From Mangrovimonas sp. YM274 (GTDB taxonomy: Bacteria > Bacteroidota > Bacteroidia > Flavobacteriales > Flavobacteriaceae), in the NCBI RefSeq assembly GCF_030908385.1, contig NZ_CP133091.1, forward strand, positions 2,971,501 to 3,035,500: DNA of 64,000 nucleotides. The letters are read 5' to 3'. Under the pieces are notes generated by a model that searched no databases, was not told where the DNA came from, and saw only the letters and a program-made list of their open reading frames with translations. The position numbers and the translations under genes were made by a program. Positions within the stretch are counted from its first letter, which is position 1. Each line of letters opens with the position of its first letter. This document shows, piece by piece, positions 1 through 64,000 of the stretch.

Positions 1-480
1 ATTTTCCACGGCATTAACAGAACTACCTATTTCAAAAAAGGCAATGATATTTTTGAAAAAGCCTTGGCTATAGTTCATAAAAAACATAAAGATCTAATTG
101 AAATAATCACCGTAGAAAGTGTGCCTTACCACATATACATCAAAGCGTTTGATCAAGCTCACATATTACTTGACCAAGTTTATGCCTACGATCAAGGCTA
201 CAATGCCCTTGAGGCTATGGCTAAAGGAAAAGTGGTCTTTACCGGGGCAGAACAAGAATGGCTAGACTATTACAGCTTAGAGGAAGACACCGTAGCCATC
301 AATGCGTTACCTGATCCTAATGCTATTGCCGAAAAACTAGAATGGTTAATCCAAAATCCAAACAAACTAAAATCAATATCCAAAAATGCCCGCAAGTTTG
401 TTGAAGACCACCACCATCACGTAAAATGCGCTAAAGACATACTTCAGAAATGGTCTGCTCAAACTAAGCTCATACCTTAG
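1..480 (+). CDS. Glycosyltransferase (GT4-like), C-terminal part, cut by window start
   Basis: The reading frame is open from base 1, so the gene begins before the window; an internal TTG at 64 is not the real start. The visible ~159 residues look like the C-terminal Rossmann half of a GT-B glycosyltransferase: a Gly-Tyr-Asn-Ala-Leu-Glu-Ala-Met stretch followed by Lys-Val-Val-Phe and a downstream Glu resembles the nucleotide-sugar-binding ExxxxxxxE region of GT4/GT1-type enzymes, and the end carries the usual helical tail with a His-rich stretch (HHHH). It probably adds a sugar to a surface polysaccharide, fitting the neighbouring flippases and sugar aminotransferase. It converges on the next gene, with an 11-bp overlap of the 3' ends. 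Donor and acceptor cannot be told. Confidence 0.75.
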   Translation: MFHGINRTTYFKKGNDIFEKALAIVHKKHKDLIEIITVESVPYHIYIKAFDQAHILLDQVYAYDQGYNALEAMAKGKVVFTGAEQEWLDYYSLEEDTVAINALPDPNAIAEKLEWLIQNPNKLKSISKNARKFVEDHHHHVKCAKDILQKWSAQTKLIP

Positions 481-1300
481 GAAAACGTAATTCCAAAGAG
501 ACCCTAGTTAAATTCTTATTTTCGTTGACTGCTGCTCCATGAATTAAAAACGGAGAAAATATTAAAGCTTCACAGGGTTTAGGATTGGGCCTAACCATTT
601 CCATGATTCCATTTTTCGTTTCCAAAATACAAGGCACATAATAAATGTTCCCATTAATTTTAGCCCCTTTACTTTCTGTCCTTAAAATCTCATTTTCTGG
701 TAAGAGATGACTTTTGGGAAGCACAGGCAATGAAGACTTTTCATTGCACCCCTCAATAGGAATCCATACGTTTATAATATCTTCCCAATAACTCAAATAC
801 CCATCTCTATGAGGCGGATTGATATCCAAGGTCTCAGGCCTGCTTATTCTAATTTGGATATGGGATTTCTGCAATTCTTCTACCCAAGAGGTAAGTTGAC
901 ACCCTAAGATATTTCCAAAACGTTCTACAAGTAAATTAATATCAAAATCGAAATCCTCTACTTCTAAGTTTCTAGTGATATTTATCACCTCATTATGCAT
1001 CTTATCAGTTCTAACAACTTCGTGATACTTTGACAAGGAAAAAGTCTTCTCATCAAAATCTATATTATTTACCTTAATCGCATCTAAAATATTTTTTGTC
1101 ACAGATTTACTTAACAACTCGAACTCTCCTTCTGTAAAAGCCTCCACAACTGAATACCCAATATCTTTCCATGTTACTCCTGAAATAGGGCTATCTAATT
1201 CTGAATACAACACTTCATCTTCTCCCCAGAAAAATTCACCTTCAACATCAAAATTAAAAGGTTTATAGTCAATTAGCAGACTACATTTCTTATTTGGCAT
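470..1300 (-). CDS. Phytanoyl-CoA dioxygenase (PhyH)-like Fe(II)/2-oxoglutarate oxygenase
   Basis: 276 residues. The Fe(II) facial triad of the PhyH/2OG oxygenase family can be seen: HRD (His164, Asp166) inside PPHRDGYLSYW and the distal His254 in FLIHGAA, followed by Arg266, the expected 2-oxoglutarate carboxylate ligand. No signal peptide or membrane segment. The family hydroxylates or otherwise oxidises small molecules or lipid/sugar groups. The position at the end of a polysaccharide locus, on the same strand as the flippases and aminotransferase, suggests a modification of a sugar or nucleotide-sugar intermediate; the substrate is unknown. It lies 21 bp downstream of a flippase gene and is probably cotranscribed with it. 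Confidence 0.75.
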   Translation of the reverse strand: MPNKKCSLLIDYKPFNFDVEGEFFWGEDEVLYSELDSPISGVTWKDIGYSVVEAFTEGEFELLSKSVTKNILDAIKVNNIDFDEKTFSLSKYHEVVRTDKMHNEVINITRNLEVEDFDFDINLLVERFGNILGCQLTSWVEELQKSHIQIRISRPETLDINPPHRDGYLSYWEDIINVWIPIEGCNEKSSLPVLPKSHLLPENEILRTESKGAKINGNIYYVPCILETKNGIMEMVRPNPKPCEALIFSPFLIHGAAVNENKNLTRVSLELRFPKV

Positions 1301-1321
1301 TATTACTATTAATTAGTTTCA

Positions 1322-2623
1322 TTATTTTTTCTCTAACAGCTTTCCAAAAAGTGCCTTGTAAAAAATTGTCAATAACAATATATAGTACAACAGATAATCC
1401 ACAAAATGGGCAATTACCACTCCTTTTAAACCATAAATATCTATGAAATAAATACTCGCAAAGTACAACAATGTAACAGAGAATATTTCACTGAGCATAT
1501 AATGCCAGAGCATTTTTTTGGCCAAAAATTGATAGCTAACTACCATGGAAAGTACTTTTAGAAAATCCCCTAAAAGTTGCCAGAAAAACAATTCTTGCAC
1601 TTCACTGAAATCTTTGGTAAAAATGACTTGAATTATCAAATTTCGGCATATATATATAACTACAAGTCCCAATCCAAATATAGGCACGATGGTTTTATAA
1701 AAACTCCAAACTTCCTTTCTAAACTCCAAATTGGTATGAATAGAAGCAAAGCGCGGCAAAATATACAGCGTCACCAAACTACTGATGAACATTAAATAAT
1801 AATTGGAAATTCTTCCCATGGCCACCCAATATCCCGCTGCATTTTCTCCCAAACCATCGATGATATAATTTCGTATCAGAACTGATACCATTGGCAGTAC
1901 CGTAGCAGAAAACAGAGCCATGATTGAAAAGACACTTAAATTTTTGATGCTCTTCAGGTTTATTTTTTTAAATGATATAACACGGGCTGTATTCCAAAAT
2001 CTAGAAACACCAAATAAAGTGATTAGACACAAGACAATTTCAACCGCCGCTATATGAATTAAAGCCCCTTTAAGTTGAAATTTCCAAATAAGGAATCCAT
2101 TTATAGCAACCCCGATAATGTGAGATAATATAGTGATAAAAAGAAGCTTCTTTTGTTTGGACAATCCGTTCAATACAGAGAACACCAATGTCTTCATAGT
2201 ATAAAAAGGTAGCGCAACGGCCAAAATCTTTATGATATGCACATAATTATGTTCCCGTGTGAACAAAGCTTCGTTTAAATAGTGTGCATTAAAAAAACAA
2301 TAGACTCCTACTATTGAAGAGGAAAATAAAAGCAAATAGAAGGTAGTAGAAATAGTTTTGCTCAACTCCTTAACATCAGACTTGAACTCAGCCACATATT
2401 TAATAATACCGTTATAGAGTCCTAGTGTAGAAAATGCCTGAACCGACGTCATAAAGTCTCTCAAATTCCCAACCAATGCCAAACCACTAGGTCCCACAAA
2501 AATGGCAATGAATTTTGACGTAATAAATCCTGTCAAAACTCTAACAACTATTGAAATAGAATTTAGTGAAGCTAATTTAATGAGGTGGTTATCGGTAAAA
2601 AAAGATTTTAATTTCTGCTTCAT
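1322..2623 (-). CDS. WzxE-like polysaccharide (lipid-linked repeat) flippase, copy 1
   Basis: 433 residues with about a dozen hydrophobic segments along the whole length. It resembles the WzxE/O-antigen translocase branch of the MATE/MVF superfamily, which moves undecaprenyl-linked oligosaccharide units across the inner membrane. It is clearly homologous over its whole length to the next upstream gene: shared stretches include LIRNYIID, PIFGLGLV, WQLLGDF and FQFLAKKM or close variants. The 20-bp gap to that paralogue and the same strand point to cotranscription. Two complete flippases side by side are unusual (see findings). Starts with ATG. Confidence 0.85.
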   Translation of the reverse strand: MKQKLKSFFTDNHLIKLASLNSISIVVRVLTGFITSKFIAIFVGPSGLALVGNLRDFMTSVQAFSTLGLYNGIIKYVAEFKSDVKELSKTISTTFYLLLFSSSIVGVYCFFNAHYLNEALFTREHNYVHIIKILAVALPFYTMKTLVFSVLNGLSKQKKLLFITILSHIIGVAINGFLIWKFQLKGALIHIAAVEIVLCLITLFGVSRFWNTARVISFKKINLKSIKNLSVFSIMALFSATVLPMVSVLIRNYIIDGLGENAAGYWVAMGRISNYYLMFISSLVTLYILPRFASIHTNLEFRKEVWSFYKTIVPIFGLGLVVIYICRNLIIQVIFTKDFSEVQELFFWQLLGDFLKVLSMVVSYQFLAKKMLWHYMLSEIFSVTLLYFASIYFIDIYGLKGVVIAHFVDYLLYYILLLTIFYKALFGKLLEKK

Positions 2624-2643
2624 TTATCCCTTGAGTATTCTCC

Positions 2644-3972
2644 CTAATTATCATTTTCTGTAGATTTCTGTTCACTGTTTTTATCGGTAACAATACCAAA
2701 AAGAGAACTTCCAAATATCAACAGTATTACCCCATAATGCATTAAATAACTTGCAAAATGGCCCATTACCGCACCCTTTACTCCAAAATCATCGATTAAA
2801 TAGACACTGGAAAAATACAGCATTACCACTAAAAACAATTGGATAATAATGAAATGGGTAAACATTTTCTTGGCCAAAAATTGAAATGCTATAACGAAGG
2901 AAAGCACCTTGACAAAATCTCCTAACAATTGCCATAAAAACAAACCTTCCACAGGCTGGAATTCCTCAGAAAAAATAATATCAATCAAAAATGACCTTAA
3001 AAAATAAATAGCCACCAATCCTAATCCAAATATTGGGATTATGGATTTATAGAAACTAAAAACTTCGGCCCGAAACTCAGTCTTGTTATCAATTTCGCTG
3101 AACCTCGGTAAAATATATAGTGACATTAAGGAATTGACGAACATTAAATAATAATCCGAAATCCGGTTCATGGCCTCCCAATAGCCCGCTTCTTTCAAAC
3201 CAACTTCATCAATAATATAATTTCGGATTAAAATAGATACCAAAGGCAAGGCAAAAGTAGACACCAAAGCCATTAAGGTAAACGGACTGAATTTCTTTAG
3301 AATTTCAAAATTGACGTTGGTAATTTTGATAGAACCTACCAAACTTCTCTGGTTCATAAAGCCCACAAATGTTATCAAGAATATCAACGAAGGTGCTATT
3401 ACCGCAGAAATCAATGCTCCATCAATATTGTTTTGATAGATCAATAGTAAGGTCACTAATAATCCTAAAATTTGCCCAATGATATTGATGATAAGAAGAA
3501 TCTTGTATTTGGAAAATCCGTTCATAATAGAAAAACTAAACATATTCAGCGAATAGAACGGCAATGCCAAAGCCATAATTTTTATGATATAAGCGTAATT
3601 ATGAATAGACGAAAACAAAAAGTCGTTGATAGCATTTGCATTGTAATAGCATATAAACGCAATGAGCATCGTGGCTATAAATCCAAAATAATAAGCCGAG
3701 GACAATGTCTGACTCAGTTTTAGGGAATCGTTTTTAAACTCGGCGATATACTTCACCACCCCCTTGTAAAACCCTAAAATAGAAAATGATTGAACCGCAC
3801 TTAAGAAGTTTCTAATGTTTCCAATAAGTGCCAAACCTTCTACACCAATAAAAATAGCAATTGCCTTGGAAGTAACGATTCCTGCCAAAATTTTGGTAAT
3901 GATTGTAGCAGAATTTAAATGGGCTACCTTAAATAAAACCTTTGTATTGATATAGTGCAGTAACTTTCTCAA
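2644..3972 (-). CDS. WzxE-like polysaccharide flippase, copy 2 (TTG start)
   Basis: 442 residues, polytopic, same family as the preceding entry. The N-terminus (LNSATIITKILAGIVTSK) strongly resembles WzxE of enterobacterial common antigen loci. The start must be a TTG, because the TAA stop of the upstream aminotransferase gene is in frame and directly adjacent (TAA-TTG) and no ATG occurs near the expected N-terminus. This gives a translational-coupling arrangement with zero spacing. The C-terminus carries a short polar tail (KNSEQKSTENDN) absent from the paralogue. The order aminotransferase, flippase, acyltransferase parallels wecE-wzxE-wecD in enterobacteria. Confidence 0.87.
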   Translation of the reverse strand: MRKLLHYINTKVLFKVAHLNSATIITKILAGIVTSKAIAIFIGVEGLALIGNIRNFLSAVQSFSILGFYKGVVKYIAEFKNDSLKLSQTLSSAYYFGFIATMLIAFICYYNANAINDFLFSSIHNYAYIIKIMALALPFYSLNMFSFSIMNGFSKYKILLIINIIGQILGLLVTLLLIYQNNIDGALISAVIAPSLIFLITFVGFMNQRSLVGSIKITNVNFEILKKFSPFTLMALVSTFALPLVSILIRNYIIDEVGLKEAGYWEAMNRISDYYLMFVNSLMSLYILPRFSEIDNKTEFRAEVFSFYKSIIPIFGLGLVAIYFLRSFLIDIIFSEEFQPVEGLFLWQLLGDFVKVLSFVIAFQFLAKKMFTHFIIIQLFLVVMLYFSSVYLIDDFGVKGAVMGHFASYLMHYGVILLIFGSSLFGIVTDKNSEQKSTENDN

Positions 3973-5073
3973 TTAGTAGGCATTTAGGATATCAATTACA
4001 CGGCTTACCTCTTTATCCTCCATAACGGGGCTCATCGGGATACTTATCACTTTTTGATGTATTTGATCGGTTAATGGGAGTGACAAGTTACAAAAATTTA
4101 TCAAGGCTTTTTGACGATGTGGCGGCGTTGGGTAGTGAATTAACCAACCAATGGCGTTATCATCCAGGTATTTTGAAAAATGATCTCTATTTTCAACCTC
4201 TACCACAAACACATGGAACACATGGTTGTCACTTCCATCATAAAAAGGCAACTTTATTTTTGAATTGTTGACCTCGGACAAATATCTACGAGCAACACTT
4301 CGACGCTTTTCATTGTCTCTATCTAAATTTGGGAGTTTGGCATTTAAAAACATGGCCTGCAATTCATCCATTCTGCTGTTATAGCCCACATACTCATTGA
4401 CATATTTTTGCAATCCGCCGTAGTTCCTCAATCCTGAAATACACTTTGACAACTCCAAATCATTTGTAACCACCGCACCAGCATCACCCAAAGCTCCAAG
4501 ATTTTTACTTGGATAAAAGCTAAATCCAGCAGCATCTGACAAATTTCCGGCTTTTGTACCTTTTGAATTGACTGCACCATGCGCCTGTGCGGCATCCTCA
4601 ACTATCAACAAACCTTTGTCACTTACCAAAGAATTGATAGCATCCATCTCTGCTAATTGGCCGTAAAGATGCACAACCAAAATAGCTCTTGTTTTAGGAG
4701 ATAAGTGCTTTTCAATTTCCTCAACTGAAATATTATAGGTATTTCTATCTGGTTCAACAAAAACAGGAATTAACCCAGCATGCAAGACTGACAATATGCT
4801 GGCGATATATGTATTGGCCGGCACAATAACTTCATCTCCTTCCTTTAGTTTTCCCAATTCCATATACCCTTTAAAAATCAGGGTAAGTGCGTCCAATCCA
4901 TTTCCAACTCCTACACAATGTTTGGCACCACAATATTCCGCAAAATTAGTTTCAAACTGTTCTACGCCATTTCCTAAAATATAGTAGCCTGTATCTAAAA
5001 ACTGTTGAAATTCAAAGTTGAATTTCTTCTCATATTCGGCATTTATTTTATGTAGATCAAGAAATTTAATCAT
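3973..5073 (-). CDS. DegT/DnrJ/EryC1/StrS-type sugar aminotransferase (FdtB/QdtB/WecE-like)
   Basis: 366 residues, PLP-dependent. The internal-aldimine lysine is Lys190 in SFYPSKNLGALGDAG, and the cofactor-binding Asp160/Gln163 lie in VEDAAQAHG. Best resemblance is to dTDP-3-amino-3,6-dideoxyhexose transaminases (FdtB/QdtB), which transfer an amino group from glutamate to a keto-deoxysugar nucleotide. The FdtA/QdtA ketoisomerase is not in the window. Its ATG overlaps the TGA of the upstream acyltransferase (ATGA, 4 bp) and its own TAA abuts the flippase start, so the three genes form one translationally coupled unit. The exact sugar is an inference; family membership is secure. Confidence 0.88.
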   Translation of the reverse strand: MIKFLDLHKINAEYEKKFNFEFQQFLDTGYYILGNGVEQFETNFAEYCGAKHCVGVGNGLDALTLIFKGYMELGKLKEGDEVIVPANTYIASILSVLHAGLIPVFVEPDRNTYNISVEEIEKHLSPKTRAILVVHLYGQLAEMDAINSLVSDKGLLIVEDAAQAHGAVNSKGTKAGNLSDAAGFSFYPSKNLGALGDAGAVVTNDLELSKCISGLRNYGGLQKYVNEYVGYNSRMDELQAMFLNAKLPNLDRDNEKRRSVARRYLSEVNNSKIKLPFYDGSDNHVFHVFVVEVENRDHFSKYLDDNAIGWLIHYPTPPHRQKALINFCNLSLPLTDQIHQKVISIPMSPVMEDKEVSRVIDILNAY

Positions 5074-6020
5074 GCTAATTTCAAACTATATATTTCCTGA
5101 AGATAAAGATCACAACCTAATTCTTCCTTTTGTTTTAAGAGCCCCGGATTATAGCCTTGTTCGAAGCTATCATCCATAACGGTTCCCATAGAAAAATAGT
5201 GTTTCCCTTTCCCTTGGAAATGTTTTATCAAGTGTATGAACAAATAATCAAATGCCCGTAATTTTTCACCTTCTTTGGTCGTTGCTCCATATTGGGATTT
5301 TACGACCAGTTCATTCTCAAATATGGTGATTCCCGCCAAAATTCTATCTTCGTAAAAAATATCAAACTGTTTAATATTCTTAGGAAACCTCTCCCTTAAC
5401 AGCTGAATCTCTTCTAAACTATGAACGGGTCTTGTATCAAACTTACTTTGTAAACGTGGCTGTAATACTTCGTTCCAGAACAAAGAAAAGTCTGTGCTTT
5501 CTTTAATTACAAACCTCATATCACTATTCCGTTTGCAATGCTTAAGCTTCGTTTTGTGAATTGATAAAGGATGAGCATAATCAACGGCCAATACCATAAA
5601 TGTCTTGGCTAAACTTGCCCCTTTATTTTGAAGCATAAAAGTCATTTCATTGGCTGCCGATTTGCAATAAAAAGAAGGCAAAGTTTTCACATTAAACTGT
5701 TTTATCCCTTGTTTTGGCAAAAACTCCAAAATGGCACTTATCATCTCGTTTACCTGCTCAAAACCTATATTGGGCTCCAAAAGTAATCCTCCAAAGGTCA
5801 ATCCCTGATGTGAATGCAATACTTCTCCAACCCTATTTCCCGGTAATACAGCTTTAAGAACACTATCTTTAAATACCATAAGAGAAAAATCATGGAACCT
5901 ATCACTATGATATTCCATAAAATTTCTATGAAATAAAAATGTAGAATTTTTTGCTTTAGCAACAAAAAGGTTCCAAACATCGAAGTCGTTTGGTGTATAT
6001 AATTTTACAGTAAATTTCAA
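5070..6020 (-). CDS. FemAB/GNAT-like acyltransferase (TTG start)
   Basis: 316 residues with two GNAT-like halves, as in FemAB/Acetyltransf_6 proteins. The N-terminal half carries STFLFHRNFMEYHSDRF, a typical N-terminal signature of these proteins in polysaccharide loci; the C-terminal half contains the GITIFENELVVKSQYGAT region. The most upstream plausible start is TTG (TTG AAA TTT ACT); the next Met is inside the conserved region. Likely transfers an acyl or aminoacyl group to the amino sugar made by the downstream aminotransferase, comparable to WecD or FdtC; substrate not determinable. A TAtcTTTG promoter element lies about 75 bp upstream. Confidence 0.75.
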   Translation of the reverse strand: MKFTVKLYTPNDFDVWNLFVAKAKNSTFLFHRNFMEYHSDRFHDFSLMVFKDSVLKAVLPGNRVGEVLHSHQGLTFGGLLLEPNIGFEQVNEMISAILEFLPKQGIKQFNVKTLPSFYCKSAANEMTFMLQNKGASLAKTFMVLAVDYAHPLSIHKTKLKHCKRNSDMRFVIKESTDFSLFWNEVLQPRLQSKFDTRPVHSLEEIQLLRERFPKNIKQFDIFYEDRILAGITIFENELVVKSQYGATTKEGEKLRAFDYLFIHLIKHFQGKGKHYFSMGTVMDDSFEQGYNPGLLKQKEELGCDLYLQEIYSLKLA

Positions 6021-6094
6021 ATCTTTGTTTGGTTAGTTCAAGGGTCCTAAAACTCGAAAATCACGCTTATTGCATGACTACTCATAACACTTTT

Positions 6095-6102
6095 CAAAGA
6101 TA
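6095..6102 (-). promoter_or_regulatory. -7 promoter element before the acyltransferase/aminotransferase/flippase operon
   Basis: Minus-strand TATCTTTG matches the Bacteroidota -7 consensus TAnnTTTG. It lies about 75 bp upstream of the acyltransferase start; no clear -33 TTTG is visible at the usual distance. Confidence 0.4.
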
Positions 6103-6142
6103 ATATTATTTCGATGCCTTAGATAAAGGACATCTGTAGAAT

Positions 6143-6376
6143 TTAAGTTTTCCTTTTGAATAATAAATAATAAAGGTTGATAAGCAGAATTGCTGCGTTG
6201 GTAACAATAATTGGCCATGCTGTCTGCAACATAAACCCATAAATTACAAACAATGCACACCCAACGGAATTAATAATGCGTAACTTCACCAAATCCTTCA
6301 TGGTGAAAGATAGTAACAATCCAGCTGAGGCCAGATAACCCACCCATTCAGTAAAGCTCACTCCCAAAAATTCCAT
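6143..6376 (-). CDS. Small three-helix membrane protein (CBU_0592/YgjV-like)
   Basis: 77 residues with three hydrophobic segments (about residues 10-25, 34-50 and 52-70) and a basic C-terminus (FKRKT). It resembles the short CBU_0592/YgjV-type inner-membrane proteins of unknown function. It sits between the sulfatase-fold gene and the acyltransferase gene on the same strand. The gene is supported by the hydrophobic pattern and its fit in the gap, not by a known function. Confidence 0.65.
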   Translation of the reverse strand: MEFLGVSFTEWVGYLASAGLLLSFTMKDLVKLRIINSVGCALFVIYGFMLQTAWPIIVTNAAILLINLYYLLFKRKT

Positions 6377-6465
6377 AATCTTAAATTGATTGATTAAGAT
6401 AGTGAAAAAGTATGAAAATCACACTACAACAATGCTTCCTAAAGAACTTATCAAGAGAGTTAAAG

Positions 6466-7947
6466 TTACTTCTTTATAAACACTGGTTCCCCATCTTCAT
6501 CAATATATTGATAAACACCAAAAGGGGCCCCCTCCTTAAGAACCACAAAACTGGTATCAGACTCCAAATTCTCCAAATACTTGGAATTTTCACTAAGATA
6601 TGAAAACAACACTCTAAAGAGATTCACATTTGTTTTAAGATCCTTATCATAATTCATTGGGTTCTCCGGCCATTTAACAGCTAGGGCCGTTGAAAAAATA
6701 GAATAAATCAAATCCCTATTAGTTTGCTTTTCCTTACATTCCAATGTATAATCCATTCCAACAAACCCTCCATGATCTGCCACAATTAGGATTAATGCAT
6801 TATCATCATGTGTTTGGATTAGCTGTACCATTTCCTTAAGCCAGTCGTTGGCGGACTTCAACTTTTCAAGATAATTCAAACGCTCTTGCTCCTTTCCCAA
6901 GGACCTATTTTTGTAAGTGGTAATATGCCCTGGAGCAATTTTTTCTATAAAATAAAAATTAGGCTCATTTGTTGGATTCTGCAAAGCATTTTCTAAATCA
7001 GCTTTTAAATCTTTTGTTATCTCAAAACCTCTTGCTAAAAATGACAGTTCATCTTGAGCTATATTGCAAAAATCATATTGTAGTTCTGGTTTATTAAGTA
7101 GTAAATAGGACTTCTCCAAAAGCAAAGACGTGTTATAGCCGTTATTCTTAAAAACTGAGACCACTGCGTTTTGCCCCACAATGATGTCCCTAGCATTATA
7201 AAACTCATTTTCATCTTTTGGCGGGTTGTTGTAATAATGATGTTTCATAGCAAACATCGAAGAGTTGGAACTAAGTGTGGAGAAGTAATTGCTTCTAAAA
7301 CCTTCATAAAGTGTGAAACCATTATCCTGTAAAAATCCCTCAAACTGGCTATTATCAAAATTATAATAACCTCTTTTCAGCTCTTCAAAATTAGGATAGC
7401 CATCTGGTTGAATTACATATACATTTGGTTTTCTTGTAAACTTGACTTCTTCAATATTATCAGATAAGTTCATCCATGTTTTATCATAAGAAACATCTCT
7501 TTGAATATTCGCTATTAATTTTGGCACTGCCAGCAAGATCAATATAAATTGAATGACCAATATTTTCTTGAAATGTTTTTGAAGTAAAAAAGCCAACCCC
7601 AAAGCGACTACTGTTACCAAAAAATATCTCTTTTTACCAACTCCATAAGTACTTAGTATCATTAGCCATCCGAAAAGTACAAAATTGAGAACAGGCAAGA
7701 CATAACCATAAAATCTTTGCGGTAATACTCTTTTGAAAAACAATAAAGCAATCTGAAAAACAGCAATAGGGACAACAAGAAACCACAACACAAATTGTAC
7801 AAATTGCCCCCAGGAATTTACCAATGAAAAATTATTGTTATAATAATAAATCAGAGGGTACAATCCTGCTCCCAAAGCACTTAATATTGGATATTGTTTC
7901 TCGTTGGTCGTAAATTCCACTAACCGTTCCCTTAATTTATTTGGCAT
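6466..7947 (-). CDS. Membrane-anchored sulfatase/alkaline-phosphatase-fold protein
   Basis: 493 residues. Residues 20-150 contain four to five transmembrane helices; the remainder is an extracytoplasmic sulfatase-like domain. Metal-ligand motifs are visible: Asp182 in VIQPDGYPN and Asp391-His392 in IVADHGGF; Thr224 in the NYFSTLSSNSS stretch is a candidate nucleophile, as in LTA-synthase/phosphoethanolamine-transferase relatives. It probably transfers or removes a phospho- or sulfo-group on a surface glycan. The start overlaps the end of the methyltransferase gene by 11 bp, so it is translationally coupled to it. Substrate unknown. Confidence 0.75.
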   Translation of the reverse strand: MPNKLRERLVEFTTNEKQYPILSALGAGLYPLIYYYNNNFSLVNSWGQFVQFVLWFLVVPIAVFQIALLFFKRVLPQRFYGYVLPVLNFVLFGWLMILSTYGVGKKRYFLVTVVALGLAFLLQKHFKKILVIQFILILLAVPKLIANIQRDVSYDKTWMNLSDNIEEVKFTRKPNVYVIQPDGYPNFEELKRGYYNFDNSQFEGFLQDNGFTLYEGFRSNYFSTLSSNSSMFAMKHHYYNNPPKDENEFYNARDIIVGQNAVVSVFKNNGYNTSLLLEKSYLLLNKPELQYDFCNIAQDELSFLARGFEITKDLKADLENALQNPTNEPNFYFIEKIAPGHITTYKNRSLGKEQERLNYLEKLKSANDWLKEMVQLIQTHDDNALILIVADHGGFVGMDYTLECKEKQTNRDLIYSIFSTALAVKWPENPMNYDKDLKTNVNLFRVLFSYLSENSKYLENLESDTSFVVLKEGAPFGVYQYIDEDGEPVFIKK

Positions 7948-9325
7948 TCTTCGATTTTAATAAATACATGATTCGATGCGAATTGGCTATCACTTCCTTT
8001 TTCTCCAAACTGAAGTAGTTCATAAATTCCGTTTCAAAATTGTCTTGATTATAAAAATCAAAATGTCCCTTGAATTCAGATTTAGCATTTAACAGTCGTT
8101 GCACCCATGAGTCTTCTCGTTTGGGTAATTCAATAATTAAGTAGTTGGAAAAAGCAGCAAAAAACTCAGCCGACTTTTTAAAAGGCACATTCCCTGAAAG
8201 AGATATGTGATGTATCACCGCCAAAGCCAAGGTAATATCTGGAGAAAATTTCTGTAGCCTTTCCTTAAATGAAAATCGTTCATCATTATTAAACCCAATA
8301 GATGCCGATGGATTTAAAACGTCCTGTACAAAAGGAGTCATATAAATTTCCTTCCTACCTTTAACTTCCCTATAATTAATATCTACCGCATTATTGTCAA
8401 TATCGCATACCAAAGCCTGTTTTAGCTCCGTATCTATCTTTCTAACAAAAGTACCATCGTTACCACCTACATCTATAAGTGTTTTGGCTTCGGTTTCTTT
8501 TACCCAAGCATTCACTATTTTTTCCTTTTGCAGAAAGGCATCACTTGTATAATTGGTTTTGTCATAATAATCGCCCCATTCGCTAGCCTCCTTAAGCTTC
8601 AACCTCTTAATATATTCGTAGAGACTTTTAATTATTTTTTGTTGAGCACCTTTGGATAATGTGCCATGCTTCACCTCTCCTTTATAATCTTCACTATGCT
8701 TATCTTCATATTTAGATAATAAATGAATGTTTGAGTATAAAAACGGAGAAAGCTTCGTTTTGCCAGGCAACATTGATGATATTAGTTTCACAGGAATCCC
8801 ATCAATAAAACTGTGCATCAATTTCAAGGATTGCGCCCCATGATAATGGGCCAACAACAGAGGTCCAAAGAAATGACTAATAAATTGTTTATACGCCCGC
8901 CAAGGAGAATTGTCTTGATAAAAATCGAAAGACAATGTATCTATAAAAATGGCTTTGCCCTTATGAAAAGTTACATTAAATGCTGTGGCGTCCTTTAGTG
9001 AAAAATCATGGTCCAAACAAAATTTCTGTAGCTTTAAGGTTAAAAGGGCTGCTTCCTTATATTGGTTAAAACTCCATTCATAGGGATATGTTACAAAAGG
9101 AATAAATTCAGGCTGGATAACAATTCCTGTATTGTCTTCCGTAATTTCTTTGTGAGGAATCAACAGTCCTGCTTTGATCAATTTCTGATAAAAACCAGAC
9201 TCCTTTAATGCTTTATATTGCTTAAAATAAAGGAGAGATATCTGTCTTTTTAAAATATTTCCCTCTGTAAAAACATACCCAGAAGGGTCTCTGAAGGAAG
9301 AAGAGTGTTGAATCTTATCGGTCAC
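7937..9325 (-). CDS. Kinase-like/SAM-dependent methyltransferase fusion (NoeA-like), polysaccharide locus
   Basis: 462 residues. The C-terminal half has a class I methyltransferase fold: motif I TLIDVGGNDGTF (282-293), then an acidic strand end (LVCDIDNNAVD) and ITLALAVIHHI. The N-terminal ~200 residues contain a pattern reminiscent of aminoglycoside-phosphotransferase-like kinases: Asp112...Asn117 in LKDATAFNVTF and Asp129 in IFIDTLSF, matching the catalytic Asp, Asn and metal-binding Asp of that fold, though the usual His-Gly-Asp is not intact. It resembles NoeA-type proteins of nodulation/exopolysaccharide loci. Both ends overlap the neighbouring genes by 11 bp, so the three genes act as a module. 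Possible role: phosphorylation/methylation of a glycan. Confidence 0.75.
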   Translation of the reverse strand: MTDKIQHSSSFRDPSGYVFTEGNILKRQISLLYFKQYKALKESGFYQKLIKAGLLIPHKEITEDNTGIVIQPEFIPFVTYPYEWSFNQYKEAALLTLKLQKFCLDHDFSLKDATAFNVTFHKGKAIFIDTLSFDFYQDNSPWRAYKQFISHFFGPLLLAHYHGAQSLKLMHSFIDGIPVKLISSMLPGKTKLSPFLYSNIHLLSKYEDKHSEDYKGEVKHGTLSKGAQQKIIKSLYEYIKRLKLKEASEWGDYYDKTNYTSDAFLQKEKIVNAWVKETEAKTLIDVGGNDGTFVRKIDTELKQALVCDIDNNAVDINYREVKGRKEIYMTPFVQDVLNPSASIGFNNDERFSFKERLQKFSPDITLALAVIHHISLSGNVPFKKSAEFFAAFSNYLIIELPKREDSWVQRLLNAKSEFKGHFDFYNQDNFETEFMNYFSLEKKEVIANSHRIMYLLKSKNAK

Positions 9326-9527
9326 TATTCTCGGTATTTTCTATATCCTTGTCAGTAACATCTATATCGTCAAAAAGCTCTTCATTTTTATCCTGTGAAA
9401 AACCAAAGAGTGATTTGATCTTAAACATCAAATTTTTAGAAAACAAGACAACACCAGCAACTGCAGCAATAACGGCCTGTACAACCATCGCCCCTAAACC
9501 AGGATCGAAATATAGAAAATGTACCAT
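9315..9527 (-). CDS. Small membrane protein of the kinase-methyltransferase/sulfatase module
   Basis: 70 residues: a short FDPGLGAMVVQ motif, one hydrophobic helix (about 14-31), a basic segment (KNLMFKIKSLFG) and an acidic C-terminal tail. Small proteins with an FDPGxGxxxxQ start followed by a single helix are found next to similar methyltransferase/sulfatase pairs in other bacteria's exopolysaccharide loci (recalled, not searched). It is the first gene of the minus-strand triad and overlaps the next start by 11 bp. Function unknown; may be a membrane anchor or assembly partner. Confidence 0.7.
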   Translation of the reverse strand: MVHFLYFDPGLGAMVVQAVIAAVAGVVLFSKNLMFKIKSLFGFSQDKNEELFDDIDVTDKDIENTENSDR

Positions 9528-9541
9528 TCTTCTTTTTTCTG

Positions 9542-9549
9542 TAAAGATA
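9542..9549 (-). promoter_or_regulatory. Weak -7-like element before the polysaccharide triad
   Basis: Minus-strand TATCTTTA differs from TAnnTTTG at one base and lies about 15 bp upstream of the 70-aa ORF start. It is the only plausible promoter between typA and this operon. Confidence 0.3.
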
Positions 9550-9571
9550 GAAAACCCCTGAGACCTATAAA

Positions 9572-9607
9572 GAAAAAAGAGAAACCTTTATGGCTTCTCT
9601 TTTTTTT
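9572..9607 (-). terminator. Intrinsic terminator downstream of typA
   Basis: Inverted repeat AAAGAGAA...TTCTCTTT with a CC/GG inner pair and a short loop, flanked by A/T runs on both sides. On the minus strand it ends in a T tract 25 bp after the typA stop, so it terminates typA just ahead of the next minus-strand operon. Confidence 0.7.
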
Positions 9608-9631
9608 ATGATGTTTTGTAACACCTATAAA

Positions 9632-11431
9632 TTAGATATTCTTATTACGCTTACGCTCTACTTCCGTCAATAAAATTTTTCGGATACGTAAGTGGTTTGG
9701 AGTAACCTCTACATACTCATCCTTTTGAATGTATTCCAAGGCTTCTTCCAAAGAGAATTTAATAGCAGGTACAATTCTAGCTTTATCATCTGCTCCAGCC
9801 GAACGTACGTTACTCAATTTTTTCGTCTTGGTAATGTTAACTGTCATATCATCTTGACGAGAGTTTTCTCCAATTACCTGACCTTCGTAAATATCCTCTC
9901 CCGGATCTACAAAGAATTTACCTCTATCCTGTAACTTATCAATGGAGTAAGGGATTGCTTGACCTTTTTCCATAGATACCAACGATCCATTTTGACGCTC
10001 AGGGATGCCTCCTTTTAAAGGTTGGTATTCTTTAAAGCGGTGCGCCATAATAGCCTCACCTGCTGTAGCTGTCAACAATTGATTACGCAAACCTATAATT
10101 CCACGAGATGGCACCATAAATTCAATCACCATACGGTCTCCTTTAGCTTCCATACTCAACATTTCTCCCTTACGCATGGTCACCAATTCAACTGCCTTAC
10201 CAGAAACGTTTTCTGGCAAATCGATAGTCATCTCCTCAACTGGCTCACATTTCACACCATCAATTTCCTTGATGATTACCTGTGGCTGTCCAATTTGAAG
10301 CTCATACCCTTCGCGACGCATGGTTTCAATTAATACAGATAAGTGAAGTACCCCACGACCAAATACCAAAAACTTATCGGCACTATCCGTTTCCTGAACA
10401 CGTAAGGCTAAGTTTTTCTCCAACTCTTTTGTCAAACGCTCTTTAATGTGACGAGATGTTACAAACTTTCCGTCTTTTCCGAAGAAAGGAGAATCGTTGA
10501 TGGTAAACAACATACTCATTGTTGGCTCATCAATTGCGATGGTTTTTAAAGCTTCAGGATCTTCAAAATCGGCAACAGTATCACCAATCTCAAAACCTTC
10601 TAATCCAACAATAGCACAGATATCACCAGTTTGCACGTGATCTACTTTTACACGTCCAAGACCTTCAAATACATGAAGTTCTTTAATTTTATTTTTAACC
10701 ACAGTTCCATCACGCTTTACCAACGAAATGTTCTGTCCTGCTTTCAATTCACCACGAGTTAAACGTCCAATAGCAATACGTCCTGTAAAGCTTGAGAAAT
10801 CTAATGAAGTAATCAACATTTGGGTAGTTCCTTCATCAAATTTTGGCTCAGGAATATGCTCGATAACCATATCCAACAATGGTTCGATGTTTTCAGTCTG
10901 GTTTTTCCAGTCCTCGCTCATCCAATTGTTTTTCGCCGAACCATAAACTGTAGGGAAATCCAACTGCCACTCTTCAGCACCAAGTTCAAACATCAGGTCA
11001 AATACCTTCTCATGAACTTCCTCTGGAGTACAGTTTTCTTTGTCTACTTTATTGACTACCACACAAGGTTTCAAACCTAGGTCGATAGCTTTTTGTAATA
11101 CGAATCTTGTTTGGGGCATCGGCCCTTCAAAGGCATCCACCAATAGCAACACACCGTCTGCCATATTAAGTACACGCTCTACTTCTCCTCCAAAATCGGC
11201 GTGACCAGGAGTATCAATAATATTGATTTTAGTGTCTTTGTAAGTTACGGACACGTTCTTGGAAGTAATGGTAATTCCCCTTTCACGTTCCAAATCGTTA
11301 TTATCCAAAATAAGATCTCCTGTATTTTCGTTTTCACGAAACAGCTGACAGTGGTACATGATCTTATCAACCAAGGTTGTTTTACCGTGGTCTACGTGAG
11401 CAATAATTGCTATGTTTTTAATATTAGCCAT
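9632..11431 (-). CDS. typA: Ribosome-associated GTPase TypA/BipA
   Basis: 599 residues, full length for the family. Translational-GTPase motifs are present near the N-terminus: G1 [10 protein letters not shown]2 RERGITI, G3 [13 protein letters not shown]4 NKVDK. EF-G-like domains II, III and V follow, and the TypA-specific C-terminal domain carries [25 protein letters not shown]. TypA binds the 70S ribosome and supports ribosome assembly and stress or cold adaptation. Monocistronic: its own promoter-like element lies 24-31 bp upstream and a terminator follows. Confidence 0.97.
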
Positions 11432-11753
11432 AATGACGCCTTATTTTAAGCGTGCAAAGGTACATTAAATTCCTTTGGAAAAAGGAATTATCGTTAATTA
11501 TTAACTCCCCATCATTTAATTTTTTAAAGCATTCTAATCCGTTTCAAGTCAATCAAGCAACCAACTGAATGTAAACACCTTAAAACTTCCCGTGTAATAT
11601 TAAAGATTTATTAATTTAGTTAATTCTATGTTATAAAAATCCAAAAACAGGGGTTCAATACGTATATTTATGAGAAGAATGACCTACCATAAATCACTTC
11701 ACCTACTTATCACAAATTAATATTTCAATTTTTAATTGAACTTTACGTTAACA
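11432..11753. other. Intergenic region between divergent typA and a membrane-protein gene
   Basis: About 320 bp without a convincing gene. It holds the typA promoter element at 11455-11462. A 16-codon ATG ORF at 11670-11720 has no ribosome-binding or compositional support. The rest is AT-rich with no repeat or tRNA visible. Confidence 0.6.
11455..11462 (-). promoter_or_regulatory. -7 promoter element of typA
   Basis: Minus-strand TACCTTTG (followed by C) matches TAnnTTTG and places the start of transcription about 18 nt before the typA ATG. The -33 element is not obvious. Confidence 0.55.
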
Positions 11754-12113
11754 ATGAACCTCATTCAAAAATATTCGAAATTTATCCCCTACCTCTATTT
11801 TCTATCGGTAATTGCATTTTGGTTTACCGATATCAATAAACATCTAGGTATTGAAGCTTATCCTGTTTTAATATTTGCCTTGCCATTTCTTTGGCAACTT
11901 ATAAAACCTAGCAAACAACTCAACTTTTCATTGGGAATTACTTTTGTCTGCCTGTCGTCTTATATGATTTGGGCCTATCTATCAGATTTACTTAATATCA
12001 TTCAGTTTTCGGCCTTTGTAAAACGCTTTATCCTTTACAGCGGACTTTTCGTTTTCGCAAATTTTGTCATGTCCCTTTGGATGATCCGAAACAGTATTAA
12101 AAAAAGCTTTTAA
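11754..12113 (+). CDS. Four-helix integral membrane protein, unknown function
   Basis: 119 residues from the ATG at 11754; a longer frame from TTG at 11736 adds only six residues and is less likely. Four hydrophobic segments can be seen, separated by short charged loops (DINKHLG, KPSKQ, SFVKR), ending in a basic tail (SIKKSF). No family recognised. It directly precedes kdsA on the same strand, but kdsA has its own promoter element at the end of this gene, so linkage may be only positional. Confidence 0.65.
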   Translation: MNLIQKYSKFIPYLYFLSVIAFWFTDINKHLGIEAYPVLIFALPFLWQLIKPSKQLNFSLGITFVCLSSYMIWAYLSDLLNIIQFSAFVKRFILYSGLFVFANFVMSLWMIRNSIKKSF

Positions 12114-12118
12114 ATATG

Positions 12119-12126
12119 TATCTTTG
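12119..12126 (+). promoter_or_regulatory. -7 promoter element of kdsA
   Basis: TATCTTTG followed by C, exact TAnnTTTG, 25 bp upstream of the kdsA ATG; no clear -33 box. Confidence 0.6.
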
Positions 12127-12151
12127 CGGCTTAATTTAGAAAATCAAGCAG

Positions 12152-12970
12152 ATGAAACTCAGCGATGTCCCTAAGATAAAACACACCAGTTCAAACAATT
12201 TCTTTTTGTTGGCTGGCCCCTGTGCCATTGAAGGCGAAGATATGGCAATGCGCATTGCCGAAAAAGTAGTTGACATAACCAATAAACTGGAAATTCCTTA
12301 CGTATTCAAAGGGAGCTTTAAAAAAGCCAACAGAAGTAGAATTGATAGTTTCACGGGTATTGGAGATGAAAAAGCGCTTAAGATTTTACAAAAAGTTTCC
12401 AAAGAATTTGACATCCCAACGGTAACCGACATTCACGAGATTTCAGATGCAGCCAAGGCTGCTGAATATGTAGACGTACTTCAAATCCCTGCCTTTTTGG
12501 TAAGACAAACGGATTTGGTTGTAGCTGCTGCTGAAACCGGTAAGGTAGTTAACCTTAAAAAAGGACAGTTTATGAGTCCTGAAGCTATGAAACATGCGGT
12601 GCAAAAAGTTAAGGATTCGGGAAGTGACAAAGCTTGGATAACCGACCGAGGTACCATGTTTGGTTACCAAGACATGATTGTAGATTTTAGAGGCATCCCT
12701 ACCATGAAGCAGTATGCCCCTGTAGTATTGGACGTGACTCATTCCCTCCAACAGCCTAACCAAACAGCAGGTGTAACAGGTGGAAGACCCGATATGATTG
12801 AAACCATTGCCCGCGCTGGAGTTGTAAATAACGTTGATGGATTATTTATTGAAACCCATTTTGACCCGGCTAATGCTAAAAGCGACGGCGCCAATATGTT
12901 GCATTTGGACAATCTGGAAAACCTTCTTACAAACCTTGTAGCAATCAGAAAAACTATAAACTCACTATAA
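12152..12970 (+). CDS. kdsA: 3-deoxy-8-phosphooctulonate (KDO-8-P) synthase
   Basis: 272 residues, full length. Condenses phosphoenolpyruvate and D-arabinose 5-phosphate to KDO-8-phosphate, a step in the lipopolysaccharide inner core. Diagnostic stretches: LLAGPCAIEGEDMAM, FKGSFKKANRSR, VTDIHE, LQIPAFLVRQTDL, NLKKGQFMSPEAM, DVTHSLQQP and ETHFDPANAKSDGANML. Cytoplasmic; no signal peptide. A beta-barrel gene follows 12 bp downstream and may be cotranscribed, which would link KDO synthesis with an envelope protein. Confidence 0.97.
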   Translation: MKLSDVPKIKHTSSNNFFLLAGPCAIEGEDMAMRIAEKVVDITNKLEIPYVFKGSFKKANRSRIDSFTGIGDEKALKILQKVSKEFDIPTVTDIHEISDAAKAAEYVDVLQIPAFLVRQTDLVVAAAETGKVVNLKKGQFMSPEAMKHAVQKVKDSGSDKAWITDRGTMFGYQDMIVDFRGIPTMKQYAPVVLDVTHSLQQPNQTAGVTGGRPDMIETIARAGVVNNVDGLFIETHFDPANAKSDGANMLHLDNLENLLTNLVAIRKTINSL

Positions 12971-12982
12971 TAGCCTCAATTA

Positions 12983-13843
12983 ATGAGAATACTTACAATT
13001 CCTTCATTATTGGGGGTACTTGTTGCTTTGTGCTCTACAGCAGCGCAATCACAAACTACAGACACTATTAAATACACAGCTTCCCATAAAGGGAAGCTCT
13101 TTTTTAGTTGGGGTGGCAACAGAGAAGTCTATTCGAAATCGGACATCCGCTTCAAAGGTGAAAACTATGATTTCACTATCAAAGATGCTACGGCACATGA
13201 TAAGCCAAAAGGTTGGCATATTGATTATATCAACCCTACCCGAATTACCATTCCGCAAACAAATGCCAAATTAGGGTATTTTGTTTCCGACCATTACTAT
13301 GTAGCCATTGGGGTGGACCATATGAAATATGTAATGGATCGTGACAGAACTAGAACAGTTAATGGATATATCGATTTACCTACTTCCGAAGAAGGTTCTC
13401 AATACAATGGCGTTTATGATAATGAAGAGTTTTTGGTTTCTGCCGATTTTTTAAAATTTGAACATACCAACGGATTGAATTATGTATATGTGGAAGTTGG
13501 TAGATCTGATGATATTTCATCTATTTTTCACCTTCCAAATACCGATAAATTCCAAATCAACTTGATGGAAGGTATTGGAGGCGGTCTACTTTTCCCTAAA
13601 ACCAATACTACTTTACTCAATAAAGACCGCTATGATGAATTTCATGTGTCAGGTTATGGGCTCTCTGTAAATGCAGGTATTAACTTTACGTTTTTTAAAT
13701 ACTTTTTTATTCAAACAGACGTAAAAGGCGGCTACATTAATATGCCCGATATTAGAACCACCAGCAATGTAAAGGAAAGTGCCTCTCAACATTTCTTCTT
13801 TTTACAGAACATTATAGCCATTGGTGGGATTTTCAGAGTGTAA
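12983..13843 (+). CDS. Predicted outer-membrane beta-barrel protein
   Basis: 286 residues with an N-terminal signal peptide ending in AAQSQ (about residues 1-24). The mature part alternates aromatic/polar residues and contains strand-like segments (KLGYFVSDHYYVAIGVDHM, NYVYVEVG, GGGLLFP, GINFTFFKYFFIQTDVKGGY), ending in IIAIGGIFRV, where a C-terminal aromatic/hydrophobic beta signal is expected. No precise family recognised. It lies 12 bp after kdsA, probably cotranscribed. Confidence 0.7.
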   Translation: MRILTIPSLLGVLVALCSTAAQSQTTDTIKYTASHKGKLFFSWGGNREVYSKSDIRFKGENYDFTIKDATAHDKPKGWHIDYINPTRITIPQTNAKLGYFVSDHYYVAIGVDHMKYVMDRDRTRTVNGYIDLPTSEEGSQYNGVYDNEEFLVSADFLKFEHTNGLNYVYVEVGRSDDISSIFHLPNTDKFQINLMEGIGGGLLFPKTNTTLLNKDRYDEFHVSGYGLSVNAGINFTFFKYFFIQTDVKGGYINMPDIRTTSNVKESASQHFFFLQNIIAIGGIFRV

Positions 13844-13922
13844 CTTCTGAACCTCCCATCTCTACTTTATTCATTTGCTAGAATTGTTATAATTTTGTGG
13901 TTCCAAATCCAAACAAAAGGTC

Positions 13923-14387
13923 ATGATTCAAATAAGAGAAGCAACCAAAGAGGACATCCCATTTATTACAGCTCTATTCAGAGACACCATTCAGAATATT
14001 AACAGGAAGGACTATTCTGAAAAACAGATAGAAATTTGGGCTTCTGGTGCCAATGATATTGAAAAATGGGAAGAACGGATTGATTCTCTTTATTTTATTG
14101 TAGCCGAACTTGATGATACCATCACAGGCTTTGCCTACCTTAAAAATGGCAATTATCTGGACGGCCTTTTTGTTCACAAGGATTACCAGCGCCAAGGTAT
14201 TGCCTCTAAACTTTTAAGAGTTATGGAGTCTTATGCCATTGGAGAAGGCTTTGAAGAGATGCGCTCTGATGTAAGCAAAACAGCACTCCCCTTTTTTGAA
14301 AACCATTATTTTGATGTCATCAAAAAACAGAAGAAACCTTTTAAAGGCATCGTGTTCCAAAACTATTTGGTGAGTAAAGCTTTATAA
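13923..14387 (+). CDS. GNAT family N-acetyltransferase
   Basis: 154 residues with the GNAT fold: an N-terminal MIQIREATKEDIPFITALFRDTI, the acetyl-CoA-binding motif A GLFVHKDYQRQGIASKLLRVME (Q/RxxGxA/G type) and a C-terminal ALPFFENHYFDVIKKQKKPF. Similar to PA4866/ElaA-like stand-alone acetyltransferases annotated as putative N-acetyltransferase YafP. Substrate unknown. Single gene with no obvious operon partner. Confidence 0.88.
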   Translation: MIQIREATKEDIPFITALFRDTIQNINRKDYSEKQIEIWASGANDIEKWEERIDSLYFIVAELDDTITGFAYLKNGNYLDGLFVHKDYQRQGIASKLLRVMESYAIGEGFEEMRSDVSKTALPFFENHYFDVIKKQKKPFKGIVFQNYLVSKAL

Positions 14388-14495
14388 GCTTTTGATCATT
14401 GATCTCTACTTAGATCCTTTACGATAATCTTTCAGTTCTTAAACCCCTAGATTTTTTTTCAAAAAAACATAGTTCAAAATTAAAATAAATTTACT

Positions 14496-14514
14496 TACTT
14501 TGTTTTTCAAAGTA
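14496..14514. promoter_or_regulatory. Palindromic operator O1 of the membrane protein/regulator/creD locus
   Basis: Perfect 7-bp inverted repeat TACTTTG-N5-CAAAGTA, 8 bp before the ATG of the membrane-protein gene; continues as CAAAGTACTTT. The same arrangement recurs upstream of creD (15446-15464). The left arm overlaps a -7-like TTTG, so a bound protein should block transcription start. Confidence 0.65.
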
Positions 14515-14521
14515 CTTTTAT

Positions 14522-15130
14522 ATGGAATCAAAAGATTATCTAAAAGACATTACCGAAATTAAAAACCTAATGAACAAATCCTCGCGATTTATTTCATTAA
14601 GTGGCCTCTCCGGAATTCTCGCTGGTATTTACGCCCTAATTGGAGCCAGTGTTGCCTATTGGCTCGTTGCCAATTCCGATAGGGAATATCTAATATTAGA
14701 TGGGATGATTTTTAAATTGGTGATGTTAGATCTGTTTTTGATTGCCTTTTTAAGCGCAGTTACAGGCGTGATCCTAACCACCAGAAAGGCTAAAAAAGCT
14801 GGTGAAAAAATATGGGATGGCGCTTCCAAAAGATTGGTCATAAATTTTTTGATTCCTCTAGTTGTAGGCGGTATCTACATCTTGATAATTTTGGGTCAAC
14901 AAAAATATGGTCAAACTGGTGCTCTAATGCTTATTTTTTATGGACTGGCATTAATCAATGCTTCTAAATATAGTATAGGAGATATTCGCTATTTAGGTTT
15001 CGCCGAACTAATTTTAGGCTTAATTTGCGCCCTATATCCTGGTTATGGTTTTTGGTTGTGGGTCATTGGCTTTGGCCTTATGCACATCATTTATGGTACT
15101 TGGATGCATTTTAAATATGACAGAGCATAG
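14522..15130 (+). CDS. Polytopic membrane protein of the creD locus
   Basis: 202 residues with about six transmembrane segments; a short cytoplasmic N-terminus (MESKDYLKDITEIKNLMNKSSRF) precedes the first helix. No enzyme motif. In Bacteroidota similar proteins are found directly before a winged-helix regulator and CreD; here the regulator starts 3 bp after its stop. Controlled by the palindrome O1 just upstream. Possibly a membrane signal or envelope-stress component; function not established. Confidence 0.75.
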   Translation: MESKDYLKDITEIKNLMNKSSRFISLSGLSGILAGIYALIGASVAYWLVANSDREYLILDGMIFKLVMLDLFLIAFLSAVTGVILTTRKAKKAGEKIWDGASKRLVINFLIPLVVGGIYILIILGQQKYGQTGALMLIFYGLALINASKYSIGDIRYLGFAELILGLICALYPGYGFWLWVIGFGLMHIIYGTWMHFKYDRA

Positions 15131-15133
15131 GTT

Positions 15134-15427
15134 TTGAGCATTATCAACAACATAAATAAAGTCTTTGACCATAGAATTAGGCTGGGCATTATGTCCATTT
15201 TAATGGTCAACGAATACGCCGATTTCAATACCTTAAAAGAACTTCTCGGTGCTACGGACGGGAATCTTGCCAGCCATACTAAGGCCCTGGAAAAGTCAGA
15301 ATATATAAAAGTGGAAAAGCAATTTATAGGAAGAAAACCCAATACCCGCTATTCGGTGACAAAACTTGGCAGAGCCGAATTTCAAAAGCACATCGAAGCC
15401 CTTGAAAAATTGATCAATAAACAATAA
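15134..15427 (+). CDS. Winged-helix transcriptional regulator (MarR/ArsR-like, stand-alone wHTH), TTG start
   Basis: 97 residues, a single winged-helix domain: helix-turn-helix around FNTLKELLGATDGNLASHTKALEKSEYI and a beta-wing VEKQFIGRKPNTRYSVT, typical of the DNA-binding-domain-only regulators that govern CreD/efflux loci. An in-frame TAG (stop of the upstream gene) lies two codons before the TTG, so TTG is the furthest possible start and gives the family-typical N-terminus (INNINKVFDHRIRLGIM). It probably binds the two identical palindromes O1 and O2 that flank it and represses both transcription units. No metal or ligand motif seen. Confidence 0.85.
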   Translation: MSIINNINKVFDHRIRLGIMSILMVNEYADFNTLKELLGATDGNLASHTKALEKSEYIKVEKQFIGRKPNTRYSVTKLGRAEFQKHIEALEKLINKQ

Positions 15428-15445
15428 CATATTTTTTTATCAACT

Positions 15446-15464
15446 TACTTTGAATTTCAAAGTA
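15446..15464. promoter_or_regulatory. Palindromic operator O2 upstream of creD
   Basis: TACTTTG-N5-CAAAGTA followed by CTTT, arms identical to O1, spacer AATTT instead of TTTTT; ends 16 bp before the creD ATG. Confidence 0.65.
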
Positions 15465-15480
15465 CTTTAAATACTTAACC

Positions 15481-16854
15481 ATGGAACAACTACAAAAACC
15501 TCAACCGAACAAATTTGGCAACTGGCTAAAAACCTCCATTACAGCACGAATGCTCATGGTAGGCTTCTTGGTATTGATTTTATTGATTCCCCTTTCATTT
15601 ATTGAAAGCCTCATTTTTGAACGTTCCATGCGACAACAGGATGTGGTCAACGAAATCAATGACAAATGGGGAAACCACGTGATGATTTACGGCCCTATTT
15701 TAAAACTCCCCTACAAAACCTATTCGGAAACAAAAACCTTCAACGAACAAACAAAAACCTATTTTACCGAAACGACTTCAGAAATAAAATATGCTTATAT
15801 CTTTCCTGAATCGCTATCGTCTGATGTAGATGTCGATTCAAAATCTTTGAAACGAAACAATTATGAATCGGCAGTTTACACCGCTAACATGGATTTCAAC
15901 GGGAATTTTCCAATCCCCAACCTTAAAATAAAAGACATCAAGGATGAGGATATCTTGTGGAACAAAGCCACAATTCTTATTAAAACGTCCAATCTAAAAG
16001 GCATAAAGAATGAAATGTCCTTAAAATTGAAGGACAGCACCTATTCTTTCGAAACCAACTTTAAATCCAATTCTAGAAATAACACGCAACTGGATGAATT
16101 GGAATCTGGATTTTTAAAAGAAACGGATGTCCCAAAATCTGCCAACACCAATTTCAGTTTCCACATGACCTTTAACGGAAGCCAGAACATTCAGCTCATT
16201 CCTATAGGAAAAACAACCACCATGCATATGACTTCCAATTGGGCGAACCCAAGTTTTATTGGCAATTTTCTTCCCAACGACGAAACAAAAACAATTACTG
16301 ACGAAGGTTTTGAAGCCGATTGGAAAATCCTGCATATTAACAGGGCCTTTTCTCAGCAATACTTAAAAAACATACCAGATTTACAGGAGTTTGCCTTCGG
16401 CACCAAGTTTATCGTCATGGTAGACGAATACCAAAAAAGTGAGCGCTCTGCCAAATATGGCTTCCTTGTCATCGGGTTAACCTTCCTCATTTTCTTCCTC
16501 ATACAAACCATGAGTAACATCCATATCCACCCATTTCAATATTTAATGATTGGTTTGGCACTCACCATGTTTTACACTTTGCTCGTTTCCATTTCGGAAC
16601 ACAGTAATTTCCTAAAAGCTTATTTGGTAGCAGGTATTTCGGTGGTAACACTTATAACACTGTACTCCAAATCCATACTCAAAACCTTTAAGTTCCCAAT
16701 TTTTATTGGATTGAGCCTTACTGCGCTTTACACCTTCATCTACGTCATTATTCAATTGGAAAACTATGCACTTTTGGTTGGCAGTATTGGACTGTTCATC
16801 ATTTTGGCAACCGTCATGTTTGTATCCAGAAAAATTGATTGGAATAACGGATAG
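15481..16854 (+). CDS. creD: Inner-membrane protein CreD family
   Basis: 457 residues. One N-terminal helix (about 26-45, ITARMLMVGFLVLILLIPLSFI), a large periplasmic domain, and a C-terminal cluster of five to six helices, the CreD layout. The motif DKWGNHVMIYGPILKLPY (GPxLxLPY) and DEGFEADWKILHINRAFSQ are typical. CreD proteins are envelope-integrity/beta-lactam-stress proteins controlled in E. coli by CreBC; in this organism the adjacent winged-helix gene and operator O2 suggest a different control. Cotranscription with the upstream pair is possible, but it has its own operator/promoter. Confidence 0.9.
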   Translation: MEQLQKPQPNKFGNWLKTSITARMLMVGFLVLILLIPLSFIESLIFERSMRQQDVVNEINDKWGNHVMIYGPILKLPYKTYSETKTFNEQTKTYFTETTSEIKYAYIFPESLSSDVDVDSKSLKRNNYESAVYTANMDFNGNFPIPNLKIKDIKDEDILWNKATILIKTSNLKGIKNEMSLKLKDSTYSFETNFKSNSRNNTQLDELESGFLKETDVPKSANTNFSFHMTFNGSQNIQLIPIGKTTTMHMTSNWANPSFIGNFLPNDETKTITDEGFEADWKILHINRAFSQQYLKNIPDLQEFAFGTKFIVMVDEYQKSERSAKYGFLVIGLTFLIFFLIQTMSNIHIHPFQYLMIGLALTMFYTLLVSISEHSNFLKAYLVAGISVVTLITLYSKSILKTFKFPIFIGLSLTALYTFIYVIIQLENYALLVGSIGLFIILATVMFVSRKIDWNNG

Positions 16855-16869
16855 TCCAGCAACTAAAAC

Positions 16870-16898
16870 ACTCCTATTCTGAATTTCAGAATAGGAGT
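16870..16898. terminator. Strong hairpin after creD
   Basis: Perfect odd palindrome: CTCCTATTCTGA pairs with TCAGAATAGGAG around a small T-rich loop, 15 bp after the creD stop. There is no U tract directly after it on either strand, so termination by the intrinsic mechanism is uncertain; it may be a 3'-end stabilising hairpin. Confidence 0.45.
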
Positions 16899-16915
16899 TA
16901 AAATCTAAAAAAACT

Positions 16916-17227
16916 ATGATACAGCAAACCATTTCAACGGCAAAATATTACACCTTGGTAAATCTTATAATTTGTTCTATTTTATTTGGTCTTTTTAATT
17001 TAACTAACCTTGCTAGTATTCTATTATTAAAACTGTCCATACTATTCATGGTGGCAACCTTAGCAATCAACAGTTTTGTAATTATTCATTTGGTAGGGTT
17101 GGCATTTGTTCATTTAAAAGAACGTCGCAAACTCATTAACACTTGCGGACTTGTACTTTTAAACATACCTTTTGGTATGCTATGCACCTATTTTACAGCA
17201 TATACTATTTTCCCACCTAAAGGATAA
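16916..17227 (+). CDS. Small membrane protein, unknown function
   Basis: 103 residues with three hydrophobic helices (about 17-35, 37-60 and 78-97) and a basic loop HLKERRKL. No family recognised. It is followed after 3 bp by the DUF2809 gene and then by the DUF1361 gene, giving a three-gene run of membrane proteins on the plus strand. Confidence 0.65.
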   Translation: MIQQTISTAKYYTLVNLIICSILFGLFNLTNLASILLLKLSILFMVATLAINSFVIIHLVGLAFVHLKERRKLINTCGLVLLNIPFGMLCTYFTAYTIFPPKG

Positions 17228-17230
17228 CTC

Positions 17231-17608
17231 ATGATTTTAAATTTCAACCTCAAATATTTTATTGGTTTCATTACCCTTTTAGCTATTGAAACCCTCATCG
17301 CCACCTACCTCAGCACTGGCTTCATCCGCCATACCTTTGGAGATTTTTTGGTGGTGATCCTCCTGTACTGTTTAGTTAGAAGTTTTACAAAGCTAGCCAT
17401 CTTTCCAACAGCCATATTGGTATTAGCAGTTTCCTATATCATTGAAATATTGCAAGCCTTCCACTTGTTGAAATTGCTAAACTTGGAACACAGTACATTC
17501 GCCAAATTAATCCTTGGCAACACTTTTAATTATACCGATCTCATGGCCTATTCCCTAGGCATTATTACCGTAATAATTGTTGAATTTAAATTGCTCACCA
17601 ATGAATAA
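17231..17608 (+). CDS. DUF2809 membrane protein
   Basis: 125 residues with four hydrophobic helices. The family pattern is recognisable: GDFLVVILLYCLVRSF, YIIEILQAFHLL and the C-terminal GNTFNYTDLMAYSLGI. DUF2809 proteins have no known function. The last codons overlap the start of the next gene by 8 bp. Confidence 0.8.
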   Translation: MILNFNLKYFIGFITLLAIETLIATYLSTGFIRHTFGDFLVVILLYCLVRSFTKLAIFPTAILVLAVSYIIEILQAFHLLKLLNLEHSTFAKLILGNTFNYTDLMAYSLGIITVIIVEFKLLTNE

Positions 17609-18260
17609 TATTAAATACTTGCTGTTTTCCCGATTCAAGATTATGGTGCTGCCCATAGTGGCAGCCACTTTGAGCATAATCCTCCTCATGGTCCGGATGA
17701 AACTCACCTACTCCTTTTACTTTCTGTTTTTGGTCTGGAATCTATTTTTAGCGATAGTGCCCTTTGCGATTTCCACCTATATGAGGAGTCTGAATCAACT
17801 CAAAAAATTTGGCACACTTATAGGATTTGGCATTTGGTTACTCTTCGTCCCCAATGCCCCATATATCATCACGGATTTGTTTCACCTCAAGAATAGCAGT
17901 CATGACATTTTGTGGTTGGATGTATTGGTAGTAAGCTCTTTTGCGTTAACGGGAGTACTCCTGTTTTTCCTTTCCTTATTGGATATAGAATTGATTATGA
18001 AACGTTATTGGCAAAGCAAGACCATTTCCATCCTAATGTTGCCACTATTCTTTGTCATAAGTTTCGGAATGTACTTAGGTCGCTATTTACGTTTCAATTC
18101 TTGGGAAGTCTTACAACATCCCCTTACCATTTTCAATGATATTTGGAGTATTCTTATACAACCAAATCAACACCTCAGCGCATGGACCTTTACCATTAGC
18201 TTCGGTATCTTTTTAGGAATAGGTTATTGGCTTTTCAAAAGCATCCGAAATGCCAATTAA
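17601..18260 (+). CDS. DUF1361 membrane protein
   Basis: 219 residues from the ATG at 17601 (a TTG at 17577 would extend it by 8 residues into the upstream gene). About seven helices, with the DUF1361 signature LLFVPNAPYIITDLFHL and GMYLGRYLRFNSWEV. Function unknown. It overlaps the preceding DUF2809 gene by 8 bp and converges on the SDR gene, overlapping its stop by 4 bp. Confidence 0.85.
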   Translation: MNNIKYLLFSRFKIMVLPIVAATLSIILLMVRMKLTYSFYFLFLVWNLFLAIVPFAISTYMRSLNQLKKFGTLIGFGIWLLFVPNAPYIITDLFHLKNSSHDILWLDVLVVSSFALTGVLLFFLSLLDIELIMKRYWQSKTISILMLPLFFVISFGMYLGRYLRFNSWEVLQHPLTIFNDIWSILIQPNQHLSAWTFTISFGIFLGIGYWLFKSIRNAN

Positions 18261-19039
18261 TCGGCTCTGTTTTTCTCTTGGATATTTCTAACAATAGAGG
18301 TGGCTAATTTTCTAGGCATGATACGTGGAAGTGTTGCCAAAAACTTATTGAATCCACCAGGAATGGCCACAGATTTCCCTTTATTCATCGCTTTATAACC
18401 ATAGGCAGCAACGTCCTTAGCCGTTGCCATATTAAAGGTGATTTTATTTTCGGAAGTTCCTTCCGAAACTACTTGTTGAAAGGACGTTTTTGTGGGACCA
18501 GGACAAAGTGCCGTAACCGTCACCCCTGTGCCTTTGAGTTCATTGGCAATGGCCTCTGAAAAAGATAAAATATAACCTTTAGTAGCATAATATAATGACA
18601 TTAAAGGCCCTGGTTGAAAACCTGCTAAAGAAGATAGGTTTAAAATCTTCCCTGATCCTCGAGCCACCATACCTTTTAGTATAAGTTTGGTTAAATGCGT
18701 GGTGGTAACCACATGAAGGTTCAACATTTTGGCTTCACGGTCCCAATCGGTCGTGGCAAAAGTGCCGAACAATCCAAAACCGGCATTGTTTACCAGCACA
18801 TCTATTGCAGTATCTCCCAGTTCAGCAACAATTTCTTCAGAGATATTGACTTGGCTCAAATCCTTCAGCATCACGCGGACATTGGCATTGTACTTCTTTT
18901 CCAAAGTCTCTTTTGCTTGTTTTAAATTATCTGCATTGATATCTACCAACACCAAATTATATGTATCCTTTGCAAACAGCAATGCCAATTCATATCCCAA
19001 TCCTGAAGCCCCGCCTGTTATCAATACCGTTTTAGCCAT
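18257..19039 (-). CDS. Short-chain dehydrogenase/reductase
   Basis: 260 residues, classical SDR. Nucleotide-binding TGGASGLG near the N-terminus, NNAGFG strand, catalytic Ser in LNLSSLAGF and the YxxxK pair in YYATKGYILSFSEA, followed by ALCPGPTKT. Resembles the DltE/YqjQ-like group with broad or unknown substrate. Cytoplasmic, single gene. Confidence 0.93.
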   Translation of the reverse strand: MAKTVLITGGASGLGYELALLFAKDTYNLVLVDINADNLKQAKETLEKKYNANVRVMLKDLSQVNISEEIVAELGDTAIDVLVNNAGFGLFGTFATTDWDREAKMLNLHVVTTTHLTKLILKGMVARGSGKILNLSSLAGFQPGPLMSLYYATKGYILSFSEAIANELKGTGVTVTALCPGPTKTSFQQVVSEGTSENKITFNMATAKDVAAYGYKAMNKGKSVAIPGGFNKFLATLPRIMPRKLATSIVRNIQEKNRAD

Positions 19040-19293
19040 AACTTATAGTTCAATTCAAAAAATAAAGAGCCTCAAAACTACCTAATTTACCAAAACATCC
19101 TATAGAAACACTTAAAGTTTTTTAAAATTTTCAATTTGAACTCGGTAACCTATTCAAAATTACTTTTAAACCTAAATCCTAAAAATTCCATTATTTTCAT
19201 TGAACAAAAAAACAGAAAATTGACTTTTTAATCTAATTCCAATTTAACTACTTTTACAAGCTTACTTTAGCAACACCTCTACTATACTACCCC

Positions 19294-20010
19294 ATGAAAA
19301 AAATATTATCCATTATTATCCCCGTTTATAATGAAGAAGCAACCATCCACACTCTATTGGACAAAATAAAACATGTAACATTGGACAATAACATTTCCAA
19401 ATCGGTAATCATAATTGATGATTGTTCCAATGACAATACTGAAGATGTTGTTACTCATTACATAAAATCCAACAAAGAATTACCCATAACTTATTTAAAA
19501 CATCAAAAAAATAAAGGAAAGGGAGCAGCTATTCGCACAGGTATTTCAAATGCCAATGGAGATTATATCGTCATTCAAGATGCAGATTTGGAATATGACC
19601 CAAATGAATTCAACAATTTACTAAAACCCATAATTTCCGGGTATGCAGATGTTGTTTATGGGTCAAGGTTTATGGGTGGAAATCCTCATAGAGTTTTATT
19701 TTTTTGGCATTCCATTGGAAATAAATTTCTTACTTTTCTATCTAACGCTTTCACTAATTTAAATTTAACAGATATGGAAACCTGTTATAAATTATTTAAA
19801 GCAGATATCTTAAAAACAATAGACCTTAAAGAAACTAGATTTGGTTTTGAACCTGAAGTTACCGCTAAAATAGCAAGAATTCCGAATATTAGAATCTACG
19901 AAATTGGCATATCATACTATGGTAGAACATATGCAGAAGGAAAAAAAATCAATTGGAAAGACGGATTTAGAGCCCTGTGGTGTATCTTTAAGTACAACAT
20001 TTTTAAATGA
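19294..20010 (+). CDS. Family 2 glycosyltransferase (DPM1-like polyprenyl-phosphate glycosyltransferase)
   Basis: 238 residues, GT-A fold. Start IIPVYNEEATIHTLLDKI, UDP/GDP-sugar-binding IIIDDCSNDNTEDVV, the DxD motif in IQDADLEYDPNEF, and VVYGSRFMGG. No membrane helix. Resembles dolichol/undecaprenyl-phosphate mannose or glucose synthases, which load a sugar onto a polyprenyl phosphate for use by a membrane glycosyltransferase. The next gene, overlapping by 4 bp (ATGA), encodes exactly such an enzyme. Confidence 0.92.
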   Translation: MKKILSIIIPVYNEEATIHTLLDKIKHVTLDNNISKSVIIIDDCSNDNTEDVVTHYIKSNKELPITYLKHQKNKGKGAAIRTGISNANGDYIVIQDADLEYDPNEFNNLLKPIISGYADVVYGSRFMGGNPHRVLFFWHSIGNKFLTFLSNAFTNLNLTDMETCYKLFKADILKTIDLKETRFGFEPEVTAKIARIPNIRIYEIGISYYGRTYAEGKKINWKDGFRALWCIFKYNIFK

Positions 20011-21263
20011 TAAACACACTTATATCAAATAGTTATTTCAAGTTTTCACCTCTACTTTTCTTGTATATCATTATTTGTTACGTAAAACAACAAAATGTAC
20101 TTGTTGGAGATGAGGGAAGATATTTGGAATATGCCAATAATCTCCTTAATGGGTTTTATATAGGTTCCCAACAAAACGAATATATGTTTTTATGGAATGG
20201 GCCTGGCTATCCAATCTTTTTGACTCCATTCTTATATCTCAAAATCCCTCTTTTAATTCCAAAACTTTTCAATGCATTATTCATCTATCTTGGCATCATC
20301 TACCTTGATAAGTCCCTTCTATTTTTTATCAAAAAAAATAGGGCTTTCCTTATTAGTTTAATATTAGGTCTCTATTATCCTCTTTTATTAGAAAGCCTTC
20401 CTAGAATTTTAACCGAAGCCATTTCTTTCTTTCTAGTAGCATTTTTCACATATCAATCAATCAAATATATAAAACAAGACAAACTAAAAAACCTATTTTT
20501 CGCTTCCATCGCTCTAGGATATTTAACACTAACAAAGGTTATTTTTGCTTATGTAATTGTAACTACGTTTATGGCATTGGCGGTTCTGTTGTTAGTAAAA
20601 CCAAGATTTCACACAAAAGCTCTGAAACAATCTTTAGTTATATTTTTATTGGGCTTTCTTACAATTGTTCCTTATTTAACCTACACATATAATGTTACTG
20701 ATAAGTTCTTTTACTTTGGAAATTCAGGAGGGATGAGTCTTTATTGGATGAGTACACCTTATGAAAAAGAATCTGGGGACTGGCACTTCTTTAATACCAT
20801 AGAAGAAAAACCGAACATAAAAAATAACCATATCGAATTTATAAATTCACTAAAGGACTTGACTCCCGTAGCAAAAGATGAAGCTCTAAAAAAGAAAGCC
20901 ATAGAAAATATCATTAATCACAAATTAAAATATTTCAAAAATTGGATTTCAAATTTAGGTCGTATTTTCTTTGGTTATCCACATGACTTACAAACAACCT
21001 CAAATAGAATGCTTTTTTATGTGGTACCTGATACTCTTTTGGTAATATGCCTAATAATTACGTTCGTATTGAGCTTTTTAACATTTAAAGAAATAGAATT
21101 ACCAATTATACTAATTTCTAGTTTTTCTCTTATATATTTAGGAGGCATAAGTTTGTTATCATCCTATCATCGTTTTCTGTATCCTATAATGCCCCCTATT
21201 TTAATCTGGAGTAGCTATATCCTAGATAGATATGTCACGTTCAAAATCAAGCTTAAATCATAA
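20007..21263 (+). CDS. ArnT/PMT-like (GT39/GT83-type) membrane glycosyltransferase
   Basis: 418 residues with about nine to ten transmembrane helices. The first periplasmic loop has VGDEGRYLEYANNLLNG; an acidic pair here is the metal/catalytic site in GT-C enzymes such as ArnT. Expected to use the polyprenyl-phosphate sugar made by the coupled GT2 to decorate a lipid, glycan or protein at the outer face of the inner membrane. The pair is very AT-rich compared with flanking genes, suggesting transfer. Acceptor unknown. Confidence 0.8.
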   Translation: MINTLISNSYFKFSPLLFLYIIICYVKQQNVLVGDEGRYLEYANNLLNGFYIGSQQNEYMFLWNGPGYPIFLTPFLYLKIPLLIPKLFNALFIYLGIIYLDKSLLFFIKKNRAFLISLILGLYYPLLLESLPRILTEAISFFLVAFFTYQSIKYIKQDKLKNLFFASIALGYLTLTKVIFAYVIVTTFMALAVLLLVKPRFHTKALKQSLVIFLLGFLTIVPYLTYTYNVTDKFFYFGNSGGMSLYWMSTPYEKESGDWHFFNTIEEKPNIKNNHIEFINSLKDLTPVAKDEALKKKAIENIINHKLKYFKNWISNLGRIFFGYPHDLQTTSNRMLFYVVPDTLLVICLIITFVLSFLTFKEIELPIILISSFSLIYLGGISLLSSYHRFLYPIMPPILIWSSYILDRYVTFKIKLKS

Positions 21264-21283
21264 CACAACGTCATTAATTAAAG

Positions 21284-22486
21284 CTAAATTCCATCCACAT
21301 AATCCTGCAAATAAGTAAACCTCTCGGTTAACTTACCATTCTCGGTCACCTTTGCCCGCTGCAAGATACCATCTTTATCGGCATTAAAAAATGCAGGCAA
21401 CACATACTCCAAAAACAAACTTCCAAAACCTTCGCTGGCATCTTTAGGCAATTCGCAAGGCAAATTATCTACTGCCATGACAACGATTGCTTTAGGCTCT
21501 TTATAATCGATTTCCGTTTCGGTTTGTGGGTCGTAGCCATAAATTGGTTCTGCAATGGTAGATGGCCTAATAGTAGTTGCCACTGGTCCATCGATATCAC
21601 AACTAATATCTGCAATTACTGAAATATTGAAGTCTTTGGATTTGGCATCCTCCCGAGTAAACAAATAAGGTGCACCATCCCCATAAAAATGCCCGGCAAT
21701 AAAGAAATCGGTGACTTTGGCAAAGCGCATAAAATTGGATTCATAAGCTTCAGGGTGGTTGAAGAAATCCAAATTATCAATGACCTTTCCATCCTTGCGT
21801 TTGTTGTAATCCAATACATCAATAACACAATACACAGGTTCGTCAAAAGTTTGCTCCAAATAGGCCGCTACCTCAACCTGTTTAATGTTCATGGCATCCA
21901 ACATTTCCTTGGCACCTCCTGCCACCTTACCACTTCCTGTAAGCAGGATTTTTATTGGCGGTAAGGCAATGGTATTAAGCTTTGCTATCAAAGCCTGTTG
22001 GTCTGCCAAGGTCTCGGCTTTAGGTAAATTCCAAGCATCATGTTTTAGGCCCCAAGCCCTAAATCCATTATAAGCCCCAACAATACCTGCGTAACGTCCA
22101 AAACCTATGAGTCGTGCGCCATTTTCCCTAACAATGGTTTCGTGGTCATAAAGCGTGATGTTTTTTTCCAAAATGGAACGCAGCAAATCCCTGTTGTAAG
22201 GTTGCTTTTTAATGGTATGCGAAAAGAAGAAATAGGATTTATTTGGTATCAAGTAATCTACAGGAACTTCCTTTACGCCAATCAATACATCACAATCGCT
22301 AACATCGTCTACCACTTCAAACCCTTGACTGCGATATGCCTCATCTGGAAACACCCTAATATTGGAAGCTTCCACTTTAAAAGTGGCCTGAGGGAAGAAC
22401 TGACTCGCTTTTTTTAGGGTTTCGGGCGAAAAAACCACACGTCTATCCGGTGGTGATTTACGCTCCTTGATGATGGCAAATTTCAT
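21284..22486 (-). CDS. NAD-dependent saccharopine dehydrogenase (lysine-forming)/alanine dehydrogenase-family oxidoreductase
   Basis: 400 residues of the AlaDH/PNT family. N-terminal MKFAIIKERKSPPDRRVVFSPE is the conserved substrate-binding start; later comes a Rossmann glycine motif, ILLTGSGKVAGGAKEML, and the C-terminal VVMAVDNLPCELPKDASEGFG, characteristic of LYS1-like saccharopine dehydrogenases. In Bacteroidota such proteins are annotated as NAD(P)-dependent oxidoreductases; a role in lysine metabolism is possible but not shown. Single gene, convergent with the GT-C gene. Confidence 0.82.
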   Translation of the reverse strand: MKFAIIKERKSPPDRRVVFSPETLKKASQFFPQATFKVEASNIRVFPDEAYRSQGFEVVDDVSDCDVLIGVKEVPVDYLIPNKSYFFFSHTIKKQPYNRDLLRSILEKNITLYDHETIVRENGARLIGFGRYAGIVGAYNGFRAWGLKHDAWNLPKAETLADQQALIAKLNTIALPPIKILLTGSGKVAGGAKEMLDAMNIKQVEVAAYLEQTFDEPVYCVIDVLDYNKRKDGKVIDNLDFFNHPEAYESNFMRFAKVTDFFIAGHFYGDGAPYLFTREDAKSKDFNISVIADISCDIDGPVATTIRPSTIAEPIYGYDPQTETEIDYKEPKAIVVMAVDNLPCELPKDASEGFGSLFLEYVLPAFFNADKDGILQRAKVTENGKLTERFTYLQDYVDGI

Positions 22487-22580
22487 AACAATGAAGCATT
22501 TAAGGTAACCGACACATACCGCTTTGGTATAATGATTGCACGAAAATAAGCGGAATAGTATGGTTATACAAACTTTTTAA

Positions 22581-22588
22581 TAACTTTG
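22581..22588 (+). promoter_or_regulatory. Candidate -7 element for the tmRNA transcript
   Basis: TAACTTTG followed by C, exact TAnnTTTG, about 135 bp upstream of the mature tmRNA 5' end; implies a 5' leader that must be processed. Confidence 0.5.
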
Positions 22589-22722
22589 CATTCGCGTTAA
22601 GGATTGAGCAATTTGTATGAGCTCTTTTTGGGCAAAGCTTCCAAAAAAGCGAGTTGCGAAAGCCTGCCCCGTAAGGGGAACGCCCACTTCTCGACCAACT
22701 CTAGAAGTGAAATGATTACCTT

Positions 22723-23118
22723 GGGGTCGACTGGTTTTGACAGCGAGATTAATTAAACGGTAAGCACGTCGTGTAATGACTTTGAAACACGTAAAAGGCT
22801 AGGTCAAACTTTTAAACGGCGAGAATAACTACGCTTTAGCTGCTTAATCTGAATTATAGTAAGATTTGCCTAGGTACACAAGGTGTACAAGCTAAATGTC
22901 TCCGGAAAGCCTTGATTGACGGCGTTCCATTTTGAGGCATCGTAAATGTCAAAATAGAAGGTAGGGCGCTTTGACCTGCTTTTGAAACTAAAAAAGATAA
23001 GTTGTCGCTAGGCTGTCTTTAGCCAGGTTGCAATCGAAAACACAAGAAAAGACTAAGCGTGTAGAAAGCTCTTTAGTTACTTGTTTGGACGAGAGTTCGA
23101 TTCTCTCCGACTCCACCA
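22723..23118 (+). ncRNA. ssrA: tmRNA (transfer-messenger RNA)
   Basis: About 396 nt. The 5' end GGGGTCGACTGGTTTTGACAG pairs as an acceptor stem with CGACTCC near the 3' end, which finishes with encoded ACCA; the T arm has GAGAGTTCGATTCTCTC. The tag ORF at 22818-22847 begins at GGC and encodes GENNYALAA followed by TAA, the Bacteroidota form of the degradation tag. tmRNA with SmpB rescues stalled ribosomes. A strong intrinsic terminator follows within 12 bp. Confidence 0.97.
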
Positions 23119-23129
23119 AAACATCCCAG

Positions 23130-23162
23130 ACCCCCTGTTTTTACAGGGGGTTTGTTTTTTTT
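23130..23162 (+). terminator. Intrinsic terminator of ssrA
   Basis: 9-bp stem ACCCCCTGT/ACAGGGGGT with a TTTT loop, followed by TTGTTTTTTTT. Confidence 0.92.
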
Positions 23163-23181
23163 AGTCATGAATTCACAACCA

Positions 23182-23370
23182 ATGAACAAACTTTTATGGA
23201 CCTTAGGAGCCCTTGTTTCTCTTGTATCCTTGGTGGTGCTAATTATTGCGCTTACAGATGTTTGGCCAAACAATCCGTTTATCAATCACAAATTTTTGAT
23301 AAGCCTGTTCTTTATCACCTATAATAGATTCTTTCTAAAAGCCTATAAAAACCGAAACTTAGACCTCTAG
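23182..23370 (+). CDS. Small two-helix membrane protein, hypothetical
   Basis: 62 residues from the ATG at 23182 (in-frame ATG at 23167 also possible). Two hydrophobic stretches: LLWTLGALVSLVSLVVLIIAL and a second around FLISLFFITYNRFF, then a basic tail. No family recognised. It lies between the ssrA terminator and the promoter of the next gene. Support comes only from the composition. Confidence 0.5.
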   Translation: MNKLLWTLGALVSLVSLVVLIIALTDVWPNNPFINHKFLISLFFITYNRFFLKAYKNRNLDL

Positions 23371-23405
23371 TTTGTTGCTCTGGCTATTTAATGGTGGTAT
23401 CTTTG
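23371..23405 (+). promoter_or_regulatory. Promoter of the outer-membrane protein gene
   Basis: TTG at 23375-23377 and TATCTTTG at 23398-23405, spacer 20 bp, good match to the Bacteroidota -33/-7 consensus; about 22 bp to the ATG. Confidence 0.65.
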
Positions 23406-23427
23406 CAAAAAATTTTACCACATAGAT

Positions 23428-24291
23428 ATGAAAACAAAACTATTTACAGTAGTGGGCCTATTATTGAGCGGTATGTCTTTTGCACAATTGCAAATTTCAG
23501 CTAGCGGAGGGTATGCAATAGGTAGTGCAGAAATGAAATTAGGAGAAAAAGTAAACACCTCTTCTACCGAGAACTCTTACGGAAGCTACGGAGAAGGTGT
23601 GAATTTCCAATTGCGAGGAACCTATTTCTTCAACGAACACTTTGGAGCCGATTTAGGGTTTGGGTACCTTCACGGGGCAGACCAAACAGTTTCCAAAGTA
23701 AACTTACCAAACCTGGAGTTAGACGCCATTGCTAGAGCCCGTGCTTATGGTGCCTCTTTATCCATGGTTTATAGATTTAGCAATAATATTTACGGACGCT
23801 TTGGAGCTTTAATTAAAGTTGGCGGAAAAACTGAAGCGGTTGTACATCAAAAATCAGTGTTCTCTGCAGCAGAAGCAACTGCTTTAAACCTTCCAGAAGG
23901 TTCTTATTCTGAAACGAACTACGTTGAAGATTTTCATGGGAAGTTCCCGCTAGGTTTTGTTGGAGCTTTAGGCTATAAATTTGAGGTAAGTCCCAACATT
24001 AGTTTGTTTGCTGAAGCGGAATATTACGGTATCAGCTTAAAGCGTAAAGACTCTGAACTTGCCGAATTCAACACCAACATTGTATTGCCTGATGGTACTG
24101 TGGCCGTTGAAGGATACTACAATTTGGACAATTTGCCTGCTGGATATTCTAAAAAAACTACCTATGTGGATGAATTGCCAAACGACAATACCGATCCGTC
24201 TAGAAAACTAGCACAAAAGGTGCCGTATTCATCCTTTGGAATCAATATTGGTATTACTTACACCTTTAAAGCAACCTCTAAAAAGGAATAA
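23428..24291 (+). CDS. Outer-membrane beta-barrel protein (OmpA/OmpX-type barrel)
   Basis: 287 residues. Signal peptide MKTKLFTVVGLLLSGMSFAQ. Mature chain rich in Gly/Tyr/Phe with alternating strands (GVNFQLRGTYFFNEHFGADLGFGYLHG, SLSMVYRFSNNIYGRFGALIKVGG, GFVGALGYKFEVSPNISLFAEAEYYGISL) and a terminal GINIGITYTFK strand, typical of the 8-stranded outer-membrane beta-barrel (PF13505-type). Strong promoter and terminator suggest an abundant monocistronic product. Ligand unknown. Confidence 0.85.
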   Translation: MKTKLFTVVGLLLSGMSFAQLQISASGGYAIGSAEMKLGEKVNTSSTENSYGSYGEGVNFQLRGTYFFNEHFGADLGFGYLHGADQTVSKVNLPNLELDAIARARAYGASLSMVYRFSNNIYGRFGALIKVGGKTEAVVHQKSVFSAAEATALNLPEGSYSETNYVEDFHGKFPLGFVGALGYKFEVSPNISLFAEAEYYGISLKRKDSELAEFNTNIVLPDGTVAVEGYYNLDNLPAGYSKKTTYVDELPNDNTDPSRKLAQKVPYSSFGINIGITYTFKATSKKE

Positions 24292-24329
24292 GTTGTTTTT
24301 GAACTTACACTAAAACACATTTAAAATCT

Positions 24330-24361
24330 TACCCTCTGAATCTACAGAGGGTATTTTTTTT
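24330..24361 (+). terminator. Intrinsic terminator after the outer-membrane barrel gene
   Basis: Stem TACCCTCTG/CAGAGGGTA with a 6-nt loop and a run of eight T. Confidence 0.9.
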
Positions 24362-24464
24362 CTATAAAACAAGCATTACAATAAAATAGTAACAGGACGC
24401 ATAAATTGTGTTGTAAATTCCATAATTATTATTGAAATTCACCTTACCATTTAACCTACTTACT

Positions 24465-24767
24465 ATGGACGTAAAATTTGAACTGCTTCGTCTTGGCGGC
24501 AAAAGAAAAGATGCTGCCGAAGAACTACTTATCCGCCAAAATCTCAATTTCTTAAGGGTGGGTATTCGCCATGTGCTGCAAAACTTAGAACCTGCCAATG
24601 ACAATAGTCGGTTGGACATAGTATTGGTAATTCCTGATGACGGTGTGGATGTGAAAATTGTTTTGGACAACCTTGCTTCACCACGTATTGCAGAATTATT
24701 GAAAGCCCGCTACCCAAACAATATTTTTGAAGGCGATTATAAGATTATTTTGGCCACTAAGGTTTAA
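24465..24767 (+). CDS. Hypothetical protein of 100 residues
   Basis: Start chosen at the ATG at 24465 (an upstream TTG at 24432 would add 11 residues). Sequence is soluble, alternating helices and strands (ELLRLGGKRKDAAEELLIRQNLNFLRVGIRHVL, then IVLVIPDDGVDVKIVLDNLASPRIAELLKARYP). No family recognised. It is followed by the TrmH-type methyltransferase, which has its own promoter element. Confidence 0.6.
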   Translation: MDVKFELLRLGGKRKDAAEELLIRQNLNFLRVGIRHVLQNLEPANDNSRLDIVLVIPDDGVDVKIVLDNLASPRIAELLKARYPNNIFEGDYKIILATKV

Positions 24768-24796
24768 TTGTACTTTTTAAAAGCTTGGGCTTTTCC

Positions 24797-24804
24797 TATT
24801 TTTG
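24797..24804 (+). promoter_or_regulatory. -7 element directly before the TrmH-type methyltransferase
   Basis: TATTTTTG followed by C ends 6 bp before the ATG at 24811, so transcription would start at or next to the start codon (leaderless mRNA). Confidence 0.45.
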
Positions 24805-24810
24805 CAGCCT

Positions 24811-25269
24811 ATGAACGATAACTTTACAAATGAGTTTTTTGGCATTGGGATTCAAAATGGAAAAACTCCAGAAAACCTGGGCATGCTGTGGCGTTCGGCA
24901 CAAAACATGGGTGCTAGTTTTATCTTTACCATTGGCAACCGCTACGCTAAACAAGCTTGTGACACCCACAATGCCGTGAAGGCCATGCCTTATTTTCATT
25001 ATGATACTTTTGAGGATTTTTTCAATAATATGCCCAAAGGTGCTCGTTTGGTTGGTGTAGAACTAACCGAAGATGCCGTTCCTTTGGAAACTTTCCATCA
25101 CCCCAGACGTTGCGTTTACCTTTTGGGTGCCGAAGACCACGGACTTTCCAAAAAAGCCATTGAAAAGGCCCATTTCTTGGTAAAGTTTAATTCCCAGTTA
25201 AGTGTGAATGTTTCCGTGGCTGGAAGTATCGTAATGTACGATAGAGGCATTGCCAAACCTAGATCATAA
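24811..25269 (+). CDS. SpoU/TrmH-family RNA 2'-O-methyltransferase
   Basis: 152 residues from ATG 24811. The three SPOUT motifs are visible: motif 1 NLGMLWRSAQNMGA, motif 2 YLLGAEDHGLSKKA and motif 3 LSVNVSVAGSIVMYDRG, which form the deep-trefoil SAM-binding knot. It has no N-terminal substrate-binding extension, as in TrmL/TrmH minimal enzymes. Target RNA unknown; tRNA ribose methylation likely. Confidence 0.88.
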   Translation: MNDNFTNEFFGIGIQNGKTPENLGMLWRSAQNMGASFIFTIGNRYAKQACDTHNAVKAMPYFHYDTFEDFFNNMPKGARLVGVELTEDAVPLETFHHPRRCVYLLGAEDHGLSKKAIEKAHFLVKFNSQLSVNVSVAGSIVMYDRGIAKPRS

Positions 25270-25402
25270 TAAATTCCATTTTTTGATTTAACGTTTTCAT
25301 TAAAATCCATGTAATTTGCTTATATTCACTAAGGCGTAATTTACTTTAAGACAACTATTTTCTAGCCTTATTTCCGTATCAACCAAGCAACACCAATGGA
25401 TT

Positions 25403-26425
25403 ATGAAACAATTTAAATCTCACCGCAACTCCCTTAATTGGATTATAATTCTATTATGTTTCTCTTTCAGTTGTAAGCAATCTCAACACGACAACCAAAC
25501 TTCTTTGGCAGTTGAAAAAACGTCTCCAGCAATTGACCAAAGTGGTTTTTCCCAAGCCCAGCCAAAGTCTACAGATATATCTCAAGATTTCGATCAACAT
25601 GTATTTTGCTTTGCCCAAAAGACAGCCGCAATAAACCACCCAAATGAATATAATTACGAATTCATTAAACTGGAAAAGAACAGTAGCGGAAACGTTACGG
25701 GATCTTTTTATATTTCATACTTCGGGAAGGATGAAGCCAAAGGGCATTTAAAAGGCATATGGAATGAAACCACTCAAGCCTTCGAAGTTACTGCCATATA
25801 TTGGGCAGAAGGTGAAGTATACGAAGAGCAAAGAACCTATCCCCTAGCCAACAATACTATTTTATTGGGCTATAAAACCACGGATGGCCAAGATGCCACT
25901 TTGCCAAGAATACATTGTGATGCTTATGAGTCCTTATTCAAAACATATAATCAAGGGTATCTAAACCACTTTTTAAATACAACCGATAGGAGCCGAATGA
26001 AAAAAGTAATGGCCTCGCAAAACCTTGGTTATTCCAATGAAGAGCTTGAGAAACTTAAATTTATGGAAGCCATGGTTGATTTGGATCGTGACCCTTCGGA
26101 GTTTGAATACCTGCTCTATATTATGGACCCCATGATTTGTGGTACTGGGGGCTGCACGCTATTTATCACCAATAAATCAGGGGACATACTCTCCAAAATT
26201 TCCGTTACTCGCCCTCCAATCTATATTCCCTTAACTTCGTTTGAAAACGATCAAAAACAAAAAGGTGAATGGAAAGCGCTTTATGTTTACAGCAAGGGAT
26301 ACAGGCTTTTAACACACAAAAACGGACACTACTCCACCAATGCTTCCATGGCGCCAGAAATTGAGGCATCCCAATTATTAAACTTTCCTAACGAATACAG
26401 ATTGGTCATGGACTATTTAGATTGA
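25403..26425 (+). CDS. Lipoprotein of unknown function
   Basis: 340 residues. N-terminal signal with lipobox LCFSFSC (Cys24), followed by a Ser/Thr/Gln-rich linker; the rest is soluble and extracytoplasmic. The first half (HVFCFAQKT...GSFYISYFGKDEAKGHLKGIWNE) has a DUF-like pattern of strands; the second half contains PMICGTGGCTLFITN with two Cys that may form a disulfide. No family recognised. Upstream 130 bp shows no clear promoter. Confidence 0.75.
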   Translation: MKQFKSHRNSLNWIIILLCFSFSCKQSQHDNQTSLAVEKTSPAIDQSGFSQAQPKSTDISQDFDQHVFCFAQKTAAINHPNEYNYEFIKLEKNSSGNVTGSFYISYFGKDEAKGHLKGIWNETTQAFEVTAIYWAEGEVYEEQRTYPLANNTILLGYKTTDGQDATLPRIHCDAYESLFKTYNQGYLNHFLNTTDRSRMKKVMASQNLGYSNEELEKLKFMEAMVDLDRDPSEFEYLLYIMDPMICGTGGCTLFITNKSGDILSKISVTRPPIYIPLTSFENDQKQKGEWKALYVYSKGYRLLTHKNGHYSTNASMAPEIEASQLLNFPNEYRLVMDYLD

Positions 26426-26429
26426 AATA

Positions 26430-26780
26430 CTATTGGATACGCTCCATTCGCCATTTCCATGAGGCATATTTACTCTTGGCCGTCCCCTCAATAACATTGG
26501 GTGAAATCATTTTGCCTAAGTATTTTGAGAAGCCATCATTAAATTCTAAAATAACCTCATCCCCTATTTGCTCCCACGTATCATTGTCTTTGGAATTATC
26601 ATTGGGATGTGTTGTTTCCAATACACCTCCCTCCTTAAAGCGTACCTGGTAAGACCACTCTGAATCCATATAAGTCCAAAGAGTTTCCTTAAGAGAATGA
26701 GCCACCTCGATAGAACTTTTTGAAGAATTACAGCCCCAAATGGATACACAAAGCACTATTAACATCAATACATATTTCAT
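26430..26780 (-). CDS. Small lipoprotein, lipocalin-like
   Basis: 116 residues from the ATG at 26780; a longer frame to 26828 adds residues before an otherwise good signal peptide. Lipobox SIWGC (Cys17). Mature part contains the repeated strand pattern LWTYMDSEWSYQVRFKEGGVLETTH...DTWEQIGDEVILEFNDGFSKYLGKM typical of small lipocalin-like/META-like secreted proteins. It converges on the previous gene with a 4-bp gap. Function unknown. Confidence 0.65.
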   Translation of the reverse strand: MKYVLMLIVLCVSIWGCNSSKSSIEVAHSLKETLWTYMDSEWSYQVRFKEGGVLETTHPNDNSKDNDTWEQIGDEVILEFNDGFSKYLGKMISPNVIEGTAKSKYASWKWRMERIQ

Positions 26781-26845
26781 TTTGAAAATTCTCATTGAAG
26801 GTAAACAACAAAACAAGGAGCTAAACATAAATAACCTTAAACTTG

Positions 26846-28270
26846 TTAAGGTTCATCGTCTTTTTCTTCATCCTTTTTAATAGGAATGATATTATCAAAA
26901 AATGGCACTTCAATACCAACTACAAAACGCCATCTTGTATAATCCAGTTTTGAAGTTTCGTTGGTGGCCCCCAGAAATGTTCCCAATAAATTTAAAGAAG
27001 TGGTATACTCCGAAGATCCATTGGCATAGGTGCACCCCAATATAATACGCCCCCATTTCAAAGAATAATCAAAACCTGCTGCCATATGTAGAAAATCATC
27101 CCCCATGTTAATCAAACTTCCATTAGAACTAGAAAGGTCAAAAAAATTGGCACTTTCCCTCTCTGCTGAAAAGTCAGTTGAGAAACTGGCATAGGCATTT
27201 AAATTGTGCCTAATGTAAATTTCGGCTCCAGCCCCAAAATTAACTACCGATTTTAAATCTTGGTAAAATTCTGGGGACAGCGTTTCCGTATCACTAATAT
27301 CAAATTCTGGCACCGCAAAACGCGAATAATTCTTTAAACCATTAAACCATTCCACATTGAGATGCAACATGCTTTTCCCTAAAGGAACTCCTGCTCCAAC
27401 AGCTATTCCAAATGGCTGTTTACGTGTGGCATCCAAATCCTTAAATCCAGCAATAACAGACTGATCACTTCCAGACCCTACTCCAGAAATAACCTTGTTG
27501 TAACCATATCGACTATTGCTTAGAAGTTCCCAATACGGCAAAGTCATGGTCATACCAAAGTCCACCCCTTTACCTCGATAGCTGGCTCCAATTTTCCAAA
27601 ACAGCCCATAAGACTCCTGGCTGTAACTAATTTCCTCATTAAAATAGGCCACTCTATTTTCACCATACATTACGGTGTTACCTAAAGCAGTGCCACCTGA
27701 ATTTCTATAAATAGAGAAAAAACCACTAACACCAATACTTAGGCGGTCGTTAAGAGATTTGGCCCAGGTAATACCAACCCATTCGTCCTTTACAGCATTA
27801 TTTAGTTTAATTCTGGTTGAATACATTTCGTCCCCCTCCACAGCAGCCACTATATCAGCCTCCTTAAATGGGGTATCGTAATTAAGATTTATACTATTTC
27901 GAAATTTAGAAAATGAAGAATAAGCAAATTGTTCGCCCTTAAACTTAAAAGTTCCCGCCACCATGGATGGAATTCCGTCGAAATTTTTGCTACGTATAGC
28001 GGCATCTTCTGGCCCCACATTGTTATTAAGCCGAATCCTACTGTAATCGTAGGCCTTGGCGTTGATAGTAAAAGTAGTGTTTTTAGCCAATGCTAAACGC
28101 GATGGGTTGTAATAGGTAAGTCCCAAATCGTTTACACTTCCCGTTACATTACCTAAAAGCAGCACCGAACGGTTTCCGTAATTTTCAAACTTGTAGTTGG
28201 TTTCTTGAGCGAGCAATTGCAAGGAACACCCAAAGACCATAAAAATGCATAGTGGTAACTTTAGTTTCAT
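26846..28270 (-). CDS. Outer-membrane protein, FadL/DUF5723-like beta-barrel
   Basis: About 474 residues from the Met at 28270 (MKLKLPLCIFMVFGCSLQLLAQ signal peptide); a longer frame starts at 28297. Early motif GNVTGSVNDLGLTYYNPSRLALAKN is the plug-like N-terminus common to FadL-type barrels and DUF5723 proteins. Many amphipathic strands follow, and the end is an acidic lysine-rich tail (KKDEEKDDEP). Likely takes part in uptake of hydrophobic compounds or has a structural role; not provable here. Probably an independent transcription unit downstream of trpA. Confidence 0.7.
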   Translation of the reverse strand: MKLKLPLCIFMVFGCSLQLLAQETNYKFENYGNRSVLLLGNVTGSVNDLGLTYYNPSRLALAKNTTFTINAKAYDYSRIRLNNNVGPEDAAIRSKNFDGIPSMVAGTFKFKGEQFAYSSFSKFRNSINLNYDTPFKEADIVAAVEGDEMYSTRIKLNNAVKDEWVGITWAKSLNDRLSIGVSGFFSIYRNSGGTALGNTVMYGENRVAYFNEEISYSQESYGLFWKIGASYRGKGVDFGMTMTLPYWELLSNSRYGYNKVISGVGSGSDQSVIAGFKDLDATRKQPFGIAVGAGVPLGKSMLHLNVEWFNGLKNYSRFAVPEFDISDTETLSPEFYQDLKSVVNFGAGAEIYIRHNLNAYASFSTDFSAERESANFFDLSSSNGSLINMGDDFLHMAAGFDYSLKWGRIILGCTYANGSSEYTTSLNLLGTFLGATNETSKLDYTRWRFVVGIEVPFFDNIIPIKKDEEKDDEP

Positions 28271-28388
28271 TAACTGCAAATGACTTAAATTCAACAATCT
28301 ATTATAAAAATACTACTTTTATTGTTGAAACAGACATTTCGCCGCTGAATTATGCCCGCTTAGAAACTATTAACCAAATCATTACACC

Positions 28389-29162
28389 TTAGCTCTTTTC
28401 CAAAATAGTCTTTACAAAATCATCTATAGTTCCTACTCCATTTTCCCTTAAATGCTTTATAAAGGCACTCCCAATAATTGCTCCCTTTGCATATGCTGTT
28501 GCCTGAGAAAAGGTTTGATTGTTAGAAATTCCAAACCCCACTATTTGAGGATTGCTTAGTTGCATTTTGGCAATTCGCTTAAAATAATTGGTTTGTTCCT
28601 CTCCAAATCCCTCTTGGCTCCCCGTAACACTGCTACTACTCACCATATAAATAAACCCATTAGAAATAGAATCGATAAATTTTATGCGTTCCTCAGAAGT
28701 TTGAGGCGTGATCAAAAATACGTTCAACAAGCCATAGGTTTCAAATATCTTTTGATAGTCCTCTACATAAACATCTACAGGTAAATCAGGAATGATCAAA
28801 CCGTCAATTCCCACCTCCTGACATTTTTTACAAAAAGCTTCCACGCCATATTGCAGGATTGGATTGAAATAGCCCATAACTAATAATGGAATTGACACAG
28901 TTTTACGAATGTCTTTGAGTTGACGAAACAAAACCTCTGTGGTCATACTATTTTTTAAAGCTTGCGTAGAACTAGCCTGAATGGTCGGGCCATCCGCTAA
29001 AGGATCACTAAATGGTAAGCCAATTTCAATCATATCCACTCCGCTTTGCTCCAAATTCTGTATGATGGAAATGGTATCGTCCAGATTCGGAAACCCTGCC
29101 GTAAAATAAATGGACAGTAACTTTTTATCTTCTTTGAGCTTTCTTTGAATGCGGTTCATCAT
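28389..29162 (-). CDS. trpA: Tryptophan synthase alpha chain
   Basis: 257 residues. Cleaves indole-3-glycerol phosphate to indole and glyceraldehyde 3-phosphate; catalytic Glu46 and Asp57 lie in MIEIGLPFSDPLADGP; phosphate binding around SSSVTGSQ and GFGIS. Forms the alpha2-beta2 complex with TrpB and channels indole. Last gene of the trp operon, 5 bp after trpB. Length and motifs are standard. Confidence 0.97.
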   Translation of the reverse strand: MMNRIQRKLKEDKKLLSIYFTAGFPNLDDTISIIQNLEQSGVDMIEIGLPFSDPLADGPTIQASSTQALKNSMTTEVLFRQLKDIRKTVSIPLLVMGYFNPILQYGVEAFCKKCQEVGIDGLIIPDLPVDVYVEDYQKIFETYGLLNVFLITPQTSEERIKFIDSISNGFIYMVSSSSVTGSQEGFGEEQTNYFKRIAKMQLSNPQIVGFGISNNQTFSQATAYAKGAIIGSAFIKHLRENGVGTIDDFVKTILEKS

Positions 29163-29167
29163 ATCTT

Positions 29168-30349
29168 CTATAGCTTAAAATAATTGATGTATGTATCGAG
29201 ATCCTTATCTCCCCTTCCTGACAAACAGAGCACTACAATATCGTTAGGATTGAATTGTTTCTTTTCAAAAACTGCCAAAGCATGCGCACTCTCAATAGCA
29301 GGAATAATCCCTTCCAATTGCGCCAAATTCATTCCAGCCCTCATAGCTTCGCCATCTGTAGCTGCCAAAAACTCAGCCCTCCCAGAAGCAAACAAATGCG
29401 CATGCATTGGCCCAACTCCAGGATAATCCAAGCCAGCAGAAATAGAATAAGGCTCAGTAATCTGGCCATCCTTGGTCTGCATCAATAAGGTTTTGCTTCC
29501 ATGGATAATCCCCTCTCTTCCCAAAACTGACGTCGCCGCACTTTCTCCCGAATCAATTCCGTGACCTGCGGCCTCCACAGCAATCAATTTCACAGAAGTA
29601 TCTTCTAAAAAATGATAGTAAGCGCCGGCTGCGTTACTGCCTCCTCCCACACAGGCTATCACATAGTTAGGTTTTGAGTTTTGTTCATGTGCCAGTAACT
29701 GTTCCTTAATTTCTTCTGAAATCACCGATTGGAACCTTGCCACCATATCAGGATAGGGGTGCGGCCCCACCACACTTCCTATAATGTAATGGGTATTGAC
29801 AGGATTGTTGATCCAATCCCTAATGGCTTCATTGGTGGCATCCTTTAACGTCTTACTTCCTGACAAAGCAGGAACCACGGTGGCACCCAACATTTTCATT
29901 CGGGCTACATTAGGTGCTTGCCTTGCAATGTCAATTTCCCCCATATACACAATGCACTCCAATCCCATCAAGGCACATACTGTTGCGGTTGCCACACCGT
30001 GTTGCCCAGCCCCTGTTTCGGCAATAATTCGGGTTTTCCCCAAGCGTTTGGCCATCAAAATCTGGCCAATGGTATTGTTGATTTTATGAGCTCCTGTATG
30101 ATTGAGGTCTTCCCGTTTCAAATAGATTCTGGTATTATACACTTCGGACAATCGCTTAGCAAAATATAATGGCGAAGGTCTGCCCACATAGTCTTTGAGC
30201 AATTGATTAAATTCAGCTTGAAACTCTGGCTCAGCCATTACCTTTACATAATTCTGCCGTAATTCCTCTACATTGGGATAAAGCATTTCGGGAATGAAAG
30301 CTCCTCCAAACTCCCCATAATATCCTTTGTTATTAACGTTGTAGCTCAT
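29168..30349 (-). CDS. trpB: Tryptophan synthase beta chain
   Basis: 393 residues, PLP enzyme joining indole and serine. PLP lysine Lys89 in [10 protein letters not shown]; phosphate-binding [23 protein letters not shown] and GLDYPGVGP are diagnostic for the TrpB1 type that pairs with TrpA. Start codon overlaps the end of trpF by 17 bp. Confidence 0.98.
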
Positions 30350-30974
30350 TTATAAAGTTTTCTAGTTCATTCACATTCTTATGTCCTGCCGTAATTTCAA
30401 ACCTGCTGTTTACATCAATGGCATAGCAATATGTTGCTGCCGAAGATTTGAGAAACCGCTTCAATACTGGCACATCTGTCGGTCCTATACCACCACTCAA
30501 AATATAGGGTTTCGTCGAGGGATAGCTTTCCAAAATTTTCCAATTGAACAACTCGCCATTGCCTCCAGGCAGATCTCCTTTGGTATCAAACAAAAAGTAG
30601 TCACTCACGGATTCGAAAGGTTTGATGGTATCAAAATTGAAATTCCTATCTACACTGAAAACTTTAATAATTTCCACAGATGAATCGGATATCTTGTTCA
30701 ATTCCTTTTTCAAACCATTTATAAACGTTACCGATTCCGCACCATGCAACTGTACTGCTTTCAAGCCGTAATCAGTTACCTTTTTAATGACCTCTTGAAT
30801 GGACGCATTTACAAACACCCCCGTCCTTTTTATGGTATCTGAAATTTCGGGAATGGTTCCCTTAAAAAACCGACTAGATTTCTCATAAAAAATGAACCCC
30901 AAATAATCTGGTTTCAAAGCAGCTACCGCCTTGATGTTATCCGAATATTTCATTCCACATACCTTCAGTTTCAT
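30333..30974 (-). CDS. trpF: Phosphoribosylanthranilate isomerase
   Basis: 213 residues, TIM barrel catalysing the Amadori rearrangement of N-(5-phosphoribosyl)-anthranilate. [11 protein letters not shown] with the catalytic Cys, [24 protein letters not shown] with the catalytic Asp, and [10 protein letters not shown] phosphate-binding loop. ATGA overlap with trpC. Confidence 0.95.
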
Positions 30975-31756
30975 TGCTCCAATTGTTTAATAAATTCCAT
31001 TGCACTTTCCCCTGGACTACTTGTTTTCATAAAGTTTTCACCAATCAAGAAACCCGAAAACCCAAAGTCCCTTAATATTTTGATAGCCTCTACATTGCTT
31101 ATACCACTTTCTGACACCTTTACAAATTCATCAGGAATTTGCGCGCTCAGCTCCTTGCTTGTATCCAAGCTCACTTCGAAAGTCTTTAGATTGCGATTGT
31201 TAACTCCCAATAGATCCAAACTAGGCATTAGGGATTTTTCGAGTTCTTCTTGGTTATGGACTTCCAGAAGTACCTCCAATCCCAACCTTTTTGCCAGTTC
31301 AGAAAATTTCTTGATATCTTCAGTACTCAAAACTGCTGCAATAAGTAAGATGGCATCAGCACCATAGGCCTTGGCCTCTACTATTTGGTATTCATCTATT
31401 ATGAATTCCTTCCGCAACAATGGCAATCCACAACTGGCCCTAGCCAACAGCAAATCGTCGAGCGAACCTCCAAAATACTTTCCATCCGTTAACACCGACA
31501 TGCCACAAGCCCCTACCTTTTCATAGCCTTTGGCCACATCAAACACATTGGCATCTTGATTGATTACGGCTTTGGACGGCGACCGTCGTTTATACTCAGC
31601 AATAATGCCCGAAGTACTATTTTTCAGCCGTTCACACATAGAAACCGTAGACCTACCAAACAATACTGATTGCTCCAATTGAGAAAAAGGAAAGAGTCCT
31701 TTTCGGAATTGTACTTCTTGTCTTTTATCCTTAATAATTCGTTGTAAAATATCCAT
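30971..31756 (-). CDS. trpC: Indole-3-glycerol-phosphate synthase
   Basis: 261 residues from the Met at 31756; a frame from 31777 would overlap trpD by 19 bp and adds seven residues before the family-typical MDILQRIIKDKRQEV. Motifs: IIAEYKRRSPSK with the catalytic Lys, LRKEFIIDEYQI, LEVHNQEELEK, GVNNRNLKTFE and SESGISN. Stand-alone, not fused to TrpF. Confidence 0.96.
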   Translation of the reverse strand: MDILQRIIKDKRQEVQFRKGLFPFSQLEQSVLFGRSTVSMCERLKNSTSGIIAEYKRRSPSKAVINQDANVFDVAKGYEKVGACGMSVLTDGKYFGGSLDDLLLARASCGLPLLRKEFIIDEYQIVEAKAYGADAILLIAAVLSTEDIKKFSELAKRLGLEVLLEVHNQEELEKSLMPSLDLLGVNNRNLKTFEVSLDTSKELSAQIPDEFVKVSESGISNVEAIKILRDFGFSGFLIGENFMKTSSPGESAMEFIKQLEQ

Positions 31757-31758
31757 AG

Positions 31759-32751
31759 CTACCGACTTAAATCGCACAACAGGTTAAAACGCTTTAGGGC
31801 TTCGCCACTTTCCAAAGATTCTTTGGCCATTCCATAGCTTGTTTCCAAATCGGTGCCCTTTACCGTCGCAATAGCCATAGCAGCATTGGCACATACCACA
31901 CTGTTTTGAGCTTCGGTACCTTGACCTTGCAAAATATGCATGAATATTTTTGCTGAAGATTCTACAGACCCGCCTCCGTGAATAGAGTCGGAAGTTAAGG
32001 TTTGAACCCCAAATGATTCCGGAGTCAACATAAATTCAGCATCCCTTTGTACCACTTTGGCTGTTCCCGTTAAGGAAATTTCGTCATAACCATCCAATGC
32101 GTGAATGATACTGTATGTTTTATCGGAACCTTCGTATAAATAACTGTACAAACGCAGTAATTCCAAATTAAACACCCCAACCGCTTGGTATTTAGGTTTT
32201 GCAGGATTCACCATAGGACCTAGCATATTGAAAAACGTCTTCACTCCTAATTCCTTCCTAATCGGCGCCACATTTTTCATGGCAGGATGAAACAAAGGTG
32301 CATGCAAAATGCAAATACCCGTTTTATCCAAACTCCGTTTTAGAAAATTTCTTTTATTACTGAATTTAATACCCAAATGCTCCAACACATTGGAAGAGCC
32401 ACTCGCCGAAGACACTCCATAATTACCATGTTTAGCTACATTTACTCCTGTTCCAGCAGTCACAAAAGAAGCCAAGGTTGAAATATTAAAGGTATGCTTG
32501 CCGTCGCCACCAGTACCACATAAATCTATAGCATCATAACCATCCAAATCCACATGGATACACAGTTCCAATAGAGCGTCCCTAAACCCTTTCAGTTCTT
32601 CCACCGTAATCCCGCGCATCATATAGATGGTGACGAAAGAGGCAATTTGGCTGTTGTTGTATTCCCCTTTGGAAATGTTCACCAAAACCTCTTTGGCTTC
32701 CTCACTGGAAATGTATTCCTGATTGATAAGTCTATTTAATATTTCTTTCAT
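31759..32751 (-). CDS. trpD: Anthranilate phosphoribosyltransferase
   Basis: 330 residues. DLCGTGGDGKHTFNIST is the PRPP/phosphate-binding motif; VAKHGNYGVSSASGSSNVLEHLG and FFNMLGPMVNPAKP are typical. Stand-alone enzyme. It lies 42 bp after trpG and 2 bp before the trpC start. Confidence 0.97.
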   Translation of the reverse strand: MKEILNRLINQEYISSEEAKEVLVNISKGEYNNSQIASFVTIYMMRGITVEELKGFRDALLELCIHVDLDGYDAIDLCGTGGDGKHTFNISTLASFVTAGTGVNVAKHGNYGVSSASGSSNVLEHLGIKFSNKRNFLKRSLDKTGICILHAPLFHPAMKNVAPIRKELGVKTFFNMLGPMVNPAKPKYQAVGVFNLELLRLYSYLYEGSDKTYSIIHALDGYDEISLTGTAKVVQRDAEFMLTPESFGVQTLTSDSIHGGGSVESSAKIFMHILQGQGTEAQNSVVCANAAMAIATVKGTDLETSYGMAKESLESGEALKRFNLLCDLSR

Positions 32752-32793
32752 GTGTTTAAATCTTTTGTTGGAACTCGATTTTTCGTTTAAAAC

Positions 32794-33360
32794 CTATTCC
32801 TTAATCCAATTTTCCAACATCTGTTTTCCCTGAGGCGTTAAAACAGATTCAGGATGGAACTGCACCCCTTTTACATCGTACACTTTATGACGCAAGGACA
32901 TCACCTGTCCATTATTATCGTAAGAGGTTGCTTCCAAACTATCCGGTAAGTTTGGAGCTACCACCCAAGAATGGTAACGCCCTACTTCAATGGTTTTATC
33001 CAATCCATCGAAAAGTTGCTCATTATCCACACTAATGGTCACTTGAGTAGACACGCCATGAAACACAGTTTCTAAATTGATCAAACTTCCACCGAAAACC
33101 TCGCCAATGGCCTGTTGCCCCAAACACACCCCAAGAATACTTTTGGTAGGCGCATACTTTTGGATGATTGGCTTTAATAAACCAGCCTCATCAGGAATTC
33201 CCGGTCCCGGAGACAACAATATTTTATCGAAAGGGGCAACGTCCTCCAAACTTAACTGGTCATTTCGTATTACCGTTACCTCACAATCCAAGTCTTCCAA
33301 ATAATGGACAAGGTTATAGGTAAAGCTGTCGTAATTGTCGATGACTAAAATCTTTTTCAT
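32794..33360 (-). CDS. trpG: Anthranilate synthase component II (glutamine amidotransferase)
   Basis: 188 residues, class I amidotransferase. Catalytic Cys79 in GVCLGQQAIG, His/Glu of the triad in VQFHPESVLTP, and SPGPGIPDEAG oxyanion region. Supplies ammonia to TrpE; may also serve p-aminobenzoate synthase since no separate pabA is seen here. It lies 17 bp after trpE. Confidence 0.96.
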   Translation of the reverse strand: MKKILVIDNYDSFTYNLVHYLEDLDCEVTVIRNDQLSLEDVAPFDKILLSPGPGIPDEAGLLKPIIQKYAPTKSILGVCLGQQAIGEVFGGSLINLETVFHGVSTQVTISVDNEQLFDGLDKTIEVGRYHSWVVAPNLPDSLEATSYDNNGQVMSLRHKVYDVKGVQFHPESVLTPQGKQMLENWIKE

Positions 33361-33377
33361 TTTTCTATTGGTTAATT

Positions 33378-34781
33378 CTATATATTTTCGGCAAGCTCTA
33401 GAGCCTTGTTTAAAGCTCCCAACTTGTTATAAACTTCCTGTAGTTCGGTTTCTGGAACTGATTTAGAGACCAAACCTGCTCCCGCCTGCCAATGCAATAC
33501 ATGATCCTTGCTTACAAAGGTGCGAATCATAATGGCATGGTTAAAATTCCCTTCAAAATCCATAAATCCAATAGCTCCCCCATAAAACTCCCTACTTGTT
33601 TTTTCGTATTTCTCGATCAATTGCATGGCCCTATGTTTAGGAGCCCCCGTAAGTGTTCCTGCAGGAAAGGTATCGGCAACAATTTGCATGGTTTCTGTAT
33701 CCGCATGCTTTTCCCCGATAACCTTACTAACCAAATGGATAACATGTGAGAAAAACTGAATTTCCCTATAAGTGTCCACCTTTACATCACGACCATGTCG
33801 ACTCAAATCGTTACGTGCCAAATCCACTAACATGACATGTTCACTATTTTCCTTTACATCATTTGCCAATTGCTTTGCCAATTGTGCATCTTCTTCATCA
33901 TTTCCAGTACGCTTAAAAGTGCCCGCAATGGGATGAATTTCCGTCCTTCCTTCCTTAACTACCAAATGCGCCTCTGGCGAACTTCCAAAGATTTTAAAGT
34001 TGCCATAATCGAAATAAAACAAATAAGGAGAAGGATTGATGCTTCGTAACGCCCTGTATACATTAAATTCATCTCCTTTAAAATGTTGAGAGAATTTTTT
34101 GGATAACACCAATTGAAACACATCTCCCCGTGAACAATGCTGTTTGGCCAATTCCACATTGGCCATATATTCTTCGTCGGTAAGATTGGAAGCTGGATCT
34201 CCTTCCTTAGAAAAATTGAATACCGTATAGTTTTTGGATTGTATCAATTGATGGATTTCATCAATGTTGTTTTCAGCTTCGAAACAATGGGCAAAAATAT
34301 AAGCTTCGTTTTTATAATGATTAATAGCAATAATATTTTGGTATACCGCATAAAAAATATCTGGAATCCCCAAACAGTCCTCCTTTTTAGAAATTTCGAT
34401 ATCTTCAAAATATCTTACCGCATCATAGCCCATATAACCAAACACCCCATTATTGATAAACTTGAACTCCCGGTTTGAATGCACCTTGAAACGATGCGTA
34501 AACTTATGAATCTTCTCTATCACCTCATTGTTCTGCTTGATTTTATTAACCAAAACACTCCCGTCTGGAAAGGTGTGTGTTATGACATTATCCTGAACTT
34601 TAAAAGTAGCAATAGGATTACAGCAGATATAAGAAAAACTGTTGTCGCTTGCATGGTAATCGCTACTTTCCAACAAAATACTATTAGGATATTGATCCCT
34701 AATTTTAAGATATACGGATACAGGTGTGATGGTATCTGCCAGGATTTTCTTGTAATGGGTATAGAGACTAAAGGTTTTCAT
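33378..34781 (-). CDS. trpE: Anthranilate synthase component I
   Basis: 467 residues from the Met at 34781 (MKTFSLYTHYKK); a frame reaching 34829 would run through the terminator hairpin and is rejected. Chorismate-binding domain: VLSKKFSQHFKG, SINPSPYLFYFDYG, IAGTFKRTGNDEED, DLARNDLSRHG and FPAGTLTGAPKHRAMQLIE. N-terminal SILLESSDYHASDNSFS contains the LLES tryptophan feedback site, indicating end-product inhibition besides the attenuator. First structural gene of the operon. Confidence 0.97.
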   Translation of the reverse strand: MKTFSLYTHYKKILADTITPVSVYLKIRDQYPNSILLESSDYHASDNSFSYICCNPIATFKVQDNVITHTFPDGSVLVNKIKQNNEVIEKIHKFTHRFKVHSNREFKFINNGVFGYMGYDAVRYFEDIEISKKEDCLGIPDIFYAVYQNIIAINHYKNEAYIFAHCFEAENNIDEIHQLIQSKNYTVFNFSKEGDPASNLTDEEYMANVELAKQHCSRGDVFQLVLSKKFSQHFKGDEFNVYRALRSINPSPYLFYFDYGNFKIFGSSPEAHLVVKEGRTEIHPIAGTFKRTGNDEEDAQLAKQLANDVKENSEHVMLVDLARNDLSRHGRDVKVDTYREIQFFSHVIHLVSKVIGEKHADTETMQIVADTFPAGTLTGAPKHRAMQLIEKYEKTSREFYGGAIGFMDFEGNFNHAIMIRTFVSKDHVLHWQAGAGLVSKSVPETELQEVYNKLGALNKALELAENI

Positions 34782-34802
34782 AAGGTTGGATAATTCATGA
34801 TA

Positions 34803-34834
34803 TAAAAAAAGGCTTGTCGTGAACGACAAGCCTT
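34803..34834 (-). terminator. trp operon attenuator terminator
   Basis: On the minus strand an 11-bp perfect stem (AAGGCTTGTCG/CGACAAGCCTT) with loop TTCA, followed by seven T. It lies between the leader peptide and trpE, 22 bp before the trpE ATG, so it can only act as a premature terminator. Confidence 0.9.
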
Positions 34835-34863
34835 GATATTGGAATTTAAATATACAGCAGGGT

Positions 34864-34926
34864 CTAATTCACGAAAATGTTACTTCGGGAACTCCACCAC
34901 CATGTATTATTTAAAATTATTTGCAT
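34864..34926 (-). CDS. trpL: trp leader peptide with three consecutive Trp codons
   Basis: A 20-codon ORF: ATG at 34926-34924, stop TAG at 34866-34864. Codons 9-11 are TGG-TGG-TGG (34902-34894), so the peptide contains WWW. It lies about 13 nt after the predicted transcription start and about 30 nt before the terminator stem. Codons 18-20 include TCGTGAA (34874-34868), exactly complementary to TTCACGA formed by the terminator loop and the start of its 3' arm (34823-34817). A ribosome stalled at the Trp codons would leave this segment free to break the terminator; one reaching the stop codon would cover it. This is the arrangement of a ribosome-mediated attenuator. Confidence 0.88.
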   Translation of the reverse strand: MQIILNNTWWWSSRSNIFVN

Positions 34927-34944
34927 TGTTTGTTTATTGAAATT

Positions 34945-34975
34945 CAAATATATAAATGTTCTCTTGTTTTTCAAA
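34945..34975 (-). promoter_or_regulatory. Promoter of the trp operon
   Basis: Minus-strand TTTG (34975-34972), spacer 19 bp, TATATTTG (34952-34945): a full match to the Bacteroidota -33/-7 consensus, placed just ahead of the leader peptide. Confidence 0.82.
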
Positions 34976-35090
34976 TTATTTTACCTAAAAAGTGCCTTCT
35001 TCAAAAAAAGATCCAAAATCCATATTTTCTTAGCCCTTAATTTTTTGTTAAAAAATTAGTTGCTAAAAATCCTCTTTTTAACTTTAGCTA

Positions 35091-35615
35091 ATGAAAAAGA
35101 TTTTAATTTTTGTTACCATACTTGGCGTATTCTCTTGCCAAGATAATACTTCTAAGAAGACAATAGCTGAAAACAATACCGTTGAAGAGCAGCCTTATAA
35201 CTTAGAAGTTCATAATTTTGACGGCATCCAACAATACCTTGAAACTTCTGATAACAAAACCTACGTCGTTAATTTTTGGGCCACTTGGTGCGCCCCCTGC
35301 GTCAAGGAACTTCCTTATTTTGAAGAATTGGGCACTAACTTTAAAGATAAAGATGTTGAAGTCATCTTAATAAGTCTAGATTTTCCGCAGCAGTACGAAG
35401 CTAAATTGATCCCGTTTATTGAAAAGAACAAATTACAATCTAAAGTTGTTGCCTTAAATGACCCAGATTCCAATTCTTGGATTCCAAAGGTAAGCGATGC
35501 TTGGACAGGAGCACTTCCTGCAACACTTATATTCAATGCCAAAGAACGTAAGTTTTTTGAAAAATCATTTGATTATAACGAACTAGAAACCGAACTTCAA
35601 CACTTTATAAACTAA
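35091..35615 (+). CDS. TlpA/ResA-like thioredoxin lipoprotein
   Basis: 174 residues. Lipobox GVFSC (Cys16) and a thioredoxin-fold domain with the active site NFWATWCAPC (Cys67/Cys70), cis-Pro in GALPATL. TlpA-like proteins reduce disulfides in the periplasm, for example for cytochrome c maturation or protein folding. The next gene, 5 bp away, encodes another thioredoxin-fold protein, suggesting an operon. DsbD lies 1.6 kb downstream and could be their electron donor. Confidence 0.9.
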   Translation: MKKILIFVTILGVFSCQDNTSKKTIAENNTVEEQPYNLEVHNFDGIQQYLETSDNKTYVVNFWATWCAPCVKELPYFEELGTNFKDKDVEVILISLDFPQQYEAKLIPFIEKNKLQSKVVALNDPDSNSWIPKVSDAWTGALPATLIFNAKERKFFEKSFDYNELETELQHFIN

Positions 35616-35620
35616 TTATT

Positions 35621-36232
35621 ATGAAAACAATGAAACTTTTATTTGCTTTTATAGCTGTACTATCCCTATCCGCCTTTACCACCGTACCAAATGAACCTGG
35701 CTATAGTGTGGGAGACATGGCTACCGATTTTAAACTAGAGAATACTGATGGAAGAATGATTTCCTTGTCCGATTACAAAAATGCCAAAGGATTCATCGTG
35801 ATTTTCACTTGTAACACATGCCCTTATGCTGTTGCCTATGAAGACCGTATCAATGACTTGAACAAGAAATACGCTCAAAAAGGATATCCTGTAATTGCTA
35901 TTATGCCAAATAATACAGACATCAAACCTGGAGATAACATGGACGCCATGAAAGTGAGAGCTCAAGAAAAGGGCTTTACCTTTCCTTATTTAATTGACAA
36001 AAATCAAGAAATTTTCCCACAATACGGAGCTACAAAAACTCCACACGTATATGTATTGGAAAAAACCAATAGCGGCAACCAAGTAAAATATATAGGTGCT
36101 ATAGATGACAACTATCAAGATGCTTCGGCTGTTAACACCAAGTATGTTGAGAATGCTGTAGATGCCCTTTTACAAGGGAAACAAATTAAAGAGCCTCACA
36201 CTAAAGCCATTGGATGTTCCATTAAAATATAA
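35621..36232 (+). CDS. Thioredoxin-fold (AhpC/TSA/redoxin-like) exported protein
   Basis: 203 residues with a signal peptide (LLFAFIAVLSLSAFTT). Redoxin-like domain: GDMATDFKLENTDGRMISLSDYKNAKG, active site TCNTCPYAVAYEDRI (Cys64/Cys67) and a cis-Pro loop TKTPHVYVLE. CxxCPY is typical of the PRX_like1 group, thioredoxin-like proteins of unknown partner. Follows the TlpA-like gene by 5 bp; a strong terminator follows. Confidence 0.88.
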   Translation: MKTMKLLFAFIAVLSLSAFTTVPNEPGYSVGDMATDFKLENTDGRMISLSDYKNAKGFIVIFTCNTCPYAVAYEDRINDLNKKYAQKGYPVIAIMPNNTDIKPGDNMDAMKVRAQEKGFTFPYLIDKNQEIFPQYGATKTPHVYVLEKTNSGNQVKYIGAIDDNYQDASAVNTKYVENAVDALLQGKQIKEPHTKAIGCSIKI

Positions 36233-36252
36233 GTTCATCTTCCAAAAAATCG

Positions 36253-36284
36253 AAATCCGGAGTGTAACACTTCGGATTTTTTTT
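36253..36284 (+). terminator. Intrinsic terminator after the thioredoxin-fold pair
   Basis: Stem AAATCCGGAGTG/CACTTCGGATTT (one G-T pair), loop TAA, followed by a T run. Confidence 0.88.
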
Positions 36285-36306
36285 CGTCTATATGGTAAAG
36301 AAAAGT

Positions 36307-36314
36307 TAATTTTG
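36307..36314 (+). promoter_or_regulatory. -7 element of the rhodanese pair
   Basis: TAATTTTG, exact TAnnTTTG, 22 bp before the ATG of the first rhodanese gene. Confidence 0.5.
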
Positions 36315-36336
36315 TAGTTCAAAAAACACAAAAAGA

Positions 36337-36654
36337 ATGGCAGATTTAACACAAGAAGAATGGGCAGAACAGCTATCCCAAGACAATAACGCTGTAGTAT
36401 TAGACGTTAGAACCCAGGAAGAGGTTGAGGAGGAAGGTATAATCCCCAATGCCGTGCACATAGACATTTACAGAGGTCAGGAATTCATTAATGAAGTTGA
36501 AACCTTGGACAAGAGTAAAACCTTTTATGTTTACTGCAGATCTGGTAACCGAAGTGGCCAAGCCTGCGCCATTATGAACCAACTAGGCTTTGAAAACACC
36601 AACAATTTATTGGGTGGATTCAGCGAATGGACTGGGGATGTAGCGTCCATCTAA
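36337..36654 (+). CDS. Single-domain rhodanese (cytoplasmic)
   Basis: 105 residues, one rhodanese domain. LDVRTQEEVEEEGIIPNAVHID and active-site Cys67 in VYCRSGNRSGQA, then LLGGFSEWTGD. No signal peptide. Sulfur carrier or sulfurtransferase; PspE/GlpE-like. Followed after 10 bp by a lipoprotein rhodanese; likely cotranscribed. Confidence 0.92.
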   Translation: MADLTQEEWAEQLSQDNNAVVLDVRTQEEVEEEGIIPNAVHIDIYRGQEFINEVETLDKSKTFYVYCRSGNRSGQACAIMNQLGFENTNNLLGGFSEWTGDVASI

Positions 36655-36664
36655 AATAATATTT

Positions 36665-37069
36665 ATGAAACATGTTCTAATTATCTTAAGTTTAGCTTTG
36701 ATGGTACTTTCCACAGGTTGTGGATTGGACTCTAAAGGAGACGGAGACATCAAACTGGTGACTCCTGAGGAAATGCAAACACTTTTAGAACTAGAAGATG
36801 TCCAACTTATTGATGTACGCACTCAAGAAGAACACGAAGAGGGATACATCCCTGAATCTCAAAACATAGATTTCAACTCCCCTACTTTTGAAGAGGATAT
36901 TTCCAAATTAGATAAAAGCAAACCGGTGATACTGTATTGCAGAACAGGAAAACGCAGTGCAGAATGTTCGCAAAAACTCAAGGAAGCTGGATTTGTAAAA
37001 ATCTATGATTTGGAAGGTGGTTTTTCCAAATGGAAGCACGACGGACTCGACATCGATTCAAAATCATAA
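36665..37069 (+). CDS. Rhodanese-domain lipoprotein
   Basis: 134 residues. Signal with lipobox LSTGC (Cys19); rhodanese domain with LIDVRTQEEHEEGYIPESQNID and active-site Cys92 in LYCRTGKRSAEC, then LEGGFSKWKHDG. It is a periplasmic or outer-membrane-anchored counterpart of the preceding cytoplasmic rhodanese. A terminator follows. Confidence 0.92.
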   Translation: MKHVLIILSLALMVLSTGCGLDSKGDGDIKLVTPEEMQTLLELEDVQLIDVRTQEEHEEGYIPESQNIDFNSPTFEEDISKLDKSKPVILYCRTGKRSAECSQKLKEAGFVKIYDLEGGFSKWKHDGLDIDSKS

Positions 37070-37087
37070 AATACATTTAAAACAATT

Positions 37088-37119
37088 AAAAGGCCGAACT
37101 TTATTGATCGGCTTTTTTT
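37088..37119 (+). terminator. Intrinsic terminator after the rhodanese pair
   Basis: Stem AAAGGCCGA/TCGGCTTT (one unpaired G) followed by seven T. Confidence 0.8.
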
Positions 37120-37262
37120 ATGGACTTATAACTTCATTTTAAAGCTAATTTTAAGAGTCCTTTATGGATTTATAAGATAACTTCTTTTAAATTTGCCGAC
37201 AACCCTATAAATATCTGTAGAAACCGTTTTCTTTTGCAGATTTTTTAAAATTATGTTACCTA

Positions 37263-39683
37263 ATGAACAAATTTTTAGCAAGCTTATTTATTCTTGTACT
37301 GTCCATTACCGCTACCAATGCACAAGTACTTGAGCCCGTAAAATGGTCGACTGCTGTTGAAAAAATTTCCGAAACTGAGTATTATTTAGTCTCCAAAGCT
37401 ACCATCGACAAAGGATGGCACCTTTACTCCCAAAACGTTCCGGACAACGGCCCCATTCCAACAACATTTTCTTACAACAAAACAACAAATTTTGAACTTA
37501 TCAATGAAACTTTGGAAGAAGAAGGGCACACCGTAGACGACCCTGTCTTCCAAATGGAGATTAAGTTTTTTGAAGATCATGCTGAGTTTAGACAACGCAT
37601 CAAGGTATTGAATTCCGAGTTGTCCTTGGTAAAAGGAGAAGTGGAATTTATGGTTTGCGATGACCAACGCTGCTTACCTCCAAACTTTATTGATTTGGCT
37701 TTCGACCTTTCAAAAAGTACTGCCGCTGCTACTGAAAGCGCATCCATCTTTAACTCCAATGAGGAGAATGCTGCAGTAAATTCTAATATTATTGAACCTG
37801 TTAAATGGAGTACTGCTGTTGAAAGAGTATCCAACGACGAGTACAACCTGGTATCCAAAGCAACTATAGATAATGGGTGGCACCTGTATTCACAAAAAGT
37901 ACCTGACAACGGTCCAATTGCTACCGCATTCATTTATAATGAAGACGCCAATTATCAAGTTGTTGGCACAACAACAGAAGCCGAAGGCCATACGGTAAAC
38001 GACCCTGTTTTCAATATGGAAATCAAATTCTTTGAAACTACTACCGAGTTTAGACAGCGCATCAAAGTTTTGGACAAATCCCTAAAACATATCTCCGCAG
38101 AAGTGGAGTTTATGGCTTGTAACAATACTCAATGTACGGCACCAACATATGTAGATTTAAATTTCGATTTATCACAAAGTATAGCTGCATCAAAAGACAA
38201 CGCTGCTGAAATTAGCGAACCATCATCTACCGAAGACGAAAAAGGCCTTTTGGGAATTTTCTTTGTAGCCTTCCTTTCTGGATTTGCCGCCTTGCTAACA
38301 CCATGTGTTTTCCCTATGATTCCTATGACCGTAAGTTTCTTTACCAAACAAAGTAAAAGTAAAGCTGCAGGTATCAGAAATGCTATTATTTACGGTGTTT
38401 CAATCATTGTTATCTATGTGCTTTTAGGGATTTTGGTAAGTTTAATATTTGGGGCTGATGCCTTGAATGCCCTATCCACAAATGTATGGTTTAACCTCAT
38501 ATTCTTTGTCCTATTACTAGTTTTTGCAGCTTCCTTTTTGGGTGCTTTCGAAATATTACTACCTAACTCCTGGGCCAACAAAGTAGATTCCCAAGCCGAT
38601 AGAGGTGGCATGATTGGTATCTTTTTTATGGCTTTGGCATTAGCTATCGTATCGTTCTCTTGTACAGGGCCAATTGTTGGAACCTTATTAGTACAAGCGG
38701 CAGCTGGAGGCAGTCAAGTAGGTCCAATTGTTGGAATGTTAGGATTCTCTTTAGCCATAGCATTACCATTTGCCTTGTTTGCAGCATTTCCAGGATGGTT
38801 AAACTCATTACCTAAATCTGGAGGATGGCTAAATACAGTTAAAGTTGTTCTTGGATTTTTAGAATTAGCTCTTGCCTTCAAATTCTTATCCAATGCCGAC
38901 TTGGTACTACAAACACACCTATTAGAACGAGAAGTATTTATCGCTATTTGGATTGCGATTTTTGGTGCCTTGGCTTTTTACCTATTCGGAAAAATCCAAT
39001 TACCACACGATTCACCTTTATCACACATTTCTGTAGGCCGATTAAGTTTAGGACTTTTAGTATTATCGTTTACTATTTATATGATTCCTGGACTATGGGG
39101 AGCGCCTTTAAATTTAATCAGTGCTTTTCCTCCTCCATTAGATTATAGTGAGTCACCGTATGGTGTAGGAAATTCAAAAGGTGGCGGTGGAGCTGCTTCT
39201 GCAAGTCATGAAGACCTTCCTGACGGTGCTCATTTATTAGCCCCTCACCAAATTTTAGCCTTTAATGATTATGACAAAGGCTTGGCGTATGCCAAAGAAG
39301 TTGGCAAACCTGTAATGCTGGACTTTACGGGATGGGCCTGCGTAAATTGCCGTAAAATGGAACAAAATGTTTGGGTGAAAGATAACATCCTAAACATTTT
39401 GAAAAACGATGTGGTATTGATTTCATTATATGTAGATGACAAACGTCCGCTTCCTGAGGGTGAAGTGATGGAATCGCAATTGAAACCAGGAAAACAGTTA
39501 AAGTATATTGGTCAAAAGTGGAGCGAATTCCAAACCATTAAATACAAAACCAATACACAGCCTTTCTATGTTTTAATGGGCCATGATGAAGCCAACTTGA
39601 ATACGCCTGTTGGTTACACTCCCAATGCTGAAGAATATCACACTTGGCTAGAAAATGGTTTAAACAATTTCAAAACCGAATAA
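37263..39683 (+). CDS. dsbD: Thiol:disulfide interchange protein DsbD with duplicated N-terminal domain
   Basis: 806 residues. Signal peptide to Ala20; then two homologous nDsbD-like domains (about 23-150 and 178-305), each with [23 protein letters not shown], DPVFxMEIKFFE and a Cys-x4-Cys pair (Cys132/Cys137 and Cys286/Cys291). Next comes the eight-helix transmembrane electron carrier with [16 protein letters not shown] (Cys348) and [10 protein letters not shown], and finally a thioredoxin domain with [10 protein letters not shown]. It passes electrons from cytoplasmic thioredoxin to periplasmic partners. Two N-domains are more than usual; the copies differ at many synonymous sites, so the duplication is old. 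TlpA-like and thioredoxin-fold neighbours are plausible partners. Confidence 0.92.
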
Positions 39684-39687
39684 CAAT

Positions 39688-39717
39688 AAAAAAACCTTCC
39701 GATTGGGAGGTTTTTTT
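39688..39717. terminator. Bidirectional intrinsic terminator between dsbD and ackA
   Basis: Stem CCTTCC/GGGAGG (one G-T pair), loop GATT, flanked by runs of A and T; lies between two convergent genes. Confidence 0.88.
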
Positions 39718-39720
39718 ATA

Positions 39721-40905
39721 CTATTTAGTGACTAGCTCATAACTCTGTTTGGCAATCTCCAACTCTTCATTAGTAGGAATAACCAATACTTTCACCCTAG
39801 AAGTTTCAGTGCTTATGTCCCTTGCATCTTTAGACCTTATAGCGTTTAGTTCAGTATTCAATTGAATTCCTAAAAAGTCCATATCCTCACACACTAAGCC
39901 TCTTAGCACATCACTGTTCTCGCCAATCCCTGCCGTAAACACAATGGCATCCAAACCGTTCATAGCCGCTGCGTAAGCGCCAATAAACTTTTTAATGCGG
40001 TAGGCATTCATCTCTAATGCCAGCAAACAATCCTTATTGCCATTACCAGCCTCGGCTTCTATTTCCCGTAAATCGCTAAATCCAGTCAAGCCCAACATAC
40101 CACTCTTTTTGGATAAAATATCAGACATTTCCTCTTTGGAATATCCATACTTATTCATAAGATAAAAGATAACGGTTTGATCAATTGCACCACTTCGGGT
40201 TCCCATAATTAAACCTTCGTTAGGGCCAAACCCCAAAGTGTGATCCAAACTTTTACCTTCATGTACAGCCGTCATACTACAGCCATTCCCCAAGTGGATT
40301 GTGATAATTTTAGCGCTTGGATTTTTCAAGAATGCAACAGCCTCTTCGGAAACAAATTTGTGAGAAATCCCATGGAATCCATACACCCGAATTCCCTGAT
40401 CCAAATACTTATTTTCAATAGCATATTTATATACTTTTTGAGGAAGTGATTGATGAAAAGCGGTATCGAATACGGCAACCTGTTTCGCATTTGGAAAAAT
40501 ACGCTCTGCCACCAATACACCTTCATAGTTTGGAGGATTATGCAAAGGTGCCAAGGAAAACAAACTTTTTATTTTATGTTTCACCTTCTCATCAATCTCT
40601 ATGGTATCCGAGAAATCCTTACCGCCATGCACAATACGATGTCCTACAACATCAATTTCATCTACGTTTGCAATGACTCCCTTTTTGGGGTCCATCAGTA
40701 ATTTAGCAACTTCAGACAAACCAAAGGCATGGTCTGCTACTGGAATGTTTAAAGTAATCCCTTCACTGCCCTTTTTATAAACAATTGCCCCTACATCCAA
40801 ACCAATACGTTCCACCAATCCAGAGGCAACGACAGTTTCTGAAGGCATTTCAATCAATTGGAATTTAATAGAAGAACTTCCTGAATTTATTACAAGTGTT
40901 TTCAT
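39721..40905 (-). CDS. ackA: Acetate kinase
   Basis: 394 residues, ASKHA fold. VINSGSSSIKFQL, VGHRIVHGGKDF, VFDTAFHQSLP, GFHGISHKFV, HLGNGCSMTAVHEGKSLDHTLGFGPNEGLIMGTRSGAID and FTAGIGENSD are all standard. Makes ATP and acetate from acetyl phosphate. It lies 16 bp after pta on the same strand, the usual fermentative/overflow pair. Confidence 0.98.
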   Translation of the reverse strand: MKTLVINSGSSSIKFQLIEMPSETVVASGLVERIGLDVGAIVYKKGSEGITLNIPVADHAFGLSEVAKLLMDPKKGVIANVDEIDVVGHRIVHGGKDFSDTIEIDEKVKHKIKSLFSLAPLHNPPNYEGVLVAERIFPNAKQVAVFDTAFHQSLPQKVYKYAIENKYLDQGIRVYGFHGISHKFVSEEAVAFLKNPSAKIITIHLGNGCSMTAVHEGKSLDHTLGFGPNEGLIMGTRSGAIDQTVIFYLMNKYGYSKEEMSDILSKKSGMLGLTGFSDLREIEAEAGNGNKDCLLALEMNAYRIKKFIGAYAAAMNGLDAIVFTAGIGENSDVLRGLVCEDMDFLGIQLNTELNAIRSKDARDISTETSRVKVLVIPTNEELEIAKQSYELVTK

Positions 40906-40921
40906 ACAAAAATTATAAAGG

Positions 40922-43015
40922 TTATAGGCCCTGTGCCTGTATAGCGGTTAATACTACAGTGTTGAACACATCATCAATGGTACAACCTCTACTTAAATCG
41001 TTTACGGGTTTATTGAGCCCTTGCAACATTGGTCCAATGGCCAATGCACCGGTTTCTCGCTGAACGGCCTTATAGGTGTTGTTACCCGTATTTAAATCTG
41101 GGAATATTAACACCGTAGCTTGTCCTGCCACTTCAGAATCCGGCATTTTGTTTTTTCCTACTACAGGATCAACGGCTGCATCATATTGAATAGGACCTTC
41201 CACTTTTAAATCTGGGCACTGTTGTTTTACAATTTGAGTAGCTGCCCTTACCACCTCAACGTCTTCTCCTTTACCTGAGGAACCAGAAGAATAGGACAAC
41301 ATCGCTACTTTCGGTTCAATACCGAAGGCCTCACTACTTCTAGCTGAAGAAATAGCAATCTCAGCCAATTGTTCGGCATTAGGATTTGGATTGATGGCGC
41401 AATCGCCAAAAATAGATACCCTATCATCCAAACACATAAAGAAAATAGAGGACACAATGGAACACCCCGGTTTGGTTTTAATAAACTGAAGTGCGGGACG
41501 AATAGTATGCTGCGTAGTATGGATAGCTCCAGACACCATACCATCGGCATCGCCTTTGTAAATCATCATGGTACCAAAATAGGACAAATCGTTCATCAAG
41601 TCCCTGGCCATGTCCATGTTTACATTTTTATGTTTACGCAATTCGTAAAAGGTTTCCACATAATCCTCAAACTTCTCATATTTTGCAGGTTCAATAATCT
41701 GGACTTTGGAACGGTCCATATTCAAACCTAACTCATCTATTTTGGTTTTGATTTCCTTTTTATTTCCTAAGAGTACTAAATCTACCAAATCCAGCAATGA
41801 AAGTCTTGCGGCCGCCGTTAGGATACGTGCGTCTGTAGCTTCCGGCAGTACGATGCGCTTTTTCTCTTTTCTAGCCTTTTGAATTAATTTATACTGAAAC
41901 ATTCTAGGCGTCATCACCTTGGTCTCAAAAGCGGTTAATTTCTCAAATATGTCTTCCATAGACACATATTTTTGAAAGGTAGCTATCGAGGTAAGGATTT
42001 TCTCTTTACTCTCTGCATAAATATTAGACTTGATACCTCCTATTCTTTGGGTAACCTCAAAGGTCCCTTTGTTTACCGACACAATGGGCACTACATTTGA
42101 AAGTCCATCGATCAATTGTAAAATAGGTTCTTCTGGCATCAAACCTCCAGTTAGGATAATTCCAGAAATATTTGGATAATTACTTGATAAATGCGCTTGC
42201 AAAGAGCCTAAAATCAAATCGGCACGATCACCAGGCATAATCAACAAACTTCCTTCCTTTATATGTGTCAGGAAATTCCGAAGTTGCATGGCACCTACGG
42301 CAAAGCTTCCCGATTGGTTTCCCATGTGCTCTTCTCCAAATAAAACCTGTCCTTCTAAAGCATCCGTAATTTCCGTTAAAGTAGGGAATGCCAAAGTATC
42401 TACTAAGGGAATGGTAATAACCTCAACTTCTTCCGGAATAAATGCGTTGATGGACTTCTCCAGCAAAGTGGCATTTTTAGATTGAATTTTATTGGCTATC
42501 AAAGCCAAAATTTCCACATCTTGACTTTTAAAGGTTTGGTAAGCCATTTCCAAGCTTCCTATAAACTTATCCAACGTTTTTCCTACACCACTACTCACAA
42601 TCACTGTAGGTAGCCCCAGGTTTTTTGCTATATTGACATTCCAATCAAACTCAAATACACTGCCTTCACCAACAAAATCGGTACCTTCTACCAATACAAA
42701 ATCATATTGGTCTTCCAGTGCTTTATACTTCTTGATAATAATATCCAGAGACTCTCCAATTTTCCCTGCATTTCTATTCTGAATGATCTCTTGGCGTGTC
42801 AAGGCATAGGCATCTTCATAAGGTATGTCTAAATTAAAATAGGTAAGAATTGTATCAATATGATTATCCTTAACACCTTCTTCCTGATTACTTATAATTG
42901 GTCTGAAATAAGCTACTTTAGGTGTTTTCCCTAAAAGCGCCTGCATAAGTCCTAAGGACACAATTGACTTACCACTATTGGTCTCTAAGGTTGCAATGTA
43001 AAGCCCTTTATTCAT
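40922..43015 (-). CDS. pta: Phosphate acetyltransferase (long form)
   Basis: 697 residues. N-terminal P-loop/BioD-like domain (LYIATLETNSGKSIVSLGLMQ), a central DRTGG domain, and the C-terminal catalytic domain with IVLPEATDARILTAAARLS, DADGMVSGAIHTTQHTIRPALQFIKTK, SYSSGSSGKG and VFPDLNTGNNTYKAVQR. Converts acetyl-CoA and phosphate to acetyl phosphate. A 14-bp FNR-like palindrome lies about 77 bp upstream, but no -7 element fits it. Confidence 0.97.
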   Translation of the reverse strand: MNKGLYIATLETNSGKSIVSLGLMQALLGKTPKVAYFRPIISNQEEGVKDNHIDTILTYFNLDIPYEDAYALTRQEIIQNRNAGKIGESLDIIIKKYKALEDQYDFVLVEGTDFVGEGSVFEFDWNVNIAKNLGLPTVIVSSGVGKTLDKFIGSLEMAYQTFKSQDVEILALIANKIQSKNATLLEKSINAFIPEEVEVITIPLVDTLAFPTLTEITDALEGQVLFGEEHMGNQSGSFAVGAMQLRNFLTHIKEGSLLIMPGDRADLILGSLQAHLSSNYPNISGIILTGGLMPEEPILQLIDGLSNVVPIVSVNKGTFEVTQRIGGIKSNIYAESKEKILTSIATFQKYVSMEDIFEKLTAFETKVMTPRMFQYKLIQKARKEKKRIVLPEATDARILTAAARLSLLDLVDLVLLGNKKEIKTKIDELGLNMDRSKVQIIEPAKYEKFEDYVETFYELRKHKNVNMDMARDLMNDLSYFGTMMIYKGDADGMVSGAIHTTQHTIRPALQFIKTKPGCSIVSSIFFMCLDDRVSIFGDCAINPNPNAEQLAEIAISSARSSEAFGIEPKVAMLSYSSGSSGKGEDVEVVRAATQIVKQQCPDLKVEGPIQYDAAVDPVVGKNKMPDSEVAGQATVLIFPDLNTGNNTYKAVQRETGALAIGPMLQGLNKPVNDLSRGCTIDDVFNTVVLTAIQAQGL

Positions 43016-43091
43016 GGTTGTTTACTTTTAGTTTGTAATTACAGAACCCCTTTGGTCGAGATTCCTGTTTATTTTAAGAATTGAAATCCCT

Positions 43092-43105
43092 TTGATCTGC
43101 ATCAA
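43092..43105. promoter_or_regulatory. FNR-like palindrome upstream of pta (weak)
   Basis: TTGATCTGCATCAA is a perfect TTGAT-N4-ATCAA; flanking T and A extend it by one pair. The half-site differs (TTGAT instead of ATGAT/C) from the sites near uspA and hemN, and no TAnnTTTG stands at the matching distance. Confidence 0.35.
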
Positions 43106-43374
43106 AAAAGATTCCTGTTGTTTACCAACATCTTTTATCACTAATTGCTTGAAGCCGTTTCGGTAATTGGGGTGCGAATTTACATAAACTCTTCTTATTA
43201 CTCCTATCCTTATGAAAGCCGTCCTAAAATAAACAGAGACAAACACAAATCCACTTAAATCACTGTAATAAAAATAGTTAAATACGAATTTAAGGATAAT
43301 TTTCCAATCCAAAACCCTATATGGGCTAACAGCTTAATTTAATTAAAAAGATTGTTGCTACTTTCAAATTGATT

Positions 43375-43413
43375 AAAAACAAAGGCCCCATTTAGTATTT
43401 AAATGAGGCCTTA
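43375..43413 (-). terminator. Intrinsic terminator of the yceI-porin operon
   Basis: Long stem AAGGCC..CATTTA/TAAATG..GGCCTT around a short loop with one mismatch, followed on the minus strand by TTTGTTTTT. Confidence 0.8.
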
Positions 43414-43465
43414 TCCATCAATCAACACTAACTTAATACAACATATTAAGCAGCTCTTTTATAAT

Positions 43466-44728
43466 TTAGAAGCTAATTACGGCTTCCATCATTAGTCCAT
43501 CGAATTGACCATCGTGTAAGATGCTATCTGTTGCATAACCGTCATATGTTTGGTTAACATATTCCGCTTTTACAAGAATGTTGTTTGTCATGAACCAACC
43601 AGCTGCCAAGTTGAATCTTGAAATTTCAACATCATCTCCACTTCTGTCTTCTGCATCTACCATGTTGTAACGTCCACCTACGTAGAAGTTCTCGTTGCGA
43701 CCAAATCTGTAGATTAACTCTCCAGCGTATTGGTTAGCGCTTCTTCTTTCAGCTTCAGAATTACGTCTACCGTTTGCAACCTCAACAGTTCCAAAAAACT
43801 CCAATCCTCTATATTTTACGAATGGGTTAATCATGTAAGCAGTTACTTTGTTACCAAAGTTTGGATTGTAACGTCCAGATCTGAAGTTGTCATCAGCACC
43901 TTCTTCCTGCATTACGTGGTAGTATCTTGCTCCCGTACGGTCTGCACTGTATAGGTAAGAACTTGCAACGCTACCTGTGTTGTAAAGAGACCCTGTTAAA
44001 CGTAATCTCAAATCATCAGTAACTTGTTTGTCATATCCTAATTTTGCCAAGAAAGAAGCTCCATTAGCGTCATTTTTAACTGTAGATTGGTTCAATTTAC
44101 CGTTAGAGAAGCCAACCATTCCAATGAAACCACTGTTTCTATAGTAAAGTTCTGCACCTACTTCTGTAGTGAAAGCGTCCATGATCAAGTTTCCAACAAA
44201 TGGGTTGTAGATAGCTTGCGCGTTATCACTTCTTCTAAAGTGAGCATCACCATAGTTGTTTTCCATGTGCCCAATTCTAATAGTAGTGTGTTTCATTAGG
44301 TCTTCCAAAAGTCCTTCTTTGATGAAGTCTAATTTGTCAATTTGGAAGTACCCTCCTTTTACATATGGTTCTGGGTGGTGTCTAGAACTCAAGTAAGTTC
44401 TTAAGTGCATACGTACCCCATCTGCTAGTGCCACGTCCAAATCTAAGTTTGCGGTAGCTAGGTTAAAGTTACTTCCTAATTCGTCCAAAGCCACGGCTCC
44501 TGAGTTTTCATGATCTAATGCTTGGAATTGTAAAGCGAATGATCCACCTACTCTTACTCGAATACCATCAAAAGTTGAAATGGTATCTTTTGGAGATTCA
44601 AATACATTAACACCGTTTTTATCTGGCTCTCTGTAATTGTCTAAACTTCTATGATTTTTTTGGGCATAACTGTTAAGTCCTCCGATTAACATGACTGCCA
44701 GTACTGAATTTCTAAAAATTGATTTCAT
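43466..44728 (-). CDS. Outer-membrane porin-like beta-barrel
   Basis: 420 residues. Signal peptide MKSIFRNSVLAVMLIGGLNSYAQ. Barrel strands such as RVGGSFALQFQAL, NLDLDVALADGVRMHLRTYLSS, TIRIGHMENNYGDAHFRRSDN, TEVGAELYYRN, FYVGGRYNMVDAE and the C-terminal MMEAVISF with terminal Phe (BAM signal) resemble phosphate-selective or generic porins (OprO/P-like). It is 40 bp downstream of yceI, same strand, without a promoter between, so it should share the FNR-like-controlled promoter. Confidence 0.82.
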   Translation of the reverse strand: MKSIFRNSVLAVMLIGGLNSYAQKNHRSLDNYREPDKNGVNVFESPKDTISTFDGIRVRVGGSFALQFQALDHENSGAVALDELGSNFNLATANLDLDVALADGVRMHLRTYLSSRHHPEPYVKGGYFQIDKLDFIKEGLLEDLMKHTTIRIGHMENNYGDAHFRRSDNAQAIYNPFVGNLIMDAFTTEVGAELYYRNSGFIGMVGFSNGKLNQSTVKNDANGASFLAKLGYDKQVTDDLRLRLTGSLYNTGSVASSYLYSADRTGARYYHVMQEEGADDNFRSGRYNPNFGNKVTAYMINPFVKYRGLEFFGTVEVANGRRNSEAERRSANQYAGELIYRFGRNENFYVGGRYNMVDAEDRSGDDVEISRFNLAAGWFMTNNILVKAEYVNQTYDGYATDSILHDGQFDGLMMEAVISF

Positions 44729-44768
44729 GTCTTAAGTTTTTTTTGCGTTAGATTTTGTTGTTTTTAAT

Positions 44769-45353
44769 TTAGTTTATCATGATGGTATTAAATTCTATGG
44801 TAAGCGCATCTCCAGTGGTCACTGTTCCAAACAATGCCGTTGGAGGCTCTACATTAAAGTCGGTCATTTTAATATTCTTACTTCCTTTTAATGTAGCTTG
44901 ATTGCCTTTTAATGCAAGCTCAAAATCCAATCCTACCTTCTTGGTGGTTCCTGAAATGGTTAAGTTTCCTTCAGCAGCTACTTTGTATGTTCCATTTCCT
45001 AGATCTTGAACACTTTTAGTATTTAAAAGTTCAAAAGTGATGTACTTGTACTTGTTCGTTTTTAAAGCTTTATAGGAGTTTTTGTCCATTGCAGACTTTC
45101 CGCTCTTCAAGCTTTCGGCTTCAATTTCTATTTTAAGATTATTAATTGTAAGGCCACCTGTTGTTGTAATGTCCAAACTTCCTTTTTGATTTTCCGCAGT
45201 TTCTTCCCAATCGTGCAAGCTTGAAGTTCCTTTTACTACCAAAGTAGAGCTTTGATTGTTCAACTTGAACTGTTGTGCAAAAGAAGCTGTAGATGAAATG
45301 AACAGTAACGCCAAAACACTAAGTGCGATGTTCATTTTTTTAAGCGTTTTCAT
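44769..45353 (-). CDS. YceI family exported lipid-binding protein
   Basis: 194 residues from the Met at 45353 (signal MKTLKKMNIALSVLALLFISSTASFAQ). A frame from 45389 would extend into the 5' region and has a poor N-terminus. YceI beta-barrel lipocalin-like fold: SSTLVVKGTSSLHDWEETAEN, LKIEIEAESLKSGKSAMDKNSYKALK, ITFELLNTKSV, YKVAAEGNLTISGTTKKVGLDFEL and MTDFNVEPPTALFGTVTTGDALTIEFN. Binds isoprenoid or quinone-like lipids in the periplasm. Preceded by two FNR-like sites and a -7-like element; start site chosen agrees with a 20-nt leader. Confidence 0.92.
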   Translation of the reverse strand: MKTLKKMNIALSVLALLFISSTASFAQQFKLNNQSSTLVVKGTSSLHDWEETAENQKGSLDITTTGGLTINNLKIEIEAESLKSGKSAMDKNSYKALKTNKYKYITFELLNTKSVQDLGNGTYKVAAEGNLTISGTTKKVGLDFELALKGNQATLKGSKNIKMTDFNVEPPTALFGTVTTGDALTIEFNTIMIN

Positions 45354-45378
45354 AACCGTTTTGTTTATTATTATGGTA

Positions 45379-45386
45379 CAAAGATG
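45379..45386 (-). promoter_or_regulatory. -7-like element of yceI
   Basis: Minus-strand CATCTTTG, one mismatch to TAnnTTTG; exactly 22 bp downstream of the first FNR-like site and about 26 bp upstream of the ATG. Confidence 0.55.
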
Positions 45387-45408
45387 CAACGGACGTAAGA
45401 ATTAAAAT

Positions 45409-45422
45409 ATGACATTCATCAT
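45409..45422. promoter_or_regulatory. FNR-like site 1 of the yceI-porin operon
   Basis: ATGACATTCATCAT: half-sites ATGAC and ATCAT (rc ATGAT) around four bases. Center lies 36.5 bp upstream of the last base of the -7 element, identical to hemN and uspA. Confidence 0.75.
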
Positions 45423-45446
45423 ACACCGACATAAACGACTGACAAC

Positions 45447-45460
45447 ATGACATTTATCAT
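45447..45460. promoter_or_regulatory. FNR-like site 2 of the yceI-porin operon
   Basis: ATGACATTTATCAT, 38 bp further upstream, same half-site pattern as site 1. Confidence 0.6.
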
Positions 45461-45526
45461 ATGTAAAATTTTTACTACAAAGGATGGCAAAAATGAGAAA
45501 TTCTCGTGAATTAAAAAGGCTTTTAC

Positions 45527-45552
45527 AAAAAAAATCGCCCTTAGGCGATTTT
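45527..45552 (-). terminator. Intrinsic terminator of hemN
   Basis: Stem AAAATCGCC/GGCGATTTT with a 4-nt loop, 5 bp after the hemN stop, followed by T run on the minus strand. Confidence 0.9.
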
Positions 45553-45556
45553 CAAT

Positions 45557-46918
45557 TTAAATGGTCATGGAAAAGATGGGTTTACCCGAGCTTTTCTGTT
45601 GAAGTTTAACATCAAACGCCATGCACACATTCCTTACAAAGGGCACTCCCTTTTCGGTAATCTTGATATTATTTTCTCCAATTTCAATAAGATCATCCTC
45701 TTCCATCTCTTTCAATTGCAAAACCACTTGCGGTAATGCATCAAAACACTCCTCTTTGTTTTCCCAAGATGTTTTAAACTGGCACATCAATCCCAAAATA
45801 TGTTTTCTAATAATTAAATCTTCCTCATTTAAGATATGTCCCCTAAACACAGGAATCAATCCTTCGTCAATTAATTGCTTGTAGCTTTCTATGTCTTTGG
45901 CGTTTTGAGCAAAGGCGTACCAGCTATCTCCAATAGCAGACACGCCCAAGCCAATCATCATTTGGGTTTTGGAAGCTGTGTATCCCATAAAGTTTCTATG
46001 CAACTGTTCTGTTTTCATAGCTGTGTACATGGAATCTGTAGGCAAGGCAAAATGGTCCATTCCAATCTCTTTATAACCTACTTGCTCCAAAAGCGCCTTT
46101 CCGTTTTCATATTGCTGACGTCTACTTTCGGCGGACGGCAAATCCTGTTCATTAAATCCTCTTTGACCATTCCCTTTAATCCAAGGCGTATGAGCATAAC
46201 CGTAAAATGCAATACGATCTGGTTTTAATGCCTTTGTATTTTCTATGGTTGTTTGAATATGCTCCATCTCCTGAAAAGGCAACCCAAAAATTAAATCATG
46301 GCCAATAGAGGTATACCCAATGGCCCTGGCGGCTTCTGTTACTCGTTTTACATTTTCAAAAGGTTGTACTCTATGAATGGCCTTTTGTACCTTCTCGTTA
46401 TAATCCTGAACCCCAAAACTTACTCTTCTAAACCCCAAATCGAATAAGGTTTGTAAATGAGCCTTGGTAGTATTGTTTGGATGTCCTTCAAAACTAAACT
46501 CATAACCAGGAGCCAAATCGGCACTTTCCAATATCCCTTGTATTAAGCTTCGCAGATGCTCTGGTGAAAAGAATGTAGGTGTCCCCCCTCCTAAATGCAG
46601 TTCCTTAATACTTGGTCTTTCCGGCAATAACTCGCAATACAACTCCCATTCCCGCAACACATACTCTATATAGGGCTTTTCAACTTCATGGCGCTTGGTA
46701 ATACGTTTATTACAACCACAAAAAGTGCACAGGCTTTCGCAATATGGTAAATGAACATAAAGGCTAATCCCTTCCTCCTTACTTTCAGCAAACGATGCTT
46801 TTAAGGACGCCTTCCACTGTTCTAAAGAAAAAGTGTCGGCATTCCAAAAGGGCACCGTAGGATAACTGGTATATCGAGGCCCTGGAACATTATATTTATT
46901 GACAAGATTACAATTCAT
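45557..46918 (-). CDS. hemN: Oxygen-independent coproporphyrinogen III dehydrogenase
   Basis: 453 residues, radical-SAM. The [4Fe-4S] ligands are Cys60, Cys64 and Cys67 in LPYCESLCTFCGCN (Cys69 is the extra conserved Cys of HemN), SAM motif HLGGGTPTF, and the HemN-specific C-terminal domain with QLHRNFMGYTASK and MCQFKTSW. Performs heme synthesis when oxygen is scarce. Its promoter has a TATTTTTG element with an FNR-like site 22 bp upstream. Next to uspA and the two-component system on the same strand, but each has its own promoter. Confidence 0.97.
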   Translation of the reverse strand: MNCNLVNKYNVPGPRYTSYPTVPFWNADTFSLEQWKASLKASFAESKEEGISLYVHLPYCESLCTFCGCNKRITKRHEVEKPYIEYVLREWELYCELLPERPSIKELHLGGGTPTFFSPEHLRSLIQGILESADLAPGYEFSFEGHPNNTTKAHLQTLFDLGFRRVSFGVQDYNEKVQKAIHRVQPFENVKRVTEAARAIGYTSIGHDLIFGLPFQEMEHIQTTIENTKALKPDRIAFYGYAHTPWIKGNGQRGFNEQDLPSAESRRQQYENGKALLEQVGYKEIGMDHFALPTDSMYTAMKTEQLHRNFMGYTASKTQMMIGLGVSAIGDSWYAFAQNAKDIESYKQLIDEGLIPVFRGHILNEEDLIIRKHILGLMCQFKTSWENKEECFDALPQVVLQLKEMEEDDLIEIGENNIKITEKGVPFVRNVCMAFDVKLQQKSSGKPIFSMTI

Positions 46919-46935
46919 TTTAGTTCAATTTTCGC

Positions 46936-46943
46936 CAAAAATA
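46936..46943 (-). promoter_or_regulatory. -7 element of hemN
   Basis: Minus-strand TATTTTTG, exact TAnnTTTG; about 17 bp to the hemN ATG; no -33 box where the FNR-like site takes its place. Confidence 0.7.
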
Positions 46944-46965
46944 AAAGGTACACCATCCTTAGCAT

Positions 46966-46979
46966 ATGATATTTATCAG
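46966..46979. promoter_or_regulatory. FNR-like site upstream of hemN
   Basis: ATGATATTTATCAG: half-sites ATGAT and ATCAG (one mismatch from ATCAT) around four bases, 22 bp upstream of the -7 element. Confidence 0.72.
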
Positions 46980-47020
46980 TGCAATATTTGGCTTCCTTAC
47001 AGAACCATAGAGCTCAATAG

Positions 47021-47860
47021 CTATTTAGACGGTCTATGTTCGTGAAGTACCAAAAATGGAATATTGGTTAAATAGGTAAGTTTTTTAACACTTGGCTGAA
47101 ACAACAAGCGTTGCATATAATTTAGGTTTTTAGCTACCATCGCAATTAAATCCACACCTTGATCCTCAACAAAAGACTGGATAGCAGCTTCTAGCTTTTT
47201 ATCATTAAAGAAATTGAAACTATGATGGAAATAGCTTAAAAATGCCTCTAGGTACTTTTTGTTTTTAACCTGATCAGGAAACAACTCGCTGCCCTTTTTG
47301 CATACATGCAGCACTCTGAAATTGGTATTGAAACGTTTCAGGATAGCTCCAATAGATTGCAACGTATCATCATTATAGATCATGGAAAAATCTGTAGGAA
47401 ATATAATTTCCTTGCAATCATGAAACTTGGCTTGCTGCGGTACCACCAGCGCATTACATTTTACCTTTGTAATAATTTCGTGGGTTCGAGTTCCAATTCC
47501 TGAATTTTCAAAAGTATTGGCTCCTTTAGTCCCAATAACAATGGCATCTATTTTCAGCTTTTTAACCTGACTTCTAACAGATTCAACAAAAAAATTATGA
47601 TCAACTACCGTGTGAAATGTAAAATGATGCCCTTTTGGAAGCTCCTTTTCTATATTTGAGCGCAGCTGCTCTAATCGTCTATAGGTTTCATCCTGAAGGG
47701 TAACAAGCTCTGTTGCCGACAGATTTGCCATACCATTTCTCAACACATTTACATGCAGCAAAAAAAACTCACAGGACACCCCTTCATAAAACTTGATGGC
47801 GTATCTAATGGAGTTTAATGAGTTTTCTGAAAAATCTGTTGGTAATAGTATATTTTTCAT
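47021..47860 (-). CDS. Tandem universal stress protein (UspA)
   Basis: 279 residues with two Usp domains: first MKNILLPTDFSENSLNSIRYAIKFY with VIGTKGANTF and ALVVPQQ (about 1-145), second EIIFPTDFSMIYNDDTLQSIGAIL (about 150-279). ATP-binding glycines of the first domain (GTKGANTFENSGIGTRTHEI) are partly kept; the second lacks the GxxG-9x-G(S/T) motif. A stress or hypoxia-linked modulator. Its promoter has the same FNR-like geometry as hemN. Confidence 0.9.
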   Translation of the reverse strand: MKNILLPTDFSENSLNSIRYAIKFYEGVSCEFFLLHVNVLRNGMANLSATELVTLQDETYRRLEQLRSNIEKELPKGHHFTFHTVVDHNFFVESVRSQVKKLKIDAIVIGTKGANTFENSGIGTRTHEIITKVKCNALVVPQQAKFHDCKEIIFPTDFSMIYNDDTLQSIGAILKRFNTNFRVLHVCKKGSELFPDQVKNKKYLEAFLSYFHHSFNFFNDKKLEAAIQSFVEDQGVDLIAMVAKNLNYMQRLLFQPSVKKLTYLTNIPFLVLHEHRPSK

Positions 47861-47878
47861 TGTTCACACTTTCTTACA

Positions 47879-47886
47879 CAAAAGTA
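47879..47886 (-). promoter_or_regulatory. -7 element of uspA
   Basis: Minus-strand TACTTTTG, exact TAnnTTTG, 18 bp before the ATG. Confidence 0.7.
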
Positions 47887-47908
47887 ATTTGAAAGTGTTT
47901 TTAAAAAT

Positions 47909-47922
47909 ATGATTTAAATCAT
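47909..47922. promoter_or_regulatory. FNR-like site upstream of uspA
   Basis: ATGATTTAAATCAT, a perfect ATGAT-N4-ATCAT palindrome, 22 bp upstream of the -7 element; directly behind the response-regulator gene. Confidence 0.78.
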
Positions 47923-47942
47923 ACCCTCCTATTAACCCCTTG

Positions 47943-48998
47943 TTAGTGCATATCTTGCAACCTTTCCAAATCTAAAATTCGTATGTTTTTTCCTTTAATT
48001 TCAATAATACCCTGTTTCTTGAAATTGGAAAGGGTTCTAATTAAAGTTTCGGGAGCAATGCCAGCCACACTGGCCAAATCACTTCTAGAAATTGTTATGG
48101 CCTTATTGGTATCGTGGTTAAGTTTTTCTGCAAATTTTATAATCGTAGAAGCTGTTTTTTTATTGACAGAACTGTAGGCCATTTGCAACAATTGATCCTT
48201 AATACCTAAAATATCGTTGGTAAGAAGTTGCATTAATTCCAACGCAATTTTATGGTTATTATCCAACAAATCCTTCAGGGTCTTCTTGGAAATGCAAGCC
48301 ACCTCTGTATCAACTATGGCTGTCGCCGTTTCTTGATAGGGTCTGTCTTGAGAAAAGGAGGCATAACCAAACAGGTCGTCTTCATTATAAAGTGACGTTG
48401 TTAGATCTTTACCCAGTTCATCCAACTTATGGCTTTTTACCGAACCCTTTGTAATTAAATAAATGAAGTTTGAATTTTGACCTTCTTCATATATCGTATC
48501 CCCTTTTTGAAAACAAATAACATCGCCATTGTCATCAAAAAAGTTTTTTAAATCGTTCAAGGTTTCCAACTCGTCCGCATTGGCTTCTGGAACAGGCATT
48601 TCTTGCGACGCACGCTGGTCCTTTAAAATTTCGGATTTTGCCAACCTGCTCTCAATGGCATTAATAAGTTCATCTTCTTGAAAAGGTTTAGGGATGTAAT
48701 CATCGGCCCCCAATTCCATTCCCTTCCGTACGTCTTTACGTTCAGTTTTGGCAGATAAAAATATGAACGGAATATACTTAGTGTCTTCATCTTTAGATAA
48801 AGCCTCCAAGACGCCATATCCATCCAGTTCAGGCATCATAATATCACAAATTACAATGTTTGGAAGGTCGTCCTTTATGTGTTCAATTGCATGTTTACCA
48901 TTAGGTGCCGTGTTCACCGAATACCCAGAGAGTTCTAATAATTCGGCGGTATTTTCCCTAAGCATGGTATCATCTTCAATCAACAGTATTTTCTTCAT
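47943..48998 (-). CDS. Response regulator: receiver domain fused to CRP/FNR-type sensor and HTH domains
   Basis: 351 residues. Receiver domain 1-120: acidic Asp9/Asp10, phospho-Asp52 in CDIMMPELDGYG, Ser82 and Lys104. A linker is followed by a cNMP-binding-like beta-roll (about 150-245; ICFQKGDTIYEEGQNSNFIYLITKGSV) and a CRP-type HTH (about 275-340) with recognition helix region SRSDLASVAGIAPETLIRTLSNFKKQG. Glu317 and Arg321 match the DNA-contacting ETxxR of CRP and FNR, which read a TGA core; no Fe-S cysteine cluster is visible. The gene overlaps the kinase gene by 23 bp, so it is the cognate regulator. Probably binds the ATGAY-N4-RTCAT sites at uspA, hemN and yceI. Confidence 0.92.
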   Translation of the reverse strand: MKKILLIEDDTMLRENTAELLELSGYSVNTAPNGKHAIEHIKDDLPNIVICDIMMPELDGYGVLEALSKDEDTKYIPFIFLSAKTERKDVRKGMELGADDYIPKPFQEDELINAIESRLAKSEILKDQRASQEMPVPEANADELETLNDLKNFFDDNGDVICFQKGDTIYEEGQNSNFIYLITKGSVKSHKLDELGKDLTTSLYNEDDLFGYASFSQDRPYQETATAIVDTEVACISKKTLKDLLDNNHKIALELMQLLTNDILGIKDQLLQMAYSSVNKKTASTIIKFAEKLNHDTNKAITISRSDLASVAGIAPETLIRTLSNFKKQGIIEIKGKNIRILDLERLQDMH

Positions 48999-50238
48999 AT
49001 TTTATTTTATTTGGGATGGACATTACAAAGGTGGTCCCTTGATTTTCTTTGCTGTCAAAGGTAAGATTCCCCCCTAAATTTTTCAAGTGACTTTTTACAA
49101 TATTCAAGCCTATTCCGGTACCTTCTACCAACAGCACGTTTTCAGCCCTAAAATAGCGTTTAAATATATTTTTCTGATCTTTTTTAGGGATTCCCACCCC
49201 TTCATCAATCACTTTAAAGATAGTATTGTCCTTCTTCTGCTTAATTACAATTTTAATAGTAGAGTTTTCTGGGGAATATTTAATCGCGTTGCGCACCAAA
49301 TTAGAAAGTCCCAATTCAACAATTTTCTCATCTTGAGTCAAACTAATGTCGTCAATATCTTCTGGGTAGATAATATTTTGGCCTTCCTTTAAAAGCATAT
49401 TGGCATCGTAAATGACTTCATTAACCACTTTACTCAACTTAAAGGTGCTTACTTGGTAGCTTATGTTACCGGTTTCCAATTTTTCTATGGAAAGGAAGTC
49501 TGTAAGTATGTTATTAAGGTAATGTACCTTATTGGTGATATTCCCTATTTGCTTATCGCGCTTCTCTTGATGCTCTGTCAATTTATATTTTCCTAAAAGC
49601 ATGGTAGAGGTTAAAATACCGCTGAGAGGTGTTTTAAACTCGTGAGACACCAAGGACAAAAATTTTGTCTTTAAATCGTTGAGCTCCTTTTCCTTTTTAA
49701 GGGCCTTTTTAACCTTCTTTTCAGCCTCCAGTCGCTTCTCGTTTTCCATCCTCAACTCCAAGTTCAACACTTTGAGTTCTTCTACCGATTCACTCAACGC
49801 CTCCGTTCTTTTAGCTACCTTCTGTTCCAATTCTGCATTCAAATCCAAAATTTCCTTTTCATGCTGCTTTCTAACGGAAATATCACTAATGATGGCCATT
49901 ACAATCTTTTGACCATGAAGTTCTACAATGTTCAAACCTATTTCTACAGGAAACAAATTGCCATCCTTTTTAAGGGCAAACAAATCCATGCCCTTTCCCA
50001 TTTGACGGGATCGATCCTCGGAAATGAACATGCTTACTTTTTTTTCATGACCATGTTGATGGTCTTTAGGAAGAAGAATAGACAACGGCTGCTGCAAGAG
50101 CTCATCATGCTCATAGCCAAACATATTCTCGGCAGAAGAGTTGGTCGCAATGATAGTATGATTTTGATTTACAACAACAACTCCTTCCGAAACAGATTCA
50201 AAAAGGAGCTGAAAAACGTCATTTTCTCTTTTTAACAT
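48976..50238 (-). CDS. PAS-domain sensor histidine kinase (soluble)
   Basis: 420 residues, no transmembrane segment. PAS domain about 8-125, coiled-coil linker 130-190, HisKA with phospho-acceptor His199 in SLVSHEFKTPLSG, and HATPase with NLVRNAIKYSP (N box), DEGVGIP and GTGIGLNIV (G boxes). The PAS segment DHQHGHEKKVSMFISEDRSRQMGKGM aligns without gaps to my recollection of the FixL heme-PAS F-helix, placing His64 at the heme-ligand position; the distal Arg of FixL is a Met here. Heme binding is inference. First gene of the kinase-regulator operon. Confidence 0.88.
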   Translation of the reverse strand: MLKRENDVFQLLFESVSEGVVVVNQNHTIIATNSSAENMFGYEHDELLQQPLSILLPKDHQHGHEKKVSMFISEDRSRQMGKGMDLFALKKDGNLFPVEIGLNIVELHGQKIVMAIISDISVRKQHEKEILDLNAELEQKVAKRTEALSESVEELKVLNLELRMENEKRLEAEKKVKKALKKEKELNDLKTKFLSLVSHEFKTPLSGILTSTMLLGKYKLTEHQEKRDKQIGNITNKVHYLNNILTDFLSIEKLETGNISYQVSTFKLSKVVNEVIYDANMLLKEGQNIIYPEDIDDISLTQDEKIVELGLSNLVRNAIKYSPENSTIKIVIKQKKDNTIFKVIDEGVGIPKKDQKNIFKRYFRAENVLLVEGTGIGLNIVKSHLKNLGGNLTFDSKENQGTTFVMSIPNKIKYEENTVD

Positions 50239-50321
50239 GGCAAAACTTTACAAGCAACTAATGTACAAAAGAGTTTTGAAGAAGCTAGCAATATTCCAAT
50301 TAACTTGCCCAAAATGACACA

Positions 50322-50346
50322 CAAAAAAAGACCTTTTAAAAGGCCC
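50322..50346 (-). terminator. Intrinsic terminator of the SYLF-domain gene
   Basis: Hairpin GGCCTT-TTAA-AAGGTC followed by seven T on the minus strand, about 26 bp after the stop. Confidence 0.75.
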
Positions 50347-50372
50347 TTTATAACGTCTTGAACACATCTTTT

Positions 50373-50906
50373 TTAGAATGATTTATATTTAAATTTTTGA
50401 CCTCCCACAGACACTTCGGCCATCAAACCTCCCTTAGTATGTGTAAATACGGCCACACCGTCCTTGTATTTCATATCCAAACTTTTACCTTCTGTTAGAG
50501 CTGTTGCTGAAATCCCTGCGTCAAATTCAAATTTACTTTCCTTGAATTTATCGACCTCTTCCTTGGTTTCAAAAAAGATTACCTCTATCAAGGCTTGCCC
50601 CCCAATTTGGGCGCCTACACTTATCTCCTTAACACTAGCCATTCCCTTTTTATGACCATATTCATACAACACGCCATTTCCAGAAGCTCCTCCAATAATA
50701 AGCCCGCCCTTCCCTACATTGGGAAAGACTACACAACCAGCAGATTTATCGAAATACTCACGTAGCCCTGGATTTACTTCCAATAAGGTTGCCACAGCCT
50801 TATCGGCTTCCTCAATAATCTTTTGGTCTTTACTCGATTGTGCGGACAGCGTCAAAGCAAGGTTTCCTACAAATAGGAATACCATTAATTTTTTAAAATG
50901 TCTCAT
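50373..50906 (-). CDS. SYLF/YSC84-domain lipid-binding protein
   Basis: 177 residues with a signal peptide (LMVFLFVGNLALTLSAQ). SYLF domain: CVVFPNVGKGGLIIGGASGNGVLYE, MASVKEISVGAQIGGQALIEVIFFE, FEFDAGISATALTEGKS and GVAVFTHTKGGLMAEVSVGGQKFKYK. Family binds phosphoinositides in eukaryotes; in bacteria an exported protein of unknown role. Monocistronic. Confidence 0.9.
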   Translation of the reverse strand: MRHFKKLMVFLFVGNLALTLSAQSSKDQKIIEEADKAVATLLEVNPGLREYFDKSAGCVVFPNVGKGGLIIGGASGNGVLYEYGHKKGMASVKEISVGAQIGGQALIEVIFFETKEEVDKFKESKFEFDAGISATALTEGKSLDMKYKDGVAVFTHTKGGLMAEVSVGGQKFKYKSF

Positions 50907-51107
50907 AGTCTTTTTACGGATTAAATAATTAATTAATAGACAGTTAAATTACCAAAATCCGATGACTTTTTGAAATTGACGACCGTTTATTTTTAACAAA
51001 ACTTCTCTGTCACAGACAGTTGCAAAATATACACCCTTTCCTAACCAGAATGCACATTCAAAACCATAGATATTTAGTACTTTTAAAGTGTCTAATTAAC
51101 ATTTAAA

Positions 51108-53024
51108 ATGAAAAAATTAACCCTACTTCTAATCGCTGTTATAAGTGTTTCTTGTTCCAAAAAAGAAACGCAAAAACTATTATCCAACCCCGCAAACACT
51201 TTATCTGTTGAAGTTGGTCTAAATGCTAACAAGCAACCTTACTACCTTGTGTTTGACAAAACTGAATTGGTGATTGACTCTTCAAGTTTGGGCCTTGTAA
51301 GAGAAGATGCCAACTTTTTCAACAACATGACCTTAAAAGGTATTTCTGAAGCAAAAAACGTTACTGACAAGTACAGCATGCTTCACGGCAAGCAAAAGCA
51401 TATGACTTATGAGGCCAACCAATACACCGTTGACCTTGAAAACGCTAATGGACAACCTATGCAAATTGTCTTTAATCTCTCAGATGACGGGGTTGCCTTT
51501 AAATATGTGTTCCCAAACACCTCTGAAGACATTAAAAAAATCACGGAAGAACTGACTACCTACAACTTTCCTGAAACGGCTAAAGCTTGGGTGCAACCAA
51601 TGTCAAAAGCAAAAACTGGCTGGAGCAGCACCAATCCTTCCTACGAAGAACACTATTATCAAAATGTAGCTATCAACACCAAATCGGAGATTGGTGAAGG
51701 TTGGGTATACCCTGCTCTTTTTAACAGCAATGACACTTGGGTGCTGATTTCAGAAACTGCTTTGGAACCTAATTATTGTGGTACCCATTTACAATATAAG
51801 GACGATAAAAAGTCGCCGCAAGTGGTATTTCCTCAAAAAGAAGAGTTCTTCCCAGGCGGTGCCCTTAACCCAGAATCCAAATTACCTTGGGAAACACCTT
51901 GGCGCATTCTTGCCATTGGCGATCTTGCTACGGTTACCGAAAGTACCTTGGGAACCGACCTTGCCAAGCCGGCCATAGATATGGACACGTCATTTATAAA
52001 AGGAGGACTTGCCTCTTGGAGTTGGGTTTTGTTGAAAGATGATTTTATCACTTACGACACTACCAAAAAGTTCATCGATTATTCCGCGTCCATGAACTGG
52101 CCTTACTGCCTTATCGATGTGAATTGGGACCAAAAAATTGGGAACGAAAAAATTAAAGAATTAGCCGAATATGCCAATTCTAAAGGCGTTAAAATATTGG
52201 TTTGGTACAATTCATCCGGAGATTGGAATGAGACGCCGTACACCCCTAAAAGCAAATTGCTTACCCATGAGAGCCGTACCACTGAATTTGAAAAGTTAGT
52301 GGATCTAGGAGTTTCTGGTGTTAAAATTGATTTCTTTGGAGGCGATGGACAATCTATGATTGCGTATTACCACGATATCTTAAAAGACGCCGCCCAACAC
52401 AAGCTTTTGGTGAACTTCCATGGTTGCACCTTACCAAGAGGATGGCAACGTACCTACCCTAATTTAATGACCATGGAATCCATAATGGGAGAAGAATTTG
52501 TAACCTTTGACCAAAGAAACGCCGATTTACAGCCTAACCACTGTACCATGTTACCATTTACTAGAAATGTGTTTGATCCAATGGACTTTACTCCAATGGT
52601 ATTGGATTCTATTACTAACATCAACAGAAAAACCACAAACACTTTTGAGTTGGCATTGCCTATTCTGTTTACATCAGGGGTGCAACATATGGCAGAAATC
52701 CCTGAAGGCATGCAAAAGCAACCCGACTATATCGTAGACTTTTTAAAGGATATTCCAGTAAATTGGGACAGCAGTAAATTTATATCCGGATTCCCAGGGA
52801 AAGATGTCGTAATAGCAAGAAAGTACAATGGGAATTGGTATGTAGTAGGCATCAATGGAGAAGACAAAGCCAAAACTTTAGAAATGGACCTTTCTTTTAT
52901 TGGTGAAGGTAACGGCACCATGATTGCTGATGAAGATGATAAATTTGTATTGGAACCTGTAAACGCAGCTACCGTAAAAACTGTAGACGTACAACCTTAT
53001 GGTGGATTTGTAATGAAGTTTTAA
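51108..53024 (+). CDS. GH97 glycoside hydrolase lipoprotein
   Basis: 638 residues. Lipobox ISVSC (Cys16). GH97 N-terminal beta-sandwich (about 25-290; FNLSDDGVAFKYVFP, GWVYPALFN), TIM barrel (290-560) and C-terminal sheet. The barrel has GVKIDFFGGDGQ with Asp408, the nucleophile position of retaining GH97 enzymes; Glu457, Glu462 and Glu463 are acid/base candidates (Glu463 has the spacing known from BtGH97b). Retaining GH97 members are alpha-galactosidases or bifunctional beta-L-arabinopyranosidases. The arabinose locus next door makes the second activity worth considering. Outer-membrane or periplasmic. Confidence 0.88.
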   Translation: MKKLTLLLIAVISVSCSKKETQKLLSNPANTLSVEVGLNANKQPYYLVFDKTELVIDSSSLGLVREDANFFNNMTLKGISEAKNVTDKYSMLHGKQKHMTYEANQYTVDLENANGQPMQIVFNLSDDGVAFKYVFPNTSEDIKKITEELTTYNFPETAKAWVQPMSKAKTGWSSTNPSYEEHYYQNVAINTKSEIGEGWVYPALFNSNDTWVLISETALEPNYCGTHLQYKDDKKSPQVVFPQKEEFFPGGALNPESKLPWETPWRILAIGDLATVTESTLGTDLAKPAIDMDTSFIKGGLASWSWVLLKDDFITYDTTKKFIDYSASMNWPYCLIDVNWDQKIGNEKIKELAEYANSKGVKILVWYNSSGDWNETPYTPKSKLLTHESRTTEFEKLVDLGVSGVKIDFFGGDGQSMIAYYHDILKDAAQHKLLVNFHGCTLPRGWQRTYPNLMTMESIMGEEFVTFDQRNADLQPNHCTMLPFTRNVFDPMDFTPMVLDSITNINRKTTNTFELALPILFTSGVQHMAEIPEGMQKQPDYIVDFLKDIPVNWDSSKFISGFPGKDVVIARKYNGNWYVVGINGEDKAKTLEMDLSFIGEGNGTMIADEDDKFVLEPVNAATVKTVDVQPYGGFVMKF

Positions 53025-53041
53025 ACCTCAACATCACAAAT

Positions 53042-53071
53042 AAAAAAAGCGGGTCAAGGCCCGCTTTTTTC
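53042..53071. terminator. Bidirectional intrinsic terminator between GH97 and the SSS symporter
   Basis: Stem AAAGCGGG/CCCGCTTT with a 6-nt loop, flanked by A and T runs, between convergent genes. Confidence 0.9.
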
Positions 53072-53088
53072 GTATTACACTTTATGTT

Positions 53089-54708
53089 TTATTTTCCATT
53101 GAAGAAAATCATAACTCCAACAACAATAACAACAACTAAGATGGATATCGCAATATCCACCCAGCTATAACTATTTTTATTGTTTGCTTTTTCTTCTTCA
53201 GAAATTGTAGAGAACGTAAGGTTTGCCACTTTTTCTTCTGAAGGAGCTTTGGTCAAGAAACTTACTGTAATGATCAAAAATACACAGAATAAGAAGAACC
53301 ATGCACCAAAGGTCAAGAAATTCATATTACCTAAGAAGAACAATACGCCATTTGGATCCATAGAACCTTTTACCAATTCCAACACAATTCTAATGGCTGC
53401 TACTATCAATCCAACAACAAGGGTAACATAGGCGCCCGTTCCGTTGATTCTCTTTGAGAAGATCCCCAATAAGAATACCGCTGTAATTGGAGGCGCAATA
53501 TAAGACTGTACACTTTGTAAATATTCATACAATACTCCAGAAATATTGGCCATAATAGGAATCCAAATTATTCCGATAATTACGATAAATACCGTTGCAA
53601 TTTGTCCAGTTTGCACCAATTTCTTTTCAGGTGTATTTGGTCTTAATTTCTTATAGATATCCACTGTAAATAAGGTAGAACAAGAGTTGAACACCGATGC
53701 CAAAGAACTCATCAAGGCCGCCAAAAGTCCCGCTGCTACCAATCCTCTTAAACCAGAAGGCAACAAGTTACTCATCAATACAGGGAAGGCCTGATCTGGA
53801 GTGTCCCAATGTAATTCTCCTCTCATTTTTAATGCCAAGGCAATAATCCCTGGAACCAAGAATAAGAATACAGGAAGTAATTTCAACAAAGCTCCAAAAA
53901 TAGTTCCTCGTCTACCCTCCTTAATGTTTTTAGCAGTCAAGGTTCTTTGAACAATATATTGGTCGGTACACCAATACCAAATCCCCACAATGGTACTTGT
54001 AATGAACAATGTTGGCCATGGAAAATCAGGATCTGTAGCAGGTCTCCACATGTTCAAGTACTCAGGAGATACGGTTTCAGCCATACTCTCCCAACCACCT
54101 ACGTGGTCCAAACCTATAAAGGTTAATGCTGCTGCACCAATCACCAATACAATGGCTTGTAAGGTTTCGGTATACACTACGGCACGCATTCCTCCTACAA
54201 CGGTATACAAACCTGTTAAGATTACCGTAGCCAAAGCTCCAGTCCAGAAATCAATTCCCAATAAGGCTGATACTACCACACCTCCTGCGTAAATGGTTAC
54301 CGAAATTTTGGTAAGCACATAAGCTGCAATGGAGAAAATGGACAAAATCCAACGTGAACGAGAATCGAAACGTTTTTCCAAGAACTCAGGCATGGTAAAC
54401 ACACCACTTCTGGCATAAAAGGGTAAGAATACCCATCCGAGAATCAATACCACCCAGGCTTGAATCTCGTAAATAAGCATTGGTAATTTATTTCCTGCTC
54501 CAGCTCCTGCCAATCCTACAACGTGTTCTGACCCGATGTTGGAAGCAAAAATAGACGCTCCAACCACAAACCATCCCACATTTCTTCCTGCAAGGAAATA
54601 GTCTTCTGTATTATTTTGTTTTTTTCTGATGATCCAAACAGCAATTCCTACCAATACCAGAAAATATACCCCAATAAATATCCAATCTAAAGTATCTAAT
54701 GTCTTCAT
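53089..54708 (-). CDS. Sodium/solute symporter (SSS family, sugar type)
   Basis: 539 residues with about fourteen helices. SSS signatures: NTEDYFLAGRNVGWFVVGASIFASNIGSEHVVGLAGAGA, GGMRAVVYTETLQ, WYWCTDQYIVQRTLTAKNIKEGRRG, GLRGLVAAGLLAALMSSLASVFNSCSTLFTVDIYK. Most like SglT-type sodium/sugar cotransporters. Last gene of araB-D-A-galM-SSS; likely imports arabinose or arabinosides with sodium. Confidence 0.93.
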   Translation of the reverse strand: MKTLDTLDWIFIGVYFLVLVGIAVWIIRKKQNNTEDYFLAGRNVGWFVVGASIFASNIGSEHVVGLAGAGAGNKLPMLIYEIQAWVVLILGWVFLPFYARSGVFTMPEFLEKRFDSRSRWILSIFSIAAYVLTKISVTIYAGGVVVSALLGIDFWTGALATVILTGLYTVVGGMRAVVYTETLQAIVLVIGAAALTFIGLDHVGGWESMAETVSPEYLNMWRPATDPDFPWPTLFITSTIVGIWYWCTDQYIVQRTLTAKNIKEGRRGTIFGALLKLLPVFLFLVPGIIALALKMRGELHWDTPDQAFPVLMSNLLPSGLRGLVAAGLLAALMSSLASVFNSCSTLFTVDIYKKLRPNTPEKKLVQTGQIATVFIVIIGIIWIPIMANISGVLYEYLQSVQSYIAPPITAVFLLGIFSKRINGTGAYVTLVVGLIVAAIRIVLELVKGSMDPNGVLFFLGNMNFLTFGAWFFLFCVFLIITVSFLTKAPSEEKVANLTFSTISEEEKANNKNSYSWVDIAISILVVVIVVGVMIFFNGK

Positions 54709-54717
54709 CTGTTCTTC

Positions 54718-55896
54718 TTATTTAGTTGAAAATTTATAAATGGTCGTTGTTGTATACGTTTCTTTTGGTTGCAAAACCGTAGAAGGAAACTCAGGTTGAT
54801 TAGGAGAATCTGGGTAATGTTGTGTTTCTAAACAAAATCCTGTTCTATGTCCATAAGTACCTCCATTTGGCATTGGCAACGTGCCATCCAAAAAGTTCCC
54901 GGTGTAGAATTGCATTCCAGGTTCATCGGTAAACACTTCCATAAAACGTCCACTAGTAGCATCAAAAGCAGAACCTACTTTTCTTAAGCTTCCAGCTTCT
55001 CCGTTCAATATCCAACAATGATCGTAACCTTTTCCTAGAGTCAATTGCTCATTATCTACTTCAATATCTTTTCCTACAGTTTTCGCAGTTCTGAAATCGA
55101 AAGGTGTTCCTTCCACTTTTCTGATTTCTCCTGTTGGAATCAAGGTAGCATCTACCGGTAAAAATGTATCGGCATCCAATATCACTTCATGGTCTAAAAT
55201 AGATTTTGAAAAATCTCCCGACAGGTTAAAGTAACTGTGCTGGGTTAAATTCACCACCGTAGTTTTGTTGGTAGTGGCTTTATAGGAAACCTTCAACTCA
55301 TTATCTTTGGTCAACACATACGTTACGGTCACGTTCAAATCTCCTGGATAACCTTCTTCTCCATTCTTGCTCAAATAATTCAATCTCAATGTTGAATCCT
55401 CTTCGCCTTCAATAGCCTCCGCTTTCCATACTACGCGATCGAAACCATCCACACCACCATGCAAGTGGTTTGGTCCATCGTTGGTTGCCAAGGTATATTC
55501 TTCTCCTTCCAAAGTGAATTTTCCTTTGGCAATTCGATTTCCGTAGCGTCCGATCAACGCACCAAAGAATGGGTTATCTGTCAAGTAATCCTCTAACTTA
55601 TCAAACCCAAGTATGACATTCTCAAACGCTCCTTGCTTATTAGGTACTTTCAGGGAAGTAATCCTTCCACCATAAGTTATTACCTGCATTTCTACCCCGT
55701 TATGGTTCTTCAAGGTGAATTTCTCTACCTCTTGACCATCTGGCATCGTGCCAAATATTTCCTTATCAATTGTTAATTTCTCTTTCACTGGAATTGTTGT
55801 TTCTGATTCTTCCTTTTTTTCATTTTTACACTGAATATTACTCAAAGTTAACAGCAACATTAGTGCATAAAACAAGGAACGTTTTAGAATCTTCAT
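54718..55896 (-). CDS. galM: Aldose 1-epimerase, lipoprotein
   Basis: 392 residues. N-terminal signal with lipobox SNIQC (Cys23), then galactose-mutarotase fold: VITYGGRITSLKVPN, GRYGNRIAKGKF, NDGPNHLHGGVDGFDRVVW, LTQHSYFNLSG, GKGYDHCWIL and FCLETQHYPDSPNQPEFP with the catalytic His and Glu. Exported mutarotase that equilibrates sugar anomers before transport. It lies in the ara operon, 33 bp after araA and 9 bp before the symporter. Confidence 0.93.
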   Translation of the reverse strand: MKILKRSLFYALMLLLTLSNIQCKNEKKEESETTIPVKEKLTIDKEIFGTMPDGQEVEKFTLKNHNGVEMQVITYGGRITSLKVPNKQGAFENVILGFDKLEDYLTDNPFFGALIGRYGNRIAKGKFTLEGEEYTLATNDGPNHLHGGVDGFDRVVWKAEAIEGEEDSTLRLNYLSKNGEEGYPGDLNVTVTYVLTKDNELKVSYKATTNKTTVVNLTQHSYFNLSGDFSKSILDHEVILDADTFLPVDATLIPTGEIRKVEGTPFDFRTAKTVGKDIEVDNEQLTLGKGYDHCWILNGEAGSLRKVGSAFDATSGRFMEVFTDEPGMQFYTGNFLDGTLPMPNGGTYGHRTGFCLETQHYPDSPNQPEFPSTVLQPKETYTTTTIYKFSTK

Positions 55897-55929
55897 GTTT
55901 AATTAATTTTAGTTAGTCCTAACCTACCA

Positions 55930-57420
55930 TTATCTATAGTAGGCCTCATTGGTATGTATGGTATTTTTAAAATCCCTGATGGTTGTATGTTCATCAATCA
56001 CCAAAGATTCGATACCTGCAATTTCGGCAAAATCTTCCAATTGCTCAACCGATACATTTTCACTGTAACAAGTATGGTGTGCTCCACCTCCTAAAATCCA
56101 AGCAGTACAAGCTGTTTCGAAATCAGGTAATGGTTTCCACATAATTCTTGCTACCGGCAATTTAGGCAAGGCTTCTTTTACTTCTTCACCAACTGTTTTA
56201 TTGATTAACAATCTGAAACGGTTTCCAAAGTCCATTAAACCAGCAACCAAAGAATCGCCTGCTCTACCATTAAATACCAAACGTACAGGATCTGCTTTTC
56301 CACCAATTCCTAAAGGATGTACTTCACAAGAAGGTTTTGAAGCCGCCAATACAGGATCTACTTCCAACATGTGCGATCCTAAAATTCTAGGTTCTTTAGG
56401 GTCTAGGTGGTAAGTGTAGTCTTCCATAAAGGCATTTCCACCTTCCAATCCAGCTCCCATAACCTTCATAGCACGTACCAAAGCAGCCGTTTTCCAGTCA
56501 CCTTCTCCTGCGAAGGAATATCCCTTTTGCATCAAACGTTGTACAGCAATACCTGGCAATTGTACCATTCCGTGTAAATCTTCAAACGTATCTGTGAATC
56601 CTTTAAACCCACCATCAACCAAGAACTTCTCAAGTCCTAATTCAATGCGAGCTGCTTCAATTAAAGACTGTCTATTCTCTCCGCCTTCCAACAAGGAATC
56701 AACCATGTTATAAGAACTTTCATATTCCTTAACCAATTCAGCAATAGCCTGGTCAGACACTCCATTGATAACTTCTACTAAATCACCAACAGCATAAGTG
56801 TTCACTGAAAAACCGAATTTAGTTTCCGCTTCTACTTTATCACCGTCGGTTACGGCAACAAAACGCATGTTGTCTCCAAAACGAGCAAACTTAGCACCTT
56901 GCCAATCGTCCCATCCTGCAGCTACACGAGTCCAATCTCCAATTTTCTTTTGAACAGATTCTTGAGACCAGTGACCAACCACTACTTTTCTGTTTTTACG
57001 CAATCTACTTACTATAAATCCAAACTCACGGTCACCGTGGGCAGCTTGGTTTAGGTTCATAAAGTCCATATCGATGGAATCCCAAGGAATGTCTCTGTTG
57101 AATTGCGTATGTAAATGACACAAAGGTTTTTGAAGTGCGGTTAACCCACGAATCCACATTTTAGCTGGTGAAAACGTGTGCATCCAAGTAATAATCCCGA
57201 TACAGTTCGCCTCTTGGTTAGCTGCGGTTAAGGTTTCGTAAATTTCTTCGGTAGTCTTCACCGTAGGCTTGAAAACTACTTTTACAGGAATTTGTTGAGA
57301 TGCGTTCAAAGCTTCAACAATTTCCAAAGAGTTTTTGGCCACTTGTTCTAATGTTTCTGGACCGTATAGATGTTGGCTTCCTGTAATGAACCAAACTTCC
57401 TTTTGTGATATATCAATCAT
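55930..57420 (-). CDS. araA: L-arabinose isomerase
   Basis: 496 residues, full length. [16 protein letters not shown] start, [14 protein letters not shown], and metal/catalytic residues in [35 protein letters not shown] and [10 protein letters not shown]. Converts L-arabinose to L-ribulose in the cytoplasm. It lies 15 bp after araD. Confidence 0.98.
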
Positions 57421-57435
57421 AATTCTGTGTATTAA

Positions 57436-58137
57436 TTATTGACCGTAATAGGCATTTTTACCGTGCTTACGCTCGTAGTGTTTTTTTATTAATGAATCTT
57501 TTAATCTTGGTGCACTTGGGTTGATTTGAAGTGTTAAATAGGCCATTTCTGCCACCACTTCAAGCACCTTACTGTTATATACTGCCTTAGCTGCATCTTT
57601 ACCCCAAGTAAATGGACCATGGTTTCCAATAAGTACCATTTCCACTTCTTGATGCGAAATGTTTTTATCCTTGAAACAGTTCAAAATTTGAATCCCCGTG
57701 TTGTGCTCATAATTTCCTTCAATAAGGTCGTCGCTCATAGGTGGTGCACAAGGAATATCGGCTGTTAAATGATCGGCGTGGGTGGTTCCAAAAATAGGAA
57801 TGTCTCTTTGCGCCTGTGCCCATGATACCGAATACGTAGCATGCGTGTGGGCAATCCCTCCGATGTCATCCCAATTTTTATACAAGAAGGAATGCGTTTT
57901 GGTATCGGAAGACGGTCTCATAGTTCCTTCCACAATAGTGTTGTCGTAATCCAAGATCACGATATCTTCAGGCTTCAAAATTTCATACGGCACGCCACTT
58001 GGCTTAATGGCAAATACGCCATTGGCTCTGTCTACAGCACTTACATTTCCGAAAGTGTACACTACAAGGTTCAAGGCATTCAATTGCATGTTTGCCTCGT
58101 AACATTCTTCTTTTAAAGATTTGTACTTAGAACTCAT
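57436..58137 (-). CDS. araD: L-ribulose-5-phosphate 4-epimerase
   Basis: 233 residues, class II aldolase/epimerase fold. Substrate-binding NVSAVDRANGVFAIKPSGVPY, metal ligands in IGGIAHTHATYSVSWAQAQ, GTTHADH and IGNHGPFTWGKD. Converts L-ribulose 5-phosphate to D-xylulose 5-phosphate. Its start abuts the araB stop with 1-bp overlap. Confidence 0.97.
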   Translation of the reverse strand: MSSKYKSLKEECYEANMQLNALNLVVYTFGNVSAVDRANGVFAIKPSGVPYEILKPEDIVILDYDNTIVEGTMRPSSDTKTHSFLYKNWDDIGGIAHTHATYSVSWAQAQRDIPIFGTTHADHLTADIPCAPPMSDDLIEGNYEHNTGIQILNCFKDKNISHQEVEMVLIGNHGPFTWGKDAAKAVYNSKVLEVVAEMAYLTLQINPSAPRLKDSLIKKHYERKHGKNAYYGQ

Positions 58138-59813
58138 TACTTTTTGGATTTAATGTTAGTTTCAACAAAGGTTGCCAATGTTTTGTAGGCCTCCATATAA
58201 TTGGCATACACCTTCACTTGTTCTGTTTGCGGGAAATATTCTGCTTCAAAGTCACTTCCCATGACTTTGCTGGCTTCAATTACGTTTGGATACAAACCTG
58301 CTGCTACAGCGGCATAAATGGCAGCCCCCAAAGCTGGTGCTTGGTCTGATTCCGCCACTTTAATAGGCATGTTTAATACGTTGGCCAAAGTTTGCATGAT
58401 GAAAGGCGACTTTCTTGCCACGCCTCCAATTCCGATAACAGATTCTATTTTCACGCCTTCACTTTCAAAACGATCCACGATCATTTTGGAACCAAAACAA
58501 ATAGAATTCACCAAAGCCTTGAAGATATGAGGCGCTTTTGTTCCCAATGAAATTCCAGAGATGGCACTTTTCAACTCTTGGTTGGCATCTGGCGTTCTTC
58601 TTCCGTTTACCCAATCCAATGCAATTGGAATAGCTTCTGAAATTGGAATTCTCTCTGCCTGCTCCGCCAAAGTACGAATGAACTTAGCTTCAACTTCTTC
58701 ACTTAAAGCAGTCTTTTGCTCATCTGTCAAAACTTTTGAAGTCAACACTAGATTTTCAATAGGCCAAGACAACACATCCTTGAACCAAGCCAAGACATCC
58801 CCAAAGGCAGACTGACCTGCTTCCAAACCAATCATGCCAGGAATCACAGATCCATCTACTTGTCCACAAATTCCTTTTACACAGTTATCCCCAATCACTT
58901 CACGAGGTGATACCATAATATCGCAAGTAGAGGTTCCCATAACGCGTACCAACGCATTATTGTCAACCTTAGCTCCCACCGCACCAGAGTGTGCATCGAA
59001 AGTACCCACAGCAATTACTGTTTTAGTTGACAGACCTAATTTAGCGGCCCACTCTTCATTAAGGTGACCAGCAATATCATCGGACGTAAAGGTTTCTGTA
59101 TATAAATTATCTTTTAAATCGGCTAAATATGGATCCAATTGCCCTAAGAATTCCTTAGCAGGCAATCCTCCCCAACTCTCATGCCACATAGCTTTATGTC
59201 CTGCAGCACAACGGCTTCTTTTAAACGTATTTAAATCTTTGTTATCGGCTAGTAAGTAAGTGATATAGTCACAATGCTCCATCCAAGTGTAAGCCTGCTC
59301 TTTTACAGCCTTATCCTCTCTGGCAATATGTAATATTTTTGCCCAAAACCATTCAGAAGAATAAATTCCTCCTTCAAATTTGGTGTAATCTTCACCGCCC
59401 CAAGTTCTGGCCAGTTCGTTGATTTCATTCGCCTCTGCAACAGAGGTATGGTCTTTCCAAAGTACCATCATGGCATTTGGATTTTCTGTGAACCCTTCCA
59501 CCAAAGCCAATGGTGTCCCTTCTGCGGTTAATGGCATTGGGGATGACCCCGTGGTATCGATACAAATTCCCACTACCGCTTCCGGGTTCACATCGCTTTG
59601 CTGCATTACCGAAGTAATGGTATGTTGTAACCCTTCAATATGATCTAGAGGGTGTTGTCTGAACTGGTTAATACCAGCGTTACAATATTTTTGTTCCTTC
59701 CAACGTGGATACCAAAATACTTCAGATGCCAATTCGGCACCATTTTGAGTATCAATCAAGACGGCACGAACAGAATCTGAACCATAATCTAAACCTATGA
59801 CATATGTTTTCAT
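58137..59813 (-). CDS. araB: Ribulokinase
   Basis: 558 residues, FGGY carbohydrate kinase. IGLDYGSDSVRAVLIDTQNGAEL, GICIDTTGSSPMPL, FDAHSGAVGAKV, MGTSTCDIM and IGIGGVARKSPFIMQTLANVLN. Phosphorylates L-ribulose. First gene of araB-D-A-galM-SSS; a TATCTTTG promoter element and a palindromic operator lie immediately upstream. Confidence 0.97.
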   Translation of the reverse strand: MKTYVIGLDYGSDSVRAVLIDTQNGAELASEVFWYPRWKEQKYCNAGINQFRQHPLDHIEGLQHTITSVMQQSDVNPEAVVGICIDTTGSSPMPLTAEGTPLALVEGFTENPNAMMVLWKDHTSVAEANEINELARTWGGEDYTKFEGGIYSSEWFWAKILHIAREDKAVKEQAYTWMEHCDYITYLLADNKDLNTFKRSRCAAGHKAMWHESWGGLPAKEFLGQLDPYLADLKDNLYTETFTSDDIAGHLNEEWAAKLGLSTKTVIAVGTFDAHSGAVGAKVDNNALVRVMGTSTCDIMVSPREVIGDNCVKGICGQVDGSVIPGMIGLEAGQSAFGDVLAWFKDVLSWPIENLVLTSKVLTDEQKTALSEEVEAKFIRTLAEQAERIPISEAIPIALDWVNGRRTPDANQELKSAISGISLGTKAPHIFKALVNSICFGSKMIVDRFESEGVKIESVIGIGGVARKSPFIMQTLANVLNMPIKVAESDQAPALGAAIYAAVAAGLYPNVIEASKVMGSDFEAEYFPQTEQVKVYANYMEAYKTLATFVETNIKSKK

Positions 59814-59839
59814 CTTTCCTAATTTAGTATTGCTGTATA

Positions 59840-59847
59840 CAAAGATA
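59840..59847 (-). promoter_or_regulatory. -7 element of the araB operon
   Basis: Minus-strand TATCTTTG, exact TAnnTTTG, about 26 bp before the araB ATG. The expected -33 position is occupied by the palindrome at 59864-59882. An 8-bp palindrome TGTATACA covers 59834-59841 at the expected transcription start. Confidence 0.68.
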
Positions 59848-59863
59848 CGCTTTAGATTAAATT

Positions 59864-59882
59864 AAGTGTATTTTATACACTT
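59864..59882. promoter_or_regulatory. Palindromic operator of the arabinose operon
   Basis: AAGTGTAT-TTT-ATACACTT: perfect 8-bp inverted repeat with 3-bp spacer, overlapping the last codons and stop of the GH51 gene and the -33 region of the araB promoter. Confidence 0.65.
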
Positions 59883-61912
59883 TTAAATTTTACTTTTAAC
59901 ACATATAAAGAACTAGGTTCCAATTCCATTTCAATCTGTCCGTTCTTTAATTCAATTTCTATAGTTTTTGGGCTTATTGCTTTTGGAGCATCAAAGGAAT
60001 TACTTCGTGTTCTATCTTCATTTTGCAGAACAATCACAGTTCCCTTTTGTTCTAAAGTAGTATCCCCCATATTTAGTGAAATGCTCCTTCCTTCTTCAGC
60101 CGCATTCACTAATTTCACAATCAGCTCCTTTGTATTGACATCCTTTACGGCTGAGGCATACAATTGCTCTTGGCCAGTTAGCGGTTGTCCATCCTTGGTG
60201 ATTTGTAACAAATCCGTTCCTGGATTATTGGCATATAACTTCTGCACATAATAATTAGGTGTTCCGTAAGCTTCCAAATTGTTAAACCAAATCATATCCG
60301 GAGCCCATTGGTAAGCATCTATATGTGCCATTAAAGGAGCATACGATGTTAATTGCACCACATCGGCATTCCGTTCCAATCCTGTCATGAATGCCGCTTC
60401 AGAAAGTGCTGCCAACCAATTATTCTCTTTAGGACCGTCTTCAACGTCTTTGGGATGTGCGGCATACTCTCCAGCAAAGACTTTTGGGCCATTCCGGTCA
60501 TAACTGTCATATCTGTTGGCGTTTTCCAAAAACCATTCAGGAGAACGATAGTAATGCTCATCAACAATCTCGGCATCCATTTTCTTAAGTTCTTCCCAAC
60601 CATATTCAAATTGGTCCCCATCGGGAAATGGTCCACTACCAGATACTATAATAATCTCAGGATATTTAGCTTTTATAGCCTGATGAAACACCTTGTAACG
60701 CTCAATATAAGCAGGTCCCCATTGTTCATTCCCTACCCCAATATATTTTAAGTTGAAAGGCTCTGGATGCCCCATATCGGCACGTAGTTTTCCCCAAGTT
60801 GTAGCGGTACTTCCATTGGCAAATTCTATTAAATCAAGAGCGTCTTGAACATAAGGATCCAAATCTTCCATTGGTACCAACTCCCCCGTGTTGAACTGAC
60901 AAGCAATTCCGCAACTCAAAATAGGAAGCGGCTCAGCACCCAAATCTTCCGATAGTTGGAAATATTCAAAAAAGCCAACTCCAAAGCTTTGGTAATAATC
61001 TGGCGCCGGTTTATGCGCGAACTCCGTATTCCAACGGTTCACCAAAATTTCTCGGTCTTCTATATCTCCAACAGTTTTTTTCCATTGGTAGCGTCTTTCC
61101 AAAGTTCTCCCTTCAACAATGCAGCCACCAGGAAACCTTAAAAATCCAGGATTTAAACCATCCAATAACTCAACGATATCCTTTCGTAAACCTTTCTTTC
61201 TACCTTTCCAAGTATCTTCGGGAAACAAGGAAATCATATCCAAATCAATAACGCCTGTACCTTCAAACGTGATTTTTAGCTGGGCTTTCATTTGGGTTTG
61301 ATTGGCAGCCAATTGGGCCTCGTAGTTCGTCCACGAAGTTCCTTTCGGGACAATGCTAGTTTCCCCTAAAACTTGGTTTAGGGAGTCTATAAACTGAAAC
61401 CGAATTTTTTGAATATCCCCACTTACCATTTTCGCATCCAAGGTCAGGTTGTATTGAGCATCCTTTTTAATACCCATACCTCTAAACCCTTCATTGAGCA
61501 ATTCGTAGTTTGGCCCTTTCACCTCCACACGAGCATAGGTATGATTGGTATTTTCTCCTGTATACTTAATTGGACTTAAATACCCTGATTCCGTATTATG
61601 ACTATGCGTATTACTATTAGGCTCCTTCCAGCCCATTTTTGGGTTTAAGAATTCAAACGAACGGTTTTTTACCATTTCCGCATAAAGCCCCCCATCAGCG
61701 GCAAAGTTGATGTCCTCAAAAAAGATCCCGTACATGGTAGGTTGAATTTTGACACCAGTATCTTTTAAATCGACTACCAGATGCGTAATTTCTTTTGAAG
61801 CGATATTTGTTTTGGAAATAGACTGTTCCTCTGTCGTTTCATTTTTGCAACCAGTTATGCCTCCAAACATCATGGCAGTTAACAAGGAATATGTTATAAA
61901 TGGTCGTTTCAT
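59873..61912 (-). CDS. GH51 alpha-L-arabinofuranosidase, lipoprotein
   Basis: 679 residues. Lipobox GITGC (Cys22). Carbohydrate-binding/jelly-roll N-terminal part (NFAADGGLYAEMVKNRSFEF), TIM barrel with the acid/base Glu in YIGVGNEQWGP and nucleophile Glu in KVFAGEYAAHP, and C-terminal beta-domain. Removes terminal arabinofuranose from arabinan or arabinoxylan oligosaccharides outside the cytoplasm. It lies 10 bp after the GH43 gene, same transcript. Confidence 0.95.
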   Translation of the reverse strand: MKRPFITYSLLTAMMFGGITGCKNETTEEQSISKTNIASKEITHLVVDLKDTGVKIQPTMYGIFFEDINFAADGGLYAEMVKNRSFEFLNPKMGWKEPNSNTHSHNTESGYLSPIKYTGENTNHTYARVEVKGPNYELLNEGFRGMGIKKDAQYNLTLDAKMVSGDIQKIRFQFIDSLNQVLGETSIVPKGTSWTNYEAQLAANQTQMKAQLKITFEGTGVIDLDMISLFPEDTWKGRKKGLRKDIVELLDGLNPGFLRFPGGCIVEGRTLERRYQWKKTVGDIEDREILVNRWNTEFAHKPAPDYYQSFGVGFFEYFQLSEDLGAEPLPILSCGIACQFNTGELVPMEDLDPYVQDALDLIEFANGSTATTWGKLRADMGHPEPFNLKYIGVGNEQWGPAYIERYKVFHQAIKAKYPEIIIVSGSGPFPDGDQFEYGWEELKKMDAEIVDEHYYRSPEWFLENANRYDSYDRNGPKVFAGEYAAHPKDVEDGPKENNWLAALSEAAFMTGLERNADVVQLTSYAPLMAHIDAYQWAPDMIWFNNLEAYGTPNYYVQKLYANNPGTDLLQITKDGQPLTGQEQLYASAVKDVNTKELIVKLVNAAEEGRSISLNMGDTTLEQKGTVIVLQNEDRTRSNSFDAPKAISPKTIEIELKNGQIEMELEPSSLYVLKVKFKSV

Positions 61913-61922
61913 TCAAATATTA

Positions 61923-62933
61923 TTAAAACAATTCAAAAAGAGGCTTCCCTTTTTCATCAAATTTCACCTCCAACATTCTAGCATGTCGGTTTGGATCGTA
62001 TAGTGGATCAGCAACAATCTCCTCCAAAGGCCTGGTATCAGTTTTTGGAACCACTGCTGGATCACCAACTGCATTTTCATAATCTCTTGCGTGATAAATG
62101 CACAGCGGTGTTGTATCATTTTCTGCCACGGTAAAGCAATTATGTCCTGGGCCAAAAATTTTCTTATCGTAATTGGTCTCCAATACCGGATATCTGGTTT
62201 TTGTCCATGAATTTCTATCTAGTAAATCGGCAGTTTCATCCGCTTCCATATAGCCCATACAATAACAGGCTCCTGTGGCACTAGCCGAAAAGGTGATAAA
62301 TATTTTACCATTGTGTTTTAAAACTGCTGGACCTTCATTCACCCAAAAGCCGATACGCTCCCAATCGTAATCTGGCGTGGTCAGCATGAACTGGGATGTT
62401 TTAAGTTTGATTGGCGATTCCATTTCTGCCAAATACAAATTGGACGCCGCAAATTGACCTCCTGTTTTTTCAGCCCAACAGAAATAACGCCTGCCATTAT
62501 TTTCAAACACAGTACCATCCAATGAAAAGTCGATGAATGATTTTTCGTCACCATCGGCAGCTTGCATCATCCCCAACTCAATCCATTCATCCTTAAGAGG
62601 GTCTTCTCCTGTACATTCTAAAACATAAGGTCGTAATGCCCAGATATCCTCCTCTTCACTAGCCGCAAAATATACATACCATTTACCGTCCAAATAATGA
62701 ATCTCAGGCGCCCAGATATGACGGCTCATTGGCCCGCTTTCATGCTTGAACCAAACATCAAAGGTTTCGGCATTCGGCAGTTCAGCAATTGTTTTCGCTC
62801 TTCTCAGTTCAATACGATCATAGGTTGGCACAGACCCCGTGAAATAGTAATAACCATCAATGTGCTTATAAATAAACGGATCGGCACGTTGTTCTACAAT
62901 CGGTGCATTTTTTTCAGAACTCTCCATCTTCAT
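61923..62933 (-). CDS. GH43 arabinofuranosidase/arabinanase-like enzyme, cytoplasmic
   Basis: 336 residues with no signal peptide or lipobox. Five-bladed propeller signs: RADPFIYKHIDGYYYFTGS (catalytic Asp), HIWAPEIHYLDGKWYVYFAAS, DFSLDGTVFENNGRRY (pKa-modulating Asp), FWVNEGPAVLKHNG (acid Glu), GPGHNCFTVAEND. Resembles exo-alpha-1,5-L-arabinofuranosidases of the GH43_26 type. Likely splits imported arabino-oligosaccharides inside the cell, next to the GPH transporter gene (2-bp gap). Confidence 0.88.
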   Translation of the reverse strand: MKMESSEKNAPIVEQRADPFIYKHIDGYYYFTGSVPTYDRIELRRAKTIAELPNAETFDVWFKHESGPMSRHIWAPEIHYLDGKWYVYFAASEEEDIWALRPYVLECTGEDPLKDEWIELGMMQAADGDEKSFIDFSLDGTVFENNGRRYFCWAEKTGGQFAASNLYLAEMESPIKLKTSQFMLTTPDYDWERIGFWVNEGPAVLKHNGKIFITFSASATGACYCMGYMEADETADLLDRNSWTKTRYPVLETNYDKKIFGPGHNCFTVAENDTTPLCIYHARDYENAVGDPAVVPKTDTRPLEEIVADPLYDPNRHARMLEVKFDEKGKPLFELF

Positions 62934-62935
62934 TG

Positions 62936-64000
62936 TTATATATTTAATTTCTTTTTAATTGTTTCGTAATATGAATCGGTGATTTTATATCGGAACATCA
63001 TTCCTCCCATAATCACATGGAAGATTCCTGGAATTACAGTTAGCATTAAGGCGATTCCCCAAAGGGCAAATTCAGTTTGCGTTTCTGCTTTTGGTACATA
63101 TTCGAAGAAATCCAATAAATATCCTACGGCAGCTCCTGCAATTCCCATTCCCAATTTTTGAGCAAAGGAAATTCCTCCAAAGGACAAACCAGACACGCGT
63201 TTTCCTGATTCGGCATGACCGTAATCCACCGCTTCTGCGATAGCCGACCAGAAAACTGGCGCATGTAAATCGACTACAAAAGACAAGATGAAATACAGTA
63301 CATAGGCCATCACAAGGTTTCCTGGCTGTACTACCAATAACATAATAAGACTAATCACTCCCACCGCAATTTGGGACCATTTAAACAATTTTACCTTACA
63401 GTATTTTTTGGTAATAAACGTAGAGGCTGGCATTGCCAAAATAGCCGCCGCAACACCAGTTGCCATAAACGATGATTGCACACTGGCATCACCACCCAAG
63501 AAATATTTAGCATAAAAAATGGCTACTGAATTACGGATTACGTAACCCACGGTACCGAAGAAACACACCCCAAATAAAAGGGTCCACTGACCATTTTTCA
63601 ACAACAACTGAAACTGTTCTTTCAAAGGCTTATCCTCTACCACATGTTCTACGCGTTCTCTTGTGGTAAAAAAGCTAAATAAGAACAATAGGGTTCCTAA
63701 AAGGGCCATTAAACCCATGGCCATTTGATAACCTCTACCCAAATCATCTTTTCCAAACTTCTCCGCCAAAATAGGTACGACGATAGACACTAAGAAGGCT
63801 GCTACCTTAGCAAAGAACAGTCGGTAACCATTGGCAGACAAACGTTCTTGAGGGTCGCTGGTCAACACACCAATTAAGGAGATATACGGAATTGTTACCG
63901 ATGTAAACATTATCGTCACAAATATGTAAGTGATGTACGCATAGATCATTTTGCCGGCATAATCAAAATCGGGTGTGGTGAAGGTTAAAAACACCGAAAT
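62936..64000 (-). CDS. GPH-family (glycoside-pentoside-hexuronide:cation) MFS symporter, N-terminus cut by window end
   Basis: The frame stays open to base 64000, so the first part of the protein is outside the window. About ten helices are visible. GPH signature in the loop: YISLIGVLTSDPQERLSANGYRLFFAK, plus a second half with APVFWSAIAEAVDYGHAESGKRVSGLSFGG. Related to XylP/YicJ/MelB carriers of pentosides. Leads the GH43-GH51 transcription unit; expected to import arabinosides. Confidence 0.9.
   Translation of the reverse strand: MSVFLTFTTPDFDYAGKMIYAYITYIFVTIMFTSVTIPYISLIGVLTSDPQERLSANGYRLFFAKVAAFLVSIVVPILAEKFGKDDLGRGYQMAMGLMALLGTLLFLFSFFTTRERVEHVVEDKPLKEQFQLLLKNGQWTLLFGVCFFGTVGYVIRNSVAIFYAKYFLGGDASVQSSFMATGVAAAILAMPASTFITKKYCKVKLFKWSQIAVGVISLIMLLVVQPGNLVMAYVLYFILSFVVDLHAPVFWSAIAEAVDYGHAESGKRVSGLSFGGISFAQKLGMGIAGAAVGYLLDFFEYVPKAETQTEFALWGIALMLTVIPGIFHVIMGGMMFRYKITDSYYETIKKKLNI

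Follow-up and report, generated by a model that had tools for sequence, protein, structure and literature searches.

A CRP/FNR-type palindrome at a fixed distance from the −7 element of Mangrovimonas promoters, with a neighbouring receiver-CRP fusion as candidate activator

Sites and spacing in the window

Three promoters in a 64,000-nucleotide stretch of the Mangrovimonas sp. YM274 genome (the window), those of uspA, hemN and yceI, carry a TGAY-N4-RTCA palindrome followed after exactly 22 bp by a −7 element, and this rigid spacing recurs across the family and in orthologous promoters. We think it rather likely that these are class II CRP/FNR-dependent promoters operating on the Bacteroidota polymerase and probably driven, at low oxygen, by a neighbouring receiver-CRP fusion protein and a haem-PAS kinase.

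All of these features lie on the minus strand. The uspA promoter comprises the operator ATGATTTAAATCAT (47909–47922, centred at about −41.5) and the −7 element TACTTTTG (47879–47886), the hemN promoter the operator CTGATAAATATCAT (46966–46979) and the −7 element TATTTTTG (46936–46943), and the yceI promoter the operator ATGATGAATGTCAT (45409–45422) and the −7 element CATCTTTG (45379–45386), the first base of which is C, correcting an earlier note. The TGA-N6-TCA palindrome of class II CRP/FNR-dependent promoters is thus found at the window sites, and the sites, −7 elements and 22-bp gaps are all in the sequence as the initial annotation gave them; its pattern RTGAY-N4-RTCAY stands except at the hemN site, where an outermost base is C instead of A or G. 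The 22-bp gap is counted from the 14-mer site, the same spacing being a core gap of 23 in the counts below. A second palindrome, ATGATAAATGTCAT (45447–45460, minus strand), is indeed present 38 bp upstream of the first yceI site; in the two close relatives examined (L136 and L137) no 4-bp-spaced palindrome is left at this place. The chance of three RTGAY-N4-RTCAY sites within 2.6 kb is about 5e-6 (Poisson, genome density), a post hoc figure that is indicative only.

Spacing in the genome and across the family

Taken alone, RTGAY-N4-RTCAY is not enriched in the Mangrovimonas genome, with 46 places versus 49 when the pattern is reversed. The loose pattern TGATN5TCA, in which the gap is free, gave 72 matches, seven at core gap 23 and six at gap 24; the inner RTCA was present in six of the former seven and in none of the latter six. 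Since neither the palindrome alone nor the loose pattern gives a clear signal, the argument is built on the full palindrome together with its spacing and on the orthologues. The full palindrome combined with the −7 element has eight matches in this genome at the window gap, none at a gap 3 bp shorter and none when reversed. Across 199 genomes of the family, 1906 matches were found at core gap 23 versus 180 at gap 20 and 117 for the reversed pattern, gap 23 exceeding gap 20 in 173 genomes, equalling it in 17 and falling below it in nine. The possibility that the sites are equally frequent at random positions, named beforehand as a refutation, therefore holds for the bare palindrome and fails for the palindrome with its spacing.

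Among 80 named loci, 160 of the 215 palindrome/TAnnTTTG pairs with gaps of 0–59 lie at exactly gap 23. The secondary peaks comprise gap 33 (13 matches, all inside the PAS coding sequence as judged by eye), gap 12 (seven matches), and gaps 24 and 25, at which six of 11 and three of five matches, respectively, are kinase-upstream palindromes belonging to divergent promoters. These counts show that, as in class II CRP/FNR-dependent promoters, the distance between site and core promoter element is fixed, and this distance is compatible with a site centre at −41.5.

Conservation in orthologous promoters

Both motif and spacing are kept in the hemN, ccoI and uspA sets of orthologous promoters, the outcome that the initial annotation had named as supporting its reading. 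With up to one mismatch allowed, the site was found in 28 of 30 hemN and 28 of 30 ccoI promoters of the whole-genome set (base-shuffled windows: 3/3600), at the window gap in 74 of 75 uspA promoters adjoining the regulator gene, and in five of seven yceI homologues. It is absent from two ccoI promoters and from one hemN promoter (L268), the genome of which (G053) has CRP-type helix-turn-helix (HTH) proteins and the fusion. A first hemN count of 4/10 in neighbouring loci, which may include HemN paralogues, is superseded by the whole-genome set.

In 31 relatives a palindrome lies between the kinase gene and a divergent promoter. In 29 of the 31 the opposite strand has a −7 element (up to one mismatch) at gap 23 from this palindrome, and all the other gaps between 15 and 31 together account for just two cases; these figures come from a recount of every gap without ties, an earlier listing of the 'best gap' having favoured 23 in ties.

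Position relative to the transcription start

Class II CRP/FNR sites of Proteobacteria are centred at −41.5 and overlap the −35 region. As the Flavobacterium psychrophilum promoter map (PMC9723704) places the TAnnTTTG −7 box at −12 to −5, the window sites would be centred at −41.5, which agrees with the class II activator position proposed for them. The claimed absence of a −33 box also holds as regards TTTG, which is found at the −33 distance in none of the three window promoters as read from the sequence. The flank of the site is asymmetric and carries a T-tract (about −34 to −30); in relatives a T-rich tract lies roughly at the −33 distance. Among 101 class II promoters TTTG occurs 18–22 nt before the −7 box in two, versus two of 116 ordinary promoters from the same loci, a comparison set contaminated by unfiltered sites and too impure to serve; the T-run itself yields TTTG at gaps 14, 15 and 16 in 5, 2 and 10%.

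Probable target genes

The window targets, all on the minus strand, are uspA (47021–47860; Pfam Usp), hemN (45557–46918; oxygen-independent coproporphyrinogen III oxidase, TIGR00538 above cut-off) and yceI (44769–45353; YceI family by Pfam, start codon picked by eye). Downstream of yceI is a gene called porin-like in the initial annotation (43466–44728, minus strand), which has no Pfam or NCBIfam match and is possibly co-transcribed with yceI. Elsewhere in the genome, sites precede the cbb3 oxidase operon (the ccoI promoter heads a fixI-fixS-fixNO-fixP-fixG-fixH gene run), more UspA genes, PPDK and a carboxylase; the targets include MeaB, PEPCK behind a UspA gene, and a carboxyl transferase with a glyoxalase-fold epimerase. 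These genes bear out the low-oxygen and stress functions ascribed to the targets; the idea of a local regulon proved too narrow, the same geometry occurring elsewhere in this genome, in relatives and across many families of the class.

Candidate activator and partner kinase

The likely regulator gene adjoins uspA and had been missed in the initial annotation. It encodes a 351-aa candidate activator (47943–48998, minus strand; Pfam, orthologues) with a receiver (PF00072), a cNMP-binding domain (PF00027) and a CRP-type HTH (PF13545), the latter two above cut-off, and this pairing of cNMP-binding fold and CRP-type HTH is that of the CRP/FNR superfamily. The acidic pair, phospho-acceptor Asp and Lys of a response regulator are present (D9, D10, D52, K104) and, with E317 and R321, invariant in 31 aligned sequences. 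The output consists of the cNMP fold and CRP HTH, with no FixJ-type LuxR (GerE) domain. Nor is there an N-terminal FNR cysteine cluster, the whole protein having three Cys and its N-terminus being the receiver; the label 'FNR-type' is apt for DNA recognition, but control would be exerted by a kinase rather than by such a cluster.

Of the two CRP HTH proteins found in the genome, the fusion alone has Pro-Glu...Arg at the reading positions (CRP alignment by eye). A published comparison (PMC1274295) links TTGAC-N4-GTCAA sites to Pro or Ser at the first reading position; at reading position 180 the window fusion has Pro, whereas the consensus of its orthologues has Thr. The other CRP-family protein (L075, 210 residues, at 1907061) carries Val in its recognition helix at the place of CRP Glu181, again by eye, and its neighbours resemble, by eye, a metallo-beta-lactamase-fold protein and a permease.

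The candidate partner histidine kinase (48976–50238, minus strand), with haem-type PAS, HisKA and HATPase domains (Pfam), overlaps the fusion gene by 23 bp. FixL was its best match among PDB sequences (1d06, phmmer E 4.7e-12), the PAS model matched FixL 1d06 with a Foldseek E of 1.3e-10 (VIA-align Z 16.5, rmsd 2.4, 119 aligned), and the 15 best Foldseek matches were all haem-PAS proteins. Both in sequence and in modelled fold the PAS domain thus resembles the haem-PAS oxygen sensors FixL and DosP, and it may sense oxygen likewise. Kinase His64 aligns to the residue that we take to be the haem His of FixL; 50 of 68 aligned kinases have His here and 18 have Phe, the latter probably being other kinases. 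The distal Arg220 of FixL, matched by Arg in 45 of the 50 haem-type kinases, is Met84 in the window kinase, and because of this Met we do not claim FixL membership for it.

Regulator genes and site number in relatives

Of the 171 sampled relatives that have a strong CRP-type HTH, 166 contain at least one site match. Matches per genome averaged 13.97 with the fusion (n = 86), 7.93 with another strong CRP HTH (n = 85; five of these genomes, which lack the fusion, have zero matches), 0.77 with a weak CRP HTH only (n = 13) and 1.40 with none (n = 15); one genome with no CRP HTH found (G147, 73% complete) has seven matches. Where a relative lacks the fusion, its plain CRP/FNR proteins presumably act at the same sites. 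Because 85 of the 199 genomes have sites and another strong CRP HTH but no fusion, the fusion is assigned by elimination in the Mangrovimonas genome, where it is most likely the activator.

Proposed mechanism and alternatives

In the mechanism that we propose, an activator dimer would occupy [AC]TGAY-N4-RTCAT centred at −41.5, lie over the position of the −33 contact and bring polymerase to the lone TAnnTTTG element. When oxygen is low, the haem-PAS kinase encoded by the overlapping gene would phosphorylate itself and hand the phosphate on to Asp52 of the fusion, favouring DNA binding, and the fusion would turn on microaerobic respiration (the cbb3 oxidase operon), oxygen-independent haem synthesis, UspA proteins and C3/fermentative metabolism.

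The signal may differ within the same class II geometry, the PAS domain binding another ligand or the cNMP fold sensing a metabolite, which would make this a carbon/stress regulon. The UspA genes, PPDK, PEPCK, the epimerase with its carboxyl transferase and MeaB among the targets would suit such a regulon, as would Met at the FixL Arg220 position and the carbon sensing predicted for Flavobacteriales CRP/FNR homologues in PMC8510549; yet hemN is a classic low-oxygen target, as is a complete run of cbb3 genes, and the haem-PAS character of all 15 best PAS matches and His64 in 50/68 kinases also make this reading unlikely. That a different protein, such as L075, occupies the sites here is improbable: it is the sole other CRP HTH protein found in the genome, and relatives that lack the fusion presumably serve such sites with plain CRP proteins, but its recognition-helix Val and its neighbours speak against it.

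CRP-type proteins are able to repress, and the palindrome between kinase and divergent promoter in 31 relatives could be read as an operator. Repressor operators usually vary in position, however, whereas these sites keep rigidly to a single position, −41.5, and only 2/101 promoters have TTTG at the −33 distance, a signature of activation; we regard repression, or a mixture of repression and activation, as very improbable. The background frequency of RTGAY-N4-RTCAY in the genome and the lack of a clear peak with loose patterns would be expected of coincidental palindromes in AT-rich DNA, an explanation rendered negligible by the joint-pattern counts (1906 versus 180 and 117) and by the retention of the site in orthologous promoters.

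Activation by the fusion can be set in a wider frame, on which our judgement is evenly balanced. Throughout the class, presumably Bacteroidia, CRP/FNR activators would act mainly at one rigid class II position that replaces the sigma −33 contact, with a T-tract beneath, so that the geometry reveals targets and direction. The driver in Flavobacteriaceae would be a plain FNR-like protein, a haem-kinase-controlled FixJ-FixK fusion, or both, and Mangrovimonas would have kept only the fusion.

Comparison with known systems

Bacteroidota have an unusual primary sigma factor and −7 element, and to our knowledge the way in which activators engage this factor is poorly described. One exact geometry that predicts targets and promoter direction makes activator use in Bacteroidota testable and supplies a ready candidate oxygen regulon for the Flavobacteriaceae, which are abundant in the sea and include fish pathogens; it would also help explain gene activation at low oxygen in this large bacterial group. 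Full-text searches of an open-access library turned up no description of the regulon. The F. psychrophilum promoter map has TAnnTTTG in common with the promoters described here and records higher expression of cbb3 oxidase and haem synthesis genes under oxygen limitation; the text seen names no regulator for these genes, and the words 'crp' and 'fnr' do not occur in the main text (PMC9723704).

The likeness to the class II CRP/FNR promoters of Proteobacteria lies in TGA-N6-TCA at a probable −41.5 and perhaps in a weak or missing upstream sigma element; here, instead, the −7 element is TAnnTTTG, read by an unusual primary sigma factor, the T-tract flank is asymmetric and nearly one fixed spacing is used. 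With the [4Fe-4S] sensors FNR and FnrN the fusion shares the E..R recognition helix and an FNR-like palindrome, but it differs in having no cysteine cluster and an N-terminal receiver domain. NmpRSTU of Myxococcus xanthus is likewise a haem-dependent kinase system linked to hemN, the promoter of which is bound by its regulator, and to a cbb3 oxidase, which that regulator controls; but the sensor is a protoglobin and the regulator NtrC-like, as against PAS and CRP domains here, and 'universal stress protein' appears 12 times in the text of that paper (PMC11841059).

FixK controls the cbb3 operon and hemN, both of which are also targets here. The FixL-FixJ-FixK system of Rhizobiales and Caulobacterales, as set out in PMC4999443, shares a haem-PAS-type kinase, a receiver and a CRP/FNR-type protein that lacks an iron-sulphur cluster, but here receiver and CRP domain form one protein with no FixJ-type output domain, so that there is no transcriptional FixJ-to-FixK step. 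The fusion beside a haem-PAS-type kinase would pack a cascade of two regulators into a single protein.

Spacing between the palindrome and the -7 element

On the minus strand of the window, uspA, hemN and yceI are each preceded by a 14-bp palindrome lying 22 bp upstream of a -7 element, and re-reading of the sequence bore out the coordinates, spacing and site sequences given for them in the initial annotation. The hemN site deviates from its consensus, RTGAY-N4-RTCAY, at one outer base, and the -7 element of yceI starts with C. For a perfect palindrome elsewhere in the window (GTGATATTTATCAC, 975-988), neither strand shows a -7 element at a downstream distance of 10-40 bp.

In the 3.82 Mb genome carrying the window the palindrome alone is not enriched (46 occurrences of RTGAY-N4-RTCAY vs 49 of the reversed pattern), which taken alone is evidence against the finding. 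The possibility raised initially, that the sites are equally frequent at random positions, thus holds for the palindrome by itself but not for the palindrome with its spacing: TGAY-N4-RTCA followed after 23 bp (22 bp when counted from the 14-mer) by NANNTTTG occurs 1906 times in 199 genomes of the family vs 117 times for the reversed pattern. A 20-bp gap, the single shifted gap used as a family-wide control, gave 180 matches, and per genome the 23-bp count was larger than the 20-bp count in 173, equal in 17 and smaller in nine. Across the class, sampled with 295 genomes, the 284 outside the host's own and one other family of the order (70 families) held 1708 matches vs 121 for the reversed pattern, the control at this level; 62 of the 70 families exceeded the control and five had no match.

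Within the host's own genome, 42 occurrences of RTGAY-N4-RTCAY lie outside the window, assigned by a simple ORF rule to intergenic (11) or ORF-internal (31) positions; NANNTTTG stands exactly 22 bp further on in four of the former and one of the latter. The looser pattern TGATN5TCA with a gap of 8-38 bp before NANNTTTG gave 72 matches vs 28 for the reversed control, 11 of the 72 being copies of one repeat. Counted from the listed lengths, seven matches have a gap of 23 and six a gap of 24, with the inner RTCA present in six of the seven and in none of the six. At 80 named regulator loci (1.59 Mb), 160 of 215 palindrome/TAnnTTTG pairs with gaps of 0-59 sit at exactly 23, the next largest counts being 8 and 7; as these loci have a common neighbourhood, the genome-wide count is the stronger evidence.

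The logo of these 160 sites reads [AC]TGAY-N-WW-T-RTCAT, turns T-rich across core positions 14-18 and has TAnnTTTG at 36-43, its fixed letters being imposed by the search pattern. Published work on Flavobacterium psychrophilum (PMC9723704) places the TAnnTTTG box at -12 to -5, which would centre the core on -41.5, with the T-rich stretch spanning roughly -34 to -30. A TTTG 18-22 nt upstream of the -7 box occurs in 2 of 101 promoters with this geometry and likewise in 2 of 116 promoters of an impure comparison set, so these counts do not mark the lack of a -33 box as a distinctive feature.

Conservation of the sites

Conservation in orthologous promoters, proposed initially as a check, is borne out at up to one mismatch for hemN (28/30) and ccoI (28/30), vs 3 of 3600 base-shuffled windows, and also for uspA (74/75) and yceI (5/7 homologues). 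The regulator gene is followed directly by uspA at 75 of the 80 loci, with 67 exact sites, seven with one mismatch and one with two. For hemN, which an E cut-off of 1e-100 recovers in 55 of 80 genomes, the 30 best-scoring promoters (the host's own and one of its genus included) comprised 27 exact sites, one with one mismatch and two without a match; one siteless promoter (L267) is from a genome without a CRP HTH (G023), and the other (L268, genome G053) is a true exception. For ccoI (62/80 genomes at E up to 1e-60; 30 promoters used, L269-L298) two sites were exact, 26 had one mismatch, mostly at the first T of the -7 box, and two promoters had none. The seven yceI homologues, in six loci, gave five one-mismatch sites, one two-mismatch site and one without a match.

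In 31 of 49 relatives (e.g. L139, L152, L171 and L196) an exact palindrome also precedes the haem-type kinase gene, at a variable distance from that gene's own -7 box; the kinase promoter in the window lacks one. On the same strand -7 elements occur three times at gap 23, eight times at gap 24 and otherwise scattered, whereas on the opposite strand an element with up to one mismatch stands at gap 23 in 29 of the 31 and only twice elsewhere in gaps 15-31. In 23 of the 31 the palindrome finishes with ATCAG, the reverse of the usual flank. These palindromes are best read as belonging to divergent promoters, and the flank asymmetry predicts promoter direction.

The candidate regulator and putative sensor kinase

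The 351-aa protein encoded beside uspA has receiver, cNMP-binding and CRP HTH domains; two named Mangrovimonas genomes encode versions with 95% identity, which places the host close to Mangrovimonas. The CRP part of the protein matches the models for FNR, FixK and CRP, all below cut-off, and none of the best 60 of 393 PDB sequence matches spans both halves. D9, D10, D52, K104, E317 and R321 are invariant among 31 aligned orthologues. Aligned by eye to E. coli CRP, positions 180, 181 and 185 (CRP numbering) are Pro, Glu and Arg in the regulator and Thr, Glu and Arg in the orthologue consensus. A published comparison (PMC1274295) associates an Arg180-to-Pro/Ser change with TTGAC-N4-GTCAA sites. 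One further CRP HTH protein was found in this genome (L075), with Val, by eye, at 181; as just these two were found, the fusion is the remaining candidate activator. The regulator structure model (pLDDT 79.5, pTM 0.58) is weaker than that of the kinase PAS domain and carries no argument.

Scored as full-length with E below 1e-70, the fusion is present in 86 of the 199 genomes; the match in G194 covers residues 1-245 only. Pattern matches per genome averaged 13.97 with the fusion (n = 86), 7.93 with another strong CRP HTH (n = 85, five with zero), 0.77 with only a weak one (n = 13) and 1.40 without any (n = 15), a link that is correlational because genome size varies between these groups. One genome without a detected CRP HTH (G147, assembly 73% complete) has seven class II pattern matches. 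A plain CRP gene divergently adjoins ccoI in several relatives (e.g. G015, G029, G038 and G045), and at eight of the 80 loci one with the E..R helix follows the regulator gene at a distance of about 1 kb.

The reading frames of kinase and regulator share 23 bp (window 48976-48998), which suggests a single transcript and coupled translation. For the kinase PAS domain the best PDB sequence match is FixL, and the 15 best Foldseek matches of its model (pLDDT 85.5) are all haem-PAS proteins; in VIA-align they fill 15 of the 20 top rows, and other PAS proteins follow closely. His64 aligns to the haem His, and 50 of the 68 kinases aligned have it, including that of the window; it is invariant in alignment A2, which drew on His-bearing sequences only. 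The other 18 (L149, L153, L154, L204 and 14 more) have Phe in its place and a 3-residue deletion; they are probably different kinases, the alternative being that they are non-haem partners. The Arg220 position is Met in the window's kinase.

Predicted regulon

Allowing one mismatch, the host's genome gave 25 matches vs 7 for the reversed control, so some one-mismatch matches are expected to be chance. Intergenic matches with a close downstream gene include those of uspA, hemN and yceI in the window, and precede genes for a pyridine-nucleotide oxidoreductase (with, by eye, a ferredoxin-like gene behind), a glyoxalase-fold epimerase with carboxyl transferase, MeaB, PPDK, MlaE, HlyD, five further UspA proteins (one as the second gene, another followed by PEPCK) and a P-type ATPase, the first gene of a FixI-FixS-FixNO-FixP-FixG-FixH run that reads as a cbb3 oxidase operon. 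FixN (COX1) and FixO are fused there into one 729-aa cbb3 oxidase subunit (L299, 4206-6395, minus strand). A gene encoding at least 490 aa with no Pfam match (L217, from 1572) also has an exact-match site in front of it. Two intergenic matches (L231 and L233) have no listed downstream gene. Six further matches fall within ORFs of the opposite strand, and the ORF rule classes the acetyl-CoA hydrolase site (L234) as internal.

The weakened -7 element TAnnTTTA stands before three UspA genes and PPDK (L222, L224, L226 and L227); target subclasses with a weakened element (these and ccoI) possibly differ in a graded dependence on the activator.

A 33-bp sequence, TGATTTTCCTCA[CT]GGAAAATCCTCGCAA[CT]TTTG, occurs in 11 clustered copies in the genome (contig C1: 54656, 56304, 1555838, 1558350, 1563931, 1566182, 3131006, 3138334, 3142418, 3189339 and 3197323) and would be a multi-copy element or gene family.

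Comparison with known systems

Class II activation is textbook knowledge in other phyla. We found no account of this class II geometry or regulon for Bacteroidota in open-access full texts, which does not prove its absence. Given the observed site, its rigid spacing and conservation, its association with CRP-type genes and the domain make-up, we envisage an activator centred at -41.5 that would replace the -33 contact, with the putative haem kinase phosphorylating the regulator at low oxygen. The regulator is not a FixJ, because its output domain differs, nor an iron-sulphur FNR, because it has no cysteine cluster. The system would instead work like FixL-FixJ-FixK, with the last two proteins fused.
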